A DNA stretch of 64,000 nucleotides. It comes from Oscillatoria sp. CS-180 (GTDB lineage: Bacteria; Cyanobacteriota; Cyanobacteriia; Phormidesmidales; Phormidesmidaceae). Where the stretch lies: contig NZ_JAQMUB010000030.1 in assembly GCF_028330965.1 (NCBI RefSeq), positions 1 through 64,000 of the forward strand. Direction: 5' to 3'. A program made the position numbers and the translations under genes. The notes under the pieces are model-generated. The model did no database searches and was not told the DNA's origin. It was given only the letters and a program-made list of their open reading frames with translations. Of this stretch, positions 1 through 64,000 are shown piece after piece. Each line of letters opens with the position of its first letter. Position 1 is the first letter of the stretch.

Positions 1-1
1 C

Positions 2-886
2 TCTCAGGCGATCGCGCGGGGAATCACAAAGACGGGCGTGACGGTTGAGATGATGAATCTGCGCTCAGCCGATCCGCAAGACGTCAACGAACTAGTAGGA
101 CGAGCGCGGGGCCTTGTCATCGGCATGCCACCGGCATCAGATGCAAAGGGTGCCCAAGCCGCTCTAGGGACTATTTTCGCTGCGGTCAATGACAAACAGG
201 CTGTGGGTCTATTCGAGTCTTATGGTGGAGATGATGAACCCATCGACACGTTGACAACGCGATTCCAAGATCTAGAACTTCGCATTGCCTTTGCCCCCAT
301 CCGAGTTAAAGATACTCCTGACGAAGCAATTTATCAGCTTTGCGATGAAGCTGGGACGGACTTAGGTCAGCTGCTGGCACAAGCGAAAAAATTGAAAAAG
401 TTGAAATCCCTTGATGCTGACTTGCAGAAAGCTTTGGGACGTATCAGCAGTGGCCTTTACATTATTACAGCTCAGAAGGGAGACGTTTCCAGCGCTATGC
501 TAGCTTCCTGGGTCTCTCAAGCTAGTTTTCAACCGTTGGGCTTCACAGTCGCCGTTGCTAAGGACCGGGCAATTGAGTCCCTGATGCAGGTCGGTGACAC
601 CTTTGTGCTGAACATTTTAGAAGAGGGCAACTATGCGCCTCTGATGAAGCACTTCCTGAAGCGCTTTCCACCGGGTGGCGATCGCTTCGCAGGCATCCGT
701 ACCCGCCCCGCTCAAAACGGCTCTCCCATTTTGGGCGATGCTTTAGCTTATCTAGAATGTACTGTTACCAGCCGCATGGAAGTCAGCGATCATTGGGTTG
801 TTTACTGCACTGTCGAAGAGGGTAAAGTATCTGACCCTGAGGGCATGACCGCAGTTCATCACCGTAAAGTAGGTACCTACTATTAA
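2..886 (+). CDS. Flavodiiron protein, C-terminal part (5' end outside window)
   Basis: The reading frame is open to the window edge, so only the last ~295 residues are present. They comprise most of a flavodoxin-like FMN domain (GLVIGMPP, VGLFESYGG) and then a flavin-reductase domain beginning at KALGRISSGLY and ending HHRKVGTYY. This fusion is typical of cyanobacterial (class C) flavodiiron proteins, which reduce O2 to water with photosynthetic electrons in the cytoplasm (Flv1/Flv3 or Flv2/Flv4). The metallo-beta-lactamase-like di-iron domain would lie upstream. The flavin-reductase part reminds me most of Flv3/Flv1, but the paralogue cannot be settled without the N-terminus. A strong hairpin follows the stop codon. 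Confidence 0.93.
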   Translation, partial: SQAIARGITKTGVTVEMMNLRSADPQDVNELVGRARGLVIGMPPASDAKGAQAALGTIFAAVNDKQAVGLFESYGGDDEPIDTLTTRFQDLELRIAFAPIRVKDTPDEAIYQLCDEAGTDLGQLLAQAKKLKKLKSLDADLQKALGRISSGLYIITAQKGDVSSAMLASWVSQASFQPLGFTVAVAKDRAIESLMQVGDTFVLNILEEGNYAPLMKHFLKRFPPGGDRFAGIRTRPAQNGSPILGDALAYLECTVTSRMEVSDHWVVYCTVEEGKVSDPEGMTAVHHRKVGTYY

Positions 887-912
887 GACAATCCAACGCA
901 AATAGGACTTAC

Positions 913-948
913 GAAGAAGGGTGCATTTCTAGGAATGCACCCTTCTTC
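913..948. terminator. Perfect 15-bp stem-loop terminator
   Basis: Arms GAAGAAGGGTGCATT (913-927) and AATGCACCCTTCTTC (934-948) pair perfectly around a 6-nt loop. It sits 27 nt after the flavodiiron stop and 23 nt before the 3' end of the converging gene, so it could end both transcripts. A classical T-tract is weak. Confidence 0.75.
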
Positions 949-970
949 ATCCTGCCAAGAAGCCCGTCAC

Positions 971-1375
971 CTAGACGTAACCGTGCAAAAAATCGTGGGG
1001 TTCATCTTCCCAGCAAGGCTCAGGATACATCCGAGCTAAATAACGATGAACATCGAGAGTGATGTCTTGAATCAGATCATTGTCAAAATCGAAAAGCGCT
1101 TCCAGAGCCTGGCGATCGCCCTCCCGCAGCTCTGCCAAAGGACTGGCGTGATGAACATCCAGACTTGGCGAAGTTACTTCGATTGTCTTAGCTGTGGGCA
1201 AAATAACGCTCTCGTCTGAACGCGACAAATACAAAGCATGAGTCGCGTCATGAAACGTCGTAGCGTATGAAGTTTGAACTGTCAGTGCAAACGATTGATT
1301 GTTGTTGCCATTCCCCCAAACCCTTTTGTTCCAAAAGGGAATTTCGGGGTTCCGTGAGATTAACCCTTCATCCAT
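971..1375 (-). CDS. Hypothetical protein, 134 aa
   Basis: The frame is closed upstream by a stop at 1391-1393, so the ATG at 1375 is the only good start; no clear Shine-Dalgarno is visible. The protein is soluble and acidic toward the C-terminus (DLIQDITLDVHRYLARMYPEP, then WEDEPHDFLHGYV), with no signal peptide or membrane segment. I recognise no family. It converges on the flavodiiron gene across the shared hairpin. The helical C-terminal third looks more protein-like than the N-terminal part. Confidence 0.5.
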   Translation of the reverse strand: MDEGLISRNPEIPFWNKRVWGNGNNNQSFALTVQTSYATTFHDATHALYLSRSDESVILPTAKTIEVTSPSLDVHHASPLAELREGDRQALEALFDFDNDLIQDITLDVHRYLARMYPEPCWEDEPHDFLHGYV

Positions 1376-1812
1376 TCGATTTGATGCTGCCTAAATAAGA
1401 CTGGTCCGACGAGCGCCAGAACTGGTAACGTACAGAGATTTAAAGACCCTACGATTTTGCAGAGTTTTTTGCTCTGGGTTTCGCTAAAAACAAAGCCCTA
1501 ACGCCTATTTTCCAATCAAGTTCGGAACTGCGGACACCCTTCGGTAACTCTACTGTAACTTGCTATCGAAGTTTAAGGTGGGGTTATCCCCATATTCCAT
1601 CTATTTTTTTGATGTTGATGACAAATTCTCGCTGGATGTACCAGGGGCAAATCTTGCTATCGTTTGAGTCTGAACGCTCTGTTTATTCTCAGCGTTAGGA
1701 ACGGGAACTTATTTAAGTATCAACTTTGAGCTTTGGATTCGCTGATAACTCAATCATTCAAAACTCAAAACTGAGAACTTAAAATTCATTCCTTAATTGT
1801 CTGATAATTCCT
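1376..1812. other. Intergenic region containing a 94-bp dispersed repeat
   Basis: No gene was recognised in this 437-bp gap between a hypothetical gene and the lipB 3' end. Its right half holds one copy of the 94-bp repeat also found at 25516. Confidence 0.7.
1697..1790 (+). repeat. 94-bp dispersed intergenic repeat, copy 1
   Basis: It matches 25516-25609 over 94 bp with only two substitutions that I can count. The right part is built from AAAACTCAAAACT-type words. It lies just beyond the 3' end of lipB. No ORF or terminal inverted repeat is evident. Confidence 0.85.
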
Positions 1813-2490
1813 TCATGAAAGGCTTGATGGCAACGTACACAGGTCCTGAGGCACTAGCTCGCACTGAAAGACCTGAGCGAATTGTTTTTCTAAAACAGGT
1901 TGAACTTGCAGTCGATCTAAACCCTGCTGAAATTCAGAAAGACTACCCACAGCTTTATCGGCAATACCGCAAGGAACGATGTGCTGAAACCCTGATAGGT
2001 CTGGGCAAATATTCAAGGCAAACCCATGCATTGTGATCCAACGACTCGCTTTGATACCGATCGCAGCTACTTTTCGGCCCTCAACCCACACTCCAGTCAA
2101 TCCATCCGAGCGTTCTCCATCAATCTCAAAAGCCGATACGGTTCTGATAACAACCTCCTCTAGCTGCCGTAAATACCAATGAAGGTCCGGTCGATGTCGG
2201 CGAAGGTTAAGAATTGGATATCCCACTAGTTGTCCAGGACAGTGATAAGTGACCTCTCCCCCGCGTTCAATCCTCACGACAGGAGGCATGTGTGCGTTGG
2301 GTGTGAACTTCAAGAACGACTCATCAGCACCCTGTCCCAGGGTATAAACAGGAGGATGCTCAACGAGTAATAGAGCGTCTGGCAGGTCAGGGTTTTGACG
2401 ACGAAGATGCAATAGGTTCTGCTGCCATCGCCAGACAATATCGTAAGAAACGGTCTCTAAGCGATAGAGCCAGCAAATGCGTTTGGCCAT
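1813..2490 (-). CDS. lipB: Octanoyltransferase LipB
   Basis: LipB moves octanoyl groups from acyl carrier protein to the lipoyl domains of 2-oxoacid dehydrogenases and GcvH, the first step of lipoate synthesis in the cytoplasm. The family signature [17 protein letters not shown] is at about residues 76-92. The catalytic pair is visible as Lys147 (AIGIKASRW) and Cys174 (IVPCGI). At about 225 residues the length is normal. I use the ATG at 2490 (MAKRICWLY); a GTG at 2526 would add 12 residues and has AGGA upstream, so either start is possible. No lipA is adjacent. The gene stands alone, divergent from hpf. Confidence 0.95.
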
Positions 2491-2676
2491 ACCTTTGTTC
2501 GAATGAAGTGCGATCGAGGAAGCCACGGCTAATCCTGCTTTAATACTCGACAGAAATTTTCGTGAGAAAGAAATAAAAAAACATTACCGGTTGCAAAGGA
2601 TTCTGAAGGAGACTGTCGTGCAGAATACAAGGTGTTAGGGTGAAATCATAAAGGAATATCGTACGGAGGCGACTCT

Positions 2677-3306
2677 ATGAAGCTCGTGATTCAAGGTAAG
2701 AACATCGAGATCACGGATGCCATCCGCAGTTATGTAGACCAAAAGATTTCCAAAGCCGTCAGCCATTTCAGACATTTAACGCATGAAGTAGACGTCAATC
2801 TATCGGTCGCTAAGAATGCTCGGATTAATCCGAAGCAGAATGCGGAAGTGACTCTATATATTGATGGAGCTGTTGTACGAGCTGAGGAAAGCAGCGAAAA
2901 CCTCTACGCCAGCATTGATTTGGTCTCCAACAAGATAACTCGTCAACTGCGGAAGTATAAGGAAAAGCGTCAAGGCCGCAAATCTACGTCTGTCAAGCCT
3001 AACGATGCATTTGTGACAACTGAAAACCCAAGCGTGGACGTTTCTCAGTTACTCAACAAATCACCCGAGCTTCCAGAGGCTGTCGTAAGGACCAAATACT
3101 TCTCAATGCCACCGATGACTATTAACGAAGCATTAGAGCAGCTTGAACTGGTCGATCACGACTTCTACATGTTTCTCAATTCAGACACGGGGGAAATCAA
3201 CGTCATTTACGAACGCAATCATGGTGGATATGGACTGCTTCAGCCAAGACATAACCATCACTCCAAGGAGACCAGCCCTCAAAGTCGAGTAGTCTCTGTG
3301 GCATAG
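2677..3306 (+). CDS. hpf: Long-form ribosome hibernation promoting factor (LrtA)
   Basis: This protein binds the 30S decoding region and dimerises 70S ribosomes into inactive 100S particles. The cyanobacterial form is known as LrtA (light-repressed transcript). The N-terminal HPF/YfiA fold begins [20 protein letters not shown] and runs to about residue 105. A linker follows, then the dimerisation domain from [12 protein letters not shown] (about 136) to about 190 ([14 protein letters not shown]). The tail is basic and His-rich. The total of 209 residues fits the long class. A good Shine-Dalgarno (GGAGG) stands 9 nt before the ATG. The gene is monocistronic, with a terminator about 45 nt downstream. 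Confidence 0.96.
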
Positions 3307-3350
3307 CTTAGCGTTCTATAATCAACTGCTAGTTTCCTCTAGATAACGCC

Positions 3351-3400
3351 GTCCCGTTAGATTGCCTCCAATGAGGTGCTCTAACGGGACCGTTTTGTCT
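3351..3400 (+). terminator. Rho-independent terminator of hpf
   Basis: GTCCCGTTAGA (3351-3361) pairs perfectly with TCTAACGGGAC (3380-3390), and CGTTTTGTCT follows immediately. It is 45 nt past the hpf stop. Confidence 0.85.
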
Positions 3401-3448
3401 CAGTCAGTTCCTCAGTTTCAAGAAAAAGCTGTCGTCAATGAATTTGAG

Positions 3449-3583
3449 GGTGTTGCTGAATTTGGGGATAAATGGATCAGTTGTCGTCTTGGCATAGTCG
3501 CCCTATATCTCCTGTCTTGAGCGGCTTTAAGCCGTGATTCCTTGGTAAAAAGGAAGCAATTATCTCTATTGATGAGCAACGCC
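3449..3583. mobile_element. Possible MITE or IS remnant, about 135 bp
   Basis: The ends GGTGTTGCT (left) and GGCGTTGCT (right, read on the minus strand) form imperfect terminal inverted repeats matching 8 of 9. They resemble the ends of some transposons. No transposase is encoded and no clear target duplication is seen. The rest of the hpf-grxC gap holds only the hpf terminator. Confidence 0.35.
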
Positions 3584-3665
3584 AACCTCAGATAGTCAAA
3601 GATATTAGACGACTAGCCGTAAGAGAAACTGTTCTGGCCTTCTGTCCTTTGCGATGTGTCAGGAA

Positions 3666-3941
3666 TCAAACAGTGCTGGACTTATTGAGAAGTTCATCCA
3701 ATTGTCCTTGTTGCTCTAAGGCATATAAATCGTCACAGCCGCCAACATGACTATCATCAATAAAAATTTGAGGGAGTGAGCGTCTACCGCCAGCTCTTTG
3801 AGTCATTTGCTCTCTGGCTTCTTCGTCTCCATCAATACAGTATTCGGTGTAGGCGATCGCCTTCTTCTGGAGCAGCGCTTTAGCACGAATGCAGAAAGGA
3901 CAGGTACTCCATGTGTAAACTTCTACGTTGGGCATTGCCAT
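3666..3941 (-). CDS. grxC: Glutaredoxin 3 (dithiol)
   Basis: This small glutathione-dependent disulfide reductase acts in the cytoplasm. The 91-residue protein has the dithiol active site CPFC (Cys14 and Cys17, within TWSTCPFCIRAKAL). It also has the glutathione-binding cis-Pro segment RRSLPQIFIDD and the GGCDDLYAL motif. ATG codons at 3941 and 3935 are both possible. In many cyanobacteria grxC precedes gshB; here about 270 bp of apparently gene-free DNA follows, so it looks unlinked. Confidence 0.95.
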   Translation of the reverse strand: MAMPNVEVYTWSTCPFCIRAKALLQKKAIAYTEYCIDGDEEAREQMTQRAGGRRSLPQIFIDDSHVGGCDDLYALEQQGQLDELLNKSSTV

Positions 3942-4653
3942 AGCGCGAAAACCTCAGATAAGATACTGCTTTCTTCCGTTTATCCTAACGTTTTAGAGTA
4001 TCGTCAGCTTTGTCACCAATTCACCGTTGCTGATAGGGAATATCACAAAGTCATCGTTTTCTGTCTCACTTTAATGGTGTCTGGTTTGGAAAGTGCACCT
4101 TTAGACAAGCACATCAACTTCAATAGTTATTATGTGATTCTTAAGTTTGATATTAGGTTTCGTAATCCAGGTAAGAATAGGCACAGATTAATAGGTAACT
4201 TCCATGAGATATGATAAACACTATTGTAGAAGACGCCCGTAAAGCTAATTGATCTTGTCTTGATAAAGCCTGCGTTTGACTACAATCCAGTTGCTGAATC
4301 ATACTTTTCTCTTAAGAATGCTCGTCTTTTATGAAGTATCTTATTTGACAAAGCACTACAAAGAATTGTCCCGCGTAAAGCAAGTCTCAGTAATGACTTC
4401 GTTTGTTTGTCGCTATTTTGAAACAGCACATGGGTAGACTGTCCGTAACTGAAAGAATCAAGGTTTCAAGATTAAGGTTTTCGGTTTGCATCTTTGTCTA
4501 GTGGTCTACCCCTCTATGTCATGGATTTTTAGTAATGACATCAATTAGGATAAACAAATGCTGATTAGGTATCCTTATGAATAGGGTTTGCCCATGAGGG
4601 TGGTTTTGCGTCTTTCGATTCAGGTTGTTGATTGATATAAGAGACTGGAGATC
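3942..4653. other. Gene-free intergenic region, 712 bp
   Basis: Between the divergent grxC and FHA genes I see no convincing ORF, RNA or repeat. A reading frame antisense to grxC runs into it but has no protein-like features. The region must hold the promoters of both genes, which I cannot place. Confidence 0.6.
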
Positions 4654-5367
4654 ATGTTCGATCCCAAAACGCTGAGTGAATATGCACTCTCACATATGGA
4701 CTCTTCAGATGAAAACATTCAGAACAGTTTGAACCTATTCCAAGTATTTCGGCGGCTATACGAACAAAACCCCTCACTGCTGAACGAAATCCTCAGCTTG
4801 GCAGCAGTAGATAAGCAGATGCCTGTTCGCCCAGACAACTTTTCATATGTGCTGGGGTTAGTCACTGACAAACAAGCACTCCTCATCACAAACGTTTCTG
4901 GAGACAGATCTCAGATTTTCTTACAGCCTCATCTTCAAAACCAAATTTGGACATTTGGCCGCGACCCTAATAAAGCCTCTCTGCCCATTCGCGATCGCCG
5001 TCTTTCTCGATGTCACGCCGCTATCCGCTACGATTCGGCTTGTGGGTTTGTCATTTACGACCTCAACAGTACTAACGGCACTTACATCAATGGTGTCCGT
5101 ATCCGACAAAATCATCTTCTAAAGGATGGCGACCTAATTCGTTTAGGCAGCATGAATTTTGGCTTTTTCACGGGTTCTGACTTTCGCCGGGTTGGTTGCC
5201 CTTCCCCAGAAATCGTTCGGATGCTCAGTGAATCTTGTGTTCCACCCACCTCTCCCATGGAGATGATGGACGTAACGGAAGCAGAAGATGAAGACACTCT
5301 GCCGCCGAATTTAGAACAGACGCTGCACTTCATGAATAGAACGGAATTCATGAGTGAGCAGGATTAG
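4654..5367 (+). CDS. FHA-domain protein
   Basis: The C-terminal half is a forkhead-associated domain, a phosphothreonine-peptide reader usually paired with Ser/Thr kinase signalling. Conserved FHA residues are visible: Gly102-Arg103 (FGRDP), Ser118-Arg119-x-His121, Asn138-Ser-Thr-Asn-Gly142, and the LKDGDLIRLG turn near 160. The first ~90 residues are a helical region I do not recognise, and the tail is acidic. The 237-residue protein lacks membrane segments. A Shine-Dalgarno (GGAG) precedes the ATG. No kinase is adjacent; a transmembrane kinase is encoded 4 kb downstream. Confidence 0.9.
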   Translation: MFDPKTLSEYALSHMDSSDENIQNSLNLFQVFRRLYEQNPSLLNEILSLAAVDKQMPVRPDNFSYVLGLVTDKQALLITNVSGDRSQIFLQPHLQNQIWTFGRDPNKASLPIRDRRLSRCHAAIRYDSACGFVIYDLNSTNGTYINGVRIRQNHLLKDGDLIRLGSMNFGFFTGSDFRRVGCPSPEIVRMLSESCVPPTSPMEMMDVTEAEDEDTLPPNLEQTLHFMNRTEFMSEQD

Positions 5368-5381
5368 CTTTACTCCAAATG

Positions 5382-5473
5382 AGCCGTCGTTAGTCCACTA
5401 GAACAAGACGGCGAGCACCGGGCTATAGCTAAGTACTTGGATGCTATTGGGTGCACAAGCCCAGATAGCTCAA
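5382..5473 (-). repeat. REP-like element, copy A
   Basis: Minus-orientation copy with core GAACAAGACGGCGAGC followed by CTATAGCTAAG and GGGTGCACAAGC. It lies between the convergent FHA and glycosyltransferase genes. Nine related copies occur in the window (see findings). Confidence 0.75.
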
Positions 5474-5572
5474 ACTATACTTTGATCCCCTTCTCAGTCG
5501 TGTCATAGAACCCACCTACAGGGGATTGATCTGCGCTTCTGCCCGGCTAAAAACCAGCCAATTCCAATTATC

Positions 5573-6808
5573 TCAGGCCTCTTGATAGGTCGCTCTAATC
5601 AAATCAATCCTGTTCTGATGGGCAGTTGTTCTGTCAAAAACATTGCCTGATTGAGCGGCCTTTCGGATCAAATCAGCTAACGCTTGCCTTTCAGTATCTA
5701 AGGAGGACAGCTTTTTAGCGAGCATTTGCCAGTCATCAACATCCACAAATTCACCGCCACCGTGGGGATTTACAAGTTCAACGGGATAGGCGCTTTCGTA
5801 GCCGATAATGGCACAACCTAGAGCAAGGGCTTCAATCAAACACCTCGGCGATTCAGGGGTTTTGTGACAGAACAAAAAGATGTGAGCGTTGCGGACAAAC
5901 TCAACAACTTTTTCCCGCTCAGCCACGTAGCCTGGAAACGAGATATGGTCAGAAATTCCCAACGACTCCGCTAGATCTCTCATCTCCGATAATAAGGGCC
6001 CGTCCCCTATCCAGCTTGCCTGAACGGGTGTCCCTGATTTAACGAGCGTATCGATCGCGCGTATCCAGTCAAGAGGTCCTTTGATCTCAGCAGCCCGCCC
6101 TGCGTAGCAAATCCGCAGCGGATTGTCTTTAGACAGGACAGACTCTGCCTTTTGCTCAAGTTGAGAAGGGGTAATCTTCTCTTCACCTGTGACAGTTACG
6201 TGATAGATCAGGTTAGCCTTTCTGCAATAACGGGAGTATTCGTTGTAAGCATCTTGCCCCTGGATGAGTGCCATATGAGACTGGCGAAACAGATGCTCGT
6301 GGTACCGCTTCATGAGCGGTAAAGAGAGCGAATCCTTTATGAAGCGCTTTAGGAAAGGCTTCTTGCTATAGCTAATCTTCGCAACCTTGTGGTAAACGAC
6401 ATCGGCAGAGATAACATAGGGGCGATCTTGCTGAATAGCTTCTAAACAAGCTACAGCGGCCCAGTCTCCCACTAGGGCATGGGGAGAAAATTCCAGATAT
6501 TGGGATTCCTGAATTCTTTTACTTAGGAGCGATCGTACTACAGAATAATTTTTGATAAAATCGTTAACTTTAAAAGCTTCAGGTAAGGGTAAAAACTCAA
6601 GCCGATGCCCATAGGAAAGCTTTTCAACGGGATAGCATTTCTGCAAACCAAAATTGTTGTTATCAGTTGTTACTGGACAGGCCAACGTGACTTTCTCAAA
6701 ATTTTTGAGATATATCTTTAGAGCATCTAACCAATCAATATCAATCAGTAGCTGCCCATCGACGCTTCGAAGGACGCTGGGAAACACCTGAAGTACTTGT
6801 TCGTGCAT
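5573..6808 (-). CDS. Glycosyltransferase, GT4/GT-B type
   Basis: This is a GT-B fold retaining glycosyltransferase, probably transferring a sugar from a nucleotide donor to a surface glycan at the cytoplasmic membrane face. The donor-binding C-terminal domain shows GRAAEIKG (about 237-244), IGDGPLL (about 267-273), the FPGY turn, and the acidic PESPRCLIEALALG loop (318-331) that in GT4 enzymes carries the E-x7-E contacts. The N-terminal acceptor domain is not diagnostic. At 411 residues the length is ordinary. The gene looks AT-rich beside the preceding genes, as does the divergent flippase gene, suggesting a small polysaccharide pair. Confidence 0.88.
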   Translation of the reverse strand: MHEQVLQVFPSVLRSVDGQLLIDIDWLDALKIYLKNFEKVTLACPVTTDNNNFGLQKCYPVEKLSYGHRLEFLPLPEAFKVNDFIKNYSVVRSLLSKRIQESQYLEFSPHALVGDWAAVACLEAIQQDRPYVISADVVYHKVAKISYSKKPFLKRFIKDSLSLPLMKRYHEHLFRQSHMALIQGQDAYNEYSRYCRKANLIYHVTVTGEEKITPSQLEQKAESVLSKDNPLRICYAGRAAEIKGPLDWIRAIDTLVKSGTPVQASWIGDGPLLSEMRDLAESLGISDHISFPGYVAEREKVVEFVRNAHIFLFCHKTPESPRCLIEALALGCAIIGYESAYPVELVNPHGGGEFVDVDDWQMLAKKLSSLDTERQALADLIRKAAQSGNVFDRTTAHQNRIDLIRATYQEA

Positions 6809-7263
6809 AACCTTCTTGCAAAATCTAGTATTGGCACCCCCGGCTCATCGAAACCGACTTAAACGAACTAGCGCGATCGCCGCGCTAATTTCGTCTTCAG
6901 TTGAAAGCTTCTCAGAATCAGTTGTGAGATCGATCACCAGAAAACGAACCTAATTTCAAGCATTGCTTCCAAAGGAGGAAGACTAGCATTGGGTCCCAAT
7001 CAATCATAACTTTGTGAGTTAGTAAACGGATTACGAATCTCCAAAACAAAATCTTATTGGAATTCAGGGTTCTATGATGAAATCTTCTTCAGCGTTGATA
7101 ATACCTTGTGCGGCAGTCATGATGTATCGGGATATCAAAGTGGGAAGCTTATTTCAGGAAATGTCCCTCCAGAGACAACCCACCAGGATGTCAATCGCTC
7201 GTCGCGGGTTGGGAAAGCTGTATATCAGCCCTAGTAAAGATAGCCCTTGAGGTAATACACTCA
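6809..7263. other. Divergent intergenic region, 455 bp
   Basis: This region lies between the glycosyltransferase and flippase starts. No ORF or RNA was recognised. It presumably carries two divergent promoters, which I cannot place. Confidence 0.55.
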
Positions 7264-8610
7264 ATGTCCTCAATTAAAAAATTGGCCATTCAAGGCGCGA
7301 TTTGGACATTTTTAGGATATGGCATGGGCCAATTCCTACGCCTTCTGAACAATCTTCTGCTTACCAGAATTTTGGCTCCTGAAGTGTTCGGATTGATGGC
7401 ATTGGTGACCACTTTCCGAATAGGACTTGAACTGTTTACAGATATTGGAATCATACAGAATGTTATTCAGAGTAAACGAGGAGATGATCCAGACTTTTTA
7501 GATACCGCGTGGACTATTCAGGTTCTTAGAGGCTTTTTAATCTGGTTTTGTGTCTGCCTTATATCCGTTCCTTTAGCAAATTTCTATGGCGAACCTCAGC
7601 TTTGGCAGCTGTTGCCCGCTACAGGAATCACTAATTTAATCACTTCATTTCAAACAGTCCGAGTCTACACTCTAAATCGACATATCCAATTAGGAAAAGT
7701 CACTATATTTCAGTTTTTAGAGCAAGTTGTTTCGATTGTTGTTATGTTGGCAGTCGCCCTAATATATCCTTCAGTATGGGCAATTGTTGTTGGTACTATT
7801 GCAGGCTCTATTTACAAAGCTGTATTCTCTTATGTTTTATGTCCTGGTCCTCGCCATAAGTTTTCCCTTGAACCGGAAGCCAGAAAGGAGATTACGGATT
7901 TCGGTCGCTGGATATTTCTAACCAGTATTTTTATCTTTTTAGGCGATCAAGCCGACCGTTTGATTCTTGGAAAACTAATTCCAATTGAAGTTTTCGGGGT
8001 TTACAGCATTGCTGTCAACCTGGCTCTGTTACCCGTTCAAGTTGTTCAACAGCTGGGCTTCAAAGTCATCTTTCCCGTGGTTTCCAAACAGGCAGACCTA
8101 CCAAGAGATGAGCTAACACAAAAGATCGTCAAACAGCGCAGAATTCTGCTAGTAGGGGTCTATCTCATTCTGATTCCCTTCATGTGTTTTGGCGACTACA
8201 TTATTGATTTTTTGTACGACGAGAGATATCAGCAGGCGGGCTGGATGCTGCCAGTTCTAATGCTGGGACGATGGTTTGCCATGGTCAACGAAACCTCTGG
8301 CTCTTGTCTGCTGGGAATTGGTAAACCGTCCTACACCGCTAAGAGCAGAGGCATGAGCTTTTTCTTGTCACTCGTTGGCATCAATGTAGGGTTTGCTTTA
8401 TTTGGAATTGCAGGTGCAATTTTTGTCGTTTCTCTCACCAATCTACCGATCGCTTTCTACCTCAGTTATGCGCTCTTCCGAGAGAAAATCAATCTGGTTC
8501 GCCAGGACATTGTTCTTACCCTCCTTTTAATAGTGATTGTGATAGCAGTCCTATTCAGTCGCAGTGCTCTTGGCTTTGGTAGTCCTTTTTCTGGATTGAT
8601 TGCGAGCTGA
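7264..8610 (+). CDS. Wzx-like polysaccharide flippase (MOP superfamily)
   Basis: The 448-residue integral membrane protein has about 12 hydrophobic segments. It has the N-terminal pattern of oligosaccharide flippases (AIQGAIWTFLGYGMGQFLRL, then LLLTRILAPEVFGLMAL). Such proteins move undecaprenyl-linked glycan units across the cytoplasmic membrane for capsule, O-antigen or exopolysaccharide assembly. The spacing to its likely ribosome site (GAGG) is long. The divergent glycosyltransferase supports a polysaccharide role. No Wzy polymerase or Wzc kinase is nearby, so the pair probably serves a pathway encoded elsewhere. Confidence 0.9.
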   Translation: MSSIKKLAIQGAIWTFLGYGMGQFLRLLNNLLLTRILAPEVFGLMALVTTFRIGLELFTDIGIIQNVIQSKRGDDPDFLDTAWTIQVLRGFLIWFCVCLISVPLANFYGEPQLWQLLPATGITNLITSFQTVRVYTLNRHIQLGKVTIFQFLEQVVSIVVMLAVALIYPSVWAIVVGTIAGSIYKAVFSYVLCPGPRHKFSLEPEARKEITDFGRWIFLTSIFIFLGDQADRLILGKLIPIEVFGVYSIAVNLALLPVQVVQQLGFKVIFPVVSKQADLPRDELTQKIVKQRRILLVGVYLILIPFMCFGDYIIDFLYDERYQQAGWMLPVLMLGRWFAMVNETSGSCLLGIGKPSYTAKSRGMSFFLSLVGINVGFALFGIAGAIFVVSLTNLPIAFYLSYALFREKINLVRQDIVLTLLLIVIVIAVLFSRSALGFGSPFSGLIAS

Positions 8611-8846
8611 GTTGATCAAAATTAGCATTCACAATCTGGAAAAGGCTTTCAAGCCTTGAAGAATACTCAATTACGGTGTTACTTAGGTCGTCTCCGTCAC
8701 GAGAGTTTGAGTCACTTAAACTCTTGTGCAAAGTTAAAGTGGCAAGGGCACAGACTTGTTCAAGGCGTCAGCGTCAAATTGCCCTTCAGCTTTTTAGTCA
8801 CCTCGTGGGTGTTAAATCTACTTGCTGTCCCTATCAGCCCTTAACA

Positions 8847-9413
8847 ATGCCTCTTATTTCCAGAACCCGTACTCGGTGGTTAATTGTTGCTTTAGCTTTG
8901 AGTGCGATCGCGTTTTCTCCTGTCCGGGCACAGTCTCAAGAGCTATGTGAGCCGGATGGCAATTACGAATCACCTTCTGAAACACTACGGACAGTCGAAC
9001 TGCCTGAATTAGGTGTTTCTGTCTCTATTCCTGAAAATTACCGCACCATGAAACTTCAGAATGGAGCTGTGCAGATTCTTCACCCTGACGATTTTGAATG
9101 GATTCAATGCGTTGCAAACGGCGGCAGGGGTGGAGGTGGCTACTACTTTGAAATGATTCAGAAGGTCATGCCCGACCCCACACTGAATTTACAAGAACAG
9201 GCTAGTCGCATGATGGGCAGCGATATTCAGATTATGGCCTACCAGCAAAATGGATTAGAGGGCTATATTGTCAATTCCGTTTATGGGTACAATGTGGCAT
9301 TTTTGGGAACAATCCCCGGCTACCAACATCTCATCGAGGTGTCAGCAGGTTGCGACTGCGAAATTGAGGTTGAGGCAGTAACGGACCTCTTGTCGGAAGT
9401 CCGTCCCCTCTAG
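8847..9413 (+). CDS. Exported hypothetical protein, 188 aa
   Basis: I start at the ATG at 8847 because it gives a clean signal peptide: an Arg-rich n-region (MPLISRTRTRW), a hydrophobic core (LIVALALSAIAF), and a likely cleavage site after PVRA. An upstream non-ATG extension in frame would bury it. The mature part has four Cys, two of them in CDCEIEVEAV near the end, and a Gly-rich turn (GGRGGGGYYF). I recognise no family. It is probably periplasmic or secreted. The gene converges on the kinase gene across a REP-like element with a perfect hairpin. Confidence 0.7.
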   Translation: MPLISRTRTRWLIVALALSAIAFSPVRAQSQELCEPDGNYESPSETLRTVELPELGVSVSIPENYRTMKLQNGAVQILHPDDFEWIQCVANGGRGGGGYYFEMIQKVMPDPTLNLQEQASRMMGSDIQIMAYQQNGLEGYIVNSVYGYNVAFLGTIPGYQHLIEVSAGCDCEIEVEAVTDLLSEVRPL

Positions 9414-9495
9414 GCTTGTGCATTTAATCGCATCTAGGTGCACAAGCTTAGAGCCAAATGGCTCGCTGTCTTACCCTAGCGGGACTGGCAACGTC
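9414..9495 (+). repeat. REP-like element, copy B, with perfect hairpin
   Basis: Plus-orientation copy with AGAGCCAAATGGCTCGC. Its left part holds a perfect 9-bp inverted repeat, GCTTGTGCA (9414-9422) and TGCACAAGC (9439-9447). It begins right after the stop of the exported-protein gene and probably ends converging transcripts. Confidence 0.75.
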
Positions 9496-9511
9496 TTATA
9501 TTCCCTAAAAT

Positions 9512-11518
9512 TCAATCCTTGTCCTCTGGAGATGCTTCTGGACCACTTGGAGTCGAGGTAACATTATCAGCGCTGACATCTAGGGCGTAATCTAAAGGGG
9601 CGTTTTGCGTCGAGACCACAACGATCTCATAATAACCAGACTGAGGTAGCTGACCTGACCAAGTGCGATCGCTCGAATCCTCTAGCAATACAGGAATCTC
9701 ATCAGTCGGATTGGGGACATAGACTGAGAGGCGAGTACTCTGAGGTGGAGCCTGTAGGTTAAGCCGCATAAATTGACCTTCGCTGAGGTTGATGGTGTAG
9801 ATCCGTCCCTCCCCAGCATCTAGACGATCGCGCAATGATTGACCAAATTCTCCACTGCCGAATTGGATTTCTTCGCGACGTTCGCCTGATTCAATCGCTT
9901 GAACGCGATCATAGGCCAGCCCATGCCAAATTTGTCCAATAGGCTGATCAATGAAATCCTGAGCCGCATTTTGTGGATATAGATAGGCAAACTTAGCATC
10001 TGTCAGATCGTAGAGGGCGCGACTGCCAACAAAGTGCTGATTGACTTGCTGACGCCAGCGATCGCGATCAGCAGCGCTAAAACTACCCAATCTCTTCCGA
10101 GCCTCAGTGCTAAGGTTGTTCTCTAAGACGGTCAAAACTTCGTTGGAGATGCTGTCCCACTCAGCGCGTAGATCAGCGTCTTCAGGGCGATCGCTGAGCG
10201 CTTGTCCCTGCATTTGAGGAAATTGCGCGAAGAACAACTGATCGGTTAGCTTAACCAAAAACTGATTGTTAATCTGAAGCGCGTCCCTACGCTGCTTTAG
10301 GTCATTTTTTCGAGCTTGCTCTTCAGTCGAAAATGAGGGATTAGACGGTTCATTGGTTTCCTCCCCTGCAGAGGTTTCAACGTCGCCTGAATTAGATAGC
10401 GTTGTGGATCCGGTAGGATCCCATCGACTGGCAAGCCACCAGACTAGACTAATAGAGCCAATTAGCAAAAACAAACCTAGAAGCGCTTGCCAACAACCGT
10501 TAGTGTTTGCTGAGCGCTTTTTGCTAGGCTTAGGGGCTGAGCCAGGTGGAGCGGCAATGGTACTAGGAGGCGTCACCCCTCTACCTGGGGCCACTGCAAC
10601 TGTGGGCTCGACATAGTTGTGGTTGGTATTGTTAGGTATGTAGGTCGGTGTGGCGTAAGTGTCAGGGTTGGACAGGGCCTTGCTGATCGCTGAGGCCGAG
10701 GAGTAGCGATCGCCCACCCGAGGCGCTAGCATTCGATTCAAGAGTTTTGTCAGGCGAGGACTCAGAGAGACATACTGCTGCCAGTGCCATTGCTTGGTGT
10801 AGCGATCGTACAGAACGTCTGGACTTTGGCCCGTCAGAAGCACCAATGCTGTGACTGCCAAGGCGTATAGATCGGCACTTGGAGAAACCTGCCCAGCTTC
10901 TAGCTGTTCTTCTGGTGCATATCCAACTTTACCTAGGCGTGTCGGAACAGTTGTAGCTCCTACTTGCTGCTGTACAGCGGTTGCCAATTGTTTGACACCG
11001 CCAAAATCAATTAGCACAGGCAAGCCGTCACTATTGCGCTGAATCAGGTTGTCTGGAGCGACATCTCTGTGGACAACACCGACACCATGAAGATAGTCAA
11101 AAACGGGCAGAATTTGCTGAAGCATTCGAATCACTTCGGATTCAGAGAAGCAGCTTCCTGAAGTTAGACGTGTTTCCAACAGCTCTTGGTAGGTTGGCCC
11201 TTCTACATAATCTTGGACTAGGAAAATGCGTCCCTGATAATTTGTTTGAACTCTCAGCAGTTCTCTAAACCGAGGAATCTGGGGATGATTCAGTTGATAA
11301 AGAACATCCGCTTCCCGCTCGAAGAGTTGTTTCGCCTTTTGTAACCCTGCCTCATCATTGACTTGGGGAAAAAATTCCTTGAGAACACACAGTTCATTGA
11401 AGCGGTTGATATCTTCAGCCAAATAGGTGTAGCCAAACCCACCTCGACCCAATTCACGCAGAATCCGATATCGGCTACCCAATAATTGATTAGAGCTGTC
11501 CATGCCGCCCAACGTCAT
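9512..11518 (-). CDS. Transmembrane Ser/Thr protein kinase with exported C-terminal domain
   Basis: The eukaryote-type kinase domain (about 1-285) has the glycine loop GRGGFGYTYLAED, Lys47 (CVLKEFF), catalytic HRDVAPDN (Asp152), metal-binding DFGG (Asp171) and APEEQ. A Pro-rich linker is followed by one membrane segment near 343-365. The extracytoplasmic part is helical (about 390-550) and then a beta-rich domain resembling bacterial pre-peptidase C-terminal (PPC) domains, which may sense an outside signal. I choose the ATG at 11518 (668 aa) because GGGAG lies 7 nt before it; upstream in-frame starts are non-ATG. Substrates are unknown; the FHA protein at 4654 is a conceivable reader. Confidence 0.93.
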   Translation of the reverse strand: MTLGGMDSSNQLLGSRYRILRELGRGGFGYTYLAEDINRFNELCVLKEFFPQVNDEAGLQKAKQLFEREADVLYQLNHPQIPRFRELLRVQTNYQGRIFLVQDYVEGPTYQELLETRLTSGSCFSESEVIRMLQQILPVFDYLHGVGVVHRDVAPDNLIQRNSDGLPVLIDFGGVKQLATAVQQQVGATTVPTRLGKVGYAPEEQLEAGQVSPSADLYALAVTALVLLTGQSPDVLYDRYTKQWHWQQYVSLSPRLTKLLNRMLAPRVGDRYSSASAISKALSNPDTYATPTYIPNNTNHNYVEPTVAVAPGRGVTPPSTIAAPPGSAPKPSKKRSANTNGCWQALLGLFLLIGSISLVWWLASRWDPTGSTTLSNSGDVETSAGEETNEPSNPSFSTEEQARKNDLKQRRDALQINNQFLVKLTDQLFFAQFPQMQGQALSDRPEDADLRAEWDSISNEVLTVLENNLSTEARKRLGSFSAADRDRWRQQVNQHFVGSRALYDLTDAKFAYLYPQNAAQDFIDQPIGQIWHGLAYDRVQAIESGERREEIQFGSGEFGQSLRDRLDAGEGRIYTINLSEGQFMRLNLQAPPQSTRLSVYVPNPTDEIPVLLEDSSDRTWSGQLPQSGYYEIVVVSTQNAPLDYALDVSADNVTSTPSGPEASPEDKD

Positions 11519-12047
11519 CGTGTTTCTCCCAAGATCCTGTGTGCAGCGTATCGTATTGACCAAGAGGTGGAATATCCTCTGATCGTGCTGTCTAGTTATA
11601 ACTTGCCATCTTCTTTTCCGGGTCAGACTAACGACTCAGAAAATACAGTTATAGACACTCGAAGACACCTTTCCTGAAAGCAGACGCCACAAAGTTTTAT
11701 CAAGCATTTGCGACAATTTCTAGAATGCTGTTCCAGACCGAAGCGCATTCAGCTAACGACGACAAAACCTAGAATGGACCACCCAAGATTAATGCTCATA
11801 GTCATTCCTCATAGCTAACCCTGATGTTCAAAACCATATCAAAGCGTAGTTTTCAGGGGCAAAGGTGAAGAAACGGCTTAATCGCTCAGAGTATTTCAGC
11901 TTTACTTCGCGGTTTGATCACTATACCTTTGAGCGAGGCAACACTAGATCATTCAGCCCAAGTTTCGCTGTATCGCCAATACGGTGAACAGGAAATCCCA
12001 CATCATAGCTACAAACTAATCCATGCAGGGTCACTATTTCAATTAAG
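11519..12047. other. Intergenic region, 529 bp
   Basis: This lies between the kinase start and the NACHT gene 3' end, both on the minus strand. I see no convincing gene or repeat. It should contain the kinase promoter. Confidence 0.5.
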
Positions 12048-14363
12048 TCACTCCGCTACGACAAATAAAGTTTCTCTCACCTGCTTCTGTAAAGTACGGC
12101 TGACATAACAGTCACCACTAAGGCAATCCATTAAAAGTTTGCTGGCATTGTAATACTCCTTAAGCATATTCAGTTGAATTGAATTGAAATTCCACTCATG
12201 ACCAATATCTCGATTAGTCACAACACAATTCCTTAACTGTTTGGTCCAATTTCTCAAATCCTCCAGATGTTCTGTATTCTCTCCAAACATCCGTGACTGA
12301 ACAAGGTGAGGTAGTGCGTTCACAATTTGCGACCAATTTTCTCTAAAGCTATTACTACTCAAGGAGGATTGCTGTACCATTCGGTTGGTTGCCTGCAAAT
12401 CTAGTTCAATTTTGTGGCATAGTTCGGCGTATTCAGGAGTAGATGTTGGCATCTGCAATAGCTTATTTGAAGTGTTAATAACGCTGACAAGGGCCCGATC
12501 TAAATCCATTTCAGGGTGAATTGGCGTAGAGTTCACTGAACTAACGACTTCTTCTTGACTAATTGAATACATAAAGTAAAAAGCTCTAATGAAGTACTGC
12601 GGCATCTTGGCATTTGAGCTGAATGCTTTACGCTTAAGCCAACCAAAAAAATCGATCAGTCGAGATTGATCTTTCAGCATAATGTCTATCTTCTGCTTCA
12701 TGAAGACAATCAAATCATCAGCGTTAGGTGACATACTAACGGCTAAAAGAAAAACTTCATTCCACTGTTTGTTTTTAACCTGTTCAAAAACGAGCTGAAT
12801 TTTCTCAAGGTTTCGCTCATAAGAAATAGCACGAGCGGCAAAGTATTCCTGGAAACTCAGGTGAGAGAAGGAGTAAATGCCATGGGCACGCTCGACTAAC
12901 AAACCATGTTGGGCTTCAATCGATCGCAACACTCTCTCAGCCTGTGCTTCCATTTCATAGGGAAGAAGCTTACGCCTTAGCCTGCCAGGGATGTGAACAA
13001 TATACTCAGCGATATAAGTTGCTAGCGTCTGTTTCTTGAAAAATATCTCCGATCGTTCAAAAGCCTTTAAAGCAATATGACTGAGTAGCCCTATTTTTCT
13101 ATCAACTGAAAGCTCCTGGTAAATTTGTCCTCGTTCAATATTACGACTAGCGTCCCATCGCCTCAGCAGCGTATATATTCCTTCTGAATAGAGTTCTGCA
13201 CGGCTTGCAGGAAAATCAGCCTCTACCTCAAAGACTAAGCAGAGCAATGTCAAGAGCAGCGGATTTGTTGCCAGTTCTTGGATACGCGAGTTTTGTTGTA
13301 GCTTTTCTAAAAAGCTGTCTGCTTTCTCCGGTGTTTCCTTATAAGCAAACCAGTTTCTCGAAAAGGCTTCAATTTGCTCCTCATTGAAATCAGCTATTTC
13401 AACCTCTGTAAATTGCTCAAACACATATTCTTGGGCTGCAATACGGCATGTTAAGAGAAAGCGGTTTCCGTGAAAATTCTCAGTGAAACTTTGAATATGC
13501 TGATTGACTCGATGCATGTCCTCGACTTTGACTTCATCTAAGCCGTCTAAAAGTAAAAGAAGTCTCCGTTCCTGTAAAAGTCCCTCAATCTCGTAGTCGT
13601 TGATTCTCCATGGAGCATGTTCTTGAATAATGTATTCCAGCAAACTAGGTTGACTGTCTGCTTCAGCAAAATGCTTAAGGACAATAAAGATCGGTAAATG
13701 ATTCGGAAAAAGCTTACGAGCGTTGCACTGAGTAGCAATGTGCTTGAGAAAGGTTGTTTTACCGGCTCCGGGTCGGCCCAATAACAACAACTTGTCTTCC
13801 TGCTGAATATAGTCAAGGCCAGATACTTTCTCAACAGTATGGCGTCCTAGCCCCAGTTGATTGAGATCATCGTTGCCCGACTGAAACGCACTCAACAGAT
13901 CACTGACTCGCAGGCGTTGGTTGCGAGAGACCTGTTCTAAAATATTGACTTCTGTAAAAATGTTAGATAGTTCCAAAGGGCGCGTCATTGCGAGAACCCT
14001 CATGGAACCACACTCATTCTGAATTTTATCTTTTAGGCGATCGTTCAGTTCATCAACTAATCCATCAATATCGACATTACCTAGATTGGATGAACGATTA
14101 GGATTGGCCTTCTGATACTCTTCGCAAAGGAAATAGTGGAGGCGCGATCGCTTCCCACGTCCCCCATCTCTAAAACTAAACTTGGTGTAAACATTACCCA
14201 TGCGAGAACGATACGCCGACAGGGTAAGACCAAGGATCTTAATGATGACAGGATCTTTCCTGCCGCTGTGAAAGGTTTCAACAAAAGCATCCTCCTCAAG
14301 CTTAGTCAAACCATACTTCCTTGCCATAGATACAAGGAAATCCTTCGGTAGTTCTTCCTGCAT
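12048..14363 (-). CDS. STAND NTPase with NACHT domain, putative immune protein
   Basis: The 771-residue protein has three parts. Residues ~15-65 form a helix-turn-helix-like segment (LTLSAYRSRMGNVYTKFSF) as found at the start of other cyanobacterial NACHT proteins. A NACHT ATPase follows: Walker A GRPGAGKTT (196-204), Walker B LLLLLDGLDEV (268-278), sensor RFLLTCR (301-307), NPLLLTLLC (367-375) and FSHLSFQEYFAARA (499-512). The end (YYNASKLLMDCL, then CYVSRTLQKQV) resembles the helical C-terminal domain of bacterial NACHT conflict systems. Related NTPases oligomerise when they sense phage components. No nuclease or other effector domain is fused, so effector and trigger are unknown. The gene looks AT-richer than its neighbours. 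Confidence 0.9.
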   Translation of the reverse strand: MQEELPKDFLVSMARKYGLTKLEEDAFVETFHSGRKDPVIIKILGLTLSAYRSRMGNVYTKFSFRDGGRGKRSRLHYFLCEEYQKANPNRSSNLGNVDIDGLVDELNDRLKDKIQNECGSMRVLAMTRPLELSNIFTEVNILEQVSRNQRLRVSDLLSAFQSGNDDLNQLGLGRHTVEKVSGLDYIQQEDKLLLLGRPGAGKTTFLKHIATQCNARKLFPNHLPIFIVLKHFAEADSQPSLLEYIIQEHAPWRINDYEIEGLLQERRLLLLLDGLDEVKVEDMHRVNQHIQSFTENFHGNRFLLTCRIAAQEYVFEQFTEVEIADFNEEQIEAFSRNWFAYKETPEKADSFLEKLQQNSRIQELATNPLLLTLLCLVFEVEADFPASRAELYSEGIYTLLRRWDASRNIERGQIYQELSVDRKIGLLSHIALKAFERSEIFFKKQTLATYIAEYIVHIPGRLRRKLLPYEMEAQAERVLRSIEAQHGLLVERAHGIYSFSHLSFQEYFAARAISYERNLEKIQLVFEQVKNKQWNEVFLLAVSMSPNADDLIVFMKQKIDIMLKDQSRLIDFFGWLKRKAFSSNAKMPQYFIRAFYFMYSISQEEVVSSVNSTPIHPEMDLDRALVSVINTSNKLLQMPTSTPEYAELCHKIELDLQATNRMVQQSSLSSNSFRENWSQIVNALPHLVQSRMFGENTEHLEDLRNWTKQLRNCVVTNRDIGHEWNFNSIQLNMLKEYYNASKLLMDCLSGDCYVSRTLQKQVRETLFVVAE

Positions 14364-14720
14364 CGCGCGTGTAGATATTTTTTACCCTGTAGGGATATAT
14401 TCAGGTAAAACCACGGAGAATGTCAACGCGCTTACTACAAAGAATAGTAATACTCATCTTAAATTTTTATGGTGGTCTTGATTGACATTTTCTTCAGTAT
14501 TTGGTGTACTTTTGTTTGGTCTCGATACCAGTTGTTAGCTGAACTTGATGACGACGATTAACATTTTTTGGGCTGCATAGATGATGACGCTGCCTAATTC
14601 TCTTTAAGTTTTTGCAATTCTTGCACTTAATAGAAAAAGTCGGGGAAAGTTGGCTTTTCTCTAACGCTAAAGTCTAATTTTCAAATGCCATAGTTAGAGT
14701 GTTGTTTCCAGTTGAAAGCT
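14364..14720. other. Divergent promoter region between NACHT and NfeD-like genes
   Basis: This 357-bp AT-rich gap has no ORF that I can support. It separates the starts of two divergent genes, so co-regulation from here is plausible. Confidence 0.5.
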
Positions 14721-14981
14721 ATGAACACTCTAAATACCTTTGATTGCGGCTTTTCCAGCCCTTATCCAGTTGAGTTGTCAGACAATTTAGGCGTTGCTAC
14801 GGTACTGAAAACCATTAAGCCTGATCATTTGGGGCGGGTACGCTTTGAGGCAACTGACTGGCCTGCACGGTTCTACTATCCCAATATGCAGAGCAAAGTT
14901 GCACCAAACACCGATGTTCATGTAGTGGGTCGTCAAGGACTAACGCTGCTCGTCGTGCCTCAACCCTCAAAGCTCTGTTGA
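14721..14981 (+). CDS. Free-standing NfeD-like OB-fold protein, 86 aa
   Basis: From residue ~23 the sequence follows the C-terminal OB domain of NfeD proteins: GVATVLKTIKPDHLGRVRF, then WPARFYYPN, PNTDVHVVGRQ and GLTLLVVP. The usual N-terminal protease and membrane parts of NfeD are absent, so this is a stand-alone OB module. I use the ATG at 14721; a TTG three codons earlier is less likely. OB modules of this kind occur near or fused to STAND proteins in cyanobacteria (from memory), and here the neighbour is the divergent NACHT gene. Its role is unknown. Confidence 0.7.
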   Translation: MNTLNTFDCGFSSPYPVELSDNLGVATVLKTIKPDHLGRVRFEATDWPARFYYPNMQSKVAPNTDVHVVGRQGLTLLVVPQPSKLC

Positions 14982-15171
14982 GGTACCAACACAAACAGGA
15001 AAATTCCTTGAGTGAATTGATTGCTAAGAACCATAATGGAGACAACAGTCCGATGTAAAGCTTTTTGATGAAAATTTTCGTCGATTAAAGCACTGACAAA
15101 AGGCAGCTGACAACATAGTTTATTGATCCGTACAGGTGACCAAACTGCCTAAGTCATGTGATGACGGCTAT

Positions 15172-15220
15172 ACGTCCCGAGAAGACCTATTTTGTAAGCT
15201 CTTTTCGGGACGTTTTGTCT
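15172..15220 (+). terminator. Rho-independent terminator
   Basis: ACGTCCCGAGAAGA (15172-15185) pairs with TCTTTTCGGGACGT (15200-15213), allowing one G-T pair, and TTTGTCT follows. It is 190 nt beyond the NfeD-like gene and may end that transcript or an unrecognised RNA. The right arm and T-tract closely resemble the hpf terminator. Confidence 0.75.
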
Positions 15221-15447
15221 ATGAGGTGATTCTTTCGTAAAAGAAGAGAAGATTAGAGGTGCTCTTCTGCGATCGGTTTGAATAGTTTGACGATCGCGTT
15301 GACTTGTTTCTAGCAACGATCATCCAGTCCAAGTCGTGTGGTTGTCATGCCCGTAACGTGGCAGCAGCGATAAACTTTCACTACTCAATGTCGTCAGGTA
15401 GGCGAGCAAATTTATAGCTTTAGCCATTTGGACTTGTACACCAAACA

Positions 15448-15514
15448 GCATTCAAGTGCTTAGTCTATAGCCAAATAGCTCGCCGTCTTGTTCTGAAAGA
15501 TCTGGCAACGGCGA
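15448..15514 (+). repeat. REP-like element, copy C
   Basis: Plus orientation; contains TATAGCCAAATAGCTCGCCG and then TCTTGTTCTGAAAG, matching the family core, in the gene-poor region. Confidence 0.7.
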
Positions 15515-16403
15515 TACGATCAGGTCAGTCGAGCGATCGCGTTCTCCTAAGTTTGACTGGATGATGGCCAAACGAACAAAACCTAGCACAGCAACTCAAC
15601 TATCCCCAAAACAGGACTGAACTTGGGGAAACGCAAACGTTTGCAAATGATTGAGAGGGATGTCAGATACCCTACTCTTTAGAATGCTGCCTTTTCGCCC
15701 TAAGCTTTCACCTGAAACTGCTTCAGAGAATCGCTACAGTCACAATTCAAATATCTTTAAAGCCCAGCGACCCTGTTAGCAGCGTCTTAATTAGAACCTT
15801 TCGTCAGCCAGGAATTTTGCTAATTCGTTCGTTCGATCATGAATATTGTGTGGCATAGCCATATAGATTTATCAATGCCCAGAATTAAAATGATCCCGTT
15901 GCTGATATCGATTTAGATTCCATAAAAAATAATTTCGAGAAAGTCTTTAAAGTAAATTGTAGGAGCTATCAACTCTATCAATTTTTTCGGGCATATTACT
16001 TTCAAGCTGACTAACTTTTCTCTGGAGCTTCGAACAAGATCATCCCCATAAAAAATACCGAACAGTCTGTTTTTATGAAGACTGAAACCATAAAGCGGGC
16101 CGGAGCAGATCAAAATTTTGGACTAAGGTTTTATTCTGAATTTAGGGTGAAAAAGCCGTTAAGCAACTATAGATTATCGCATGTTGATACCTTTGATAGA
16201 TATTTATGATCATTCAACTTTCTCGTTATAAAGCGACCAACCGTTCAGTACTAATAGGAATCAGATTGAGTGCATAATCATTGACTCACTTTTGGCTTAA
16301 TTGTTTATCTCCAGTCCTCGATAAACAAAATCAGGTTGCTAAGGGGTGCTTATCTATTCGGTGTTAAAAACGCCGACGAAACTGCCCACCTAAATTTAAA
16401 GTA

Positions 16404-17453
16404 ATGTTAATTCCTGCTCATTTTAATAACGTTCCAACTGTCGAGCGTTTGGTGAAAGTTTGGAGCGATCGCTACTTTCCAGATTTATCCTTACTTGATA
16501 TTGGTCAAGATTCTAACGTTCAAAGCCAACTAAGAGAGGCTGCTTCATCCCAAGGTCGGATACAAACAGCGGAAAAGTTACCTTCCGAGTTAATAAAGAA
16601 AAGGTGTCAGTTAGGAGCGATCAGAACGCGAGAGTTATATCAGGATCAAGATACTCAATCTTTTCGAAAAGTCGTTCGCTTATCCGAAATCTCTAGCAAA
16701 ATCTATGATCAACTACTCAAAACCTATCAAGAGGAGTCAACAATTGTTTTGTCCTCAAAAGGGAATTTGTGGAGTACTTCAGGAGCCACGTCCCTGGAAG
16801 CTTGGGGGTTCCCTAAGATTAGTAGATTGGCAAGTACTTTAGAACCTTTGCTACTGGAACTGCAAGAGCATATGGTCGCAAATGACTGGCGCTCTATTGG
16901 ATTTGTTACAACCCAAATTAATCTAACTAATGCTCTATTGCTAGAAGAACTGACCTTGACAGAGCAGGTTTTAATAACGCCTTACCTGAACTTTCTAGAG
17001 GAACAAGTTGCATTGCCTTGGCAACGAATTTGCGTGGCTGCTGAAAGATACGATTTGGATTCCCCTTTGTTTGTCATTACCGAACAGATGCTATCGAGAA
17101 TATCTGAAATTTCCATGGTGGTTTTCGAGCATTTGGGACAATCTTTTTCAGGTTATCGTAGTCGCCGAGGCGATTTTGAAGATGCTAAAATCATGCATTC
17201 TTGCTTACGAGACTTTGACATGTTTCAAACATATCTCTGGCTTTCCATATTGGATGATGATTCGACATTCATTGAGCAAGAATTAGCCGCCGTTTGCATC
17301 ATGGTTTTTGATATTTTAGGCATTCCTTGGAAGATGACAGCGACAGCTACTCGTTTACTGATGGATGAAGTCTTAACCCATTTAGATTCGGATCAACAGG
17401 TTCTAGTTACCTACTACACCAAAACAATGGTTGAGACCTTCTCAAGAGCCTGA
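16404..17453 (+). CDS. Hypothetical helical protein, 349 aa
   Basis: I do not recognise this protein. It appears almost entirely alpha-helical and soluble, with no signal peptide or membrane segment. Notable segments are SGATSLEAWGFPKISRLAST (around 125-145), WQRICVAAERYDLDSP (around 205) and a long helical C-terminal half. The ATG at 16404 lacks a strong Shine-Dalgarno. Codon use and AT content look similar to the NACHT gene. It is isolated between the gene-poor region and a convergent membrane-protein gene. Confidence 0.7.
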   Translation: MLIPAHFNNVPTVERLVKVWSDRYFPDLSLLDIGQDSNVQSQLREAASSQGRIQTAEKLPSELIKKRCQLGAIRTRELYQDQDTQSFRKVVRLSEISSKIYDQLLKTYQEESTIVLSSKGNLWSTSGATSLEAWGFPKISRLASTLEPLLLELQEHMVANDWRSIGFVTTQINLTNALLLEELTLTEQVLITPYLNFLEEQVALPWQRICVAAERYDLDSPLFVITEQMLSRISEISMVVFEHLGQSFSGYRSRRGDFEDAKIMHSCLRDFDMFQTYLWLSILDDDSTFIEQELAAVCIMVFDILGIPWKMTATATRLLMDEVLTHLDSDQQVLVTYYTKTMVETFSRA

Positions 17454-17564
17454 TTAGGGCACGCTAAGAAGCATCTTTAATTCGATTGGGTGCAGAAGGT
17501 TGATTTGCTTAACCAACTTACTTAGAGTCGACCCCGTTTATTGATGCTGTCATTGACACCGTAT

Positions 17565-17840
17565 CTAGTAGTTTAATTTCGATGCGATCGCAATAACTAG
17601 CACCGTCAATCCTAAAAAGCGGCGAAAATAGTTGACGCCTTGAAATAGTTCCATCCAGGCCCAGGTAAATAAGGCCCCAAAGGAGATCGTCTCAAAAAGA
17701 ATCTGCAAATTTCCTGTCACAGGTAACAGACTCAACAACGTTGCGCTTAGCCAAACCAAAAGCGGAGGATTGGGCTTTTGAGCGATCGTCAGATTGCCTT
17801 CATTATCTTTAAACGCCCGGTCAAACAGAGTACTTTCCAT
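17565..17840 (-). CDS. Conserved membrane protein, 91 aa
   Basis: I use the ATG at 17840 (MESTLFDRAF); a non-ATG start at 17897 would add 19 residues of less protein-like sequence. The protein has a short soluble N-terminus (DNEGNLTIAQKPNPP) and three hydrophobic stretches, around residues 29-44, 51-67 and 75-90. An aromatic connector lies between (WAWMELFQGVNYFRR). It resembles a conserved cyanobacterial membrane family of unknown function that I remember only by its pattern. Confidence 0.75.
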   Translation of the reverse strand: MESTLFDRAFKDNEGNLTIAQKPNPPLLVWLSATLLSLLPVTGNLQILFETISFGALFTWAWMELFQGVNYFRRFLGLTVLVIAIASKLNY

Positions 17841-18053
17841 GTCAGTTTTGCATGAGATTTTCACATCGCTGTAGCCATATGACCTCAGGCACCTCAAAGT
17901 GCCAAAGCCTATCCTGCGTCGAGGATCGATTTACCCTTTTCTTCTCTGCGTACAGCTCTACAGAAGCAAGCTACAGTCTTTCGCTGTATCAGTATGGAAA
18001 CATGAGACCTTCGGCATGAGCCTGTATCTTTTGGCTGGAATTAGCCCTACTGC

Positions 18054-19028
18054 TTATCGCGTTTCGGCATACAAGACCAACTGATGCTGAGTTAGAAAGA
18101 CTTCGTTGACGGGCTGCACTTCATCCCGATCCTGGCGCTTGAGGAGCATCATGAACGCTCCAGCACCGAGATCCGTATGGGGCCACAAGCGATAGCACGG
18201 TAATTCTGTTAGAGGAGATTGATGAAGACTGAGTGGGCTCATTGGGACAGGAACGAATTGAGGAAACTTTTTCAAAAACCAGGCACATACCTGCTCATTC
18301 TCTTCCGGGGCATAGGTGCAGGTAGAGTACAGCAAATAGCCGCTGGACTGTACAAGCTGTGCTGCGTTTGCCAGAATACGTTTTTGACGATTGGCATTGC
18401 GGTTTAGGGTGACTTTGTGAAAACAACCCGGCACGGCTTGTCCCTTAGCCAAAAGGGATTGTCCGCTACAGGGGGCATCGACTAATACGAGCTGAGCGCA
18501 ATTAGGGGTTTGCTCTACCAAGACTGCTGGATCCTGATTCAACACGATCGCATCCATCGCACCACACCGCTTCAGATTCGAGATCAGAATTCTGACACGC
18601 TTTCGGACTACCTCGTTACACAGCAATCGCTTTGGCTTCAAGGCAACCCAGGTAAACAAACTTTTGCCGCCAGGAGCAGCACAAAGATCGATTACACTCT
18701 CGATTGCTTCAGGGATTGACAGAAGAGCAGAGACCGCAAACACAGAGGAGAAATCTAGGCAATAGAAATAACCTTTGTCATGCAGCGGATGCTGACCCGG
18801 ACGAACAGTATGCGCTAAGCGATCAACGAAGGCAGGCTGCCAGGGGAGCGGCGGTAGAACTTCCCAGCTGAATTCAGGTGGTTTTGGTTGAGTCCACAGG
18901 ATCGTCGGGGCAAAGACAGGCGGATGGAGCAGTGCTTGCATGAAGTCGGCGCGATCTCGCTCCGTATCAAACAGACGGTTCGCCAGCTTCACTAACGGCT
19001 TGGAAGGTTCTTTCGACGGTGCGCCCAT
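18054..19028 (-). CDS. RsmB/NOP-type RNA m5C methyltransferase
   Basis: This Rossmann-fold enzyme should transfer methyl from S-adenosylmethionine to C5 of a cytosine in rRNA or tRNA. Diagnostic motifs are DLCAAPGGKS (SAM binding, near residue 114), LVDAPCSGQSL (PC motif cysteine) and YSTCTYAPEENE (TC motif cysteine); these two cysteines are the nucleophile and the releasing residue. At 324 residues it lacks the N-terminal NusB-like domain of true RsmB, so the target is uncertain. Its ATG overlaps the stop of the HerA-like gene by one base (TAATG), so the two are translationally coupled. Confidence 0.92.
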   Translation of the reverse strand: MGAPSKEPSKPLVKLANRLFDTERDRADFMQALLHPPVFAPTILWTQPKPPEFSWEVLPPLPWQPAFVDRLAHTVRPGQHPLHDKGYFYCLDFSSVFAVSALLSIPEAIESVIDLCAAPGGKSLFTWVALKPKRLLCNEVVRKRVRILISNLKRCGAMDAIVLNQDPAVLVEQTPNCAQLVLVDAPCSGQSLLAKGQAVPGCFHKVTLNRNANRQKRILANAAQLVQSSGYLLYSTCTYAPEENEQVCAWFLKKFPQFVPVPMSPLSLHQSPLTELPCYRLWPHTDLGAGAFMMLLKRQDRDEVQPVNEVFLTQHQLVLYAETR

Positions 19029-20686
19029 TATTCAATGCTGATGCCACCCACCGTCTCCGCCGGACGAGGACGCGCAACCGTCGCCCGCTCAATCTTGCGG
19101 CTCTGCTTATGGTGCTTTTGAAAATACCGTTGCCAGTCCTGAGGCGCATCCATTGTTTCCCCACCGTGCTGGGTCAGCCGCTTACGGACCTGACAAAGGA
19201 CAGGCGTATTCACACAGGCTCCTGAGATAATCACTTGTCCTTTTGTTAACGCAGGCAGTTCTTTCAGGAGATCACGACCCGCTGCTTCAACGCCATACTT
19301 AAGACTTTCCTGATCGACAGGATTCACAATTCGCATGAGGAACTGACTCATGCACTGAGACAACACATCGGAGTCAAGCTTTCCAGGACGCTGGGTGATT
19401 AGCCCAACACCCATACCGAATTTACGGCCTTCGCTGAGAATAGTGCGAAGGACCTGTTTACAGCGAGCCGGTTCATGAGCGGGGGCAAAACGATGAGACT
19501 CTTCCAGCAGAATAAATACGGGATAAGGCAAGTAGGTTTCGTCTTCCTCGGAAACGAGCTCTTTGGCCGTATTCATGCGAGCCTGATAGCTCTGGCGTAG
19601 AACTGCGGCACAGATCACCTGCTGTTCTTCCTGACTAATCTCATTCATTTGTAAAACAGTGACCTGGCCAGGTTCAAACAGATCTTTCGGCGACAGGTGA
19701 TTCATGCGATCAAAATACCGGGAACTGGATAACTTTTCCAATTTCCATTCGATCGCTGGAGCCGACGAACCAATTTTGGGATTACCGTCTTCGTCCTCGG
19801 TCGTATCAGCCTCATTGACAGCACGGATCAGGTCCTGAACGTCCCACCGATAGTCGCCCTGACGATGACGCTTGAGAATTGCGAATGCTTTGTTGAGGAT
19901 GGCTTGTTGGCGATCGCTCATATTCGGTAGCAGCGTTAGAATGTCGTAGTAATCCAGCGATGACATGCGGATATGAATATCGTCTGGGGTCAGGACTTTA
20001 ACCGTGGGTGCGTAGCCGTCATCCCCTTGAAACGCAAAATGGCCGCGCATGTCGCCCAGGGTGCCGTACTCGCCATGGGGATCAAAGACTAAGACAGCTG
20101 CTCGGTTATAGGGCCGCAGCAGCTCCTCAATCAGGACGCCAGCTGTGTAAGACTTGCCTGAGCCTGTTCCCGCTAGAATCGCCATGTGGGTGCTGACAAG
20201 TTCTTTTACATCCAACGTGACCGGAACAGTCTCACCCGGACGCAGCAGCAGCGATCCCACATGGGCACCCCCGACCTCTCCTGTCTGCTTCTTGTTGACA
20301 ACCTTAACTAAAGTCTCGTCGTCTACTCGATAAACCTTCGCGCCGGGATCTGGGGTCAGTCGAGGATTAATGAAGCCAAGGGCTGGGTGAAAATAGCCAA
20401 TGACAGTGACAGTGACTTCATAAATTTCGGGATTGGGATAAGCGAAACCCACGAGGGCTGCGATCGCTTCTGGGCTGATCCCCGTGTCGGCAAAGATGCG
20501 GTCTGGCAAGTGGTCGATCAATCGCCGATCTGAAATTTTTCCTAAGATCTCTAAGGTCTCGTTGCTCTGCTGAGCTTGATAAGACACAAATTCACCAATC
20601 TTAACCTCTCGGTTGTCTGCCGTAATGAATAAATACTCGTTTCCGGTTTCTCCGGGGCCTTTGACAGTGCCGACAACATGAAGCAT
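19028..20686 (-). CDS. HerA-like hexameric DNA-translocase ATPase
   Basis: This HerA/FtsK-superfamily ATPase has an N-terminal beta-barrel (HAS-barrel-like, about 1-150). Its core shows Walker A GTGSGKS (173-179), FDPHGEYG (201-208) and Walker B FILLEESHRF (391-400), then GRKFGMGVGLITQRP. Archaeal HerA works with the NurA nuclease in end resection; bacterial homologues move DNA in repair or defence. Here no nurA is adjacent. Instead the gene is coupled by a one-base overlap to an RNA methyltransferase gene. The 552-residue length is normal. The ATG at 20686 begins MLHVVGTVKGP. Confidence 0.9.
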   Translation of the reverse strand: MLHVVGTVKGPGETGNEYLFITADNREVKIGEFVSYQAQQSNETLEILGKISDRRLIDHLPDRIFADTGISPEAIAALVGFAYPNPEIYEVTVTVIGYFHPALGFINPRLTPDPGAKVYRVDDETLVKVVNKKQTGEVGGAHVGSLLLRPGETVPVTLDVKELVSTHMAILAGTGSGKSYTAGVLIEELLRPYNRAAVLVFDPHGEYGTLGDMRGHFAFQGDDGYAPTVKVLTPDDIHIRMSSLDYYDILTLLPNMSDRQQAILNKAFAILKRHRQGDYRWDVQDLIRAVNEADTTEDEDGNPKIGSSAPAIEWKLEKLSSSRYFDRMNHLSPKDLFEPGQVTVLQMNEISQEEQQVICAAVLRQSYQARMNTAKELVSEEDETYLPYPVFILLEESHRFAPAHEPARCKQVLRTILSEGRKFGMGVGLITQRPGKLDSDVLSQCMSQFLMRIVNPVDQESLKYGVEAAGRDLLKELPALTKGQVIISGACVNTPVLCQVRKRLTQHGGETMDAPQDWQRYFQKHHKQSRKIERATVARPRPAETVGGISIE

Positions 20687-20898
20687 GACTTGAGGTTCAC
20701 AATCAACGATACGGTTTCTACTGAAGATAGACGACTCACGCCTAAAACTGTGGCGATTCCACGGTGATTAGGATAAGGAGAGAGAAAGTAATCTATACCT
20801 ATGCCTCATATTAGTAATAACTAGGGGAGTCATTCCTCGGTATATTGATTTTGAGAGCTATTTTGGGTTCAATGTTCTAAGCAAAAGTAAGCATCGCC

Positions 20899-21462
20899 AT
20901 GACAGACGCTTCTTGTGAACTGAATACTCCAGCGGATCAGCCTTTGGCGAAAGCAAAAGGTGATGATTGTTCTCTAGAAATTTCTGCTGAAAAGCTACAA
21001 GGGCGGCAGCGGCGTATTTTGGCATCTATTTTGATTCCCTGCCCGATTGAGCAAGTGTGGCAAATCCTGACGGATTATGACAACCTGGCTGATTTTATTC
21101 CTAATCTGACAGTTAGCCGTCGCCTAGAGAGCACTGAATCGATGACGCTGCTTGAGCAAATTGGTTCTCAGTGCTTTCTTAACATTCAGTTTTGTGCTCG
21201 CGTTGTCCTCAAGATGGCCGAGCAATTCCCGAACCGCATCGGCTTCACCATGATTGAAGGTGATTTCAAAGCTTTTGAGGGCGCTTGGCGATTGGAGCCT
21301 GAGCAAGCCTTAGAGTCTAGAACTCGCCTGACGTATGAGGTGACGGTTTGTCCGCCACGAACCATTCCAGCCATATTGATTGAGCGACACCTACGTAACG
21401 ACCTGACTCAGAATCTTCGTGCGATTCGCCAATATGCGATCGCTTCGGCAGGCGTGGCGTAA
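20899..21462 (+). CDS. SRPBCC (START-like) family protein
   Basis: The 187-residue protein has a helix-grip fold of the polyketide cyclase/dehydrase type. The signature IPCPIEQVWQILTDYDNLAD sits near residues 48-67, followed by FIPNLTVSRRLES and a beta-rich core with FEGAWRLEP. The fold forms a pocket for hydrophobic ligands; the cyanobacterial members have no settled function. No signal peptide is present. The gene lies 60 nt upstream of a membrane EEP-family gene on the same strand, so they may be cotranscribed. Confidence 0.85.
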   Translation: MTDASCELNTPADQPLAKAKGDDCSLEISAEKLQGRQRRILASILIPCPIEQVWQILTDYDNLADFIPNLTVSRRLESTESMTLLEQIGSQCFLNIQFCARVVLKMAEQFPNRIGFTMIEGDFKAFEGAWRLEPEQALESRTRLTYEVTVCPPRTIPAILIERHLRNDLTQNLRAIRQYAIASAGVA

Positions 21463-21521
21463 ATTTTTCAACCTCAAAATAATTGGCTACCCTACTCTTG
21501 TTGAGTGGGGTATCTGGCATT

Positions 21522-22505
21522 ATGGCAAAATCACAGTCATGTCTAACGGGCTTGCTGGCAGGATTTTCGCTGTTTAGCATCTTACTGCTGACCACGATTG
21601 CCTTCTTCTCCAGCATCTATGGCTGGCCCGTCTATCTGGAAATCCTCTCTCATTTTCAGCTGCAATATTTTATTTTGAGTGCGATCGCGCTAGTCGTCAT
21701 TGCCCTAACCCGATACAAGGTCACTTTTCTGATCGGGCTAGCCTGCACTGTTGCTCTGAGTACTCAAATCTTATTCTGGTATTTGCCGCCGAGATTTCTG
21801 ACCGCCAATGGGGACAGCAATCTGCGAGTCCTCATTTCCAATGTGAATACTCAGAATGAACAGTTTGAAGAGGTCCTAGCTTTTACGCGCCAAGAAGAGC
21901 CTGATTTAGCCTTGTTCATGGAGGTTGACGAGGGATGGCAAAACAGACTTGATGAGCTTAAATCAGACTTGCCGCATTCTTCTGGAGAAGCCAGTCCCTA
22001 CAACTTCGGCATTCTGCTTTACAGCCGATATCCGTTAGAAACGGTTGAGATTAAAGACTTTGCTGAAGACAGCACCCCAAGTGTGGTGGCAACAATTCCT
22101 GTCAATGGGCAGCGTATTTCGTTTGTGGGCACCCATCCGGTTCCGCCTGTTAGATCCCAATATTTTCACTCCCGCAATAAACAGTTGGATCAAATGGGAC
22201 AATATCTACAAACAGCGGCGACTCCTCAAATTGTTGTCGGCGATTTCAACATCACGATGTGGTCGCCCTATTACAAACGTTTCATCCGCAGCACAGATCT
22301 CAAAAACGTCCGCAAGGGCTTTGGTTTGTTGCCAAGCTGGCCGACAAAAGGAACGTATCCGCCCCTGCCGAACTGGGCACCCCTAATCTTCTCAATTCCC
22401 ATTGACCACTGTTTGGTCAGCCATGAAGTTGCAGTTGCAAATGTGCGAGTCGGTCCTAATATAGGTTCCGATCACCGTCCGGTTGTGGTTGATTTGCGCA
22501 TCTAG
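21522..22505 (+). CDS. Membrane-anchored endonuclease/exonuclease/phosphatase family protein
   Basis: I use the ATG at 21522 (MAKSQSCLTG). Three membrane segments occupy about the first 85 residues. The EEP domain follows, with ISNVNTQN, the metal-binding glutamate in LFMEVDEG, FVGTHPVPP, GDFNITMWSP, and the catalytic end IDHCLVSH and GSDHRPVVVDLR. Such EEP enzymes cleave phosphodiester or phosphomonoester bonds of nucleic acids, lipids or inositides; the membrane anchor places the domain at the cell surface or periplasmic side. All expected catalytic residues appear present. Length 327 aa. Confidence 0.9.
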   Translation: MAKSQSCLTGLLAGFSLFSILLLTTIAFFSSIYGWPVYLEILSHFQLQYFILSAIALVVIALTRYKVTFLIGLACTVALSTQILFWYLPPRFLTANGDSNLRVLISNVNTQNEQFEEVLAFTRQEEPDLALFMEVDEGWQNRLDELKSDLPHSSGEASPYNFGILLYSRYPLETVEIKDFAEDSTPSVVATIPVNGQRISFVGTHPVPPVRSQYFHSRNKQLDQMGQYLQTAATPQIVVGDFNITMWSPYYKRFIRSTDLKNVRKGFGLLPSWPTKGTYPPLPNWAPLIFSIPIDHCLVSHEVAVANVRVGPNIGSDHRPVVVDLRI

Positions 22506-22588
22506 GATACTATTCCCTTCCTGCTACAGCAGATTCGTTTAATGAACCAGCTCCACGTAGGATGCCATTTGGCAACACAACATAGCCT

Positions 22589-22665
22589 GCCAGCTCTATT
22601 AGGAGAAGACGGCGAACCATCTAGCGATGAGCTCAACCCCGGATATCATTAGTGCACAAGCCTAG
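22589..22665 (-). repeat. REP-like element, copy D
   Basis: Minus orientation; GAAGACGGCGAACCATCTAG and AGTGCACAAGCCTAG match the family. It lies between the EEP gene and the MGME1-like nuclease gene. Confidence 0.65.
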
Positions 22666-22718
22666 ACGGTTACTGCTATGTGTATCGCATTCCCTCATTG
22701 CTCAAAGGAGACAACAGA

Positions 22719-23402
22719 TTGAAACTAGAGCGATATCGGGCAAAGACGGTAACGGTTAATCGTCGCCGAGTTTATGAAATTAATGGGTGTCGGTATCCAG
22801 GGGTCACCACAATCTTGTCTGCAACCAAACCCGCCGAGGCCAGAAAAGCGCTTCAGCAGTGGCGTCAGCGGGTCGGTGTTGAGACAGCACAGAAGATTTC
22901 AAACAAGGCTTCATCGGCAGGAACTCGCCTACACAAGCAAATTGCTCGCTTCTTGGAAGGTCAGCTCGTGGACATTCCAGCTGACGTGACTGGCTATTGG
23001 GACTCTATCGTGCCAGTCCTGGAGGATGTCAGCGAAGCTTGGTTGGTAGAAGGAGCTGTCTGGCATGACGATGGGTACGTGGGATTCCCGGATGCCGTTA
23101 TGACTTATCAAGGACGCATCTGTCTCTGTGATTGGAAAACGGCCATTAAACCTAAAAAACTAGAGTGGATTGGCGATTACTGCCTTCAGGTTGCCGCTTA
23201 TGCCAAAGCTTTTGAACAGGTTTACACGGAAGCAGGAATTGAAGTTGAAGGCGCATTGATTGCGATCGCCCTAGATTCCACCCCTGCACAAACCTTTTGG
23301 TTGGATCGAGATGCTGTTGAACATCACTGGGACCATTTTCAACAGCGACTCGACGAATATTATCGCATTAGGCCCAGATATAACCGCCACCAGTTTCGTT
23401 AG
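22719..23402 (+). CDS. PD-(D/E)XK exonuclease, MGME1-like
   Basis: The opening YPGVTTILSATKP, followed by W-x-R and GTRLHKQIARFLEG, is the layout of MGME1-like single-strand exonucleases of the RecB-type PD-(D/E)XK superfamily. Counting from the GTG at 22680, likely catalytic residues are Glu124, Asp138 (GFPDAV), Asp151-x-Lys153 (CDWKTA) and Gln170/Tyr174 (LQVAAYA). I place the start at a TTG (22719) because AAAGGAG lies 8 nt before it; the alternative GTG at 22680 adds 13 residues. The protein has about 227 residues and its stop codon falls inside a REP-like copy. Partners are unknown. Confidence 0.82.
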   Translation: MKLERYRAKTVTVNRRRVYEINGCRYPGVTTILSATKPAEARKALQQWRQRVGVETAQKISNKASSAGTRLHKQIARFLEGQLVDIPADVTGYWDSIVPVLEDVSEAWLVEGAVWHDDGYVGFPDAVMTYQGRICLCDWKTAIKPKKLEWIGDYCLQVAAYAKAFEQVYTEAGIEVEGALIAIALDSTPAQTFWLDRDAVEHHWDHFQQRLDEYYRIRPRYNRHQFR

Positions 23403-23450
23403 GTCAGACGGCGAGTCATCTGACGATGCGCTGAGCACCCGAATGCTGTG
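23386..23450 (-). repeat. REP-like element, copy E, overlapping a gene end
   Basis: Minus orientation; contains TTAGGTCAGACGGCGAGTCA and GAGCACCCGAATGC. It covers the last codons and the stop (23400-23402) of the MGME1-like gene and lies in the convergent gap before phoH. Confidence 0.65.
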
Positions 23451-23507
23451 CGATGTGTCGGTGAAACGGGCCAAACTGAAATACACGCCTTCGTCTTGCC
23501 CAGAGAG

Positions 23508-24485
23508 TCATCGCCTCGGTGAAGGCTTGCCAGCGTTCTCGTAGGTTTCATAGGCAGCGACAATACGCTGCACGAGCGGATGACGGACAACATCAGCTTG
23601 AGTCAGTTTGCAGAAAGCAATTCCCTCGACCGAAGCCAAAATCCGCTGCGCCACGCCTAAACCGGATGTTTGATTCAAAGGTAGATCTGTTTGAGTGGTG
23701 TCGCCCGTAACCACCATCCGAGATTTGAAGCCCAGCCGTGTTAGCACCATCTTCATCTGGGCAGGAGTCGTGTTTTGAGCCTCATCCAGAATGACGAATG
23801 CGTTACTGAGTGTACGTCCCCGCATATAAGCAAGAGGTGCAATTTCAATCACCCCTCGCTCCATCAAACCAGGAATCTTTTCTGGATCGATCAGTTCGTG
23901 AAGCGCGTCATAGAGCGGACGCAGATAGGGATTAATCTTTTGCTGCAAATCGCCAGGCAAAAAACCGAGTCGTTCTCCCGCCTCGACTGCTGGCCGAGTC
24001 AAGATTAAACGCTCATATTCGTCATTCATCAACGCCCGTACACCAACCATTGCCGCTAAGAACGTTTTGCCCGTTCCAGCAGGACCAGAACAGAAAATAA
24101 GGTCCTTCTTTTCGAGGGCTTGAATGTATTGGCGCTGGCGGAAAGTCTTGGCCCTGATGACATCGCCTCGGCGAGTCCGAGTGACTACTTCACTATGGAT
24201 GGCCTTCAGTTCGTCTAGCTGATCAGTGTTAATGGCCTGGCGGGCAGTGAGAATGTCGGCACGACTAATAATATTGCCTTGACTCCATAATGGCTCCAAA
24301 GCAGACACAATATGCTGAGCGAGGTCTACAGTCGCTTGACTGCCTGATAGCAGAAGAGACTGTCCTCTCATGACAATATTGGCCCCTGTTTGCTGAGCCA
24401 GAAGCTTGAGATTCTCGCTTTGATGACCCGCAAGAGCGATCGCGCTTTCGGAAGAAGGCAGATCAATGTGGGCTGTCTGCTGCAT
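23508..24485 (-). CDS. PhoH-like ATPase
   Basis: PhoH proteins are RNA-associated P-loop ATPases often linked to ribosome or RNA metabolism. Walker A GPAGTGKT is at 134-141, the conserved RPAVEAGERLGFLPGDL follows near 165-180, then AYMRGRTL and Walker B VILDEAQN (231-238). The N-terminal ~65 residues look like the short KH-like PhoH extension. At 325 residues the length is standard. It is the last gene of the cluster rpsP-khpA-phoH, all on the minus strand, a conserved arrangement that points to RNA or ribosome function. Confidence 0.95.
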   Translation of the reverse strand: MQQTAHIDLPSSESAIALAGHQSENLKLLAQQTGANIVMRGQSLLLSGSQATVDLAQHIVSALEPLWSQGNIISRADILTARQAINTDQLDELKAIHSEVVTRTRRGDVIRAKTFRQRQYIQALEKKDLIFCSGPAGTGKTFLAAMVGVRALMNDEYERLILTRPAVEAGERLGFLPGDLQQKINPYLRPLYDALHELIDPEKIPGLMERGVIEIAPLAYMRGRTLSNAFVILDEAQNTTPAQMKMVLTRLGFKSRMVVTGDTTQTDLPLNQTSGLGVAQRILASVEGIAFCKLTQADVVRHPLVQRIVAAYETYENAGKPSPRR

Positions 24486-24518
24486 ACCGTGGAATGTTAA
24501 GTCAGCTCAGTCAGCGGT

Positions 24519-24872
24519 TTAATTTCGGCGGGGAGAAGGACGGCCCCCTCGTCGAGGGCGGCGATTGCGGTCTCCACCTGAGCCGTTATCCGATCCCGAA
24601 CGAGACTCATGGTTGGATTCTCCGTATACGTCCAAAGACACTTTTTGGTCATATAGTGCAGCTGTTGTTTCTAGAACGGTACGAATCGCTTGAATATTGC
24701 GCCCGCCTCGACCAAACATCCGCCCCCGATCATCAGTGGAAAACGCAACCCGCAGCAACACCCTACGCCCATCTCCAATTTGCTCAATATCCATTTTGAG
24801 GTCTTCAGGAGTATCGAGAAAGGGCTTCATCAAGTGATGAATGAGTCCCTGATAATCGGGTTTGTCCGCCAT
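24519..24872 (-). CDS. khpA: KhpA-type KH-domain RNA-binding protein
   Basis: A small single KH domain with the GRGG RNA-binding loop (GRMFGRGGRNIQAIRTVLET) defines this family of global RNA chaperones. The typical beginning DYQGLIHHLMKPFLDTPEDL supports the ATG at 24872 (117 aa) over an upstream GTG. The last ~30 residues are an Arg/Gly/Ser-rich disordered tail (RRPRRGGRPSPRRN) that should add non-specific RNA affinity. It sits 21 nt after rpsP and 33 nt before phoH. Confidence 0.93.
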   Translation of the reverse strand: MADKPDYQGLIHHLMKPFLDTPEDLKMDIEQIGDGRRVLLRVAFSTDDRGRMFGRGGRNIQAIRTVLETTAALYDQKVSLDVYGESNHESRSGSDNGSGGDRNRRPRRGGRPSPRRN

Positions 24873-24893
24873 AGCTGCTAATCTCACTTAAAT

Positions 24894-25169
24894 TCAGGAA
24901 TTTACAGGACTGTTCTGAGTCTCTGCCTTTAATTGTTCAAAAACATTCGCCTTCTCTAAAATTCGGCGGACAGTAGGTGTTGGCTGTGCGCCCTGCTGCA
25001 AGCGGCGAACGATCGCGGGCACCTCTAGGCGAGTTTCGTCAGTACGGGGATTGTAATAACCCAATTCTTCCAAGGGACGACCGTCTCTGCGAGTCGTGCT
25101 TGGCATAGCCACGATTCGATAGCTAACCTCCCGCTTTTTCCCAAATCGCTTCAAACGTAACTTAATCAT
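24894..25169 (-). CDS. rpsP: 30S ribosomal protein bS16
   Basis: bS16 is an assembly protein of the 30S 5' domain. The sequence starts [20 protein letters not shown] and continues with [15 protein letters not shown], both diagnostic. The 91-residue length and basic composition are normal. It heads the rpsP-khpA-phoH cluster. In many bacteria ffh or rimM-trmD are neighbours; here rimM is 32 kb away. Confidence 0.98.
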
Positions 25170-25324
25170 GGATGTTCAAGTGCTTAATGACGCCAAATAA
25201 TCAGAACTGCAAGAACTCAATCCTAAAGAACCAGCCCTAGCTGTGCAAGTTCTCCATTTTACCAGGCTTCTTTAAATGTGCAGCGATCACGCAAAAATCT
25301 AAGAGAGACAAAACCTATGATATA

Positions 25325-25410
25325 GCTGTCGCCGGTTTCGCTAGAACAAGACGACAAGCCAACTAGCTATGCGCCAAGAAGCATCCAAGTGCTATCGGGT
25401 GCCTAAGCCT
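25325..25410 (-). repeat. REP-like element, copy F
   Basis: Minus orientation; GCTAGAACAAGACGACAAGC, ACTAGCTATGCG and GCTATCGGGTGCCTAAGCC are close to the family consensus. It lies upstream of rpsP. Confidence 0.75.
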
Positions 25411-25515
25411 GAAGGACTAGAAGGAGCTTCAGGAAAACATTTATCGCTGGTAGGGTGTCATTAGGCGCAGCGTAATGCTCCACAGCCGGATATTTCTATT
25501 TTCAAAAATCTCCTA

Positions 25516-25609
25516 AGGAACAGGAACTTATTTAAGTATCAACTTTGAGCTTTGGATTCGCGGATAACTCAATCATTCAAAACTCAAAACTGAGAACTTA
25601 AAATTCATT
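25516..25609 (+). repeat. 94-bp dispersed intergenic repeat, copy 2
   Basis: Second copy of the element at 1697-1790, differing at two positions that I can see. It again lies just past the 3' end of a minus-strand gene. Confidence 0.85.
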
Positions 25610-25675
25610 CATTCCTAAGGCTACATTTCACCAAAGTGATTCGTAGAAGCAATGAGCGATAATTCGTCCTATGAC

Positions 25676-26596
25676 CTATGAATCCAGACTCCTTGGAGGG
25701 TGATGCTGATGCCAATGTTGAGCGATATCAAGACGACGACAAATCCACACTCGCTCAAACCCTTGAACATAGTCCAGAAATCTTGCGAGTGCAGCTATTC
25801 GCCCTGGACGCCCGGAAAGACGACAATGCAAACCAATACTCATCATTTTGGGAGCCGTCTCTCCCTCAGCATAGAGAACATCAAAAGCATCTCGTAGATA
25901 CGTAAAAAATTGCTCCCCTGAGTTAAAGCCTTGATAGGTGGCAAAGCGCATGTCGTTGTTGTCCAGGGTGTAAGGAATAACGAGATGGGGGCGATCGTAG
26001 TCATAAACCCAGTAGGGCAAATCATCTGCATAGCTATCTGCATCGTAGAGAAACCCTCCTTCTTCAACTACTAGACGACGAGTGTTAGGGCTAAGACGTC
26101 CTTGATAAAAACCTAGTGGTCTCTGCCCAGTAACAGCCCTCTGGATTTCGATAGCTTTATCAATATGCTCTCGTTCTTGGTTTTCTCCGACGTATTGATA
26201 GTCAATCCATCGATAACCGTGGCTAGCAACCTCCCAACCGGCTTCAACCATTGCCCTTCCCGCTTCAGGGTTGCGCTCTAGCGCCATAGCGACAGCGTAA
26301 ACTGTGATAGGAATTTGCCGTTGGGTGAACAAGCGATGCAGCCTCCAGAAGCCTGAACGACTGCCATATTCATAGATAGACTCCATATTGAGATTTCGTA
26401 CCCCCGGCAGTGGAACTGCCCCAATGATTTCGGAAAGAAAGGCTTCAGAGCTGGAATCGCCATGCAGAATGCAGTTCTCTCCACCTTCTTCATAGTTGAG
26501 GACTATTTGGAGTGCCAGCCGAGCATCGCTAGGCCATCCGGGATGAGGCGGAGTTTGACCGTACCCAACTAGATCCCGAGGATATTTGGACGACAT
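25676..26596 (-). CDS. PuuE-like allantoinase / polysaccharide deacetylase family protein
   Basis: The start (YPRDLVGYGQTPPHPGWP, then IVLNYEEGGENCILHGD) is characteristic of PuuE proteins, which are metal-independent allantoinases of the polysaccharide deacetylase (CE4) superfamily. HGYRWIDYQYV and GFYQGRLSPNTR are also family motifs. PuuE hydrolyses allantoin to allantoate in purine breakdown. At 306 residues it is full length. No other purine-catabolism gene lies nearby, so the substrate is inferred from the family only. Confidence 0.88.
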   Translation of the reverse strand: MSSKYPRDLVGYGQTPPHPGWPSDARLALQIVLNYEEGGENCILHGDSSSEAFLSEIIGAVPLPGVRNLNMESIYEYGSRSGFWRLHRLFTQRQIPITVYAVAMALERNPEAGRAMVEAGWEVASHGYRWIDYQYVGENQEREHIDKAIEIQRAVTGQRPLGFYQGRLSPNTRRLVVEEGGFLYDADSYADDLPYWVYDYDRPHLVIPYTLDNNDMRFATYQGFNSGEQFFTYLRDAFDVLYAEGETAPKMMSIGLHCRLSGRPGRIAALARFLDYVQGFERVWICRRLDIAQHWHQHHPPRSLDS

Positions 26597-27049
26597 AAAT
26601 AGGGCCTTCTACAAGTGACTACAACGCATCATGAACTGCTGAAGATTTTTGATGTAAAGCTCTATACAAATAGAGGAGATCCGATTACCTTGAACTTTTA
26701 CATATGAAAAATTAATAACAGCTATAAGCTATACGATGAATCAGCCATATATCCGTGGGCGCGTGTATATAAGCTTCATTCAAACCGAGTGAAATCTTCT
26801 AACTTTTCAGAAGAGAGAAAGCAATTCGAATTCATCAAAAAAGTAATCGAAATCACATGACGTTTTGTATCTAGATATACCTTGAGCAAAAGTACTTAAT
26901 CGTAACTTTACATAAGTTAGAGACGTCATCAAGATTATGACAAATCGATACCTTTGCTATGGGCGATGCTATGTCACTCCCTTTAACTTCGGAGCATTGG
27001 TTTATGCCTTTACATATGCACACGCACGAAATTTTGGAGTGTATCAGTT
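26597..27049. other. Divergent intergenic region, 453 bp
   Basis: AT-rich DNA between the PuuE-like and STAS genes. A small palindrome, TAACTT-N5-AAGTTA, lies at 26903-26919 about 130 nt before the STAS start and could be an operator. I saw no gene. Confidence 0.5.
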
Positions 27050-27370
27050 ATGGAAAATCTTCAATCAGCTTTGACGGTTGTTCAGCCCAGCGGTGCTCTT
27101 ACTGCAGCCAATGCTTACAGCTTGGAGACTCAGCTTTCTGAGCATATTTCTTCCGACAGTTCTTCAGGTCTCATGGTTGACATGAGTCGTGTTGAGTCGC
27201 TTGACAGTGCTGGCCTAGTGTCCTTGATTTCTGTCCTTCGGATGGCTCGTAACCTTAGCAAGCGGTTTTGCCTGTACTCGGTTCCTCCGTCCATTCGGAT
27301 TGTTTTTGAGCTAACTCAGCTAGATCAAGTGTTCGAATTTGTCGAAGAGTTTTCTGTTAAAGCAGCCTAG
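27050..27370 (+). CDS. STAS-domain protein (anti-sigma-factor antagonist type)
   Basis: A stand-alone 106-residue STAS domain. The conserved segment VDMSRVESLDSAGLVSLI contains the Ser (DSAGL) that is phosphorylated in SpoIIAA-like antagonists. VVQPSGALTAANAYSLETQL is the usual N-terminal strand and helix. Such proteins regulate partner kinases or sigma factors by partner switching; no RsbW-type kinase or PP2C phosphatase is adjacent. The ATG at 27050 is well supported by the domain boundary. Confidence 0.9.
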   Translation: MENLQSALTVVQPSGALTAANAYSLETQLSEHISSDSSSGLMVDMSRVESLDSAGLVSLISVLRMARNLSKRFCLYSVPPSIRIVFELTQLDQVFEFVEEFSVKAA

Positions 27371-27400
27371 TGGTTGTTTATTTACGGCTCCTTGCTTACT

Positions 27401-27417
27401 TGCACCTCTCGGGTGCA
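27401..27417 (+). terminator. Short hairpin after the STAS gene
   Basis: TGCACC and GGTGCA form a 6-bp stem around a 5-nt loop, 30 nt after the stop. There is no strong T-tract, so this is a weak terminator candidate. Confidence 0.35.
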
Positions 27418-27661
27418 TCTTGACCATTAGCAGATTTTCGACTGAACCGTACTAGGTTCTATCAATTACTCATAGGGCCGCATTAAGAATATCTAAACCA
27501 TTAGGCTAACAGGCTGTGTTATGGCAGTTTGTTAGCCAATTTATTGTTGGGTGTTCACTAAACGAATATCGAGCAATTGGTCCAAGCCCTACTCAAACGG
27601 GCTAGCCAACTTTAGCGCCAGCACAATCACCATCCATAGATTTCTGAGTCAACCTTAGGGT

Positions 27662-28042
27662 CTAGCCAATACTCTCTGCCAAGATAATCACGAGACCTGT
27701 TCGCCCGGTCTCCAATGTGGTGTCGCTGAGGAAATCCACTACTTTGATCGACAAGATTTCTTCCACCAGTCCTGAGATCTTAGGTCGTATTGCTGTATCC
27801 ACATCCGAGCGTATCTGTTCCACATCAGATTGAATATCATCTGAGCTGGCTCCATCAATAAGGATTTGCTCTGTTTTAGTTAAAGAATCCTCTATTATTA
27901 CGGTCACTTTGTCGCCCAAAATGTGACAAGTAACTTTCCCCGTAGAATGCCCTAGCTCTTGCTTGTATAGCTTTTGAATTCCTTGAGACAAGGCTCTTTG
28001 AAGTTGCCCTTTAGTCTGTTTGAATTCATCACCATTGATCAT
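27662..28042 (-). CDS. DUF2294-family protein
   Basis: The 126-residue soluble protein carries the DUF2294 pattern: KVTCHILGDKVTVIIEDSLT in the middle and VVDFLSDTTLETGRTGLVII near the end. Members occur widely in cyanobacteria and Gram-positives, and their function is not established. The start ATG at 28042 has GGTGG upstream. It is transcribed toward the STAS gene. Confidence 0.85.
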   Translation of the reverse strand: MINGDEFKQTKGQLQRALSQGIQKLYKQELGHSTGKVTCHILGDKVTVIIEDSLTKTEQILIDGASSDDIQSDVEQIRSDVDTAIRPKISGLVEEILSIKVVDFLSDTTLETGRTGLVIILAESIG

Positions 28043-28503
28043 AGGTCGCCCACCGTAAACTGAATCTAATATGTAAATAGACCTTAGATTTTATATAAAT
28101 ATTTTCTTGAGGAATAACCTGTTTCACGAATATAGATGATCTATTTCATGCAATAGTATTGTTTGCAGAAACACCATTTAGAAGCAATAGTTCGTCAAGC
28201 ATTTCAAACAGGCTCACGAGCTTAGTGATACATCATACATAAAGCTTTACTTCTATCAAATCGCTAGAAGCAATATATCATCTTCACATTTAAAAAAACT
28301 AATTCTCCAGTAAAGTCTGAGGATATCTATTGAAATATCTCTTATTAAGCATCCTCATGAGAGAGAAAGCCTGAAGAGGTTGAATTGATATCCCTAAAGC
28401 ATTCGCTTCTCCACTCTCTTAATCCAAACAAATGAGGCGTCTCAGTTTCCTCTACCTAAAGCGATAGAAAGGGCATCGCCCTAATGGAAGATTATTCAAA
28501 AAT
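28043..28503. other. AT-rich intergenic region, 461 bp
   Basis: This lies between the psaM terminator and the DUF2294 start. It is strongly AT-rich, and no ORF, repeat or RNA was recognised. Confidence 0.5.
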
Positions 28504-28540
28504 AAAAGCTCTGCTCCTTTAAGTTAAGAGCAGAGCTTTT
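28504..28540 (-). terminator. Terminator of psaM
   Basis: AAAAGCTCTGCTC (28504-28516) and GAGCAGAGCTTTT (28528-28540) form a perfect 13-bp stem with an A-tract/T-tract on either side. It lies 50 nt past the psaM stop and looks bidirectional. Confidence 0.85.
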
Positions 28541-28589
28541 GAAATGGTGATGGCCGTGTTCACGACTTAGTGAACAGGTCGCGCGCCAC

Positions 28590-28679
28590 CTACTTGTAAA
28601 GCTCGGTAGCTAAACGTAGTGCTAGAAAACCAGGAACTAGAGCAACCGCTAGGGCGACAAAAACTTGAGTATCTGACAT
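28590..28679 (-). CDS. psaM: Photosystem I reaction centre subunit XII (PsaM)
   Basis: The 29-codon gene translates to MSDTQVFVALAVALVPGFL followed by ALRLATELYK, matching PsaM almost residue for residue. PsaM is a single-span thylakoid membrane subunit at the photosystem I trimer/monomer interface. AAAAGGAT stands about 10 nt before the ATG. A perfect terminator follows, and an HLR1-like double repeat lies about 105 bp upstream. It is flanked by unrelated genes, as is usual for psaM. Confidence 0.96.
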   Translation of the reverse strand: MSDTQVFVALAVALVPGFLALRLATELYK

Positions 28680-29049
28680 AGCCGTTTATCCTTTTTATAG
28701 AAACGTTAGCGAGCCTCTTGTATCCGAGGCTGAATTAATTCTTGACTAAGATGCTGAGTTTATCTGTTTATCAGGGCGCAACTGTTACACAGCGTTACCT
28801 AGATGTTGCGAGATATCATCTAAAGCTGACATTATTTTCGGACGTTTTTCCTCAACTCACAGCGCAAATTTTTGTGCGAGTAGCATCGCTCGATGTCTAG
28901 ACAACCCTGCGTTTTTCGAGCCTTTTGGCGTCAGATACCGAGTTCCTTTTGGATTTTGGGGAGTACCAGTTGACTAAAATATCGTGCCCTATGTCACTTC
29001 GCTAGTTCCGGTTGCTAACCGATAATAGGATTAATTTTCAACGAGTGCC
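28680..29049. other. Divergent promoter region psaM-phoU
   Basis: This 370-bp region holds the psaM 5' region including the HLR1-like site; nothing else was recognised. Confidence 0.5.
28784..28799. promoter_or_regulatory. HLR1-like RpaB binding site upstream of psaM
   Basis: GTTACA (28784) and GTTACC (28794) repeat with a 10-bp period, close to the HLR1 consensus of two (G/T)TTACA(T/A)(T/A) units separated by 2 bp. HLR1 is the known target of the response regulator RpaB at photosystem I and high-light genes. The second unit and flanks deviate, so this is a candidate only. Confidence 0.4.
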
Positions 29050-29721
29050 GTGAGGAATTCTGCTCTGTATCCTGTGAACGACCCTGCTCGCCCGCCTTTT
29101 AGTCATCATTTGAGGCGTATACAGCGTGACGTCTTGAGAATGGGGGCATTGGTTGAGAATTCCTGCTTGCTAGCAAAACAGGCACTCTGCGATCGCAACC
29201 TAGAAGCTGCTCAAAGCCTCAAAGCACACGATCGCCAAGTCGATAAGTTCTATCGCCAAATTGAAGTTGACTGTATTGAGCTGTTGATTCATCCACCTGA
29301 AGGGATGCAGGACCTACGGCATATAAGCGCTTTTATGCAGCTCGTTCGTGATTTGGAGCGCATTGGTGACTATTCAACTGATATTGGTGAAGCCGCTATC
29401 AAGCTATTCCCCCATCCTGCTCATCCCTGCTTAGAACAAATTCGGGTGATGATTGATCGTTGTCGCTCAATGGTGGCCTTAAGTCTGTCAGCTGTCTCGG
29501 ACTTAAACGCTGACGTGGGATTGGATCTCAAAGTCAAAGACGACGCTGTCGATGAAGATTACGACCTGCTATACGATCGCCTGGTTCATTCCCCTTTTCC
29601 TGACATCGATGTTGAAGTGACTGTTCTCTTAGTACTAGTCATTCGTTATCTAGAACGCATTGCTGATCACTCGACTAATATTGGGCGTCGCATCGCCTTC
29701 GTTATTACCGGCGAACGATAA
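29050..29721 (+). CDS. phoU: PhoU-domain phosphate-uptake regulator
   Basis: Two PhoU helical bundles are visible through their repeated metal-binding motif: RDLERIGDYSTDIGEAA (near 98-114) and RYLERIADHSTNIGRR (near 196-211). PhoU links the Pst phosphate transporter to the PhoR-type sensor kinase and represses phosphate uptake in the cytoplasm. The 223-residue length is normal. The start is a GTG at 29050 without a clear Shine-Dalgarno; a slightly different start is possible. No pst genes or Pho box were seen nearby. Confidence 0.92.
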   Translation: MRNSALYPVNDPARPPFSHHLRRIQRDVLRMGALVENSCLLAKQALCDRNLEAAQSLKAHDRQVDKFYRQIEVDCIELLIHPPEGMQDLRHISAFMQLVRDLERIGDYSTDIGEAAIKLFPHPAHPCLEQIRVMIDRCRSMVALSLSAVSDLNADVGLDLKVKDDAVDEDYDLLYDRLVHSPFPDIDVEVTVLLVLVIRYLERIADHSTNIGRRIAFVITGER

Positions 29722-30475
29722 CGTTAAACCTCAATCCTCGTTTCTTGATCCCTAGTACACTACGGCAGAACTTGCTCCCCGTTCAAAACACTAGGAAAGC
29801 TGATCCGCCTTGGTTTTGTAGAGCTTTGCTCTTCTCGCAGAGTGTTCTGGATCTGCCTTTTGAATTCCGTGTAGCCATACTAGATTTTATTTCGGTTTGA
29901 AACCCGTAGCCTTATCAACGAGAGCTGGTGAGACTGTTGAGTTGACAATTCACAACATCTGATGAGGAATAGTCGCTAAAAGTCAAGCAGTAGAACGAAA
30001 CCCTTGGTGTAAAAGGGGTTAATCAATGCAGAGGCTTCGATCAAACAGATCATCATTAGGCCATCTCAAATCTAAAAAGTTGTGAACTTTTCAGATTAAG
30101 GTATAGTTGTAACGGCTTAGGGTTAGCCAAAACTCTGCGAATTTGAGTAGTTGATCCCTTAGTGCACTCCTGTCTGAGCGGTTCCAGCAATTCCCAATAC
30201 GTCTAATACCTGACGAGTTCTGAGAAGGTATTGACTATAGGAACTGAAGCAACAGGCTTATCCAAGGTATTTGCCTGCACAGGGAGAAGTGTTTTATTAA
30301 CTACTTGGACACTATTATGACAGACCCATTGAAAGGGTGCGTCATTGCGGTGTTTAGTTCAGTTAACGGTTATTCCCTCGCCAGTTGTGTTTGATGGTTT
30401 CCTTCTTCAGGGGAAGAATCTCCAGACCGACGATGTTGTGTTGCTCATTCGCACCAGTTAAGGAATAGTCGCTTC
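29722..30475. other. Intergenic region, 754 bp, with one MITE-like element
   Basis: This lies between phoU and the RNB gene. It contains the MITE-like copy at 29752-29882. No gene was supported; a 25-codon frame near 30317 has no ribosome site or features. Confidence 0.6.
29752..29882 (+). mobile_element. MITE-like repeat, copy 1
   Basis: It begins CTAGTACACTACGGCAGAA and ends TGAATTCCGTGTAGCCATAC-TAG, with imperfect terminal inverted repeats. A related, longer copy lies at 61753-61910, sharing GTTCAAAACACT or ATTCAAAACACT, GTAGAGCTTT, CTCTTCTCG and GAATTCCGTGT. It is non-coding. Confidence 0.6.
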
Positions 30476-32869
30476 ATGAATTTTTCGATCGCCTCACTAC
30501 TAGCCAATTTTACTGACGACAAAACGCTGACGTTGAAGGCTATTCAAAAGAAACTGCACTGTGATACTGACGATAACATTCGAGAGTTACAAATTGCTTT
30601 AGATGCCCTAGAGCGAATTAAGGTTCTTGAAAAGGAAAAAGGAAAGTATCGGCGCGTTAGCGAAGACGGTGTTGTCGAAGGGAAGCTTCGATGTTCAAGC
30701 AAGGGCTTCTGCTTTGCGATTCAAGATGATGAAGCTGCTGACGATATCTACATCCGTGAAAGCCAGCTCAACACCGCCTGGAATGGCGATCGCGTCCTAG
30801 TACGAGTCACCAAGGAGGGTAGCCGACGTCGTAGCCCAGAAGGAGAAGTGAAAGTTATTCTTGAACGGGCGAATGCTTCGGTGCTAGCCAGAATCAAGCA
30901 GGAAAATAAGGCCTATCAGGCTGTTCCTTTAGATGATCGCTTGCTCTTTGAGTTGAGCCTTGAAGGAGAAGAAAAAACGCTCGCAGAAGCGATCGACAAA
31001 CTAGCCCATGTCGAAGTGGTTCGGTATCCGCTGGCTCAGGATCCTCCCCATGGCCGTGTTGCCCAAGTTTTGGGAAGTGATGCCGAAGATTCTTCAGACA
31101 TCGACATCGTCTATTGCAAATACGATTTACCCAGAACCTTCTCAGATGACGTCATGGCGGCTGCCCAGTCGCTACCTAATCGAGTCCGCAAAGCAGACAC
31201 CAAAGGGCGTTTGGACTTGCGAGATCAGATCACCGTTACCATTCATGGCACACAAGCTAAGGTGATCGACGATGCTCTCACCGTAGAGCGCGATGAAGAC
31301 GATAACTGGAAGCTCGGTGTTCATATTGTTGACGTTGCCCACTACGTTCCAATCCATTCACAACTTGATCGAGAAGCCTTGAAACGCGGGACCGCAGTGT
31401 ATTTGGGGAACGAGATGATTCCCATGCTGCCCACCTCAATTTCAACTTCCCTCTGTTCTTTTGTTCAAGGTAAAGACCGTTTAGCCATCTCAGTCATTGC
31501 CACCCTTAATTCGGACGGAGAGGTCTTAGAGTTTGAGATCCAGCCTAGTGTCATTTCTGTCGACCATGCACTGGTGTATCAGCAAGCCCAGGGCATTCTG
31601 GTTCGTGATGATGAGGAAGAATTGGCAAAGCTAGGTTTGAAGGCAAAAGATCTCAAAAAGTTGGAACCTGCCTATGACCTAGTTGAGCGTCTGAATGAGC
31701 TGAGTCAAATTGTCCGTCAGCAGCGCATGAAGAGAGGCTCTTTTGAGCTTAATCTGCCGGAACATGAGTTTCCTGATGATGCGAAGGAACCTCTGGCCTC
31801 CTATGCCTCGCCTAAATTCCAGTACGACGATGAAGGGCTGTTAGGCGTCATTGTGGTGTCTTCTTCACTCACTGCCCGCATGATGGTGACGGAATTCATT
31901 TTGCTGGCAAATCAGCTAGTGGCCTCTCATCTTAAGGCCCTAGGCGTTCCTGCAATCTATCGCCTGCATCGGACGCCGACGACCTCTGACGTACAGGAGT
32001 TGATGAAGCTGGCAGAAAACATGGATATTAATCTGGAGCTGGCGGAAGAAGAGTCTATTTACCCAATGGACTATCAGCGGTTCACTAAACAGTTTGCGGA
32101 GTCGCCTTCTGAAAAGATTTTGACCTATCTGCTGCTATCTACTTTTAAGCCGGCCTTTTATGGAATTCATCCTGACCTTCATTTCGGTCTCGCGCTGACG
32201 GACGGATACACTCATTTCTCTGCGCCCACCCGACGCTATCCTGACCTTATGGTGCAGCGGATTCTCCATGCCGTTTTCAAAGACGGTCGAGATCGCCGCT
32301 CTACTCGCTCAAAAGACCGCGTCAATTTGCGCCACAGCAACTGCCACGGCAGTATTAACTGGAACGTGCTTCCACCCGATATTAATAACGAGCTGGAAGA
32401 CTATATCAAGCGCATTGTGGGTCCGTTGAGTGAACGAGAGCAGCTAGCTCAGGATGCTGAAACAGATTTAGAAGGTCTGAAGAAGGCAGAGTTCATGCGG
32501 GACCACACGGGTGCTGTGTTCCACGGTCTGATTACGGGCGTTCAGTCCTATGGTTTCTTTGTAGAAATTGAGGAGCTGTTGGTCGAAGGATTAGTTCACG
32601 TTAGCTCTCTGAAAGACGACTGGTACGAATATCGATCGCGTCAACAAAAGCTCGTCGGACGCAAGAATCGCCGTCAGTTTCGGTTGGGCGATCGCGTGGA
32701 AGTGCAAGTCAAAAGCGTGGATTACTACCGTCAGCAAATCGATTTAGTGGTGGTAGGCGGCGGTAGTGAAGCCAGTGAGGACGACATTACCGATGAGGAT
32801 TACTCCATAGATAATGGCGAAGACCTTCCCAACGGTGATGAGGAGCACGTTAGCGACGAATCTGAATAA
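30476..32869 (+). CDS. RNB-family (RNase II/R) protein with altered active site; Zam or RNase R homologue
   Basis: The layout is that of RNase II/R: an N-terminal winged helix, cold-shock regions (from about 65), the RNB domain (about 245-600), an S1 domain (GLITGVQSYGFFVEIEELLV, about 684-703) and a highly acidic tail. RNB enzymes degrade RNA 3' to 5'. The catalytic helix usually has four Asp in D-x5-D-x-D-D. Here it reads IHGTQAKVIDDAL (256-268): His257 and Val263 replace the first two, while Asp265 and Asp266 remain. The catalytic Arg region is kept as FSAPTRRYPDL. Activity may be reduced or lost; Synechocystis Zam is a possible relative. The stop abuts the ubiX start. Confidence 0.88.
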   Translation: MNFSIASLLANFTDDKTLTLKAIQKKLHCDTDDNIRELQIALDALERIKVLEKEKGKYRRVSEDGVVEGKLRCSSKGFCFAIQDDEAADDIYIRESQLNTAWNGDRVLVRVTKEGSRRRSPEGEVKVILERANASVLARIKQENKAYQAVPLDDRLLFELSLEGEEKTLAEAIDKLAHVEVVRYPLAQDPPHGRVAQVLGSDAEDSSDIDIVYCKYDLPRTFSDDVMAAAQSLPNRVRKADTKGRLDLRDQITVTIHGTQAKVIDDALTVERDEDDNWKLGVHIVDVAHYVPIHSQLDREALKRGTAVYLGNEMIPMLPTSISTSLCSFVQGKDRLAISVIATLNSDGEVLEFEIQPSVISVDHALVYQQAQGILVRDDEEELAKLGLKAKDLKKLEPAYDLVERLNELSQIVRQQRMKRGSFELNLPEHEFPDDAKEPLASYASPKFQYDDEGLLGVIVVSSSLTARMMVTEFILLANQLVASHLKALGVPAIYRLHRTPTTSDVQELMKLAENMDINLELAEEESIYPMDYQRFTKQFAESPSEKILTYLLLSTFKPAFYGIHPDLHFGLALTDGYTHFSAPTRRYPDLMVQRILHAVFKDGRDRRSTRSKDRVNLRHSNCHGSINWNVLPPDINNELEDYIKRIVGPLSEREQLAQDAETDLEGLKKAEFMRDHTGAVFHGLITGVQSYGFFVEIEELLVEGLVHVSSLKDDWYEYRSRQQKLVGRKNRRQFRLGDRVEVQVKSVDYYRQQIDLVVVGGGSEASEDDITDEDYSIDNGEDLPNGDEEHVSDESE

Positions 32870-33490
32870 ATGCAGGCTAACGAGCAACTATTACCTATCA
32901 CTTTAGGCATTACAGGAGCCTCAGGCTTGATTTACGCGGTCAGGGCGGTCAAATATCTCTTGGAAGCGGAGATTCCTATCGAGTTAGTGGCCTCCAAAGC
33001 AACCTATCAGGTTTGGAAAGCTGAGGAAGGGATTCAGATGCCCGCTGAAGTTAACGCTCAGGAAAACTTTTGGCGGCAGCAGGCAGGGGTCCCTGATGGT
33101 GGAAAGCTACGCTGCCACGCCTGGAGTAATGTAGGCGCGAATATTGCCAGTGGGTCATTCAAAACCCAGGGCATGATCATCATGCCGTGCAGTATGAGTA
33201 CGGTGGGCAAACTTGCAGCAGGTCTCAGCTCCGATTTGCTAGAACGAGCTGCCGACGTGCAGTTGAAAGAACGCAAACCGCTAGTCTTGGTTCCCCGAGA
33301 AACCCCTTTGAGCCTTATTCACCTGCGCAATCTAGTTACCCTTGCGGAAGCGGGGGCCCACATTGTGCCTGCGATTCCAGCTTGGTACCACAATCCTCAG
33401 ACCATCCTAGATCTGGTTGATTTTGTCGTGGCTAGAGCGCTAGATCAGTTCGACCTGGATTGTGTCCCTCTGAAACGCTGGCAAGGGTGA
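32870..33490 (+). CDS. ubiX: Flavin prenyltransferase UbiX
   Basis: UbiX joins dimethylallyl phosphate to FMN to make prenyl-FMN, the cofactor of UbiD decarboxylases in quinone or aromatic metabolism. The flavin-binding start LGITGASGLIYAVRAVKYLL is diagnostic. So are IIMPCSMSTVGKLAAGLSSD, LVLVPRETPLSLIHLRNL and AIPAWYHNPQT. The length of 206 residues is normal. The ATG follows the RNB stop with no gap (TAA then ATG), so the two are translationally coupled. No ubiD lies in the window; menD is 0.6 kb downstream. Confidence 0.95.
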   Translation: MQANEQLLPITLGITGASGLIYAVRAVKYLLEAEIPIELVASKATYQVWKAEEGIQMPAEVNAQENFWRQQAGVPDGGKLRCHAWSNVGANIASGSFKTQGMIIMPCSMSTVGKLAAGLSSDLLERAADVQLKERKPLVLVPRETPLSLIHLRNLVTLAEAGAHIVPAIPAWYHNPQTILDLVDFVVARALDQFDLDCVPLKRWQG

Positions 33491-33840
33491 GGAAGAAAGA
33501 CAAGCCCCGTAGCTCAGGACAGGGAGAATTATCGTCATAGCCCTGACTAGTGGTCTGTCTAGCTTGAATTTGTAGATTGGGTTGCCGTCAGAAAACTCAG
33601 CGTATCCCTGAACTGATGTCAGCTCTATTTCCGGAGTTTAAAGAGGTGCTTGGGAAGTGAATTGTGAGAAAGAACGAGTCTTTGTAAAGGTACGCCCATC
33701 CATATGTCTTTGCGTAAAGCCTTATCAATATTTCTCTGACGAGAGCTAGGCTTCTCAATGGGCTTCCTAGTCTAGAAACGTGCTCGTTCATCTCTAACTT
33801 TGCAGGACATATTGACACCTAGTAAATATAGGAGACTAGC

Positions 33841-33963
33841 CATGAAACAGACCCACACCCTATCTCCATCTACCAAAGTTGAGCCTCTCGTCGGATCGGT
33901 GTTTCGCGATTCGGCGGTAGCTACTTTCAGCTTTCTCGCGATCGTGTTTCTCATTTGTCTATG
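33841..33963 (+). CDS. Candidate small membrane peptide, 40 aa
   Basis: An ATG at 33841 has a good Shine-Dalgarno (AGGAG, 8 nt upstream). The product begins MKQTHTLSPSTKVEPLVGSV, has FRDSAVATF, and ends in a hydrophobic run (SFLAIVFLICL) that could span a membrane. The stop lies inside the first unit of a triple 18-bp tandem repeat. No homologue is recalled. A frame on the opposite strand overlaps it but is less convincing. Confidence 0.45.
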
Positions 33964-34008
33964 AGAGAGATTTCGTCTATGAGAGAGATTTCGTCTATGA
34001 GAGAGATG
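33955..34008 (+). repeat. Triple 18-bp tandem repeat
   Basis: Three consecutive units of TCGTCTATGAGAGAGATT at 33955, 33973 and 33991, with single changes in the first and last. It lies about 95 nt before the menD start. The unit is a multiple of three, but each copy has an in-frame TGA after CTA. Confidence 0.9.
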
Positions 34009-34103
34009 AAGTTAACGCAGAACAACGCACGCTTTAACTGAGAACAGGACTCTTACCTTTGTCAAACTCTGGCATAGTGGGAAGAGACTTGTTCCCTTGC
34101 CTA

Positions 34104-35834
34104 ATGCTGGACTTCAGAAATACAAACACTGTTTGGGCATCCGTTTTCGTAGAAACCCTTGCCCGCTTGGGCGTCACTACAGTCGTTATTTCACCAGGCT
34201 CCCGCTCGACCCCCCTCACATTTGCTTTCATCGATCACCCTAAATTCACTGCAATTCCAATTCTGGATGAGCGATCAGCAGGCTTTTTCGCATTGGGGGT
34301 GGCAAAAGCTAGTGGCCAAGTCACTGTTCTGGTATGCACTTCAGGAAGTGCTGGTGCGAACTATTTCCCGGCGGTGATTGAGGCTTATGAGAGTGAAGTA
34401 CCTTTGCTGGTACTCACTGCCGATCGCCCTTATGAGCTAAGAGACTGTGCCTCAGGGCAAACCATCGACCAGCAAAGGCTTTTCGGACGATATGTGCGAG
34501 GTTATGCCGATATTGCTCTGCCCGAAAGCTCTCTCGACCAGTTGAGATATTTGAGGCAGACTGTCCTGCAAGCCTGGCATCAATGTCAATTTCCTGGTTT
34601 GGGTCCGGTTCATCTGAACTGCCCTTTTCGTGATCCCTTGGCACCCATCCCATCGGCTTTAGCTGACCCTCTAATTCAGCAGATGGACGATCACTTTTTT
34701 GAGCATCTTGATCTGATGGCCGTTAGGGGAGCCCCGACCTTCGCAACAGAATCGGTTCCATCCAAGCTGGGGCAAACCAGCCGGGGGCTAATCATTGCTG
34801 GACCAGTACAGCCCCAAAAGCCTAAGCGCTATTGTGAGGCGATCGCTACGCTTTCTCAATTGCTAGGCTGGCCTGTGTTGGCAGACGGATTGTCCCCTTT
34901 ACGGAATTACGCCCGTCTCAATCCCAGCCTGATCACGACTTATGATTTGCTGTTACGCCATCCCCATCAGACAGGGGCACTTGTGCCGGAACAGGTGATT
35001 CAGCTGGGAGCACTGCCAACCAGTAAAGTACTGCGTCAATGGCTCAAGCAGATTGATCCGCTGCGTTGGATTGTCGACACCAGTGGACGGAACAAAGATC
35101 CAGTACACGGGACCACGATTTTCTTGGGGATCTCGCTGGAAGCCCTCATTGCCCATATTCCACCTCGTGAAAGGAACGATTCGTCCTATTGTCAGATGTG
35201 GGTGGAGCGCGATGATAACGCTCGTCAGCAACTTACACAGTCCTTAGAGCCTTTGGAATACCTTTTTGAAGGAAAGCTGAGCTGGCTGCTGCCCACGCTG
35301 TTGCCCGCCAACACCCCATTGATGATTGCCAACAGCACCCCTGTACGAGACGTTGAGTGGTTCTGGTCTGTGAATGACAAGGGCATCCAACCCTACTTCA
35401 GTCGAGGAGCAAACGGCATTGAAGGAACCCTTTCTACCGCTCTGGGAATTGCTCACCATCATCAAAAAGCAGTGTTGTTAACGGGCGATTTAGCCCTGCT
35501 CCATGACAGCAATGGCTTTCTCAACGTGGCTCAACGAAGCGGTCACTTGACGATTTTGCTGATCAACAATCGGGGTGGCGGCATTTTCGAATCACTGCCG
35601 ATCGCTCAGTTCGATCCCCCCTTTGAAACCTTTTTTGCCACCCCGCAGCACATCGATTTTTCGTTACTCGCGGCGGCCCACGGTGTGACCCATGAGACCA
35701 TTGACTCCTGGGCGTCATTAAAGACCGCCCTGGCAGAGTTGCCGTCGTCAGGGGTGCGCCTGCTAGAACTAAAGTGCGATCGCAAAGCCGATACTCAGTT
35801 TCGCTCAGCGCTATTGCAGTCGGCTGGTGCCTAG
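34104..35834 (+). CDS. menD: SEPHCHC synthase MenD
   Basis: MenD is the thiamine-diphosphate enzyme that condenses isochorismate with 2-oxoglutarate in phylloquinone (vitamin K1) synthesis, which supplies the A1 acceptor of photosystem I. Motifs include VVISPGSRSTPLTFAF, ILDERSAGFFALG, VLVCTSGSAGANYFPAV, and the ThDP-binding LTGDLALLHDSNG followed by INNRGGGIF. I use the ATG at 34104 (MLDFRNTNTVWA, 576 aa); a TTG at 34059 adds 15 unlikely residues. The gene converges on pepP and both stops share one CTAG (35831-35834). Confidence 0.96.
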   Translation: MLDFRNTNTVWASVFVETLARLGVTTVVISPGSRSTPLTFAFIDHPKFTAIPILDERSAGFFALGVAKASGQVTVLVCTSGSAGANYFPAVIEAYESEVPLLVLTADRPYELRDCASGQTIDQQRLFGRYVRGYADIALPESSLDQLRYLRQTVLQAWHQCQFPGLGPVHLNCPFRDPLAPIPSALADPLIQQMDDHFFEHLDLMAVRGAPTFATESVPSKLGQTSRGLIIAGPVQPQKPKRYCEAIATLSQLLGWPVLADGLSPLRNYARLNPSLITTYDLLLRHPHQTGALVPEQVIQLGALPTSKVLRQWLKQIDPLRWIVDTSGRNKDPVHGTTIFLGISLEALIAHIPPRERNDSSYCQMWVERDDNARQQLTQSLEPLEYLFEGKLSWLLPTLLPANTPLMIANSTPVRDVEWFWSVNDKGIQPYFSRGANGIEGTLSTALGIAHHHQKAVLLTGDLALLHDSNGFLNVAQRSGHLTILLINNRGGGIFESLPIAQFDPPFETFFATPQHIDFSLLAAAHGVTHETIDSWASLKTALAELPSSGVRLLELKCDRKADTQFRSALLQSAGA

Positions 35835-37138
35835 CTTTCCATGTCAGCGAGGGATTTGGGTACGCCCGCCGTCAAAACTTCCTGTCCCAAATCTGTAACG
35901 AGCACGTCGTCTTCAATGCGAACGCCAATACCGCGCCAGCGCTCATCCACTTGAGGTTGTCCTTCTTCGGGTTCGTAATCAGGCGTGATGTAAATTCCCG
36001 GCTCTACCGTGACGACATTGCCCACCTCGAAGGGTTTCCAGGTCTTATCAGGATTACGCAAAACACCCGTATCGTGGACATCCAAACCTAAGAAGTGACC
36101 CGTGCCATGCATAAAGAATGCCTTGTGCTTTTTCTCTTCAATCAGCGTATCGATGTCGCCCGTTAGCAAACCTAATTCAACTAATCCTTCGGTAATCGTG
36201 CGAACAGCTGCATCATGAAATGCATTGAAAGGATTACCAGGTTTGACTTCTGCGATCGCTTTCAGTTGAGCATCCAGCACCAGTTCGTAAATGATTCGCT
36301 GCTCTTCGGAAAATTTTCCGGCAACTGGAAAAGTTCGAGTAATATCTGCGTTGTAGTAGTCAATGCTGCCGCCAGCATCAATAAGCAGCAGGTCCCCCGC
36401 CTGCATTTGACGGTTATTCTCAACGTAGTGGAGGATGCACGCATTGTCGCCGGAGGCCACAATGGATGGATAAGCCGTTCCGCCTCCGGCCAGCTGAAAC
36501 AGATATTCCATCTCAGCCTGAATTTCATATTCGTATCGTCCGGGTTGAGCGATCTCCCGCGCATGATTGTGAGCTTTGACGGACACTGCTACAGCCTTGC
36601 GGATCAACTCAATCTCTTCGGGGCCCTTAATGCGGCGCATTCCCTGCACCAGCAGACGACCATCCTCGATCGCAGTGGGACCCGTGCCACGCTTAACATA
36701 AGACGCTAATAGCCGCCGCCAATGCGTGATGATTTTACCGTTGAGGGCTTCATCATGACCAAAGTGATAGTAGAGGCGATCGCCCCCCTTCAAATACCCA
36801 GGCAGTTTCTCATCTAGTTCGTTAATCGGAAAAACTTCGTCTGCGCCTAGCGTTTCTTTCGCTACGTCAACTCCGAGCCGACGCCCGGACCAAATCTCCT
36901 GCTCTTTATCCTTGGGTCGCACAAATAGGACGAACTTGTGTTCCTCGTGGTGAGGAGCTAACACCGCGATCGCCCCCGGTTCGTTGAACCCCGTCAGATA
37001 ATAAAAATCGCTATCCTGTCGGAAATTATGCTCTACATCGTTGTGCATAACGGCCATCGGTGCACTGGCAAAAATAGCCGTTCCTTCACCGATGAGTGAC
37101 ATGAGAGTTTGGCGTCGCTTTTGATAGATCGTTTGCAT
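35831..37138 (-). CDS. pepP: Xaa-Pro aminopeptidase P
   Basis: This cytoplasmic dinuclear-metal (usually Mn) aminopeptidase releases the N-terminal residue before proline. All five metal ligands are visible: Asp254 (LLIDAGG), Asp265 (NADITR), His348 (HGTGHFLG), Glu379 (VEPGIY) and Glu409 (VRIEDDVLV). The N-terminal aminopeptidase-P domain starts near residue 5 (YQKRRQTLMSLIG). I choose the ATG at 37138 (435 aa); a TTG ten codons upstream is possible. Length and motifs match the family. Its 3' end overlaps the menD stop by 4 bp. Confidence 0.95.
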   Translation of the reverse strand: MQTIYQKRRQTLMSLIGEGTAIFASAPMAVMHNDVEHNFRQDSDFYYLTGFNEPGAIAVLAPHHEEHKFVLFVRPKDKEQEIWSGRRLGVDVAKETLGADEVFPINELDEKLPGYLKGGDRLYYHFGHDEALNGKIITHWRRLLASYVKRGTGPTAIEDGRLLVQGMRRIKGPEEIELIRKAVAVSVKAHNHAREIAQPGRYEYEIQAEMEYLFQLAGGGTAYPSIVASGDNACILHYVENNRQMQAGDLLLIDAGGSIDYYNADITRTFPVAGKFSEEQRIIYELVLDAQLKAIAEVKPGNPFNAFHDAAVRTITEGLVELGLLTGDIDTLIEEKKHKAFFMHGTGHFLGLDVHDTGVLRNPDKTWKPFEVGNVVTVEPGIYITPDYEPEEGQPQVDERWRGIGVRIEDDVLVTDLGQEVLTAGVPKSLADMES

Positions 37139-37504
37139 CTGATTGAAAGGGTTAAAAGAGAGGAGCAAATAAGAGCGATCAGGAGTAACGGTCGTCGAAT
37201 CGATAGCTTAAAAGTTCCGACGCAGAATGAGACGAAAGCACGACAGAGATCTAGCCTTTGACCTTTGAGGTCAATTCTCAAATTCTGGTATCTGGTACTC
37301 AGCGGCTATATCAACCGCCATTGGAGCTTAGGAACCAGCACCTATGCAGGGATTTACTTCGCATTCTGATTCAGTCATAGGCAACCTGCTCAAAATTGGG
37401 AACTTGGGGGATTTCTGAAAATAAAAATATCCGGCTGCGGTGCATTACGTTAGCCAATGTCACCCTATCAGCGGTCAATTCTTTCCTGGAGATCCCCTTA
37501 AGAC
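37139..37504. other. Intergenic region, 366 bp
   Basis: This lies between pepP and the MBL-fold gene, both on the minus strand. No gene or convincing repeat was seen. It should hold the pepP promoter. Confidence 0.5.
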
Positions 37505-38293
37505 TCATCCATCCCCTAACGAATAGGTCAATAGTTGAACAATCATGCCATCTCCACCGGGGAGGTTATCTGTGCTCAGGGTAACGGAATTACCATCAGC
37601 TTGGCGCGTTGGTGTATTTTGCATAAGTTCCATGAAAGGCTGAAGTCCTTCAATATCACAGGTTTCGGGATCAGCCGCAGAGGTGAGGTAGTGAGTAGGA
37701 ATAACGATGCGCGGATTCAACGCCCGAATAGCCGCGATCGCCTCTTCTGCGTTGTATGCTTTGGGACCGCCACCGACGGGGACCAACATGACGTCAGGAC
37801 GACCTAATTGAATCTGGGCCTCGACCGAGATGGGAGAAGCCGCACCCCCCATGTGGACAATATTGAGCCCACCTTGCTCCCAACGCCAGATCAGGTTTTT
37901 CCCAAAGCGGCGTCCTCCTCTGCGATCGTGATCGACTTCAACGGATCGCATACGAATAGGAGACAGTTCGTATTCTCCTTGCTCCGTCAAGATAGGAGGA
38001 TTACCCGGTAGACCTTCTAAATTTCCGCCTTCGTCGAAAAGTCGACTGCTGATGAGCACAACGTCAGCCGATACCGTAGGCTCAGCAAAACCAGCCGTAC
38101 AGCCTATGGCCTGAAAAGGATTTACTAGAATCCGCCGACCGTCACCTTCGAACAAAAAACACGTATGCCCTAGCCACTGTAGAGTCACCCCAGAAGACTG
38201 AGCCTGAGCAGTTCGCCAAGTTGAGGTAACGCCTAATCCTAAAGCGGTGATAAAACCTGCGCCTAATTGCTGTACAAACCGTCTACGTTGCAT
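37505..38293 (-). CDS. Tat-exported MBL-fold protein lacking the HxHxDH motif
   Basis: The N-terminus has a twin-arginine-like signal (MQRRRFVQQLGAGFITALG, cleavage near AQAQ). The body follows the UlaG-like metallo-beta-lactamase fold (LQWLGHTCFLFEGDGRRILV, then PFQA). Where such enzymes have the T-H-x-H-x-D-H metal motif, this one reads ISSRLFDEGG (81-90), so most metal ligands are gone. A later HMGGAAS replaces the H-x-G-D motif, while PTHYLT near 200 is kept. I recall similar cyanobacterial sequences with the same replacement, so it looks like a conserved non-canonical group. Function unknown; the location is probably periplasm or thylakoid lumen. Confidence 0.85.
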   Translation of the reverse strand: MQRRRFVQQLGAGFITALGLGVTSTWRTAQAQSSGVTLQWLGHTCFLFEGDGRRILVNPFQAIGCTAGFAEPTVSADVVLISSRLFDEGGNLEGLPGNPPILTEQGEYELSPIRMRSVEVDHDRRGGRRFGKNLIWRWEQGGLNIVHMGGAASPISVEAQIQLGRPDVMLVPVGGGPKAYNAEEAIAAIRALNPRIVIPTHYLTSAADPETCDIEGLQPFMELMQNTPTRQADGNSVTLSTDNLPGGDGMIVQLLTYSLGDG

Positions 38294-38673
38294 TTTTTGT
38301 CCCCACTTCCCTTCACACCGGACTTATCCAACCAAGCTTGGTTTTCGCCCCTTAGTTTCCCCTTTCAGGAGAGATTAAAGTTTAGACATTCCCAAGATTG
38401 AAAACTTGATGGAGCTAAGCGTATAAGCCCTTTTACAGTAACTATAAATTGCCGCTGGCGTAATTATCCTATCGCCTTGCAGCTATCTTCGTGGGCAGTA
38501 GCTGTTGATTACTCCTGCGTGGATAAAAAGCAAACTCCCAACTTTCCGCAATTATTAGCCTGCGAAAAGCTGGGAGTTTAAGGCTGGTTATGGTTATCTC
38601 TAAAGAATGAAACCAGGATCTGTAGTTTCTAAAGAAATAGTCCTTGAAGACCTACTTGAGACCTGAGCTACTC
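38294..38673. other. Intergenic region, 380 bp, with a terminator
   Basis: Apart from the hairpin at 38532-38579, nothing was recognised here. Confidence 0.5.
38532..38579 (-). terminator. Terminator of the small secreted-protein gene
   Basis: AAACTCCCAACTTT (38532-38545) pairs with AAAGCTGGGAGTTT (38566-38579) with one mismatch, and CGCA/TGCG extends the stem. On the minus strand the stem runs into TTTGCTTTTTATCC. It lies about 95 nt past the stop of the 38674 gene. Confidence 0.8.
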
Positions 38674-39051
38674 CTAGAAGCCATGATCTGAATCGGTCCA
38701 TGCTTCACAGATCTCGGTATAGCAGGTCACCATGACAACTTCTACGACAAAGTCTCCCTCATAAGGCGCTGTCACAATCGGGTTAGAATCCACCAAAGTA
38801 TCCGACTCTATGAGCTCATTAGTGTAAGCATCGTAGAGATAAATATCGAGGTCGTCACAATCAGCATCACAGCTAGCGAAGATATTTTCGTCAGCCAAGA
38901 AAAACCCTTCGTAAATCGCTGTCTCACCGCTAGATAGAAAATCAGCACGAGAACTATCGTAACTATCAGCATTTGCGACAGGAGCGGAAAGCATAATTGC
39001 ACTGCCGCCAAGACCAAAGGCCATTAGTCCTCGCAAAAAACGGTTGAACAT
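38674..39051 (-). CDS. Small secreted Cys-containing protein, 125 aa
   Basis: A signal peptide (MFNRFLRGLMAFGLGGSAIM, cleavage likely after VANA) leads to a mature domain of about 97 residues. It has an acidic Cys pair (CDADCDDLDIYLYDAY) and a second pair near the end (VTCYTEICEAW), four Cys in all. The strand pattern with DLDIYLYDA and DFVVEVVMV resembles small pre-peptidase-like or PPC-type beta domains found in secreted cyanobacterial proteins. Function unknown. A terminator follows. Confidence 0.72.
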   Translation of the reverse strand: MFNRFLRGLMAFGLGGSAIMLSAPVANADSYDSSRADFLSSGETAIYEGFFLADENIFASCDADCDDLDIYLYDAYTNELIESDTLVDSNPIVTAPYEGDFVVEVVMVTCYTEICEAWTDSDHGF

Positions 39052-39199
39052 TGAATACCTACCTTATGTTGTTGTGGAGATTCGTGTAGCACACTACATT
39101 AGATTTCCCATCGAGCGTACGGGTAACACTCCGTCAGGCAAATTCAGTAATAGCACCGAAAAGTCTTACCACAAAAACCTGGGACCAACGGCTAATCAC

Positions 39200-39904
39200 T
39201 TAAGGGCAGGTGCTAGTAGGATTGCTGCACTGTTCGCCAACGGAAAGCCAACCGATCGCCGATTCAGACTGTACTTCCAGCCAGTCTCCCGAGCAATCCA
39301 GCAGCGATACCTCTGAAAATTTAGGAACTTCTGCTTTAACACCCGAGAACCCATCAGGCGCCTCATACAGCTTAGCGGGAGCATCTGGATTATCGAGACT
39401 AATGCTGGTTGTGGTCACCCCTAGATGAGGTGCGTAAACCCATCCTGGTTGGTCAAGTTCTTGTTGACTAGCACTTTGAGCCTCATTGATTAGGAACCAT
39501 CCATCCGTTGTCCCAACAATTGAGACTTCCACAGGCTCAGTGGTTGGCAAAACATCCAGCACTGCAAAATCAGTGCCAGGTCCATTACGAACATTCAGAC
39601 CCGCAGGATCCGGATCAGTGACAAAGGCCCGTGCTGAACAAGACTGTGCGATCGCGGCGGGAGACGGAGAGGCCGTCGTTTGCGGATCCTCAGTGGGTGT
39701 CGCCTCGGCTGCATCCGATTCGGGATCAGGGAGGGCTGTCTCTTGAGGTGCGTCTGTGCCTGTTGCGGTTTCAGCCGGTTCGGCGGACGTCTCTGTCGTC
39801 TCGCTAGTAGACACGTCAGGTGTTGTGGCTGACTGACAAGCAGTGAACAAGGCAACACTGGCGATCGCGCTCAAGCGAACAAGTCTGTCTAATCTCAAAA
39901 CCAT
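39200..39904 (-). CDS. SH3-domain lipoprotein
   Basis: The N-terminus is a lipoprotein signal: basic start, hydrophobic core and lipobox LFTAC with the Cys at about residue 23. A ~60-residue Thr/Glu/Pro-rich linker follows (many TTET, AEPAETATG words). Next comes a bacterial SH3 domain (AGLNVRNGPGTDFAVLDVLP, about 103-122) and a second SH3-like segment with GDWLEVQ and IGWLSVGEQC. Such domains bind peptidoglycan or proteins, so this is probably an envelope-anchored binding protein. Length 234 aa. Confidence 0.85.
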   Translation of the reverse strand: MVLRLDRLVRLSAIASVALFTACQSATTPDVSTSETTETSAEPAETATGTDAPQETALPDPESDAAEATPTEDPQTTASPSPAAIAQSCSARAFVTDPDPAGLNVRNGPGTDFAVLDVLPTTEPVEVSIVGTTDGWFLINEAQSASQQELDQPGWVYAPHLGVTTTSISLDNPDAPAKLYEAPDGFSGVKAEVPKFSEVSLLDCSGDWLEVQSESAIGWLSVGEQCSNPTSTCP

Positions 39905-40054
39905 GTTTCTGCGTCCAGAGGAAGTGGCTTTAGTGAAGCAAACTTTTGGAGAATATTGCCAAAAAATGACAGTTTTTTAAGGCTCATCGCAACAAGCCCC
40001 AACAGCACAATCATAAGACTCGATTGCAGGAAAGCAGTACTGTAAAGTGTGGAT

Positions 40055-40810
40055 ATGTATGATGAAGATGATCTAAAAATTGTTGATCCAGACATCGAAT
40101 TTGATGATCCACTGGATCACATTGCCCCTCCCGGTGAAGCCGGGGAGGAACCTCAGTATGACCCTGAGGAAATGTTGTCTTTGCTAAATTCTTCGTCAGC
40201 GCAGCAGCGCATGATGGCGGCACGAGCATTTTGTGAGCTGGAAGAACCCCGTGCTGTTTCCCGTCTTGTGGAGTTATTGAAAGACAGCTGTCCTCTAGTC
40301 CGAGTGAGTGCGGCTTATGCTTTGGGGCGAAATTGCACTCAAGAGGCGATCGCTCCTCTGATCCAACAGCTGAGTGATTGGAACGGCTATGTCCGTAAAG
40401 GCATTGTTTGGGCTTTGGGTAATAGCCATACTCCTGAGGCTTTGGAACCTCTCATAGATGCCCTCAGAACGGATATTCCTGCGGTCCGGCTCTGGGCAGC
40501 CAGTGCTTTAGCGCAAATGACAAAGGTCAACTACGAGACGGTGGTTGCTGCCCTTCCTCCCATCATTGAAGTCATGCGTCGCGATCCCATTGCGGCAGTC
40601 CGCAGCAACTGCGCCTGGGCCATTGGGGAACTCTGTCGAGAATTGCCTTCCAACGTGGTGTATGCAACGGCGATCGATGCCCTCATTGAAACGTTTGCCG
40701 AAGACGATGATCTAGGCGTACGGGAAGATGCTCGCACAGCCATTTTGAATGTGGGCGATCCAAGAGGACTGCAAATTATTGAGGAGCTTGAGCAAGACGG
40801 TTGGTTTTAG
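40055..40810 (+). CDS. HEAT-repeat protein
   Basis: After an acidic start (MYDEDDLKIVDPDIEFDDP) the protein consists of about five to six HEAT repeats, for example EEPRAVSRLVELLKDSCPLV, TQEAIAPLIQQLSDW and TPEALEPLIDALRTDIPAV. Repeats of this kind form a curved scaffold for protein binding. In cyanobacteria some HEAT proteins act on phycobilisomes (lyases of the CpcE type), but nothing here proves that. I use the ATG at 40055; a GTG two codons earlier is possible. About 251 residues, cytoplasmic. Confidence 0.85.
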   Translation: MYDEDDLKIVDPDIEFDDPLDHIAPPGEAGEEPQYDPEEMLSLLNSSSAQQRMMAARAFCELEEPRAVSRLVELLKDSCPLVRVSAAYALGRNCTQEAIAPLIQQLSDWNGYVRKGIVWALGNSHTPEALEPLIDALRTDIPAVRLWAASALAQMTKVNYETVVAALPPIIEVMRRDPIAAVRSNCAWAIGELCRELPSNVVYATAIDALIETFAEDDDLGVREDARTAILNVGDPRGLQIIEELEQDGWF

Positions 40811-40878
40811 CGACCTACCTGCGGAATCTGACTAGAAGTAAGGGGTTGCCTACAGCTTTGCATTACCACAACTCCTGA

Positions 40879-41607
40879 TCAATCAGGTGCGGCGACTTTT
40901 GCCTCTAGGGCTGCAACGTAGTTGCCAATGTAGTGATCCCGTACCCGTCGACTGACAAGCTGCCAGGTCAATAGGGTGCCTAGACGATGTAGTTCGGGGA
41001 CGTGTTCAAATCCCTGCCATAGCCTGGGTACGCGGGTCACAACATCCCAGCCATAGACAAAGCGATGGCTGTCGGGAACTCGCTGACGAAAGGAGTTAAC
41101 CAGGGCTGAGTTGCCGACACGAGGCGCACCGAAGGTATGAAGGGAAATGGGTTGCTCGGTGTGCTGAGTGATGTTGTATTGAATATCCAAAGCGGCGATG
41201 GTGGCGATCGCACCCCCCAGACTATGCCCCGTAACGGTCACTGCACAATCAGGAAATTCGTTGACCACTTTGAGCACGCGATCGCGAACAGCAAAGTATG
41301 CCGTCATAAATCCTTGATGAAACCGGACATCTGTCGTTGTTTCATCACCATAGGGATAAATTTTTTTGCGGAATTGAAAATTGTTGATCCAATCAGTTCC
41401 CTTTTCTGTTCCCCGGAAGACAATATACAAGTCTTTACTATCTACTTTGTGGAGAACAGCTGCCTGAGTATCGGTCTGGCCTTCATCTTGACTTTCAATC
41501 AAGGTGGCATCAACCCCAGGTAGACTCTCAAATTTAAGAATCGCAAACTCTTTGTATATTTCCTGACTTAAGCGGGCGCAGGTCAAAGCAACTGTAGTGT
41601 CCAGCAT
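40879..41607 (-). CDS. Class 3 lipase family protein
   Basis: The alpha/beta-hydrolase has the class 3 lipase signature VTVTGHSLGGAIATIAAL with nucleophile Ser129. Asp188 (YGWDVVTRVP) and a late His (His225 in RDHYIGNY) complete a plausible triad. YIVFRGTEKGTDWINNF is the usual oxyanion/lid segment. It should hydrolyse acylglycerols or galactolipids. No signal peptide is present, so it is probably cytoplasmic or membrane-associated. The length of 242 residues is typical. It converges on the HEAT-repeat gene. Confidence 0.92.
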   Translation of the reverse strand: MLDTTVALTCARLSQEIYKEFAILKFESLPGVDATLIESQDEGQTDTQAAVLHKVDSKDLYIVFRGTEKGTDWINNFQFRKKIYPYGDETTTDVRFHQGFMTAYFAVRDRVLKVVNEFPDCAVTVTGHSLGGAIATIAALDIQYNITQHTEQPISLHTFGAPRVGNSALVNSFRQRVPDSHRFVYGWDVVTRVPRLWQGFEHVPELHRLGTLLTWQLVSRRVRDHYIGNYVAALEAKVAAPD

Positions 41608-41874
41608 GGGTCATCTCGCGTGTGGTTGTCAGCACGACCAATCGAACTCAATTGATGAGTTGTACATCCATCTACAATAAGTCGCTCGATTTTCTCGGAA
41701 TCATTTGTAAAAACTATTAATAAGTTCGGATCAACCCATTAATTGTGCTCAAAAAGTTGTGATTGCCTCTGATGAGGTCACTGGGTGATCTGGGAAAACT
41801 GGTGGTATCCGTGAAAACCATGATCTCTGCTGCACCTTAACCCTAGGAACTGTCTGACACTAAGAGGAAACCTC

Positions 41875-42963
41875 ATGCGAGTTGCATTTGTCTTGCCTGG
41901 GCTTCATAAAGTTACCCGTGGGGCTGAAGTAGCCTTCGAAGCGATCGCCCACGAACTTTCTCAATTTGAAGATACCGAAGTCACCCTAATCGGTTCTGGA
42001 AAACCGATTGAGACAAGTGCCTATGACTTTCAGCATGTAAGCAGCACGCCTAGAGAAAAATTTGAGAGCTGGCCCAAGTTTCCCGTCTTTCGGGAGGTAT
42101 ATGTTTACGAAGAATTGTCCTTTGTTCGTCACCTGCCCAAGGTCTATCAACCGGACCACTTCGATGTCACCGTTACTTGCAGCTATCCCTTTATCAACTG
42201 GTTTTTGCGATGGCAGGGGGGGCGCAAACGTCCTCCCCATGTGTTCGTGACACAAAATAGCGATCATCCCGCGATCGCCTCACAATCTGAGTACCGTTTC
42301 TTCTCCTGTGAGGGATTGGTTTGCACCAACTTCGAATACTTTGAGCGCAACAAAGCTACCTGGAATTGTGCGTTGATTACAAATGGAGTAAATCCTGAGC
42401 GGTTTTATCCCCAAGAGGTCGACCGTACTCAGTTCGGCTTACCCAAAGATGCTCCAGTCGCGCTCATGGTTTGTGCTCTGATGCCCTCTAAGCGAGCGAT
42501 TGAGGGCATCAAGGCTGCGGCTCAAATCCCTGACTTGCATTTGGTGCTCTGTGGTGACGGCCCAGAGCGCGATACGGTCCGTCAGCTCGGGGAGCAGCTA
42601 ATGGGCGATCGCTTCCATCCGAAGAAGCTGCCTTTTGAGCAGATGCCCGATATTTATCGAGCTGCTGATATGTTCATGCACTTCAGTCTGGATGAGCCTT
42701 TCGGCAATGTCTATTTGGAGGCACTAGCGACTGGATTGCCCATTGTTGCCCATGATCGAGAGGTCACACGCTGGATTGTTGAGGATAATGCCGTGTTGGT
42801 CGATTCCACCAGCACCGAGGCCATTGCAGCGGGAATTCAAAAAGCTTTGGCGTTAAAGGATGCTGATTCAGTTGCCGCCCGTCTAGCCCTTATTGAAAAG
42901 CGCTTTACTTGGAAAGCAATTGGGCAGCAGTATTACGACTTTTTGCATAAGGTTGTTCAATAG
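41875..42963 (+). CDS. Glycosyltransferase family 4 protein
   Basis: A GT-B glycosyltransferase of 362 residues. The N-terminus MRVAFVLPGLHKVTRGAEVA has the glycine-rich acceptor-side loop. The donor side has MVCALMPSKRAIEGIKAA, LVLCGDGPERDTV and the E-x7-E element EPFGNVYLEALATGLPIVAHD. It probably adds a sugar to a lipid, protein or exopolysaccharide. A good Shine-Dalgarno (AGAGG) lies 8 nt before the ATG. No other glycan genes adjoin it; the other GT4 gene is 35 kb away. Confidence 0.9.
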   Translation: MRVAFVLPGLHKVTRGAEVAFEAIAHELSQFEDTEVTLIGSGKPIETSAYDFQHVSSTPREKFESWPKFPVFREVYVYEELSFVRHLPKVYQPDHFDVTVTCSYPFINWFLRWQGGRKRPPHVFVTQNSDHPAIASQSEYRFFSCEGLVCTNFEYFERNKATWNCALITNGVNPERFYPQEVDRTQFGLPKDAPVALMVCALMPSKRAIEGIKAAAQIPDLHLVLCGDGPERDTVRQLGEQLMGDRFHPKKLPFEQMPDIYRAADMFMHFSLDEPFGNVYLEALATGLPIVAHDREVTRWIVEDNAVLVDSTSTEAIAAGIQKALALKDADSVAARLALIEKRFTWKAIGQQYYDFLHKVVQ

Positions 42964-42969
42964 GCTGGC

Positions 42970-43395
42970 TTAGATTTGCGGGTCTGTGGTGTCCTTTGGG
43001 CTGTCGTCAGCAGAATAAGAATAGTCGGAGTTAGGCATATCCTCTGCCAGAGGACGAGGTAGAGGTTCTAGAGGACGGCCTTCAATGACCTTTTCGCCAG
43101 ATAATTTCCGTGACACACCAATAATTATCCCTCCAACGATTGGGATAGCAGGCATGACAATGAGCCAGGCAACCGAAGGGGCTTCAGGACCGCTGGCAGC
43201 CGTAGCTTGAGAAGAACTCGAATAGCTCGGTTGAGCGATGGCTGCCCCTACGGCTATCCCCGCTAACAGTAAAAGAGTACCGACAGAAAAGCGATATCGC
43301 CCAAATCGGATCAAAGATCGGCACATTTTTACCGGTTTATAGAAGAGAGATGAGGGCGATCGCCGCACTGGTTTCTTTGTCCAAAAGTTCACCAT
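42970..43395 (-). CDS. Hypothetical membrane protein, about 141 aa
   Basis: Two hydrophobic segments are seen: one after FGRYRF (VGTLLLLAGIAVGAAIA) and one later (VAWLIVMPAIPIVGGIIIGV). A Ser/Ala-rich loop lies between, and the C-terminal tail is polar and acidic with Pro-rich EPLPRPLAEDMP. I recognise no family. The ATG at 43395 is used; an internal ATG at 43326 (MCRSLIRFGRY) is an equally plausible start. The gene converges on the glycosyltransferase gene with a 6-nt gap. Confidence 0.6.
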   Translation of the reverse strand: MVNFWTKKPVRRSPSSLFYKPVKMCRSLIRFGRYRFSVGTLLLLAGIAVGAAIAQPSYSSSSQATAASGPEAPSVAWLIVMPAIPIVGGIIIGVSRKLSGEKVIEGRPLEPLPRPLAEDMPNSDYSYSADDSPKDTTDPQI

Positions 43396-43514
43396 CAAAT
43401 ACCGTGTTTTAGCAATGTGTGAGGAATCTTTTCCAGTTTAGATCTATGCGTTTTGGCAGGTTGTTTACAGTCTTGTTTGTGCGATTTGGGGGAGTGGGGA
43501 GTTGATATGGCACC

Positions 43515-44489
43515 TCAAACGGGGAAACTCCACAACCAGAGTGGTAGGGTGAGCAAGAGCATGACAGAGCTAACCCCGATACAGGTCACAGATAACTCAC
43601 GGTCTAGGTTGAACGTTTCTGCAAGAACCAGGGTGGCAAATGCTGAGGGCATACCAGCCTGCAAGACGATGACTAACCGTGGTGCACCTGTGATGCCAAA
43701 AACGGTTAGTAGCAGACCAACCAATAAAGGAGCGATCGCCATACGAATGATAGTTGAGGCGATCGCCGGCAGTATCTGTCCCCATGAACGAAGCTGTTGC
43801 AGTCGTATTCCCATCAATATCAAAGAGAGCGTAACCATCGACCACGCAAAACCCTGTAGTCCTGAATCCAGCCAGTTTGGTAAGGGAACGGGGCGTAGGG
43901 CTAAACCCATTAAAAATGCAGGAAGAGTGGGTGCTTTGAAGAAGGCGACGAGACTCTGCTGCCAAGGTGAAATACTTTTTGTTAAGGCATTGCTTCGGCT
44001 GTAGTGAGCGCCGATGATCACGCCTAGTCCGTAGGCTGCAAATAAGGTGCCTAGCAAATCATAAAAGATGGCCCAACCGAAGTAGGGTGTCCCTAACTGT
44101 GGCAGTAATAGCACAACGGGATACCCAATATATCCGGTATTGCCAACCATCGTGGAGATTAAGAACGTGCCTCGGGTGGTGGCCGTCCACGTCCGAAACA
44201 AGAGCTGTAGGCAGCACCAAGCTAGAAACAGGGATGCAGCAAAAGCAACCCAAGCCATGAGCGGCGAAATTAGCACCCGACCCGAGAGATCAACTTGCCG
44301 CAAAAAGTGGATCAAGCTGCCTGGAACACCAATCCAAAAGAGAAACTTGCCGAGGTAGGCGGGGACCTGATGCTGTAGAGGTCGGTTAGAAAGGTGCTGA
44401 ACTTGGGGTAGCCCTAGCAAAATGCCAATGAGGATGCCGATTAATATGCTGCCGCATAGTGGCAGATAGATTTGAGCCAAAACCCACAC
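43515..44489 (-). CDS. AEC-family (auxin efflux carrier-like) transporter
   Basis: A hydrophobic protein with about ten predicted membrane segments and the AEC features VGNTGYIGYPVVLLLP in the first half and GMPSAFATLVLAETF near the end. AEC proteins are secondary carriers for malate, other organic acids or auxin-like compounds; the substrate here is unknown. I place the start at a GTG (44489, WVLAQIYLPLCGS) because GGGGGA stands just before it. A TTG 22 codons upstream is an alternative. About 324 residues. Confidence 0.88.
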   Translation of the reverse strand: MWVLAQIYLPLCGSILIGILIGILLGLPQVQHLSNRPLQHQVPAYLGKFLFWIGVPGSLIHFLRQVDLSGRVLISPLMAWVAFAASLFLAWCCLQLLFRTWTATTRGTFLISTMVGNTGYIGYPVVLLLPQLGTPYFGWAIFYDLLGTLFAAYGLGVIIGAHYSRSNALTKSISPWQQSLVAFFKAPTLPAFLMGLALRPVPLPNWLDSGLQGFAWSMVTLSLILMGIRLQQLRSWGQILPAIASTIIRMAIAPLLVGLLLTVFGITGAPRLVIVLQAGMPSAFATLVLAETFNLDRELSVTCIGVSSVMLLLTLPLWLWSFPV

Positions 44490-44835
44490 GAATCCCCCAG
44501 AAGTAAAGTTTTTGCCGCGAAGGTAAGGACCGCCACTCTCATGGAGGTCGTTCAACTAGAACTGATCCCTTTGAAGAAGAATGTGAATGCTCTGTAGCAG
44601 TTCACATTCAAACCGGGACAGGATTGATATGACCAAGCCAGCCAACTCATCTCAACCGAATCTGAGATGGATGCGGTCCACAATAGGTCGAAATTTCGCG
44701 AAGTTTCGAAGGGTTTAGAGCAAGAAGACTCGTAGAATAGGTCCCTTGATCTCTAGAAGCAGTGTAGGATGGACGTCTTTGTGTGTCGATAGATAGCCTA
44801 TATCAAATTCAAAGATGGTTTCTATCTATGGGGGA
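44490..44835. other. Intergenic region, 346 bp
   Basis: Both flanking genes are on the minus strand. Nothing beyond general AT-rich sequence was recognised. Confidence 0.45.
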
Positions 44836-45198
44836 CTAGAAACCATCTAGGTCTAAAGCTTTAGAACCACCTTGCTGAATCTGAGCCAAAATGACTCCTA
44901 ATTGACGCCATACCAGCCAAGCCATCAGCCCAGTTAGGACGGCAGCCATAGCATAGGCAACCTTGGCGGAAAATCCGAAAAATTGAATTCCTGATGCAAG
45001 TGAGACACAAACACCGATACAAATTCCAGTGTAAGAAACCTGTAAAGACGCCCCTCGAATATCTTCCAGGGAACTGGCTGTTGGATCCTTCGCCCAATCT
45101 CGGGTTGCCTGCTGCAGGGATGCACTGAAGGCGGATCCTGCCGAGATCGCCGCTAGAAAACCGGCAAGCATCAAAACATACGGTGGTTGTGGATACAC
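44836..45198 (-). CDS. Hypothetical membrane protein, 120 aa
   Basis: The GTG at 45198 is supported by AGAGG 5 nt upstream. Three hydrophobic segments are visible: YVLMLAGFLAAISAGSAFSA, an YTGICIGVCVSLASGIQF stretch, and AYAMAAVLTGLMAWLVW. The loop between the first two is polar (ATRDWAKDPTASSLEDIRGA). It is probably a small inner-membrane or thylakoid protein of a cyanobacterial family I cannot name. A REP-like copy lies between it and the upstream ubiB-like gene. Confidence 0.7.
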   Translation of the reverse strand: MYPQPPYVLMLAGFLAAISAGSAFSASLQQATRDWAKDPTASSLEDIRGASLQVSYTGICIGVCVSLASGIQFFGFSAKVAYAMAAVLTGLMAWLVWRQLGVILAQIQQGGSKALDLDGF

Positions 45199-45270
45199 AG
45201 AAACCTCTTAATGATGATAAAACGATGCGGAGAATGTATGGCTTTAGCCATCTAGGTCTTTGCAACAAAT

Positions 45271-45339
45271 AGTATCCGGGTGCTTAGTGCATAGCCCGAT
45301 GGCTCGCCGTCTTGTCCCAACGGAACGGCGACGGCTGTC
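45271..45339 (+). repeat. REP-like element, copy G
   Basis: Plus orientation; GGGTGCTTAGTGCATAGCCC, then GATGGCTCGCCGTCTTGTCC and CAACGGAACGGCGACGGC. GCCGTC and GACGGC can pair as a short stem. This is one of the best-preserved copies. Confidence 0.8.
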
Positions 45340-45373
45340 AAATCTCAATCATTATATCGGTCGTTGCGATCGC

Positions 45374-47089
45374 TCAAGAAGACTGTGCCGACTGAAAGCT
45401 ATCAGCGAAGGCTGCGACTGGAGGAATGAGTCCCGCTGCCCGTTCAACTGACGTTTGCAGCAGTACATCCCAAGCAACTCCCAGAACTTTAGAGGGAGTT
45501 ACGTCATCTTTCACCAGATTCCACAACTTTTGCACCTCTTCAGTATGGAGGCGATCATCCTCAGTTATTGCCAAAATGAGGCGATTGCGAATATAACGTC
45601 CATCTTCCGACATCAAAAACTGGATACCCAAGCTGGCCGTTGGCAAGATATCGAACTGCTCATCGTTACGAGCAATTCGCAGCAGGTTCTCAAGTCGCTG
45701 CCACTGGAACTTGCCATCTTTGAAAAGAATTTCCAGCAATCGTCTGCGCAAAGAGGGCGTTTCGCCCCGCAAAAGTCGTCGTGCCACATAGGGATAGGCA
45801 ATATCGACAATCTTGAAATCTGGATTGAGGCTGAGGGCAACCCCTTCTTGCGTGACGAGCGATCGAATGATAAGCGCAAATTTAGCAGGGACTCGGAAGG
45901 GATATTCGTACATCAACTCCGAGAAGCGATCTGTGATGGTTTTGAAGTTAAAGTCTCTGACTTTAGCACCCAAGGCATCGCCTAAAACCATTTCCAAAGC
46001 CGGAATAATTGGGCGAATGTCAGTTTCAGGAGTCAAAAAGCCTAATTTGACAAAATCTGCTGCTAGATGCTCATAGTCTTGATTGAGCAAATGGACAACG
46101 GCATCCACCAGTGTTTCCTTCGTCTCTTGACTGAGCTGATCCATCATGCCGAAGTCGATGTAGGCCATGCGACCATCCGCCATAGCAAACAGGTTACCCG
46201 GATGAGGATCGGCGTGGAAAAAGCCATGCTCCAAAAGCTGCTGTAGACCAGAAGTCACGCCTGCCTCAATCAGCTTGTCGGTATCTAACGAAGCAGCTTG
46301 AATACTAGCAATATCTGTAAGCTTGAAGCCGTTAATCCATTCCAATGTCAAGATTTTGCCGCTACAGTAGCGCCAGAAAATGCGCGGCACCTTGACGGTA
46401 GGATCATCCTGGAAGTTGGCAGCGAACAACTCAGCATTACGCCCTTCATTCAGGTAGTCAATTTCTTCGAAAAGTTTGCTCCCAAATTCATCCACAATCA
46501 TGCTCAGGTCGTGCCCCAAGTTGAGTGGCAAAAACGGCCCCAAGAGCTTGGCTGCAAATCGCATGATGAAGAGGTCACAGGTAAGAACAGGGATCAAATT
46601 AGGCCGCTGCACCTTGATGGCGACCGCTTCGCCACTATGGAGTTGTCCCTGGTAAACCTGGCCTAAACTGGCTGCAGCAACAGGTTCAGAAGAAATTTGC
46701 TTGAAAATCTCATCGGCTGAGTAGCCTAGTTCAGCTTCTAGGATCGCCATCGCCAGTGTCGTCGGAAAAGGCGGCAGCTGATCCTGTAGTTTTGTTAGTT
46801 CTTCTAAAAAATCTTTTCGAATCAGGTCAGGACGAGTGGAGAGAGCCTGACCTACCTTGATAAAGGTTGGGCCTAAGCGAGTCAACAGTTGCCGGAGCTG
46901 AATAGCCCGTTTTTCCAGATTACGTTCTTCGCGATTAAACCAACGATCGCTTTGCAACCCCAGCGCAAATGCACCTACCCACCAAAATATTTGGAGCGAT
47001 CGCCATAAAACTTTCCAAGGTCGCCGACTGTAAAATCTCGCAATAACAGTTGGGTCATAAACTCTAGACTCAAACAACAAAGTCTGCAT
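45374..47089 (-). CDS. UbiB/ABC1-family atypical kinase
   Basis: Members of the ABC1/ADCK/UbiB family are atypical kinases or ATPases acting in prenyl-quinone metabolism at membranes. Diagnostic motifs are FIKVGQALSTRPDL (about 76-89), the Ala-rich loop EPVAAASLGQVY (135-146), Lys159 (VAIKVQRP), the ExD motif in FEEIDYLNEGRNAEL, catalytic GFFHADPHPGNLF and YIDFG. The ATG at 47089 is supported by AGGAG 7 nt upstream (571 aa); a GTG ten codons earlier is less likely. Cyanobacteria have several paralogues, so I give no number. The C-terminal region lacks a clear membrane helix. Confidence 0.93.
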   Translation of the reverse strand: MQTLLFESRVYDPTVIARFYSRRPWKVLWRSLQIFWWVGAFALGLQSDRWFNREERNLEKRAIQLRQLLTRLGPTFIKVGQALSTRPDLIRKDFLEELTKLQDQLPPFPTTLAMAILEAELGYSADEIFKQISSEPVAAASLGQVYQGQLHSGEAVAIKVQRPNLIPVLTCDLFIMRFAAKLLGPFLPLNLGHDLSMIVDEFGSKLFEEIDYLNEGRNAELFAANFQDDPTVKVPRIFWRYCSGKILTLEWINGFKLTDIASIQAASLDTDKLIEAGVTSGLQQLLEHGFFHADPHPGNLFAMADGRMAYIDFGMMDQLSQETKETLVDAVVHLLNQDYEHLAADFVKLGFLTPETDIRPIIPALEMVLGDALGAKVRDFNFKTITDRFSELMYEYPFRVPAKFALIIRSLVTQEGVALSLNPDFKIVDIAYPYVARRLLRGETPSLRRRLLEILFKDGKFQWQRLENLLRIARNDEQFDILPTASLGIQFLMSEDGRYIRNRLILAITEDDRLHTEEVQKLWNLVKDDVTPSKVLGVAWDVLLQTSVERAAGLIPPVAAFADSFQSAQSS

Positions 47090-47437
47090 CGCGAAACTCC
47101 TCACAACCAGCTGCAACACACAAGCTCTCAGGACAATCCTTCGAGGAGCGCATCAAGAAACCGCTAGTCATCCAAATTTGAACTAATCCCTAGATTTGTT
47201 TATCTAGCGTGTAAAGAAAAGGATGCGTATTTCAGCGCTCTTAACAATAGTATAGATAACTACAGTTAATCCCTGTCGTTCTTAAGAACTTGTTAAGCAA
47301 CATTAATTTATGCTGGACCATTGACTCAAGTCAATGAAACATTAGGCTTTTGCGAGATAAAAATCAATGCACCGGTTAATCTGCTATTCATATTTATCGC
47401 TTATTGAACCTGGAAAACTGATGTGGAATGGGTTGAC
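47090..47437. other. Divergent intergenic region, 348 bp
   Basis: AT-rich gap between the ubiB-like and fetB-like starts. No gene or repeat was recognised. Confidence 0.45.
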
Positions 47438-48208
47438 ATGATTGAACTAGGGGTATTGCAGCTAGTTTTGTCTTTGGGGTTAGTCGTAGGGGCGATCGCC
47501 CTAGTTCGCTGGCAAAACCTTGGCATGGAGCTGACGCTCTTGAATGCGACTTGGCGAACACTCTTTCAGCTGTTTGCCGTGGGTTATCTGCTGGGAATTG
47601 TCTTTGCTTGGCGCGATCCGCTCAGCGTCATTGCCGTCCTAATGTTTATGCTCTCGGTGGCAGCTGTGGTCGCCCGCAACCGAATCAGCAAGCGGATGTC
47701 CCGATTGCTGCCCATCCTGGCAGGTTCACTCTTGACCAGTACCGCCTTGACGATTGTCTTCACGACAGGTGTCGTTATTCGACCTGATGTATGGTACGAA
47801 CCGCGCTATGTCATTCCTCTAACAGGAATCGTGCTGGGCAATGCTATGACTGCGGCAACGATCGCGGGCGATCGCCTTGTCACTAGCTTGAAACAGAACC
47901 GCATCGAGATTGAGACCCATCTCAGTCTGGGCGCAACGCCTGACCAAGCCATCCTGGCTTTTCGCAAGGAGGCCGTGAAAGCGGGTCTGATTCCAACCGT
48001 AAACGCCATGATGGTCGTTGGAATTGTAAAACTACCGGGCATCATTACGGGACAACTGCTGAGTGGTGCTGATCCCCTCAACGCAGCTTTTTACCAAATG
48101 CTCATCATGTTTATGCTGGCCTTTTCAGACCTATTGGCCTCGGTCCTCGTTACGATGGGCATCCAGAAACTCTTTTTCAATTCGGCAGCGCAGTTAGTTC
48201 GACAATAA
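47438..48208 (+). CDS. FetB-like (UPF0014) ABC transporter permease
   Basis: About seven membrane segments and the family signatures AVAARNRISKRM-like VVARNRISKRM, VIPLTGIVLGNAMTAATIA and LSLGATPDQAILAFRKEAVK identify the FetB group. With the ATPase FetA it exports iron and raises oxidative-stress resistance in E. coli. No ATP-binding partner is adjacent, so the ATPase must be encoded elsewhere if the system is complete. The ATG at 47438 fits better than a GTG five codons upstream. About 256 residues. Confidence 0.88.
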   Translation: MIELGVLQLVLSLGLVVGAIALVRWQNLGMELTLLNATWRTLFQLFAVGYLLGIVFAWRDPLSVIAVLMFMLSVAAVVARNRISKRMSRLLPILAGSLLTSTALTIVFTTGVVIRPDVWYEPRYVIPLTGIVLGNAMTAATIAGDRLVTSLKQNRIEIETHLSLGATPDQAILAFRKEAVKAGLIPTVNAMMVVGIVKLPGIITGQLLSGADPLNAAFYQMLIMFMLAFSDLLASVLVTMGIQKLFFNSAAQLVRQ

Positions 48209-48383
48209 AGATGTGAGAGTGTAAAGGTAAAGCAGCAGGAGTAAGGACGGAAAGGGAAAACCGAATGACTTTCTCCTTGCCCAAATTCGTTTTGGAGAAT
48301 GGCAACATTCATGCCAAATGACTCCCTAGCACCGCTACGCGGAATTCAAAATTCAAAATTGGCAGACCACTAGTTTACTTGCC

Positions 48384-48426
48384 TAATTCTGGACCTCTAT
48401 ATAATTCTGGACCTCTACAATAGAGG
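48384..48426 (+). repeat. Tandem 18-bp repeat with hairpin
   Basis: TAATTCTGGACCTCTAT (48384) and TAATTCTGGACCTCTAC (48402) repeat with an 18-bp period. The second flows into CCTCTA-CAA-TAGAGG (48412-48426), a perfect 6-bp stem with a 3-nt loop. It lies 20 nt before the DUF4058 remnant. An AATTCAAA tandem precedes it near 48343. Confidence 0.75.
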
Positions 48427-48445
48427 GACCTGTTAACCGTGTCCC

Positions 48446-48781
48446 ATGACTGGTAAGCCCAAATTTCCTGGGATGAATCCGTATCTTGAACATCCGGCTA
48501 TTCAAGGTGGCCGCAGATCGGATTATCAAATTATGGTGAGTCGATCGCCCGAACGCCCCATTGCTGAACGCTATCCCTTCAATCTACAAGACTCCATTCC
48601 TGGCTTCTTTTTATCGCTGCAAGCTGGCGATGTAGAACCCGTTATTGATATAGGTCAAATCCTTCATCAGGCGTGCAAAGAAGCCGCGATCGATTTAGCG
48701 ATCGACTATACTCAGCCTCCAACACCACTTCTGAGCGAAGTTCAGGCTGATTGGCTCAAAACATTGGCAAAGTCCAGCTGA
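48446..48781 (+). pseudogene. Internally deleted DUF4058 gene
   Basis: The first residues (FPGMNPYLEHP) are the N-terminal signature of DUF4058 proteins, which are normally about 250 residues. From residue ~25 it jumps to the family's C-terminal part (YQIMVSRSPERPIAERYPFN, LQDSIPGFFLSLQAGD, EPVIDIGQILHQACKEAAID). The whole central portion, more than 100 residues, is missing but the frame is kept. The 111-residue product is probably non-functional, though expression as a short protein cannot be excluded. No clear ribosome site is seen. Confidence 0.7.
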
Positions 48782-48829
48782 ATGTGCTGCCTCAAAGCTA
48801 GACAATTTTGAATTTCACATAGGGCGTGA

Positions 48830-50797
48830 TCACTCCCTAGAAAAGCCGCCGTACTCGGGTCTGTACCGAGCGATAAATTGCCGATCAACATTGTAAAGAG
48901 AAATGGGCAGCTGTATCTGGTTGCCTAACTGCATGATGCTTTGAACAAGCTGGTGTGTCTCTGCAATAACAGAGTCACTGCGGGAGAGGCGACCCTGGGT
49001 CGAGGGCGGGGAAATTGATTGGCTGACAGCGCTATCGTACGGTTCGCGGAGAATAATTTCGATTTGTCTGGAACTGTAGGTATACGTGCAGATGCCAGCC
49101 GCGATCGGGCACAGGTTTTGCAAATCATCTTCAATGGTTTGTAGCGCGACGGCCTGCTTTAGTCTGGTCTGGGCCTGCTTTAAGGAATCCTGATAACTCC
49201 CAAGATGGCCTTGGGCTTCGCCGTAGCGAATCGTGTTTTTAGGAACCTGCCGCATTTGAGCATAGGCATCGCTCCAATGATTGACGGCTTGAGTCCACTG
49301 GTTGCGTCGTTCGGCAGCCTGTGCTTGAGCCGCATCAGCCAGGGCATCTTGATAAGCCCGTTCTCCGGCTTTTTCGAAGGTGGTACGGGTACGGGTTTGG
49401 ATAAATTTGCTGCGATAGTCAGACCGTAGCGATCGCGCCTCCTCATGGGCCAATGATCCTTGGGGAATTAGACTTAGAGCCTGGGTTGCTCGGTCCCACT
49501 CGCGTTGAGCATTCAGCCAGTCTGTTAACGTCGCGGCATTTTCAGTATGAATTGTGGCAAGTTGAGCGGCTTGAACCGCTTTATTAAGATTAGCTTCTGC
49601 CTGTTCTTCGACTAATAGCCGCTGGCCGATAGCCTCACGATTGGCTTCATATTCTGCAAGTTTGAGTTGAGCAAACTCTGATAGCGGGCTGCTGTCTGGC
49701 ACGCGGTTGAGGTGATTAATTGCCTTTTGCCAGAGCAAATGAACTTCGACCCAAACAGGAACAGGATGGGGCGGATCTTGGCTCTTCTCGGAAGCGGTCG
49801 TTGCATCTTTTTGAGCCGCAATAATCCACTCCAAATCGGAGAGTTGAGTTCGATAGCGCACCAGTTCGGCTTGAGCGGCATCGTAGTGAGGTGACCAGGG
49901 AGGAATCGCCGAAACTAGGCGAACGGCTTTTTGTACATCATCGTGGGCGCTCGCTACCTTCTCTGGAGTCGGATTGCCCTGCAACTGATTGAAGGTTTCT
50001 TGACTCAGGTCACTAGCGGTTTGTCGCCGCTCGCAGCTGCCGACTAGACAAGGCCGGGTTACGCTGTACGCGATCGCTCCGACTGTCAGCCCTGCAATCG
50101 CTAGTCCGCCGACTGATCGCCAAGGTAACTCTTGCCAATCGGCTGTGACTCGCCGCCATTTTGCCCTAATCTGAAGGGTGCTAATGAACTGCTGCCATTG
50201 TTGACTGAGCGGTTGCTGAACAGTCGTTGAGGTCTCAGGGATCTCTTCCTCAAACGGTGGAGGCGTCTCCTCTTCCATAGGATTAGACAGCAAAACGAGT
50301 GCCCCAGGAGCAACGTCCGTCTCGTCGCTGCCAGTTTCTGTGGGTTCGCCAATGGTGGGTGGATCAAATAAGTCTGAAACCGTGTCGGCAGGTTTCCAAC
50401 CACAGCTGCGGGCGGCATAGGGGCTTGCCGTGCCTCGCTTCCTTAAGTACAGCCTGACAGGCAGTTCTCCCTCTGAATTTAAAAACTCCTCCAACAACTC
50501 GGTTTCCGTAAGTCCTTGACTCATGGATAGCGCCAAGGCTTTGAATCGGCGATCGCGCTCGGTGGCGGTGACGGCTGTTTGATTGTCCTCTGACAGCACC
50601 AACAATCGCCCTTGTTGAAACCGACAGCGAATGGTGGGGGGAGCATCGGGGGAAAGTTGAGCGATCGCGGTTTGAATCCGATGTTCTAACGCAGCGACAA
50701 ACTGATCTAACGCGGCAAATGAGGATGAGGAAGTCATAACCCTAGAAATGAGCGGAACCCTGACACCTGTCTGACTCGCGTCCGCCCGAGTTGGCAT
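48830..50797 (-). CDS. Hypothetical membrane protein with helical repeats, 655 aa
   Basis: Four regions can be seen: an N-terminal globular domain (about 25-130, FQQGRLLVLSEDN, TELLEEFL), an acidic Pro-rich linker, one membrane segment (GGLAIAGLTVGAIAYSV, about 234-250), and a long external helical part. The helical part is made of repeated ~75-residue units (HDDVQKAVRLVSAIPP, WQKAINHLNRVPDSS, WDRATQALSLIPQGS, WTQAVNHWSDAYAQM), like TPR or similar coils. A small C-terminal domain ends it. ATG codons at 50797 and 50737 are both possible. I cannot assign a function; it may be an envelope scaffold. Confidence 0.82.
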   Translation of the reverse strand: MPTRADASQTGVRVPLISRVMTSSSSFAALDQFVAALEHRIQTAIAQLSPDAPPTIRCRFQQGRLLVLSEDNQTAVTATERDRRFKALALSMSQGLTETELLEEFLNSEGELPVRLYLRKRGTASPYAARSCGWKPADTVSDLFDPPTIGEPTETGSDETDVAPGALVLLSNPMEEETPPPFEEEIPETSTTVQQPLSQQWQQFISTLQIRAKWRRVTADWQELPWRSVGGLAIAGLTVGAIAYSVTRPCLVGSCERRQTASDLSQETFNQLQGNPTPEKVASAHDDVQKAVRLVSAIPPWSPHYDAAQAELVRYRTQLSDLEWIIAAQKDATTASEKSQDPPHPVPVWVEVHLLWQKAINHLNRVPDSSPLSEFAQLKLAEYEANREAIGQRLLVEEQAEANLNKAVQAAQLATIHTENAATLTDWLNAQREWDRATQALSLIPQGSLAHEEARSLRSDYRSKFIQTRTRTTFEKAGERAYQDALADAAQAQAAERRNQWTQAVNHWSDAYAQMRQVPKNTIRYGEAQGHLGSYQDSLKQAQTRLKQAVALQTIEDDLQNLCPIAAGICTYTYSSRQIEIILREPYDSAVSQSISPPSTQGRLSRSDSVIAETHQLVQSIMQLGNQIQLPISLYNVDRQFIARYRPEYGGFSRE

Positions 50798-51164
50798 CGC
50801 CCCAGAAAAAATCTAGAAGTCACCGAACTTAGCAAACAGCGCATCAATCGCCTCAACCGTCTCAGACAGAACAATGGAAAACCTCACGTTCAATCCAGTT
50901 GAGTGTCATCTAAAACGAAACAGTGCTGGTTATGGCATCGAAGTATAGCAAGGGTTTTTGGGTTTAGAACATCTCTTGAGACGTATCTCTCTGCCTTTAG
51001 GAATATGCGCTTCCTAGATGGCTGTTTTGTAGCTGCTTTATCAAACTAACGCTTTGCCTATCAGCATCAGCACACTACCCAGAAAGAGTAGGCTGAACAG
51101 CACAGCTGAATCCGAAATGGCTTAGCGCTCTGTGATAACTACACCTTGTTGTGATATGACAACA
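50798..51164. other. Intergenic region, 367 bp
   Basis: No supported gene. A frame of about 20 codons near 51040-51110 (minus) encodes a hydrophobic stretch, but it lacks a proper start. Confidence 0.5.
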
Positions 51165-51365
51165 TCACGCTGCTTCCATCCAGTCGTAAATTTTTTCTAA
51201 CTGCTCTAGCGTAATTAAGCCGTATTGCCAGAGGACCATTGGCAAAGGCCCTGGATCCTGCTCACAGTGGCGTAGCGCCATCTTAATGGAGTCCTGAGAA
51301 ACGGCTAAGTCATTCTGCAGAAATCGAATTAAGCTGTCGTCGCGTTCAGTTGCTATATCTCGCAT
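51165..51365 (-). CDS. DUF2949-family small protein
   Basis: The sequence has the cyanobacterial DUF2949 pattern: SLIRFLQNDLAVSQDSIKMA and then GPLPMVLWQYGLITLEQLEK with an acidic IYDWME end. The function is not known. I use the ATG at 51365 (MRDIATERDD, 66 aa); an ATG at 51377 and a GTG at 51401 are in frame. It is isolated between two large intergenic gaps. Confidence 0.85.
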   Translation of the reverse strand: MRDIATERDDSLIRFLQNDLAVSQDSIKMALRHCEQDPGPLPMVLWQYGLITLEQLEKIYDWMEAA

Positions 51366-51712
51366 GTTTACTGCCATCCCTCTGGCAACCCAGTACTGCA
51401 CATAGTTGGCAAGATTGTATCCAAGCCTTTCGGGGATGCACGATTCGGATAACCGATTCAGACAATACCGTAGTTAGTACGGAAGTTACGGATAAACCTT
51501 TCCAGGAACTTAAACATTAACAGGAGAGAATTACTAGCGAAAAGCTGAAGCCACTTAAGTCTTTCCTTTCCTCTGGTCCACACTGCTAACTATGCATCCT
51601 GCCTATCAAGGTGGCAATAGAGTATCAAATCTTTCTTGATTTTGACCAGTGCTTCGACGATAGTTTTATAGTTAAACTTAATGAAACTCAAGACTACGAT
51701 AAGTAGCTGCAA
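51366..51712. other. Intergenic region, 347 bp
   Basis: AT-rich; no gene, repeat or RNA was recognised. Confidence 0.45.
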
Positions 51713-52306
51713 CTAATCGTTTACTGTTTGAGGCATATTTAACCACTCAATTGCAACGGTGTCTCCAACTTGTAGGTTGAGGTCTCCAGCCAAGCCACCT
51801 CGAAGCTCGATCACCTGATCTACGATTTGCTGATCAGGTCCGTAGGTGGGGCAGGGCATGGACTCGCAGGGGGGAACATTACTGGCGATATCAACGATTT
51901 GTCCTTGATAGATAAACACCATATCTAGAGGAATGAGGACATTTTTCATCCAAAAGCTCACACGGCGAGCCGGATCGAAGGGAAACAGCATGCCGTGGTC
52001 GTCTGCCAATGACTCACGGGCCATTAAACCAATGGCTTGCTGTTGCGATGTCAGCGCCACCTCTAGACCAATTCTCTGGCCTCCCAACTCAACGGCTGCG
52101 GTTATCGGCAGGTTTTGACCCTGGGCATCGAGTTGACGACTTAAAAGTGGAGACATCCGTTTTTCCTGCTGTGGCTTTTGGGCGATCGCGGGAACATCCG
52201 CCGGCAAAGAATTGGCTTCAGATAGGGCTGATGTACCACAGCTAGTTATCCCAACCAGGGTGATAAGCACACAGCTGGCAATTTCTGTTGACCACTTGAA
52301 AATCAC
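51713..52306 (-). CDS. DUF192-family lipoprotein
   Basis: A lipoprotein-like signal (hydrophobic CVLITLVGITSC with the lipobox Cys) precedes a DUF192 domain. GLMARESLADDHGMLFPFD, VSFWMKNVLIPLDMVFI, and VPPCESMPCPTYGP are its strongest motifs. The domain is a small beta fold common in bacteria and archaea, with unclear function. I prefer the GTG at 52306 because GGAG lies 8 nt before it; a GTG at 52315 is in frame. About 197 residues, envelope-anchored. Confidence 0.88.
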   Translation of the reverse strand: MIFKWSTEIASCVLITLVGITSCGTSALSEANSLPADVPAIAQKPQQEKRMSPLLSRQLDAQGQNLPITAAVELGGQRIGLEVALTSQQQAIGLMARESLADDHGMLFPFDPARRVSFWMKNVLIPLDMVFIYQGQIVDIASNVPPCESMPCPTYGPDQQIVDQVIELRGGLAGDLNLQVGDTVAIEWLNMPQTVND

Positions 52307-52366
52307 AAAGCACACTCCAAACTCACACGTTGAGCCATGACAGATCAGCAGGACTCAGGAAAACAG

Positions 52367-52429
52367 GCAATCCAATGCCTTAAGGTCTAACCGTCTTGTC
52401 CTGACAGAACTAACAACCGCCATAGCTTA
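52367..52429 (+). repeat. REP-like element, copy H (diverged)
   Basis: Plus orientation; GTCTAACCGTCTTGTCCTGA, then CAGAACTAACAACCGCCATA keeps the family core but is more diverged. It lies upstream of the DUF192 gene. Confidence 0.5.
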
Positions 52430-52448
52430 GATGCCCTGCTACATGAAC

Positions 52449-52474
52449 CTATCGACCTAAGACTAGGTCGATAG
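52449..52474 (-). terminator. Perfect 11-bp hairpin after the nblR-like gene
   Basis: CTATCGACCTA (52449-52459) and TAGGTCGATAG (52464-52474) form a perfect stem with a 4-nt loop, about 90 nt past the regulator stop. No T-tract follows on either strand, so termination is likely but not certain. Confidence 0.5.
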
Positions 52475-52563
52475 AGTTTGACGACAACTGTTGAACTAGG
52501 TTTCAGCAAGGCTTAACTGTAAGGAATCTGGGAAAAGGATAAACCACTAGGCAACGGGTCTAT

Positions 52564-53259
52564 TTAGCTCTCTCTCAAAACATAACCAACACCCCGAACA
52601 GTCTGTATCAGGCGTTTCTCATTGTTGCCGTCGATTTTGAGGCGAAGATATCGCACGTATACTTCAATGACATTAGATTCCCCCATGAAGTCGTAACCCC
52701 AGACATTTTCGAGAATTTGCTCTCGGGCAAGCACTTCACGCGGATGCTCCATAAGATATCGCAGCAGTTCAAATTCTTTCATCGTGAGGTCGATCTCACG
52801 GCCATTACGGGACGCTGTTCGGGTGCCTAAGTCCAGCGCAAGGTCGCTAAATCGCAGCTGCTCAGACGAGGTATCGCCGGGTTGCAAATAGATTTGGACA
52901 ATTTTTAGGAAAGCATCCTCCTGGTAAGGTTTGAGACAATAGTCATCGGCTCCAGCCTCCAAACAGGCAATCCGGTCTTCAAGCGTATCCCGAGCCATGA
53001 GCAGCAAAATTGGAACGCAAAACTGAGCGCTGCGGAGCTTTTGGCAAACATTCAAGCCAGAATCGCTGCCCAACAGTCGATCAATGATGATGAGCGCAGG
53101 TTGAATTTTCTTAGCTTTCTCAATTCCCTTTGCTCCGGTCGTCGCTGTTTCGACCCCATAGCCAACTTCTTCCAAATCATGGCGAATACGATCTGTGAGA
53201 TCACCGTTGCTGCAAATTAGCAACACTTTGGGAGCAACGTTATCGGCGTGACTTTCCAT
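52564..53259 (-). CDS. nblR: NblR-like response regulator (OmpR family, atypical receiver)
   Basis: An N-terminal receiver domain is followed by an OmpR/PhoB winged helix (MKEFELLRYLMEHPREVLAR, VIEVYVRYLRLKID, LIQTVRGVGYVLRES). The phosphoacceptor position is Asp60 (IIIDRLLG) and Lys110 is kept (LKPYQ). However, the usual acidic pair is replaced by Cys16-Ser17-Asn18, and the Ser/Thr switch by Met88. This resembles NblR, which controls phycobilisome degradation and survival under stress and works without standard phosphorylation. I use the ATG at 53259; an ATG 20 codons upstream is possible. No cognate kinase is adjacent. Confidence 0.8.
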   Translation of the reverse strand: MESHADNVAPKVLLICSNGDLTDRIRHDLEEVGYGVETATTGAKGIEKAKKIQPALIIIDRLLGSDSGLNVCQKLRSAQFCVPILLLMARDTLEDRIACLEAGADDYCLKPYQEDAFLKIVQIYLQPGDTSSEQLRFSDLALDLGTRTASRNGREIDLTMKEFELLRYLMEHPREVLAREQILENVWGYDFMGESNVIEVYVRYLRLKIDGNNEKRLIQTVRGVGYVLRES

Positions 53260-53421
53260 AAACAGTAGGATGAGCCGAGATTGTACAACCCCTATCTTAG
53301 AAGCACGGGACCGATGCATATGAGCCGATCGCTCAACTCTGCTCTGTTTGTTACTAATTTGAAAGAATCAGAGTGTGTTTCAAACCCAGAAAGTGCCGTG
53401 AAGCGATGGCAACGGCAGCTG

Positions 53422-54339
53422 TTAAGGCAGTTCAACAGAGGTGGGTTTGGCGATGTGTGGTAATCCCCATCCTAGCTTTTCCCTGAGCACTTTGAAGAAT
53501 TCAGGCGATCGCAACCGGATAAATTTGGCTGTGTAGGGCGATCGCTCAGTCACCACCCAATCTTCTGGCATGACGTAGGAACCCGCGTTGCCATCGACCA
53601 CCATCACCAGTGGATCCGTATTGGCCGAGGTGATCTTCACCGTCTCTGAGTCAGGAAACACAATCCCCCGGGAAGCCAAGGAATGAGGGCAAATGGGGAT
53701 GAGCTGTGTGACTGAGACACCGGGAGTAATGACTGGACCACCAGCGGATAAGGAATAGGCGGTAGACCCAGTTGGTGTCGAAATGATGATGCCATCCGCA
53801 GCGATGTCCACTGGGGCATGATTGCCTACAGAGACCTCGAAATGGCACATGCTGGTCAGCGGCTCGCGATGAAGCACCATTTCATTCAAGCAGAGCACCT
53901 CCCACGCAACGCGATCGCGCTGACAGACCTTAACCACAATCATGGAGCGCTCTTCGAGGCGATAGTCACCCTCCAATACCCGCTCCATAACGTTAGGTAG
54001 CTGATTTAGATAAGCTTCTGTCAAGAACCCCATGTGCCCAGTATTGACCGTTAGGAGCGGAATTCCAGCTGGGGCAACCTGCCGAAAGGCCGACAAAACG
54101 GTTCCATCGCCCCCCAACACGAGGGCAAACATCATCGACTCATCGAAGTGAGGCGGCACCAAACTTTCAATTGGCGTATGACAGACTGGGCGTCCAGGAC
54201 TGGAATACCCCAGCAAACCGCCCAAACCATTAGCAACATGAACTTCACAGCCTAGAGCTGTCAATTTCTCTTGCCAAACTACAGCAGCTTCACAAGCTGC
54301 TGGTTTAATGTCGTTGAAAATAATCCCAACCTTGGGCAC
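53422..54339 (-). CDS. nadK: NAD kinase
   Basis: NAD kinase phosphorylates NAD to NADP in the cytoplasm, supplying the photosynthetic NADP pool. The catalytic GGDGT motif is at 76-80 ([15 protein letters not shown]). TGHMGFLTE and the second-domain [20 protein letters not shown] are present as expected. The start is a GTG at 54339 ([12 protein letters not shown]). At 305 residues the length is normal. Cyanobacteria often have two NAD kinases; I cannot tell which this is. Confidence 0.96.
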
Positions 54340-54516
54340 GCGTCACGTCCGAGGGTCTAAACAAAGCTCTTTAGGGCAAACTTGAAGGAAAACCCGCTCC
54401 TGCTTTGGTATCGATCCGTCTCTGTGAAGAGAGGCTACCAGCTTACCCGTCTTAATAGGCTACCGCCTTTTTAGACCGCTTGCAGAAGCGTCTCCAAATT
54501 TGCATCTATTTGGGAT

Positions 54517-55296
54517 TTATGCTTGCCCCAAAGCGATGTCTAAAAACATCATGGTGACAAAGCCTAGCATCAGTCCTAAGGTGCCCCTCTGACCTTGGGA
54601 TTTTTGTGAAATTTCAGGGATAATCTCATCCACGATGACAAAGAGCATGGCTCCAGCGGCAAAAGCCATTCCCCAAGGTAGGGCTTCTTGGGCAATACCG
54701 ACAATGCCCGCTCCAACAATGCCGCCCAGCGGTTCAACTAGTCCTGTCAGGGTTGAAATGCCCAAGGCATACAGGGCTGAATACTCCAAGTTGCGAAGCG
54801 ACCAAGCGACAACTAGACCTTCCGGCATATTTTGAATGGCGATGCCCAGGGCAAGAACGATCGCGGAGGAAGTACTACCCGACCCAAAGCTAACGCCGAC
54901 CGCCAAACCTTCAGGAAAATTGTGCAGTGTAATCGCAGCGACAAATAGCCAAATGCGCTTAAGGTTCTCAGCTTTGGGGCCTTCTTGTCCCTTGAAGAAA
55001 TGTTCGTGGGGAAAGCGATCGTGGATCACCCACAAAAGTCCTCCCCCCAATAGGACGCCAATGACTATAATCATCGCTGCGATCGCCCTTGGATAGCCCA
55101 GTGCGATCGCGGCTTCAGTACCCGGCACAATGAGTGAGAAGGAGGTTGCTGCCAGCATAACTCCGCCACCAATACCCAAGAGAACACCCTCTGTCCGTTC
55201 TGAGGGATGGGTTGGTAACAGAACAGGTAAAGCGCCTAATCCGGTCCCAAGGCCAGCTAGCAGACTCGCGATCGCGCCCCAAATTAAGGTATCCAC
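54517..55296 (-). CDS. ZIP-family metal transporter
   Basis: About eight membrane segments. The ZIP signature in segments 4 and 5 is seen as ITLHNFPEGLAVGVSFGSG, followed by GIAIQNMPEGLVVAW. These His/Asn/Glu residues form the metal site. ZIP proteins import zinc, iron or related divalent metals into the cytoplasm. The start is a GTG at 55296 (DTLIWGAIASLLAG) without a clear Shine-Dalgarno. Length 259 residues. The histidine-rich loop between segments 3 and 4 is short (HDRFPHEHFF). Confidence 0.9.
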   Translation of the reverse strand: MDTLIWGAIASLLAGLGTGLGALPVLLPTHPSERTEGVLLGIGGGVMLAATSFSLIVPGTEAAIALGYPRAIAAMIIVIGVLLGGGLLWVIHDRFPHEHFFKGQEGPKAENLKRIWLFVAAITLHNFPEGLAVGVSFGSGSTSSAIVLALGIAIQNMPEGLVVAWSLRNLEYSALYALGISTLTGLVEPLGGIVGAGIVGIAQEALPWGMAFAAGAMLFVIVDEIIPEISQKSQGQRGTLGLMLGFVTMMFLDIALGQA

Positions 55297-55601
55297 AATT
55301 CAATCAGTTCTCAAAGTGGGTGTGAGTGTGTGGTTTAACCAGTTTCTAATCGTTGCATAGTTCACCGATGCCGCTAGTTTAGCGGCTTTGTGGAGACTCA
55401 TTTCTACAGCTTATTCATACCGGGTTGAGGATGCTATTCTGGCAAAACTTGTTATCGATTCGCGATTTTGGATGTCCGGTTTTGGATTGACAACTGTAAG
55501 CATTGCGGTGCTCTCAATTCCCAGCCTTTGAAGCAGCCACGCGAAGCGATGTTGATGGCTTTTTAAGAGCTGCCTATTGTCCACCTAACTCACCTTGGAA
55601 T

Positions 55602-56909
55602 ATGACTCCTGCTCTAACTCAATTCGGCGACCAAATGTCTCACCTGACGGGTGTACGAGCCATCATGAAAGACATTATCGAAACGTTACGAGCAGGCGAT
55701 GGGCAGTCGTTTATTAATTTGAGTGCAGGCAATCCCGTCATTTTGCCGGAAGTAGAACAGCTTTGGCGTGACTGCACAACGGATTTATTGAACAGTTCCG
55801 ACTACGGTGAAGTCGTCTGTCGCTATGGATCGAGTCAAGGCTATGAACCGTTCATTGAAGCGGTTCTGGCAGATTTTAATCAGCGCTATGGCCTGTCATT
55901 AACGGATCGCAACATTCTCATTACGCCCGGCAGTCAGTCTCTCTATTTCTTTGCGGCGAACGCCTTTGGTGGATATGCCGCTGGGGGGCAGCTGAAAGAA
56001 ATTGTCCTACCCCTCAGTCCTGACTACACCGGATACGGCGGCGTCTCTTTGTTTCCGCAAGCTCTGAAAGCCTATAGACCAACCCTCGATGTTGATGCGC
56101 CTTCTCACTCTTTCAAGTACCGTCCCGATTTCAGTCAGCTAGAGATTACCAAGCAAACTGGGTTTGTCCTTTTCTCCCGACCCTGCAACCCCACGGGCAA
56201 TGTGCTGACAGACGATGAAGTGAACCGCATCGCTGATTTAGCTGCTCCCCACAATGTCCCCGTTTTCATTGACTCCGCCTATGCACCTCCCTATCCTGCG
56301 TTGAATTTCACAGGCATGACCCCCGTCTTTCGGGAAAACACGGTGCACTGCATGAGCTTGTCGAAAGCGGGACTGCCCGGTGAGCGCATCGGCATTGCCT
56401 TGGGCGATGAATCCATCATTCAAGTGCTTCAGTCTTTCCAGACCAATCTTTGTATTCACTCGTCCCGCTATGGTCAGGCGATCGCAGCCCGAGCCATCGC
56501 GTCGGGAGCACTAGCGGACATTTCAGAAGCGGTTATTCGGCCCTACTACCAAAACAAGTTTGCGGTGCTTGAAGACAGCTTGACGTCATTCCTGCCTAAA
56601 ACAGCACCTTGGTATTTGCACCGAGGAGAAGGCGCTATCTTTGCCTGGCTGTGGTTTGATCAGCTTTCCGCGACCGACCGAGAGCTATATCAGCAATTAA
56701 AGCGCTACGGGGTCATTGTTGTTCCTGGCAATCCTTTCTTCCCAGGTCTACAAGAAGCGTGGTCCCATACCCAACAGTGCATTCGCATTAGCCTGACAGC
56801 GACGGATGAGGACATCGTTCAGGGCATTCGCCATTTAGCAACGGTTGTGACTGAGTTGTATGCCCAGCAGTCTTCACACTCTCCAGTCATGGCGGGTTCA
56901 TCTTTGTAA
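55602..56909 (+). CDS. avtA: Valine--pyruvate transaminase AvtA
   Basis: A fold-type I PLP aminotransferase that in E. coli exchanges amino groups between valine (or alanine) and 2-oxo acids. The AvtA-type start (TPALTQFGDQMSHLTGVRAI) argues for the ATG at 55602 (435 aa) rather than further upstream. The PLP lysine is Lys255 (MSLSKAGLPGERIG), and FSRPCNPTGNVL and FIDSAYAPP are the other cofactor motifs. It lies 9 nt before rimM on the same strand, so they are likely cotranscribed although unrelated in function. Confidence 0.92.
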   Translation: MTPALTQFGDQMSHLTGVRAIMKDIIETLRAGDGQSFINLSAGNPVILPEVEQLWRDCTTDLLNSSDYGEVVCRYGSSQGYEPFIEAVLADFNQRYGLSLTDRNILITPGSQSLYFFAANAFGGYAAGGQLKEIVLPLSPDYTGYGGVSLFPQALKAYRPTLDVDAPSHSFKYRPDFSQLEITKQTGFVLFSRPCNPTGNVLTDDEVNRIADLAAPHNVPVFIDSAYAPPYPALNFTGMTPVFRENTVHCMSLSKAGLPGERIGIALGDESIIQVLQSFQTNLCIHSSRYGQAIAARAIASGALADISEAVIRPYYQNKFAVLEDSLTSFLPKTAPWYLHRGEGAIFAWLWFDQLSATDRELYQQLKRYGVIVVPGNPFFPGLQEAWSHTQQCIRISLTATDEDIVQGIRHLATVVTELYAQQSSHSPVMAGSSL

Positions 56910-56918
56910 GAGTGGGTT

Positions 56919-57527
56919 ATGGCAGATTCGCTGCAAGAGGAATGGTTGGAGATTGGCCGCATTGTTGCTCCTCAGGGATTAGATGGATCGTTACGGGTCT
57001 ATCCCAACAGCGACTTTCCTGAGCGGTTTTTGGAACCGGGCGATCGCTGGCTCTTGAAACCCGGACAGAGCACTCCTGAAAGTGTGCAATTACTCTCGGG
57101 ACGTTACCTCAGTGGTAAAGGACTATACGTCATCAAACTCAAAGGCATAAATTATCGCGACCAGGCAGAAACTCTACGTGATGCCAAATTGGTCGTGTCA
57201 GCGGGCGATCGTCTGGAATTGGAACCCGATGAATTCCATGTTTCAGATTTAGTTGGGCTTGAAGTCCGGTTGCAAGATACGGGACAAGCCATTGGCACGG
57301 TAGTGGATATCTATGCCGCTGGCAACGATTTGCTGGCAGTCCAGCTCAAATCGGATGGCGTAACAACGACCCCGTCACAGCCTACTAACTCTAAACCCGC
57401 TAGTCAGACTCAAGGTCAGAACAATCCAGTTCTGATTCCCTTTGTTTACGACATTGTGCCCGTTGTAGATTTGGCAGCGGGCTTCATCGAAATTACACCT
57501 CCTAAAGGTCTTCTGCCGACTGATTAG
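56919..57527 (+). CDS. rimM: Ribosome maturation factor RimM
   Basis: RimM binds uS19 and helps mature the 30S head. The N-terminal RimM domain starts EWLEIGRIVAPQGLDGSLRV and the PRC-barrel domain begins near residue 100 (FHVSDLVGLEVRLQDTGQAI), ending VLIPFVYDIVPVVDLAAGFI. A Thr/Ser/Gln-rich insert of about 20 residues interrupts the PRC barrel (TTPSQPTNSKPASQTQ). Total 202 residues. It is not linked to rpsP or trmD here. Confidence 0.95.
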   Translation: MADSLQEEWLEIGRIVAPQGLDGSLRVYPNSDFPERFLEPGDRWLLKPGQSTPESVQLLSGRYLSGKGLYVIKLKGINYRDQAETLRDAKLVVSAGDRLELEPDEFHVSDLVGLEVRLQDTGQAIGTVVDIYAAGNDLLAVQLKSDGVTTTPSQPTNSKPASQTQGQNNPVLIPFVYDIVPVVDLAAGFIEITPPKGLLPTD

Positions 57528-57830
57528 TCTCAATGACTGCCGATTCTTGCCGCGAAAATCCCCTCTTTTTGCTTCATCGCTTCCAAAAAGCTGACATTTC
57601 AGACCTGGGTTGGAAATTCAACCCCTTACTCGTGATGGCGCAGAATCCTAGAATTTGGGCTGAGCAACCCAGGCAGAGCGGGAAATGAAGAATCTGTCAA
57701 GGTAGGCGATCGCCTTATTACTTTCCGTTCAAAACTTGGGTAGTTTGAGAGTGCGAAACGCTGTTTCTGTCCCGCATGGCGGGCAACGGTGTAGCCCAGT
57801 AGATGACCTGACGTTAGGAAGAGTCTTGAT
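57528..57830. other. Intergenic region, 303 bp
   Basis: This lies between rimM and the small membrane-peptide candidate. No repeat or RNA was recognised. Confidence 0.45.
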
Positions 57831-57905
57831 ATGGAACTTGCGATCGCGGCTATCGTTTTTGGAACAATCTTTGTGCTCTTTACCAGAGACGTTCTCGGTA
57901 GCTAA
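57831..57905 (+). CDS. Candidate 24-aa membrane peptide
   Basis: ATG at 57831 follows GGAAG at about 9 nt. The product MELAIAAIVFGTIFVLFTRD then VLGS is almost one membrane span with a charged end. A perfect-type terminator (57936-57977) follows 30 nt after the stop, giving a compact promoter-gene-terminator unit such as cyanobacterial thylakoid microproteins show. It matches none of the photosystem or cytochrome b6f small subunits I can recall. Confidence 0.5.
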   Translation: MELAIAAIVFGTIFVLFTRDVLGS

Positions 57906-57935
57906 GTTGAGCTAGTGATGTCACTCAAGTAGGTC

Positions 57936-57977
57936 AGCAAAACAGAGCTGTCATTCCCGAGGCAGTTCTGTTTTGCT
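57936..57977 (+). terminator. Terminator after the small membrane-peptide candidate
   Basis: AGCAAAACAGAGCTG (57936-57950) pairs with CAGTTCTGTTTTGCT (57963-57977), with one G-T pair. The T-rich right arm ends TTTTGCTGTTG. Confidence 0.8.
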
Positions 57978-58051
57978 GTTGATACCCTGACAGTTGTCTT
58001 GACGTCATAAGCTACCCTATAGGCGCTGTTTCCTACTGGGCCTAAAACGTC

Positions 58052-59422
58052 ATGACCTATTCGTTTCCGCCTACTTTTCAGTGGGGCACAGCGACGGCGG
58101 CCTATCAAATTGAAGGGGCTATTCAGGCGGATGGACGGGCTCCTAGTGTTTGGGATACCTTCAGCACACAAGCCGGAACCGTTTTGAATGGTGATACGGG
58201 CGCGATCGCTTGCGACCACTATCATCGCTATCGAGACGATATTCAGCTACTAGCTGACCTCGGAATTCAGCACTATCGCTTCAGTGTCGCCTGGCCTCGA
58301 ATTCTCCCTCAGGGCAGTGGGGCTGTAAATTCCGCTGGTTTAGCGTTCTACGACAAATTAGTCGATGGGTTACTAGCACAGGGCATCACGCCGCACGTGA
58401 CCCTATTTCACTGGGATAGTCCTCAAGCGCTGGAGGACCGCTATGGGTCCTGGCGCAGTCGCGAAATGGCAAAGGATTTTGCGGACTATGCCACAGTGGT
58501 TGTCAAGGCGTTGGGCGATCGGGTCACTCACTGGATGACCCTCAACGAAATCTTTTGCTTCACCCATTTGGGGTATGGCGTTAATCAGATCCCGCCCCAT
58601 GCACCGGGTACCGTCGTGTCCTCGTTAAAGGACGTTTGGCAAACTTCTCACCATGCCCTGCTAGCCCACGGCCTCGGCTGTCAGGCCATTCGGGCAGCGT
58701 CTCCCCAAACCTGTACCGTCTCCCTAGTGGATAATTTTCTCGCGACTATTCCTACTGTAGAAACACCGGAAAACATTGCTGCGGCCCAAACAGCATTTCA
58801 TACCGTTGGAACCAATGGCGGCATTATTTTTCCAGCCCTGACTGGAGAATACAGTCCGGCTCTGCTGGAACAACTCGGCGATCAGGCCCCTGATATTGCC
58901 CCCGGCGACCTGGACACTATTCGTCAGCCTTTAGATGCACTGGGCTTCAACGTGTACAGCGGTGTCTATGTCCGTGCGGCAGAAACACCCCTCGGTTACG
59001 AGATCCTGCCTTTTCCAAAGGGCTACCCTCGATTACATATGCCCTGGCTTCACGTTGTTCCCGAGAGTTTGTATTGGGGTGTTCGTCATGTCAGTACAAC
59101 GTTGAACCAGCCGCAAATGCCGGTTTTCATCAGCGAGAATGGCTGTGCCGCTCAAGATGAGTTGACCCAGCAGAGCGAAGTCCTCGACCTCGATCGCATT
59201 CACTACCTCCGGCAATACCTGCATGCGGCCCATCGAGCCGTGGTGGAAGGCTATCCGCTACAGGGATACTTCTTGTGGAGTCTGATGGATAACTTTGAAT
59301 GGGCTTATGGCTACGATCGCCGCTTCGGCATCACCTACATTGACTATCCCACTCAACAGCGCATCCCCAAGGCTAGCTTTTACTGGTACAAACAGTGCAT
59401 CGCCGCCAACCAAATTCTCTAA
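58052..59422 (+). CDS. GH1 family beta-glucosidase
   Basis: A (beta/alpha)8 retaining glycosidase of family GH1 that hydrolyses beta-glucosides. The start FQWGTATAAYQIEGAIQADG is the family hallmark. The acid/base Glu166 lies in WMTLNEI (usually TLNEP) and the nucleophile Glu362 in FISENGCAAQDEL (usually xTENG). The LWSLMDNFEWAYGYDRRFG segment is conserved. At 456 residues it is full length. No signal peptide is present, so it acts in the cytoplasm. The nearest upstream gene is the small peptide candidate. Confidence 0.95.
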   Translation: MTYSFPPTFQWGTATAAYQIEGAIQADGRAPSVWDTFSTQAGTVLNGDTGAIACDHYHRYRDDIQLLADLGIQHYRFSVAWPRILPQGSGAVNSAGLAFYDKLVDGLLAQGITPHVTLFHWDSPQALEDRYGSWRSREMAKDFADYATVVVKALGDRVTHWMTLNEIFCFTHLGYGVNQIPPHAPGTVVSSLKDVWQTSHHALLAHGLGCQAIRAASPQTCTVSLVDNFLATIPTVETPENIAAAQTAFHTVGTNGGIIFPALTGEYSPALLEQLGDQAPDIAPGDLDTIRQPLDALGFNVYSGVYVRAAETPLGYEILPFPKGYPRLHMPWLHVVPESLYWGVRHVSTTLNQPQMPVFISENGCAAQDELTQQSEVLDLDRIHYLRQYLHAAHRAVVEGYPLQGYFLWSLMDNFEWAYGYDRRFGITYIDYPTQQRIPKASFYWYKQCIAANQIL

Positions 59423-59578
59423 TAGCCGTGTACAGTTCGGTTAAGTACATCTCAGTATCTTAAGGGAGCAGGGAATGGGGAGTGCTTGATTCAAATGCAT
59501 TCCGCTGTAAGGTGTTGGAGCGTCTGCATAAACTCATTCAGGACGTTACAGTATGAAGCGTTGTATCAGCAGACCTGA

Positions 59579-60403
59579 ATGCCAGAAGGGCCAGAAATTC
59601 GAAAGGCGGCGGACAAACTGGAAAAGGCGATCGCTCGTAAACCAACGGTAGAAGTTTTCTTTGCGTTCGATCACCTAAAGTCCTACGGGGAGAAACTGAC
59701 CGGACAAACAATCACACAAATTTCAACCTATGGAAAAGCCCTTGTTACGCATTTTGACAATGGCTTGTGCGTTTACAGTCATAATCAGCTGTACGGCAAA
59801 TGGATAGTCCGCAAAGCTTACAACTATCCCAGCACCAATCGACAACTCAGATTTGCTGTCCATACCCCAAAGAAATCAGCCTTGCTCTACAGCGCTTCCG
59901 ATATTGAAGTATTGCACGCGGAAGAAGTCGCCGAACATCCCTTCATTCAGCGACTCGGACCCGATATTTTGGATGTTACGGTGACCCCCGAGCACATTCT
60001 AGAGTGGGTCCAGAGTAAGGCGTTTTATCGTCGCCGCTTTACTACCCTGCTGCTGGATCAAGGGTTCCTTTGCGGAGTCGGCAATTATTTGCGCAGCGAG
60101 ATTTTGTTTGTCAGCCGTATTCATCCGACCCATCGACCGACGGATTGCGATCGCGATCAGTTGGCCCGCTTTGCCGACGCTGCTCTGGCAGTGCCGCGCC
60201 AGTCCTATCAACACAGCGGGATTACGAATGATTTAGCGATCGCTGAAGATCTCAAAAAGCGCGGCTGGCCCCGTCGCCAATACCGCCACTGGGTTTTTGG
60301 CAGAGACGGACAAGGCTGTTACGTCTGTGGTACGACCATTCTCAAGGACCGCACAGGCGGACGTCGTTATTACTACTGCCCAGTGTGTCAAGCGGACTCG
60401 TGA
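59579..60403 (+). CDS. nei: Endonuclease VIII-type DNA glycosylase
   Basis: An Fpg/Nei family base-excision enzyme that removes oxidised pyrimidines and nicks the DNA. The start MPEGPEIRKAADKLEKAI has the catalytic Pro2 and Glu3 and the Nei-like continuation. The helix-two-turn-helix segment includes LLDQGFLCGVGNYLRSEILF. A zinc finger closes the protein (CYVCG, then CPVC), with all four Cys present. The length of 274 residues fits. The start ATG at 59579 is fixed by the need for Pro at position 2. Confidence 0.94.
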   Translation: MPEGPEIRKAADKLEKAIARKPTVEVFFAFDHLKSYGEKLTGQTITQISTYGKALVTHFDNGLCVYSHNQLYGKWIVRKAYNYPSTNRQLRFAVHTPKKSALLYSASDIEVLHAEEVAEHPFIQRLGPDILDVTVTPEHILEWVQSKAFYRRRFTTLLLDQGFLCGVGNYLRSEILFVSRIHPTHRPTDCDRDQLARFADAALAVPRQSYQHSGITNDLAIAEDLKKRGWPRRQYRHWVFGRDGQGCYVCGTTILKDRTGGRRYYYCPVCQADS

Positions 60404-60414
60404 AAAACCAGACT

Positions 60415-60472
60415 CAGTGCATCACTAAATGGCTCGTCGTCTTGTCCTAACGGAACTGACGACGACTATGTC
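60415..60472 (+). repeat. REP-like element, copy I
   Basis: Plus orientation; AAATGGCTCGTCGTCTTGTC, then CTAACGGAACTGACGACGAC. GTCGTC and GACGAC can pair. It lies between the convergent nei and sulfotransferase genes. Confidence 0.78.
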
Positions 60473-60527
60473 TGAATGAAATCGTGGCTTTCTGCCGATT
60501 GTGCTTAGCCTTATGATATTGGCTGTC

Positions 60528-61382
60528 TTAATTGAAGATGGATGAAGTGAGTTGCAACAGGCGATCGCGGCAGTTTTCGTAAACAACCTGAGCTTGCTCA
60601 ATAGACGCCGGAGAAACCGTTTCGTTTAACTTTCGAGGCGTTCTGACGATTTGCCCAGACAGAATATTACCGCGATGGTCTCCTACATGTTTAGCTCCTG
60701 TTGTTTTGAGTAGCTGATACTCTTCAGAAAATCCTACCTCAGTACCGAGAAAATGCTTTAAGGCTTCAAAAACTGAGGTGGTTTCGTTGATTAATTGATC
60801 GTGTTCAATGAGGAGCGATCGCGCTGGTGAGTCAATCTTTTCGGCATAGGAAACCAGCCCTTCCAAACGTTTGCAGTAATAGTAAAGTGTCTCCTCTTCA
60901 GACCAGTTAGGCTTTAAATCACGAATACTATTGAGTGTTCTTTTAGGTTCTCTAATGAGGAAAATACAGTTCATTGAAGATGAATCCAGTAGATTCAAAT
61001 CAGTTAATTTATTGTTATGTAAAAGCTTGTCTAAAATGTACGTTTCGCTTAGAGCTAGATCCTGTAAATCAGAAAAGTTGCGATATTCTTTTGCTTGCCA
61101 ATAAACCTTGAATAGCAGCTTTTTGAAATCTTCAGAAGACTGATAGCAAATGTGCGTTTCCCCATAGCCTGCAATGTCAGGATTGGTATTCAAGATATGA
61201 GTGAGCAGCGAAGATCCTGAACGCATATGACTCAGCATCCACAATACTCGATATGGACGCTGCCGAAAAGCGATCCGATAAGGGTCGGAGTGATGATAAA
61301 GCCGATAGCTCAAATACTGTTGAATTGAATAGTTCTTCCAAGAGCGGACACGGTCTCGTAGGCTTTGAGTTAATTGACTCAT
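60528..61382 (-). CDS. Sulfotransferase family protein
   Basis: The 284-residue protein has the PAPS-binding 5' loop in LWMLSHMRSGSSLLTHIL (around residues 48-65). The 3' phosphate-binding segment is IFLIREPKRTLNSIRDL (near 139-155). Such enzymes move sulfate from PAPS to a sugar, lipid or protein. The acceptor is unknown; surface glycans are a natural guess given the polysaccharide genes earlier in the window. The gene looks AT-rich compared with the flanking nei, consistent with an accessory origin. No PAPS-synthesis gene is adjacent. Confidence 0.82.
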   Translation of the reverse strand: MSQLTQSLRDRVRSWKNYSIQQYLSYRLYHHSDPYRIAFRQRPYRVLWMLSHMRSGSSLLTHILNTNPDIAGYGETHICYQSSEDFKKLLFKVYWQAKEYRNFSDLQDLALSETYILDKLLHNNKLTDLNLLDSSSMNCIFLIREPKRTLNSIRDLKPNWSEEETLYYYCKRLEGLVSYAEKIDSPARSLLIEHDQLINETTSVFEALKHFLGTEVGFSEEYQLLKTTGAKHVGDHRGNILSGQIVRTPRKLNETVSPASIEQAQVVYENCRDRLLQLTSSIFN

Positions 61383-61442
61383 CGTTTGTTGTTGGGTTCT
61401 CCTAAGACTTTGAAGAACTTGGCTTAAGGCGTAGAAGAACGA

Positions 61443-61583
61443 GGGTGCATCTCACCTTTGTAGCCCTCACCCTAAATCCCTCTCCCAGGATTGGGAGAGG
61501 GACTTTCTCCGGCTCCCCTTCTCTCAAAGTTGGGAGAAGGGGTTGGGGGGATGAGGGCAAAATTGCAAAACTGGGATGCACCC
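61443..61583. repeat. Nested multi-hairpin repeat
   Basis: Four perfect inverted pairs are visible: outer GGGTGCATC (61443) with GATGCACCC (61575), then GCCCTCA (61463) with TGAGGGC (61552). Two internal hairpins follow: CCCTCTCCCA (61478) with TGGGAGAGGG (61492), and CCCCTTCTC (61515) with GAGAAGGGG (61534). CCCTCTCCC/CCCTTCTCCC-type elements are common in cyanobacterial genomes. Confidence 0.8.
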
Positions 61584-61752
61584 AAGAACGACTACTTTAT
61601 AGTGGTTTAAAAGTCTAGTTAGAACAAGACCATTGGCTGTTTCAATAGTCTTCCACCTTTCGCCATCTCCGCCTCAGAGTACCCATCTCAAATAAACAAA
61701 CATGATTTACCTAAAAACTTCATGAACACTCACAATTTGGTGTCAGATTAGA

Positions 61753-61910
61753 CTAGTACTCTACGGCAGAAGTATACTTGCCATTCAAAACACTGGGGAA
61801 ACTTATTTGCCTTAGTTTTGAATTCTGTAGAGCTTTACTCTTCTCGTTTGCCTTTAGCGTTCTCGAAGAGTAGAGTGTTTTGAATTTTGAATTCCGTGTC
61901 GCGGTACTCG
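61753..61910 (+). mobile_element. MITE-like repeat, copy 2
   Basis: It begins CTAGTACTCTACGGCAGAAG and ends TGAATTCCGTGTCGCGGTAC-TCG. It is about 27 bp longer than copy 1 at 29752, mainly through an internal segment with TTGCCTTTAGCGTTCTCGAA. It is non-coding. Confidence 0.6.
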
Positions 61911-61937
61911 CGATGTTAGGAGATAGCCGGACCTACT

Positions 61938-62444
61938 TCAATCTGGAAACCAGGCATAGGGATCACCCAAAACGTTGATGCCTGAGCTTTTGCCATAGCG
62001 AATGACGATTAAATTAGCATCATCGCGCCCAACGTCTAGGTATCCAGAATCCCATACATCGAATTGCGTAACGCCCGTAACCTCTAGATAGTAGGCACCA
62101 GGTTCCAAATTCACAGCATAGTCGCGCCGAGTATTGAAAGCTTGAAAGAGGCGGCGTCCATTGAGGTAAATAGTGGCCCAATCCTCACCTTGGGCAACAA
62201 ATCGAACTGTGACCTCTCGTTCTTCTTCCACGCGATCGCGCGGCACGATGATAACAGGGCCACTAGGAATAACGATGGGGACCTGAATTGAGATATCGGC
62301 GAGTTCCAGGCTAGTGGCGGAAACTGGCTCAATGGACGTGACGGACGGTAGAGTAGCCCCTGTTGTCAACAGCGCAGTGCTGATAGCCAAAGCAGACAGG
62401 ACACGCGATCGCGCTCCTATTAACCCAGCATGTGGTGTGCTCAT
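61938..62444 (-). CDS. Exported protein with PEGA-like domain, 168 aa
   Basis: I use the ATG at 62444 (MSTPHAGLIGARSRV); GAGG lies about 9 nt upstream, and a GTG at 62459 is less likely. The N-terminus has a signal peptide (LSALAISTALLTTGATLP). The mature half is beta-rich and resembles a PEGA-type domain: ATIYLNGRRLFQAF, then YAVNLEPGAYYLEVTG. PEGA domains often sit in surface-layer or cell-wall proteins. No other domain is seen. It follows eno on the same strand after a terminator. Confidence 0.72.
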   Translation of the reverse strand: MSTPHAGLIGARSRVLSALAISTALLTTGATLPSVTSIEPVSATSLELADISIQVPIVIPSGPVIIVPRDRVEEEREVTVRFVAQGEDWATIYLNGRRLFQAFNTRRDYAVNLEPGAYYLEVTGVTQFDVWDSGYLDVGRDDANLIVIRYGKSSGINVLGDPYAWFPD

Positions 62445-62533
62445 CAGGCTCGCCCTCACGGATAAACAGGGATAGCTCTAGCTTAGTCTGTTCATCCGTG
62501 AAACCCGCAGGTGGTGGGGACAGTTTCAGCAAA

Positions 62534-62587
62534 GGCAGAAGGATAAAGCATGAAGAGGTATAGTCATCTCTTTTTTATCCTTCTGCC
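62534..62587 (-). terminator. Terminator of eno
   Basis: GGCAGAAGGATAAA (62534-62547) pairs perfectly with TTTATCCTTCTGCC (62574-62587). An inner AAGAG/CTCTT pair can extend the structure. It lies 9 nt past the eno stop. Confidence 0.85.
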
Positions 62588-62595
62588 GTCTACCT

Positions 62596-63948
<1,353 letters not shown>

Positions 63949-64000
63949 CTATGGGGATTTGCTGTGAGCGATCGCAAGTCACCTTTCTTTTAGCAGCTTT

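Follow-up and report, generated by a model that had tools for sequence, protein, structure and literature searches.

A cyanobacterial zam gene encoding an RNase R-type protein with a degenerate metal site and a probable pseudonuclease role

The zam locus

The window, by which we mean the whole 64,000-nucleotide stretch of Oscillatoria sp. CS-180 DNA that was analysed, carries on its forward strand a gene for an RNB-family protein that is followed directly by ubiX. The features of the two genes are as follows.

30476..32869, + strand: zam, RNB-family (RNase R-type) protein of 797 aa with an ATG start (open reading frame and homology)
30680..30853, + strand: first cold-shock domain, CSD1 (OB_RNB), residues 69-126 (Pfam)
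30692-30694, + strand: C73, in RCSSKGFCF, within CSD1
30710-30712, + strand: C79, in RCSSKGFCF, within CSD1
Residues 174-223, + strand: second cold-shock domain, CSD2 (Pfam)
31208..32278, + strand: RNB domain, residues 245-601 (Pfam, E 2.6e-92)
31244..31273, + strand: degenerate metal motif H257-GTQAK-V263-I-D265-D266 (alignments)
32231..32245, + strand: RRYPD segment with R586, equivalent to RNase II R500 (alignments)
32504..32746, + strand: S1 domain, residues 677-757 (Pfam)
32870..33490, + strand: ubiX, flavin prenyltransferase, with a zero-base gap after the zam stop codon

The Pfam domain order of the encoded protein, two CSDs followed by RNB and S1, is that of RNase R, and its NCBIfam RNase R score of 561 bits lies under the cut-off of 598 bits. 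The AlphaFold2 model has a mean pLDDT of 83, rising to about 90 or more around the metal motif, with high confidence across most of the length of the RNB domain, and the structures nearest to it are the RNase R enzymes of B. subtilis (8cdu) and E. coli (5xgu). Promoter and terminator scans around zam gave no clear excess over chance. The tight coupling to ubiX, which the earlier note had counted as a second oddity, is ordinary: among the 152 loci with enough sequence, 118 have a co-directional ubiX directly downstream of zam (median gap 77 nt), so that zam-ubiX is a conserved cyanobacterial gene order for which no special explanation is needed. The wider neighbours are also ordinary, with a PhoU-domain gene upstream and a menD-like thiamine-pyrophosphate enzyme and aminopeptidase P downstream.

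Identity of the protein as Zam

The hallmarks of Zam are a redox-active disulfide and, on deletion of the gene, acetazolamide and pigment phenotypes. The window gene is identified as zam because C73 and C79 fall at exactly the positions of the redox cysteines of PCC 7002 Zam and because the genome has a separate canonical Rnb; the comparison with Zam that had been suggested earlier ended, in other words, with the window protein itself being a Zam. The protein is about 46-85% identical to most full-length cyanobacterial Zam orthologues and groups with them in a quick tree, whose deep branches and rooting are unreliable because of long branches. A search for a second canonical RNB gene, also suggested earlier, found one other RNB protein in the genome, the Rnb encoded on contig 92, which has D-E-D-D in the motif TIDDESTREIDDAL; RNase E is encoded in the genome as well. 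The cyanobacterial Rnb, of which Synechocystis Sll1290 is an active, essential RNase II-like example (PMC3293843), belongs to the RNB family like Zam but keeps D-E-D-D. Some genomes (L192, L194, L200) have a third RNB protein besides Zam and Rnb, with an apparently intact D-x5-D-x-D-D.

Thomas et al. 2022 (PMC9145284) describe Zam active sites as degenerate family-wide and probably without nuclease activity, and the cysteines as redox-active and needed in vivo, with C73S/C79S phenocopying the zam deletion. The window Zam resembles PCC 7002 Zam and Synechocystis Sll1910 in domain order, in the positions of C73 and C79, in the degenerate metal motif and in having an Rnb alongside. Others have reported, for relatives, that zam is non-essential and that Zam binds RNase E. 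Because active-site loss had already been described for the whole Zam family (PMC9145284), the window gene is a normal member of a known family and its degeneracy is no new oddity. Zam occurs across oxygenic cyanobacteria.

The metal site

A MAFFT alignment places D201/D207/D209/D210 of E. coli RNase II, and D272/D278/D280/D281 of E. coli RNase R, opposite H257/V263/D265/D266 of the window Zam, and phmmer returns the same register, with the motif ungapped, against the RNase R sequences of 8cdu and 5xgu. Two of the four metal-binding acids of active RNase R and RNase II are replaced and D265 and D266 are kept, as the earlier note had read, and the alignments and the Pfam S1 match likewise bear out its statement that the RRYPD segment and the S1 domain are present. 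The RNB fold, which matches 8cdu and 5xgu, is retained together with the catalytic Arg and Tyr, R586 and Y309 (RNase II Y253), and with Y368 (RNase II Y313). In fold, domain order, RRYPD, Y309 and Y368 the protein is like the E. coli and B. subtilis RNase R, its best sequence and structure matches, but RNase R has four metal Asp and the E. coli enzyme is without equivalents of C73 and C79.

The earlier note had allowed that the acids might be supplied from shifted positions, yet the sequence alignments show none in the loop of the window Zam, where no acidic residue lies between 257 and 265. An altered, probably non-catalytic RNB site remains the best reading of its proposals; the changed metal use that it also proposed is unsupported. 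We also considered H257 as a metal ligand and rejected it as unsupported, the histidine being apparently limited to one genus and relatives having D, K, T, R or V.

Catalytic acids and constraint across the family

Two genome searches and one contig scan together yielded 160 distinct Zam proteins. The alignment of these also took in 19 cyanobacterial RNB proteins other than Zam, as well as RNase R and RNase II of E. coli. At the V263 position Asp occurs in 0/160 Zams; two rows have Glu there, both without acids at 265 and 266. No Zam has four catalytic acids (three in 62, two in 53, one in 36 and none in 9), and D/E fills each of the four positions in all 19 of the non-Zam proteins. The cysteines are found in nearly every Zam (C73 in 159/160, C79 in 158/160). 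The loss at the V263 position is common to all sampled Zams, very divergent ones included, which suggests an ancient origin. Only the genus of the window showed H257, the residue in nearby genera being D (for example TIDGPNAQVIDD), so that H257 appears, in this sample, to be a recent further loss in that genus. Whether the His and Val are conserved, as the earlier note had asked, thus has two answers, the V263 position being non-Asp in 160/160 Zams and the His limited to a genus, and what had looked like a pair of oddities peculiar to one protein is a family-wide loss and a genus-level one.

Two further cysteines, C29 (30560-30562) and C214 (31115-31117), are also well conserved, being present in 62/75 and 66/75 of the dereplicated Zams respectively, and are unmentioned in the available text of PMC9145284. 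The Zams of one small-genome family (L169-L173), at 27-34% identity, have lost nearly all metal-motif acids and kept C73 and C79.

Conservation, measured as mean top-residue frequency on 75 dereplicated Zams, is highest in S1 (0.86) and CSD1 (0.84) and lowest in RNB (0.56); in Rnb, the RNB domain is the most conserved (0.77). Loop columns 257-263 lie at the 0-15th percentile of conservation within the Zam RNB domain, and the catalytic loop varies greatly in length, being almost deleted in some Zams and up to about 34 residues longer in others. In one family of genomes (L166, L167, L168) this loop holds a long insert of about 24-34 aa that is poorly conserved, and at L166 a second, short stretch of Zam that spans S1 (query residues 645-769; G170:C6:1830286-1830678) lies ~3 kb from the full gene.

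Among Zams at least 60% identical to the window Zam, D265 is present in 49/52, D266 in 50/52, R586 in 49/52 and Y309 in 46/52; the V263 position is never acidic, and residue 257 has changed from D to H, K, T, R or V on several occasions whereas D265 and D266 stay. This conservation thus places the window Zam in a partly preserved subclade. Farther out in the family E-N is the usual reading and R586 has often been lost, and in many Zams the channel residues are gone; the window Zam keeps D265, D266 and R586, as its close relatives do, and so is less degenerate than many other members of the family, and its H257 is specific to its genus in this sample.

A proposed role for Zam

We think it probable that the window Zam is a redox-regulated pseudonuclease that acts on RNA and/or RNase E and in this way tunes RNA turnover. 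The protein keeps the RNase R fold, with its two cold-shock domains, RNB and S1, but no longer has the counterpart of RNase II D207, a loss common to all sampled Zams, and in this genus has lost the counterpart of D201 also; it is the loss of these acids that would make the window Zam most likely a pseudonuclease. CSD1 and S1 would provide the binding of Zam to RNA and/or RNase E, the C73-C79 redox pair would control this binding and so tune RNA turnover, and the hydrolytic 3'-5' role would be left to the separate Rnb of contig 92. The identity of Zam, its fold, residue losses and conservation pattern and the presence of Rnb and RNase E are direct observations; for the Zam of this organism we infer a lack of nuclease activity and a regulatory role. 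The conservation of D265, D266, R586 and Y309 in its subclade is more than a purely dead site would require. A counterpoint to the pseudonuclease view is that the negative nuclease assay of purified Zam by Thomas et al. (PMC9145284), given as data not shown for an aggregation-prone protein, is weak, and RNA binding by Zam was likewise not seen in that study.

Alternative explanations

The Zam of the Leptolyngbya-like clade could instead be a weak or altered exonuclease that relies on D265, D266, the D257 of most relatives, R586 and Y309, perhaps using a single metal. The residue counts at 60% identity and above favour such an enzyme, as does the activity on unstructured RNA reported for Anabaena Alr1240 (PMC10989914), but we regard it as unlikely in view of a V263 position that is never acidic in the same group, repeated replacement of D257 and a loop of variable length. 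Moreover, the Zam of a Nostocaceae relative, a member of the group of Alr1240, keeps even fewer acids, with T, V, E and N at the four positions (ITEVNSDTKVIENAL), so the Alr1240 report gives the clade of the window no particular favour.

Zhou et al. 2020 is reportedly the primary report on Alr1240. According to a 2022 review (PMC10989914), Alr1240 not only breaks down unstructured RNA but also binds RNase E and stimulates it, and Thomas et al. identify Alr1240 as Zam (PMC9145284); alr1240-alr1241-alr1242 is listed as one transcription unit in PCC 7120 (PMC10287535). In the Nostocaceae relative zam, ubiX and ORF260 (260 aa, no Pfam match) are co-directional and close together (L215 1667-5457) and the gene downstream of Rnb is convergent with it, so that gene order is consistent with Alr1240 being Zam and is no proof of it. 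Our literature search found no paper tying alr1245 to argB, and for D207N/D278N mutant data it gave no usable paper. The Alr1240 activity would be either an expression-host contaminant or a non-canonical activity of Zam, and if it is intrinsic, Zam is no pseudonuclease. A genuine nuclease activity of Zam at a non-canonical site, with the Leptolyngbya-like clade using its incomplete acids and the Alr1240 activity being intrinsic and no contaminant, seems to us quite unlikely.

The RNB core might also serve only as an RNA-binding channel, like that of pseudonucleases of the yeast Ssd1 type, and block or deliver specific RNAs without degradation or RNase E. The RNase R fold and the channel residues are retained in the window Zam, and there are inactive members of the RNase II family that function by binding RNA (PMC8934651, PMC8097288). 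Yeast Ssd1 and the fungal Dis3L2-derived pseudonucleases have, like Zam, lost catalytic acids and conserved their CSDs, but they are eukaryotic and of separate origin, with no redox cysteine pair described in the available text (PMC8097288). The idea is nevertheless very improbable for the window Zam, since across the Zam family RNB is conserved less than any other domain and channel residues are lost in many Zams, and since Thomas et al. saw no binding of RNA by Zam (PMC9145284) and a Zam-type protein is reported to bind RNase E (PMC9145284, PMC10989914). That the substitutions arose from faulty alignment or assembly, with the four acids supplied elsewhere, can practically be dismissed and is refuted at the sequence level: acids are shifted by one position in the loop of some other Zams (for example KADSSQANTDSLDD), but the window Zam aligns without a gap to two RNase R sequences of solved structure and has no acid between 257 and 265, and four more sequences from other genomes of the genus, 84-85% identical as proteins, also have H257, which is therefore neither chance nor a sequencing error.

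The subclade of the window is intermediate between an intact and a fully degraded site and so offers good test material for setting the pseudonuclease view of Thomas et al. (PMC9145284) against the activity reported for Alr1240 (PMC10989914). Zam may link RNA turnover to the photosynthetic redox state, so whether Zam cuts RNA matters for cyanobacterial physiology.
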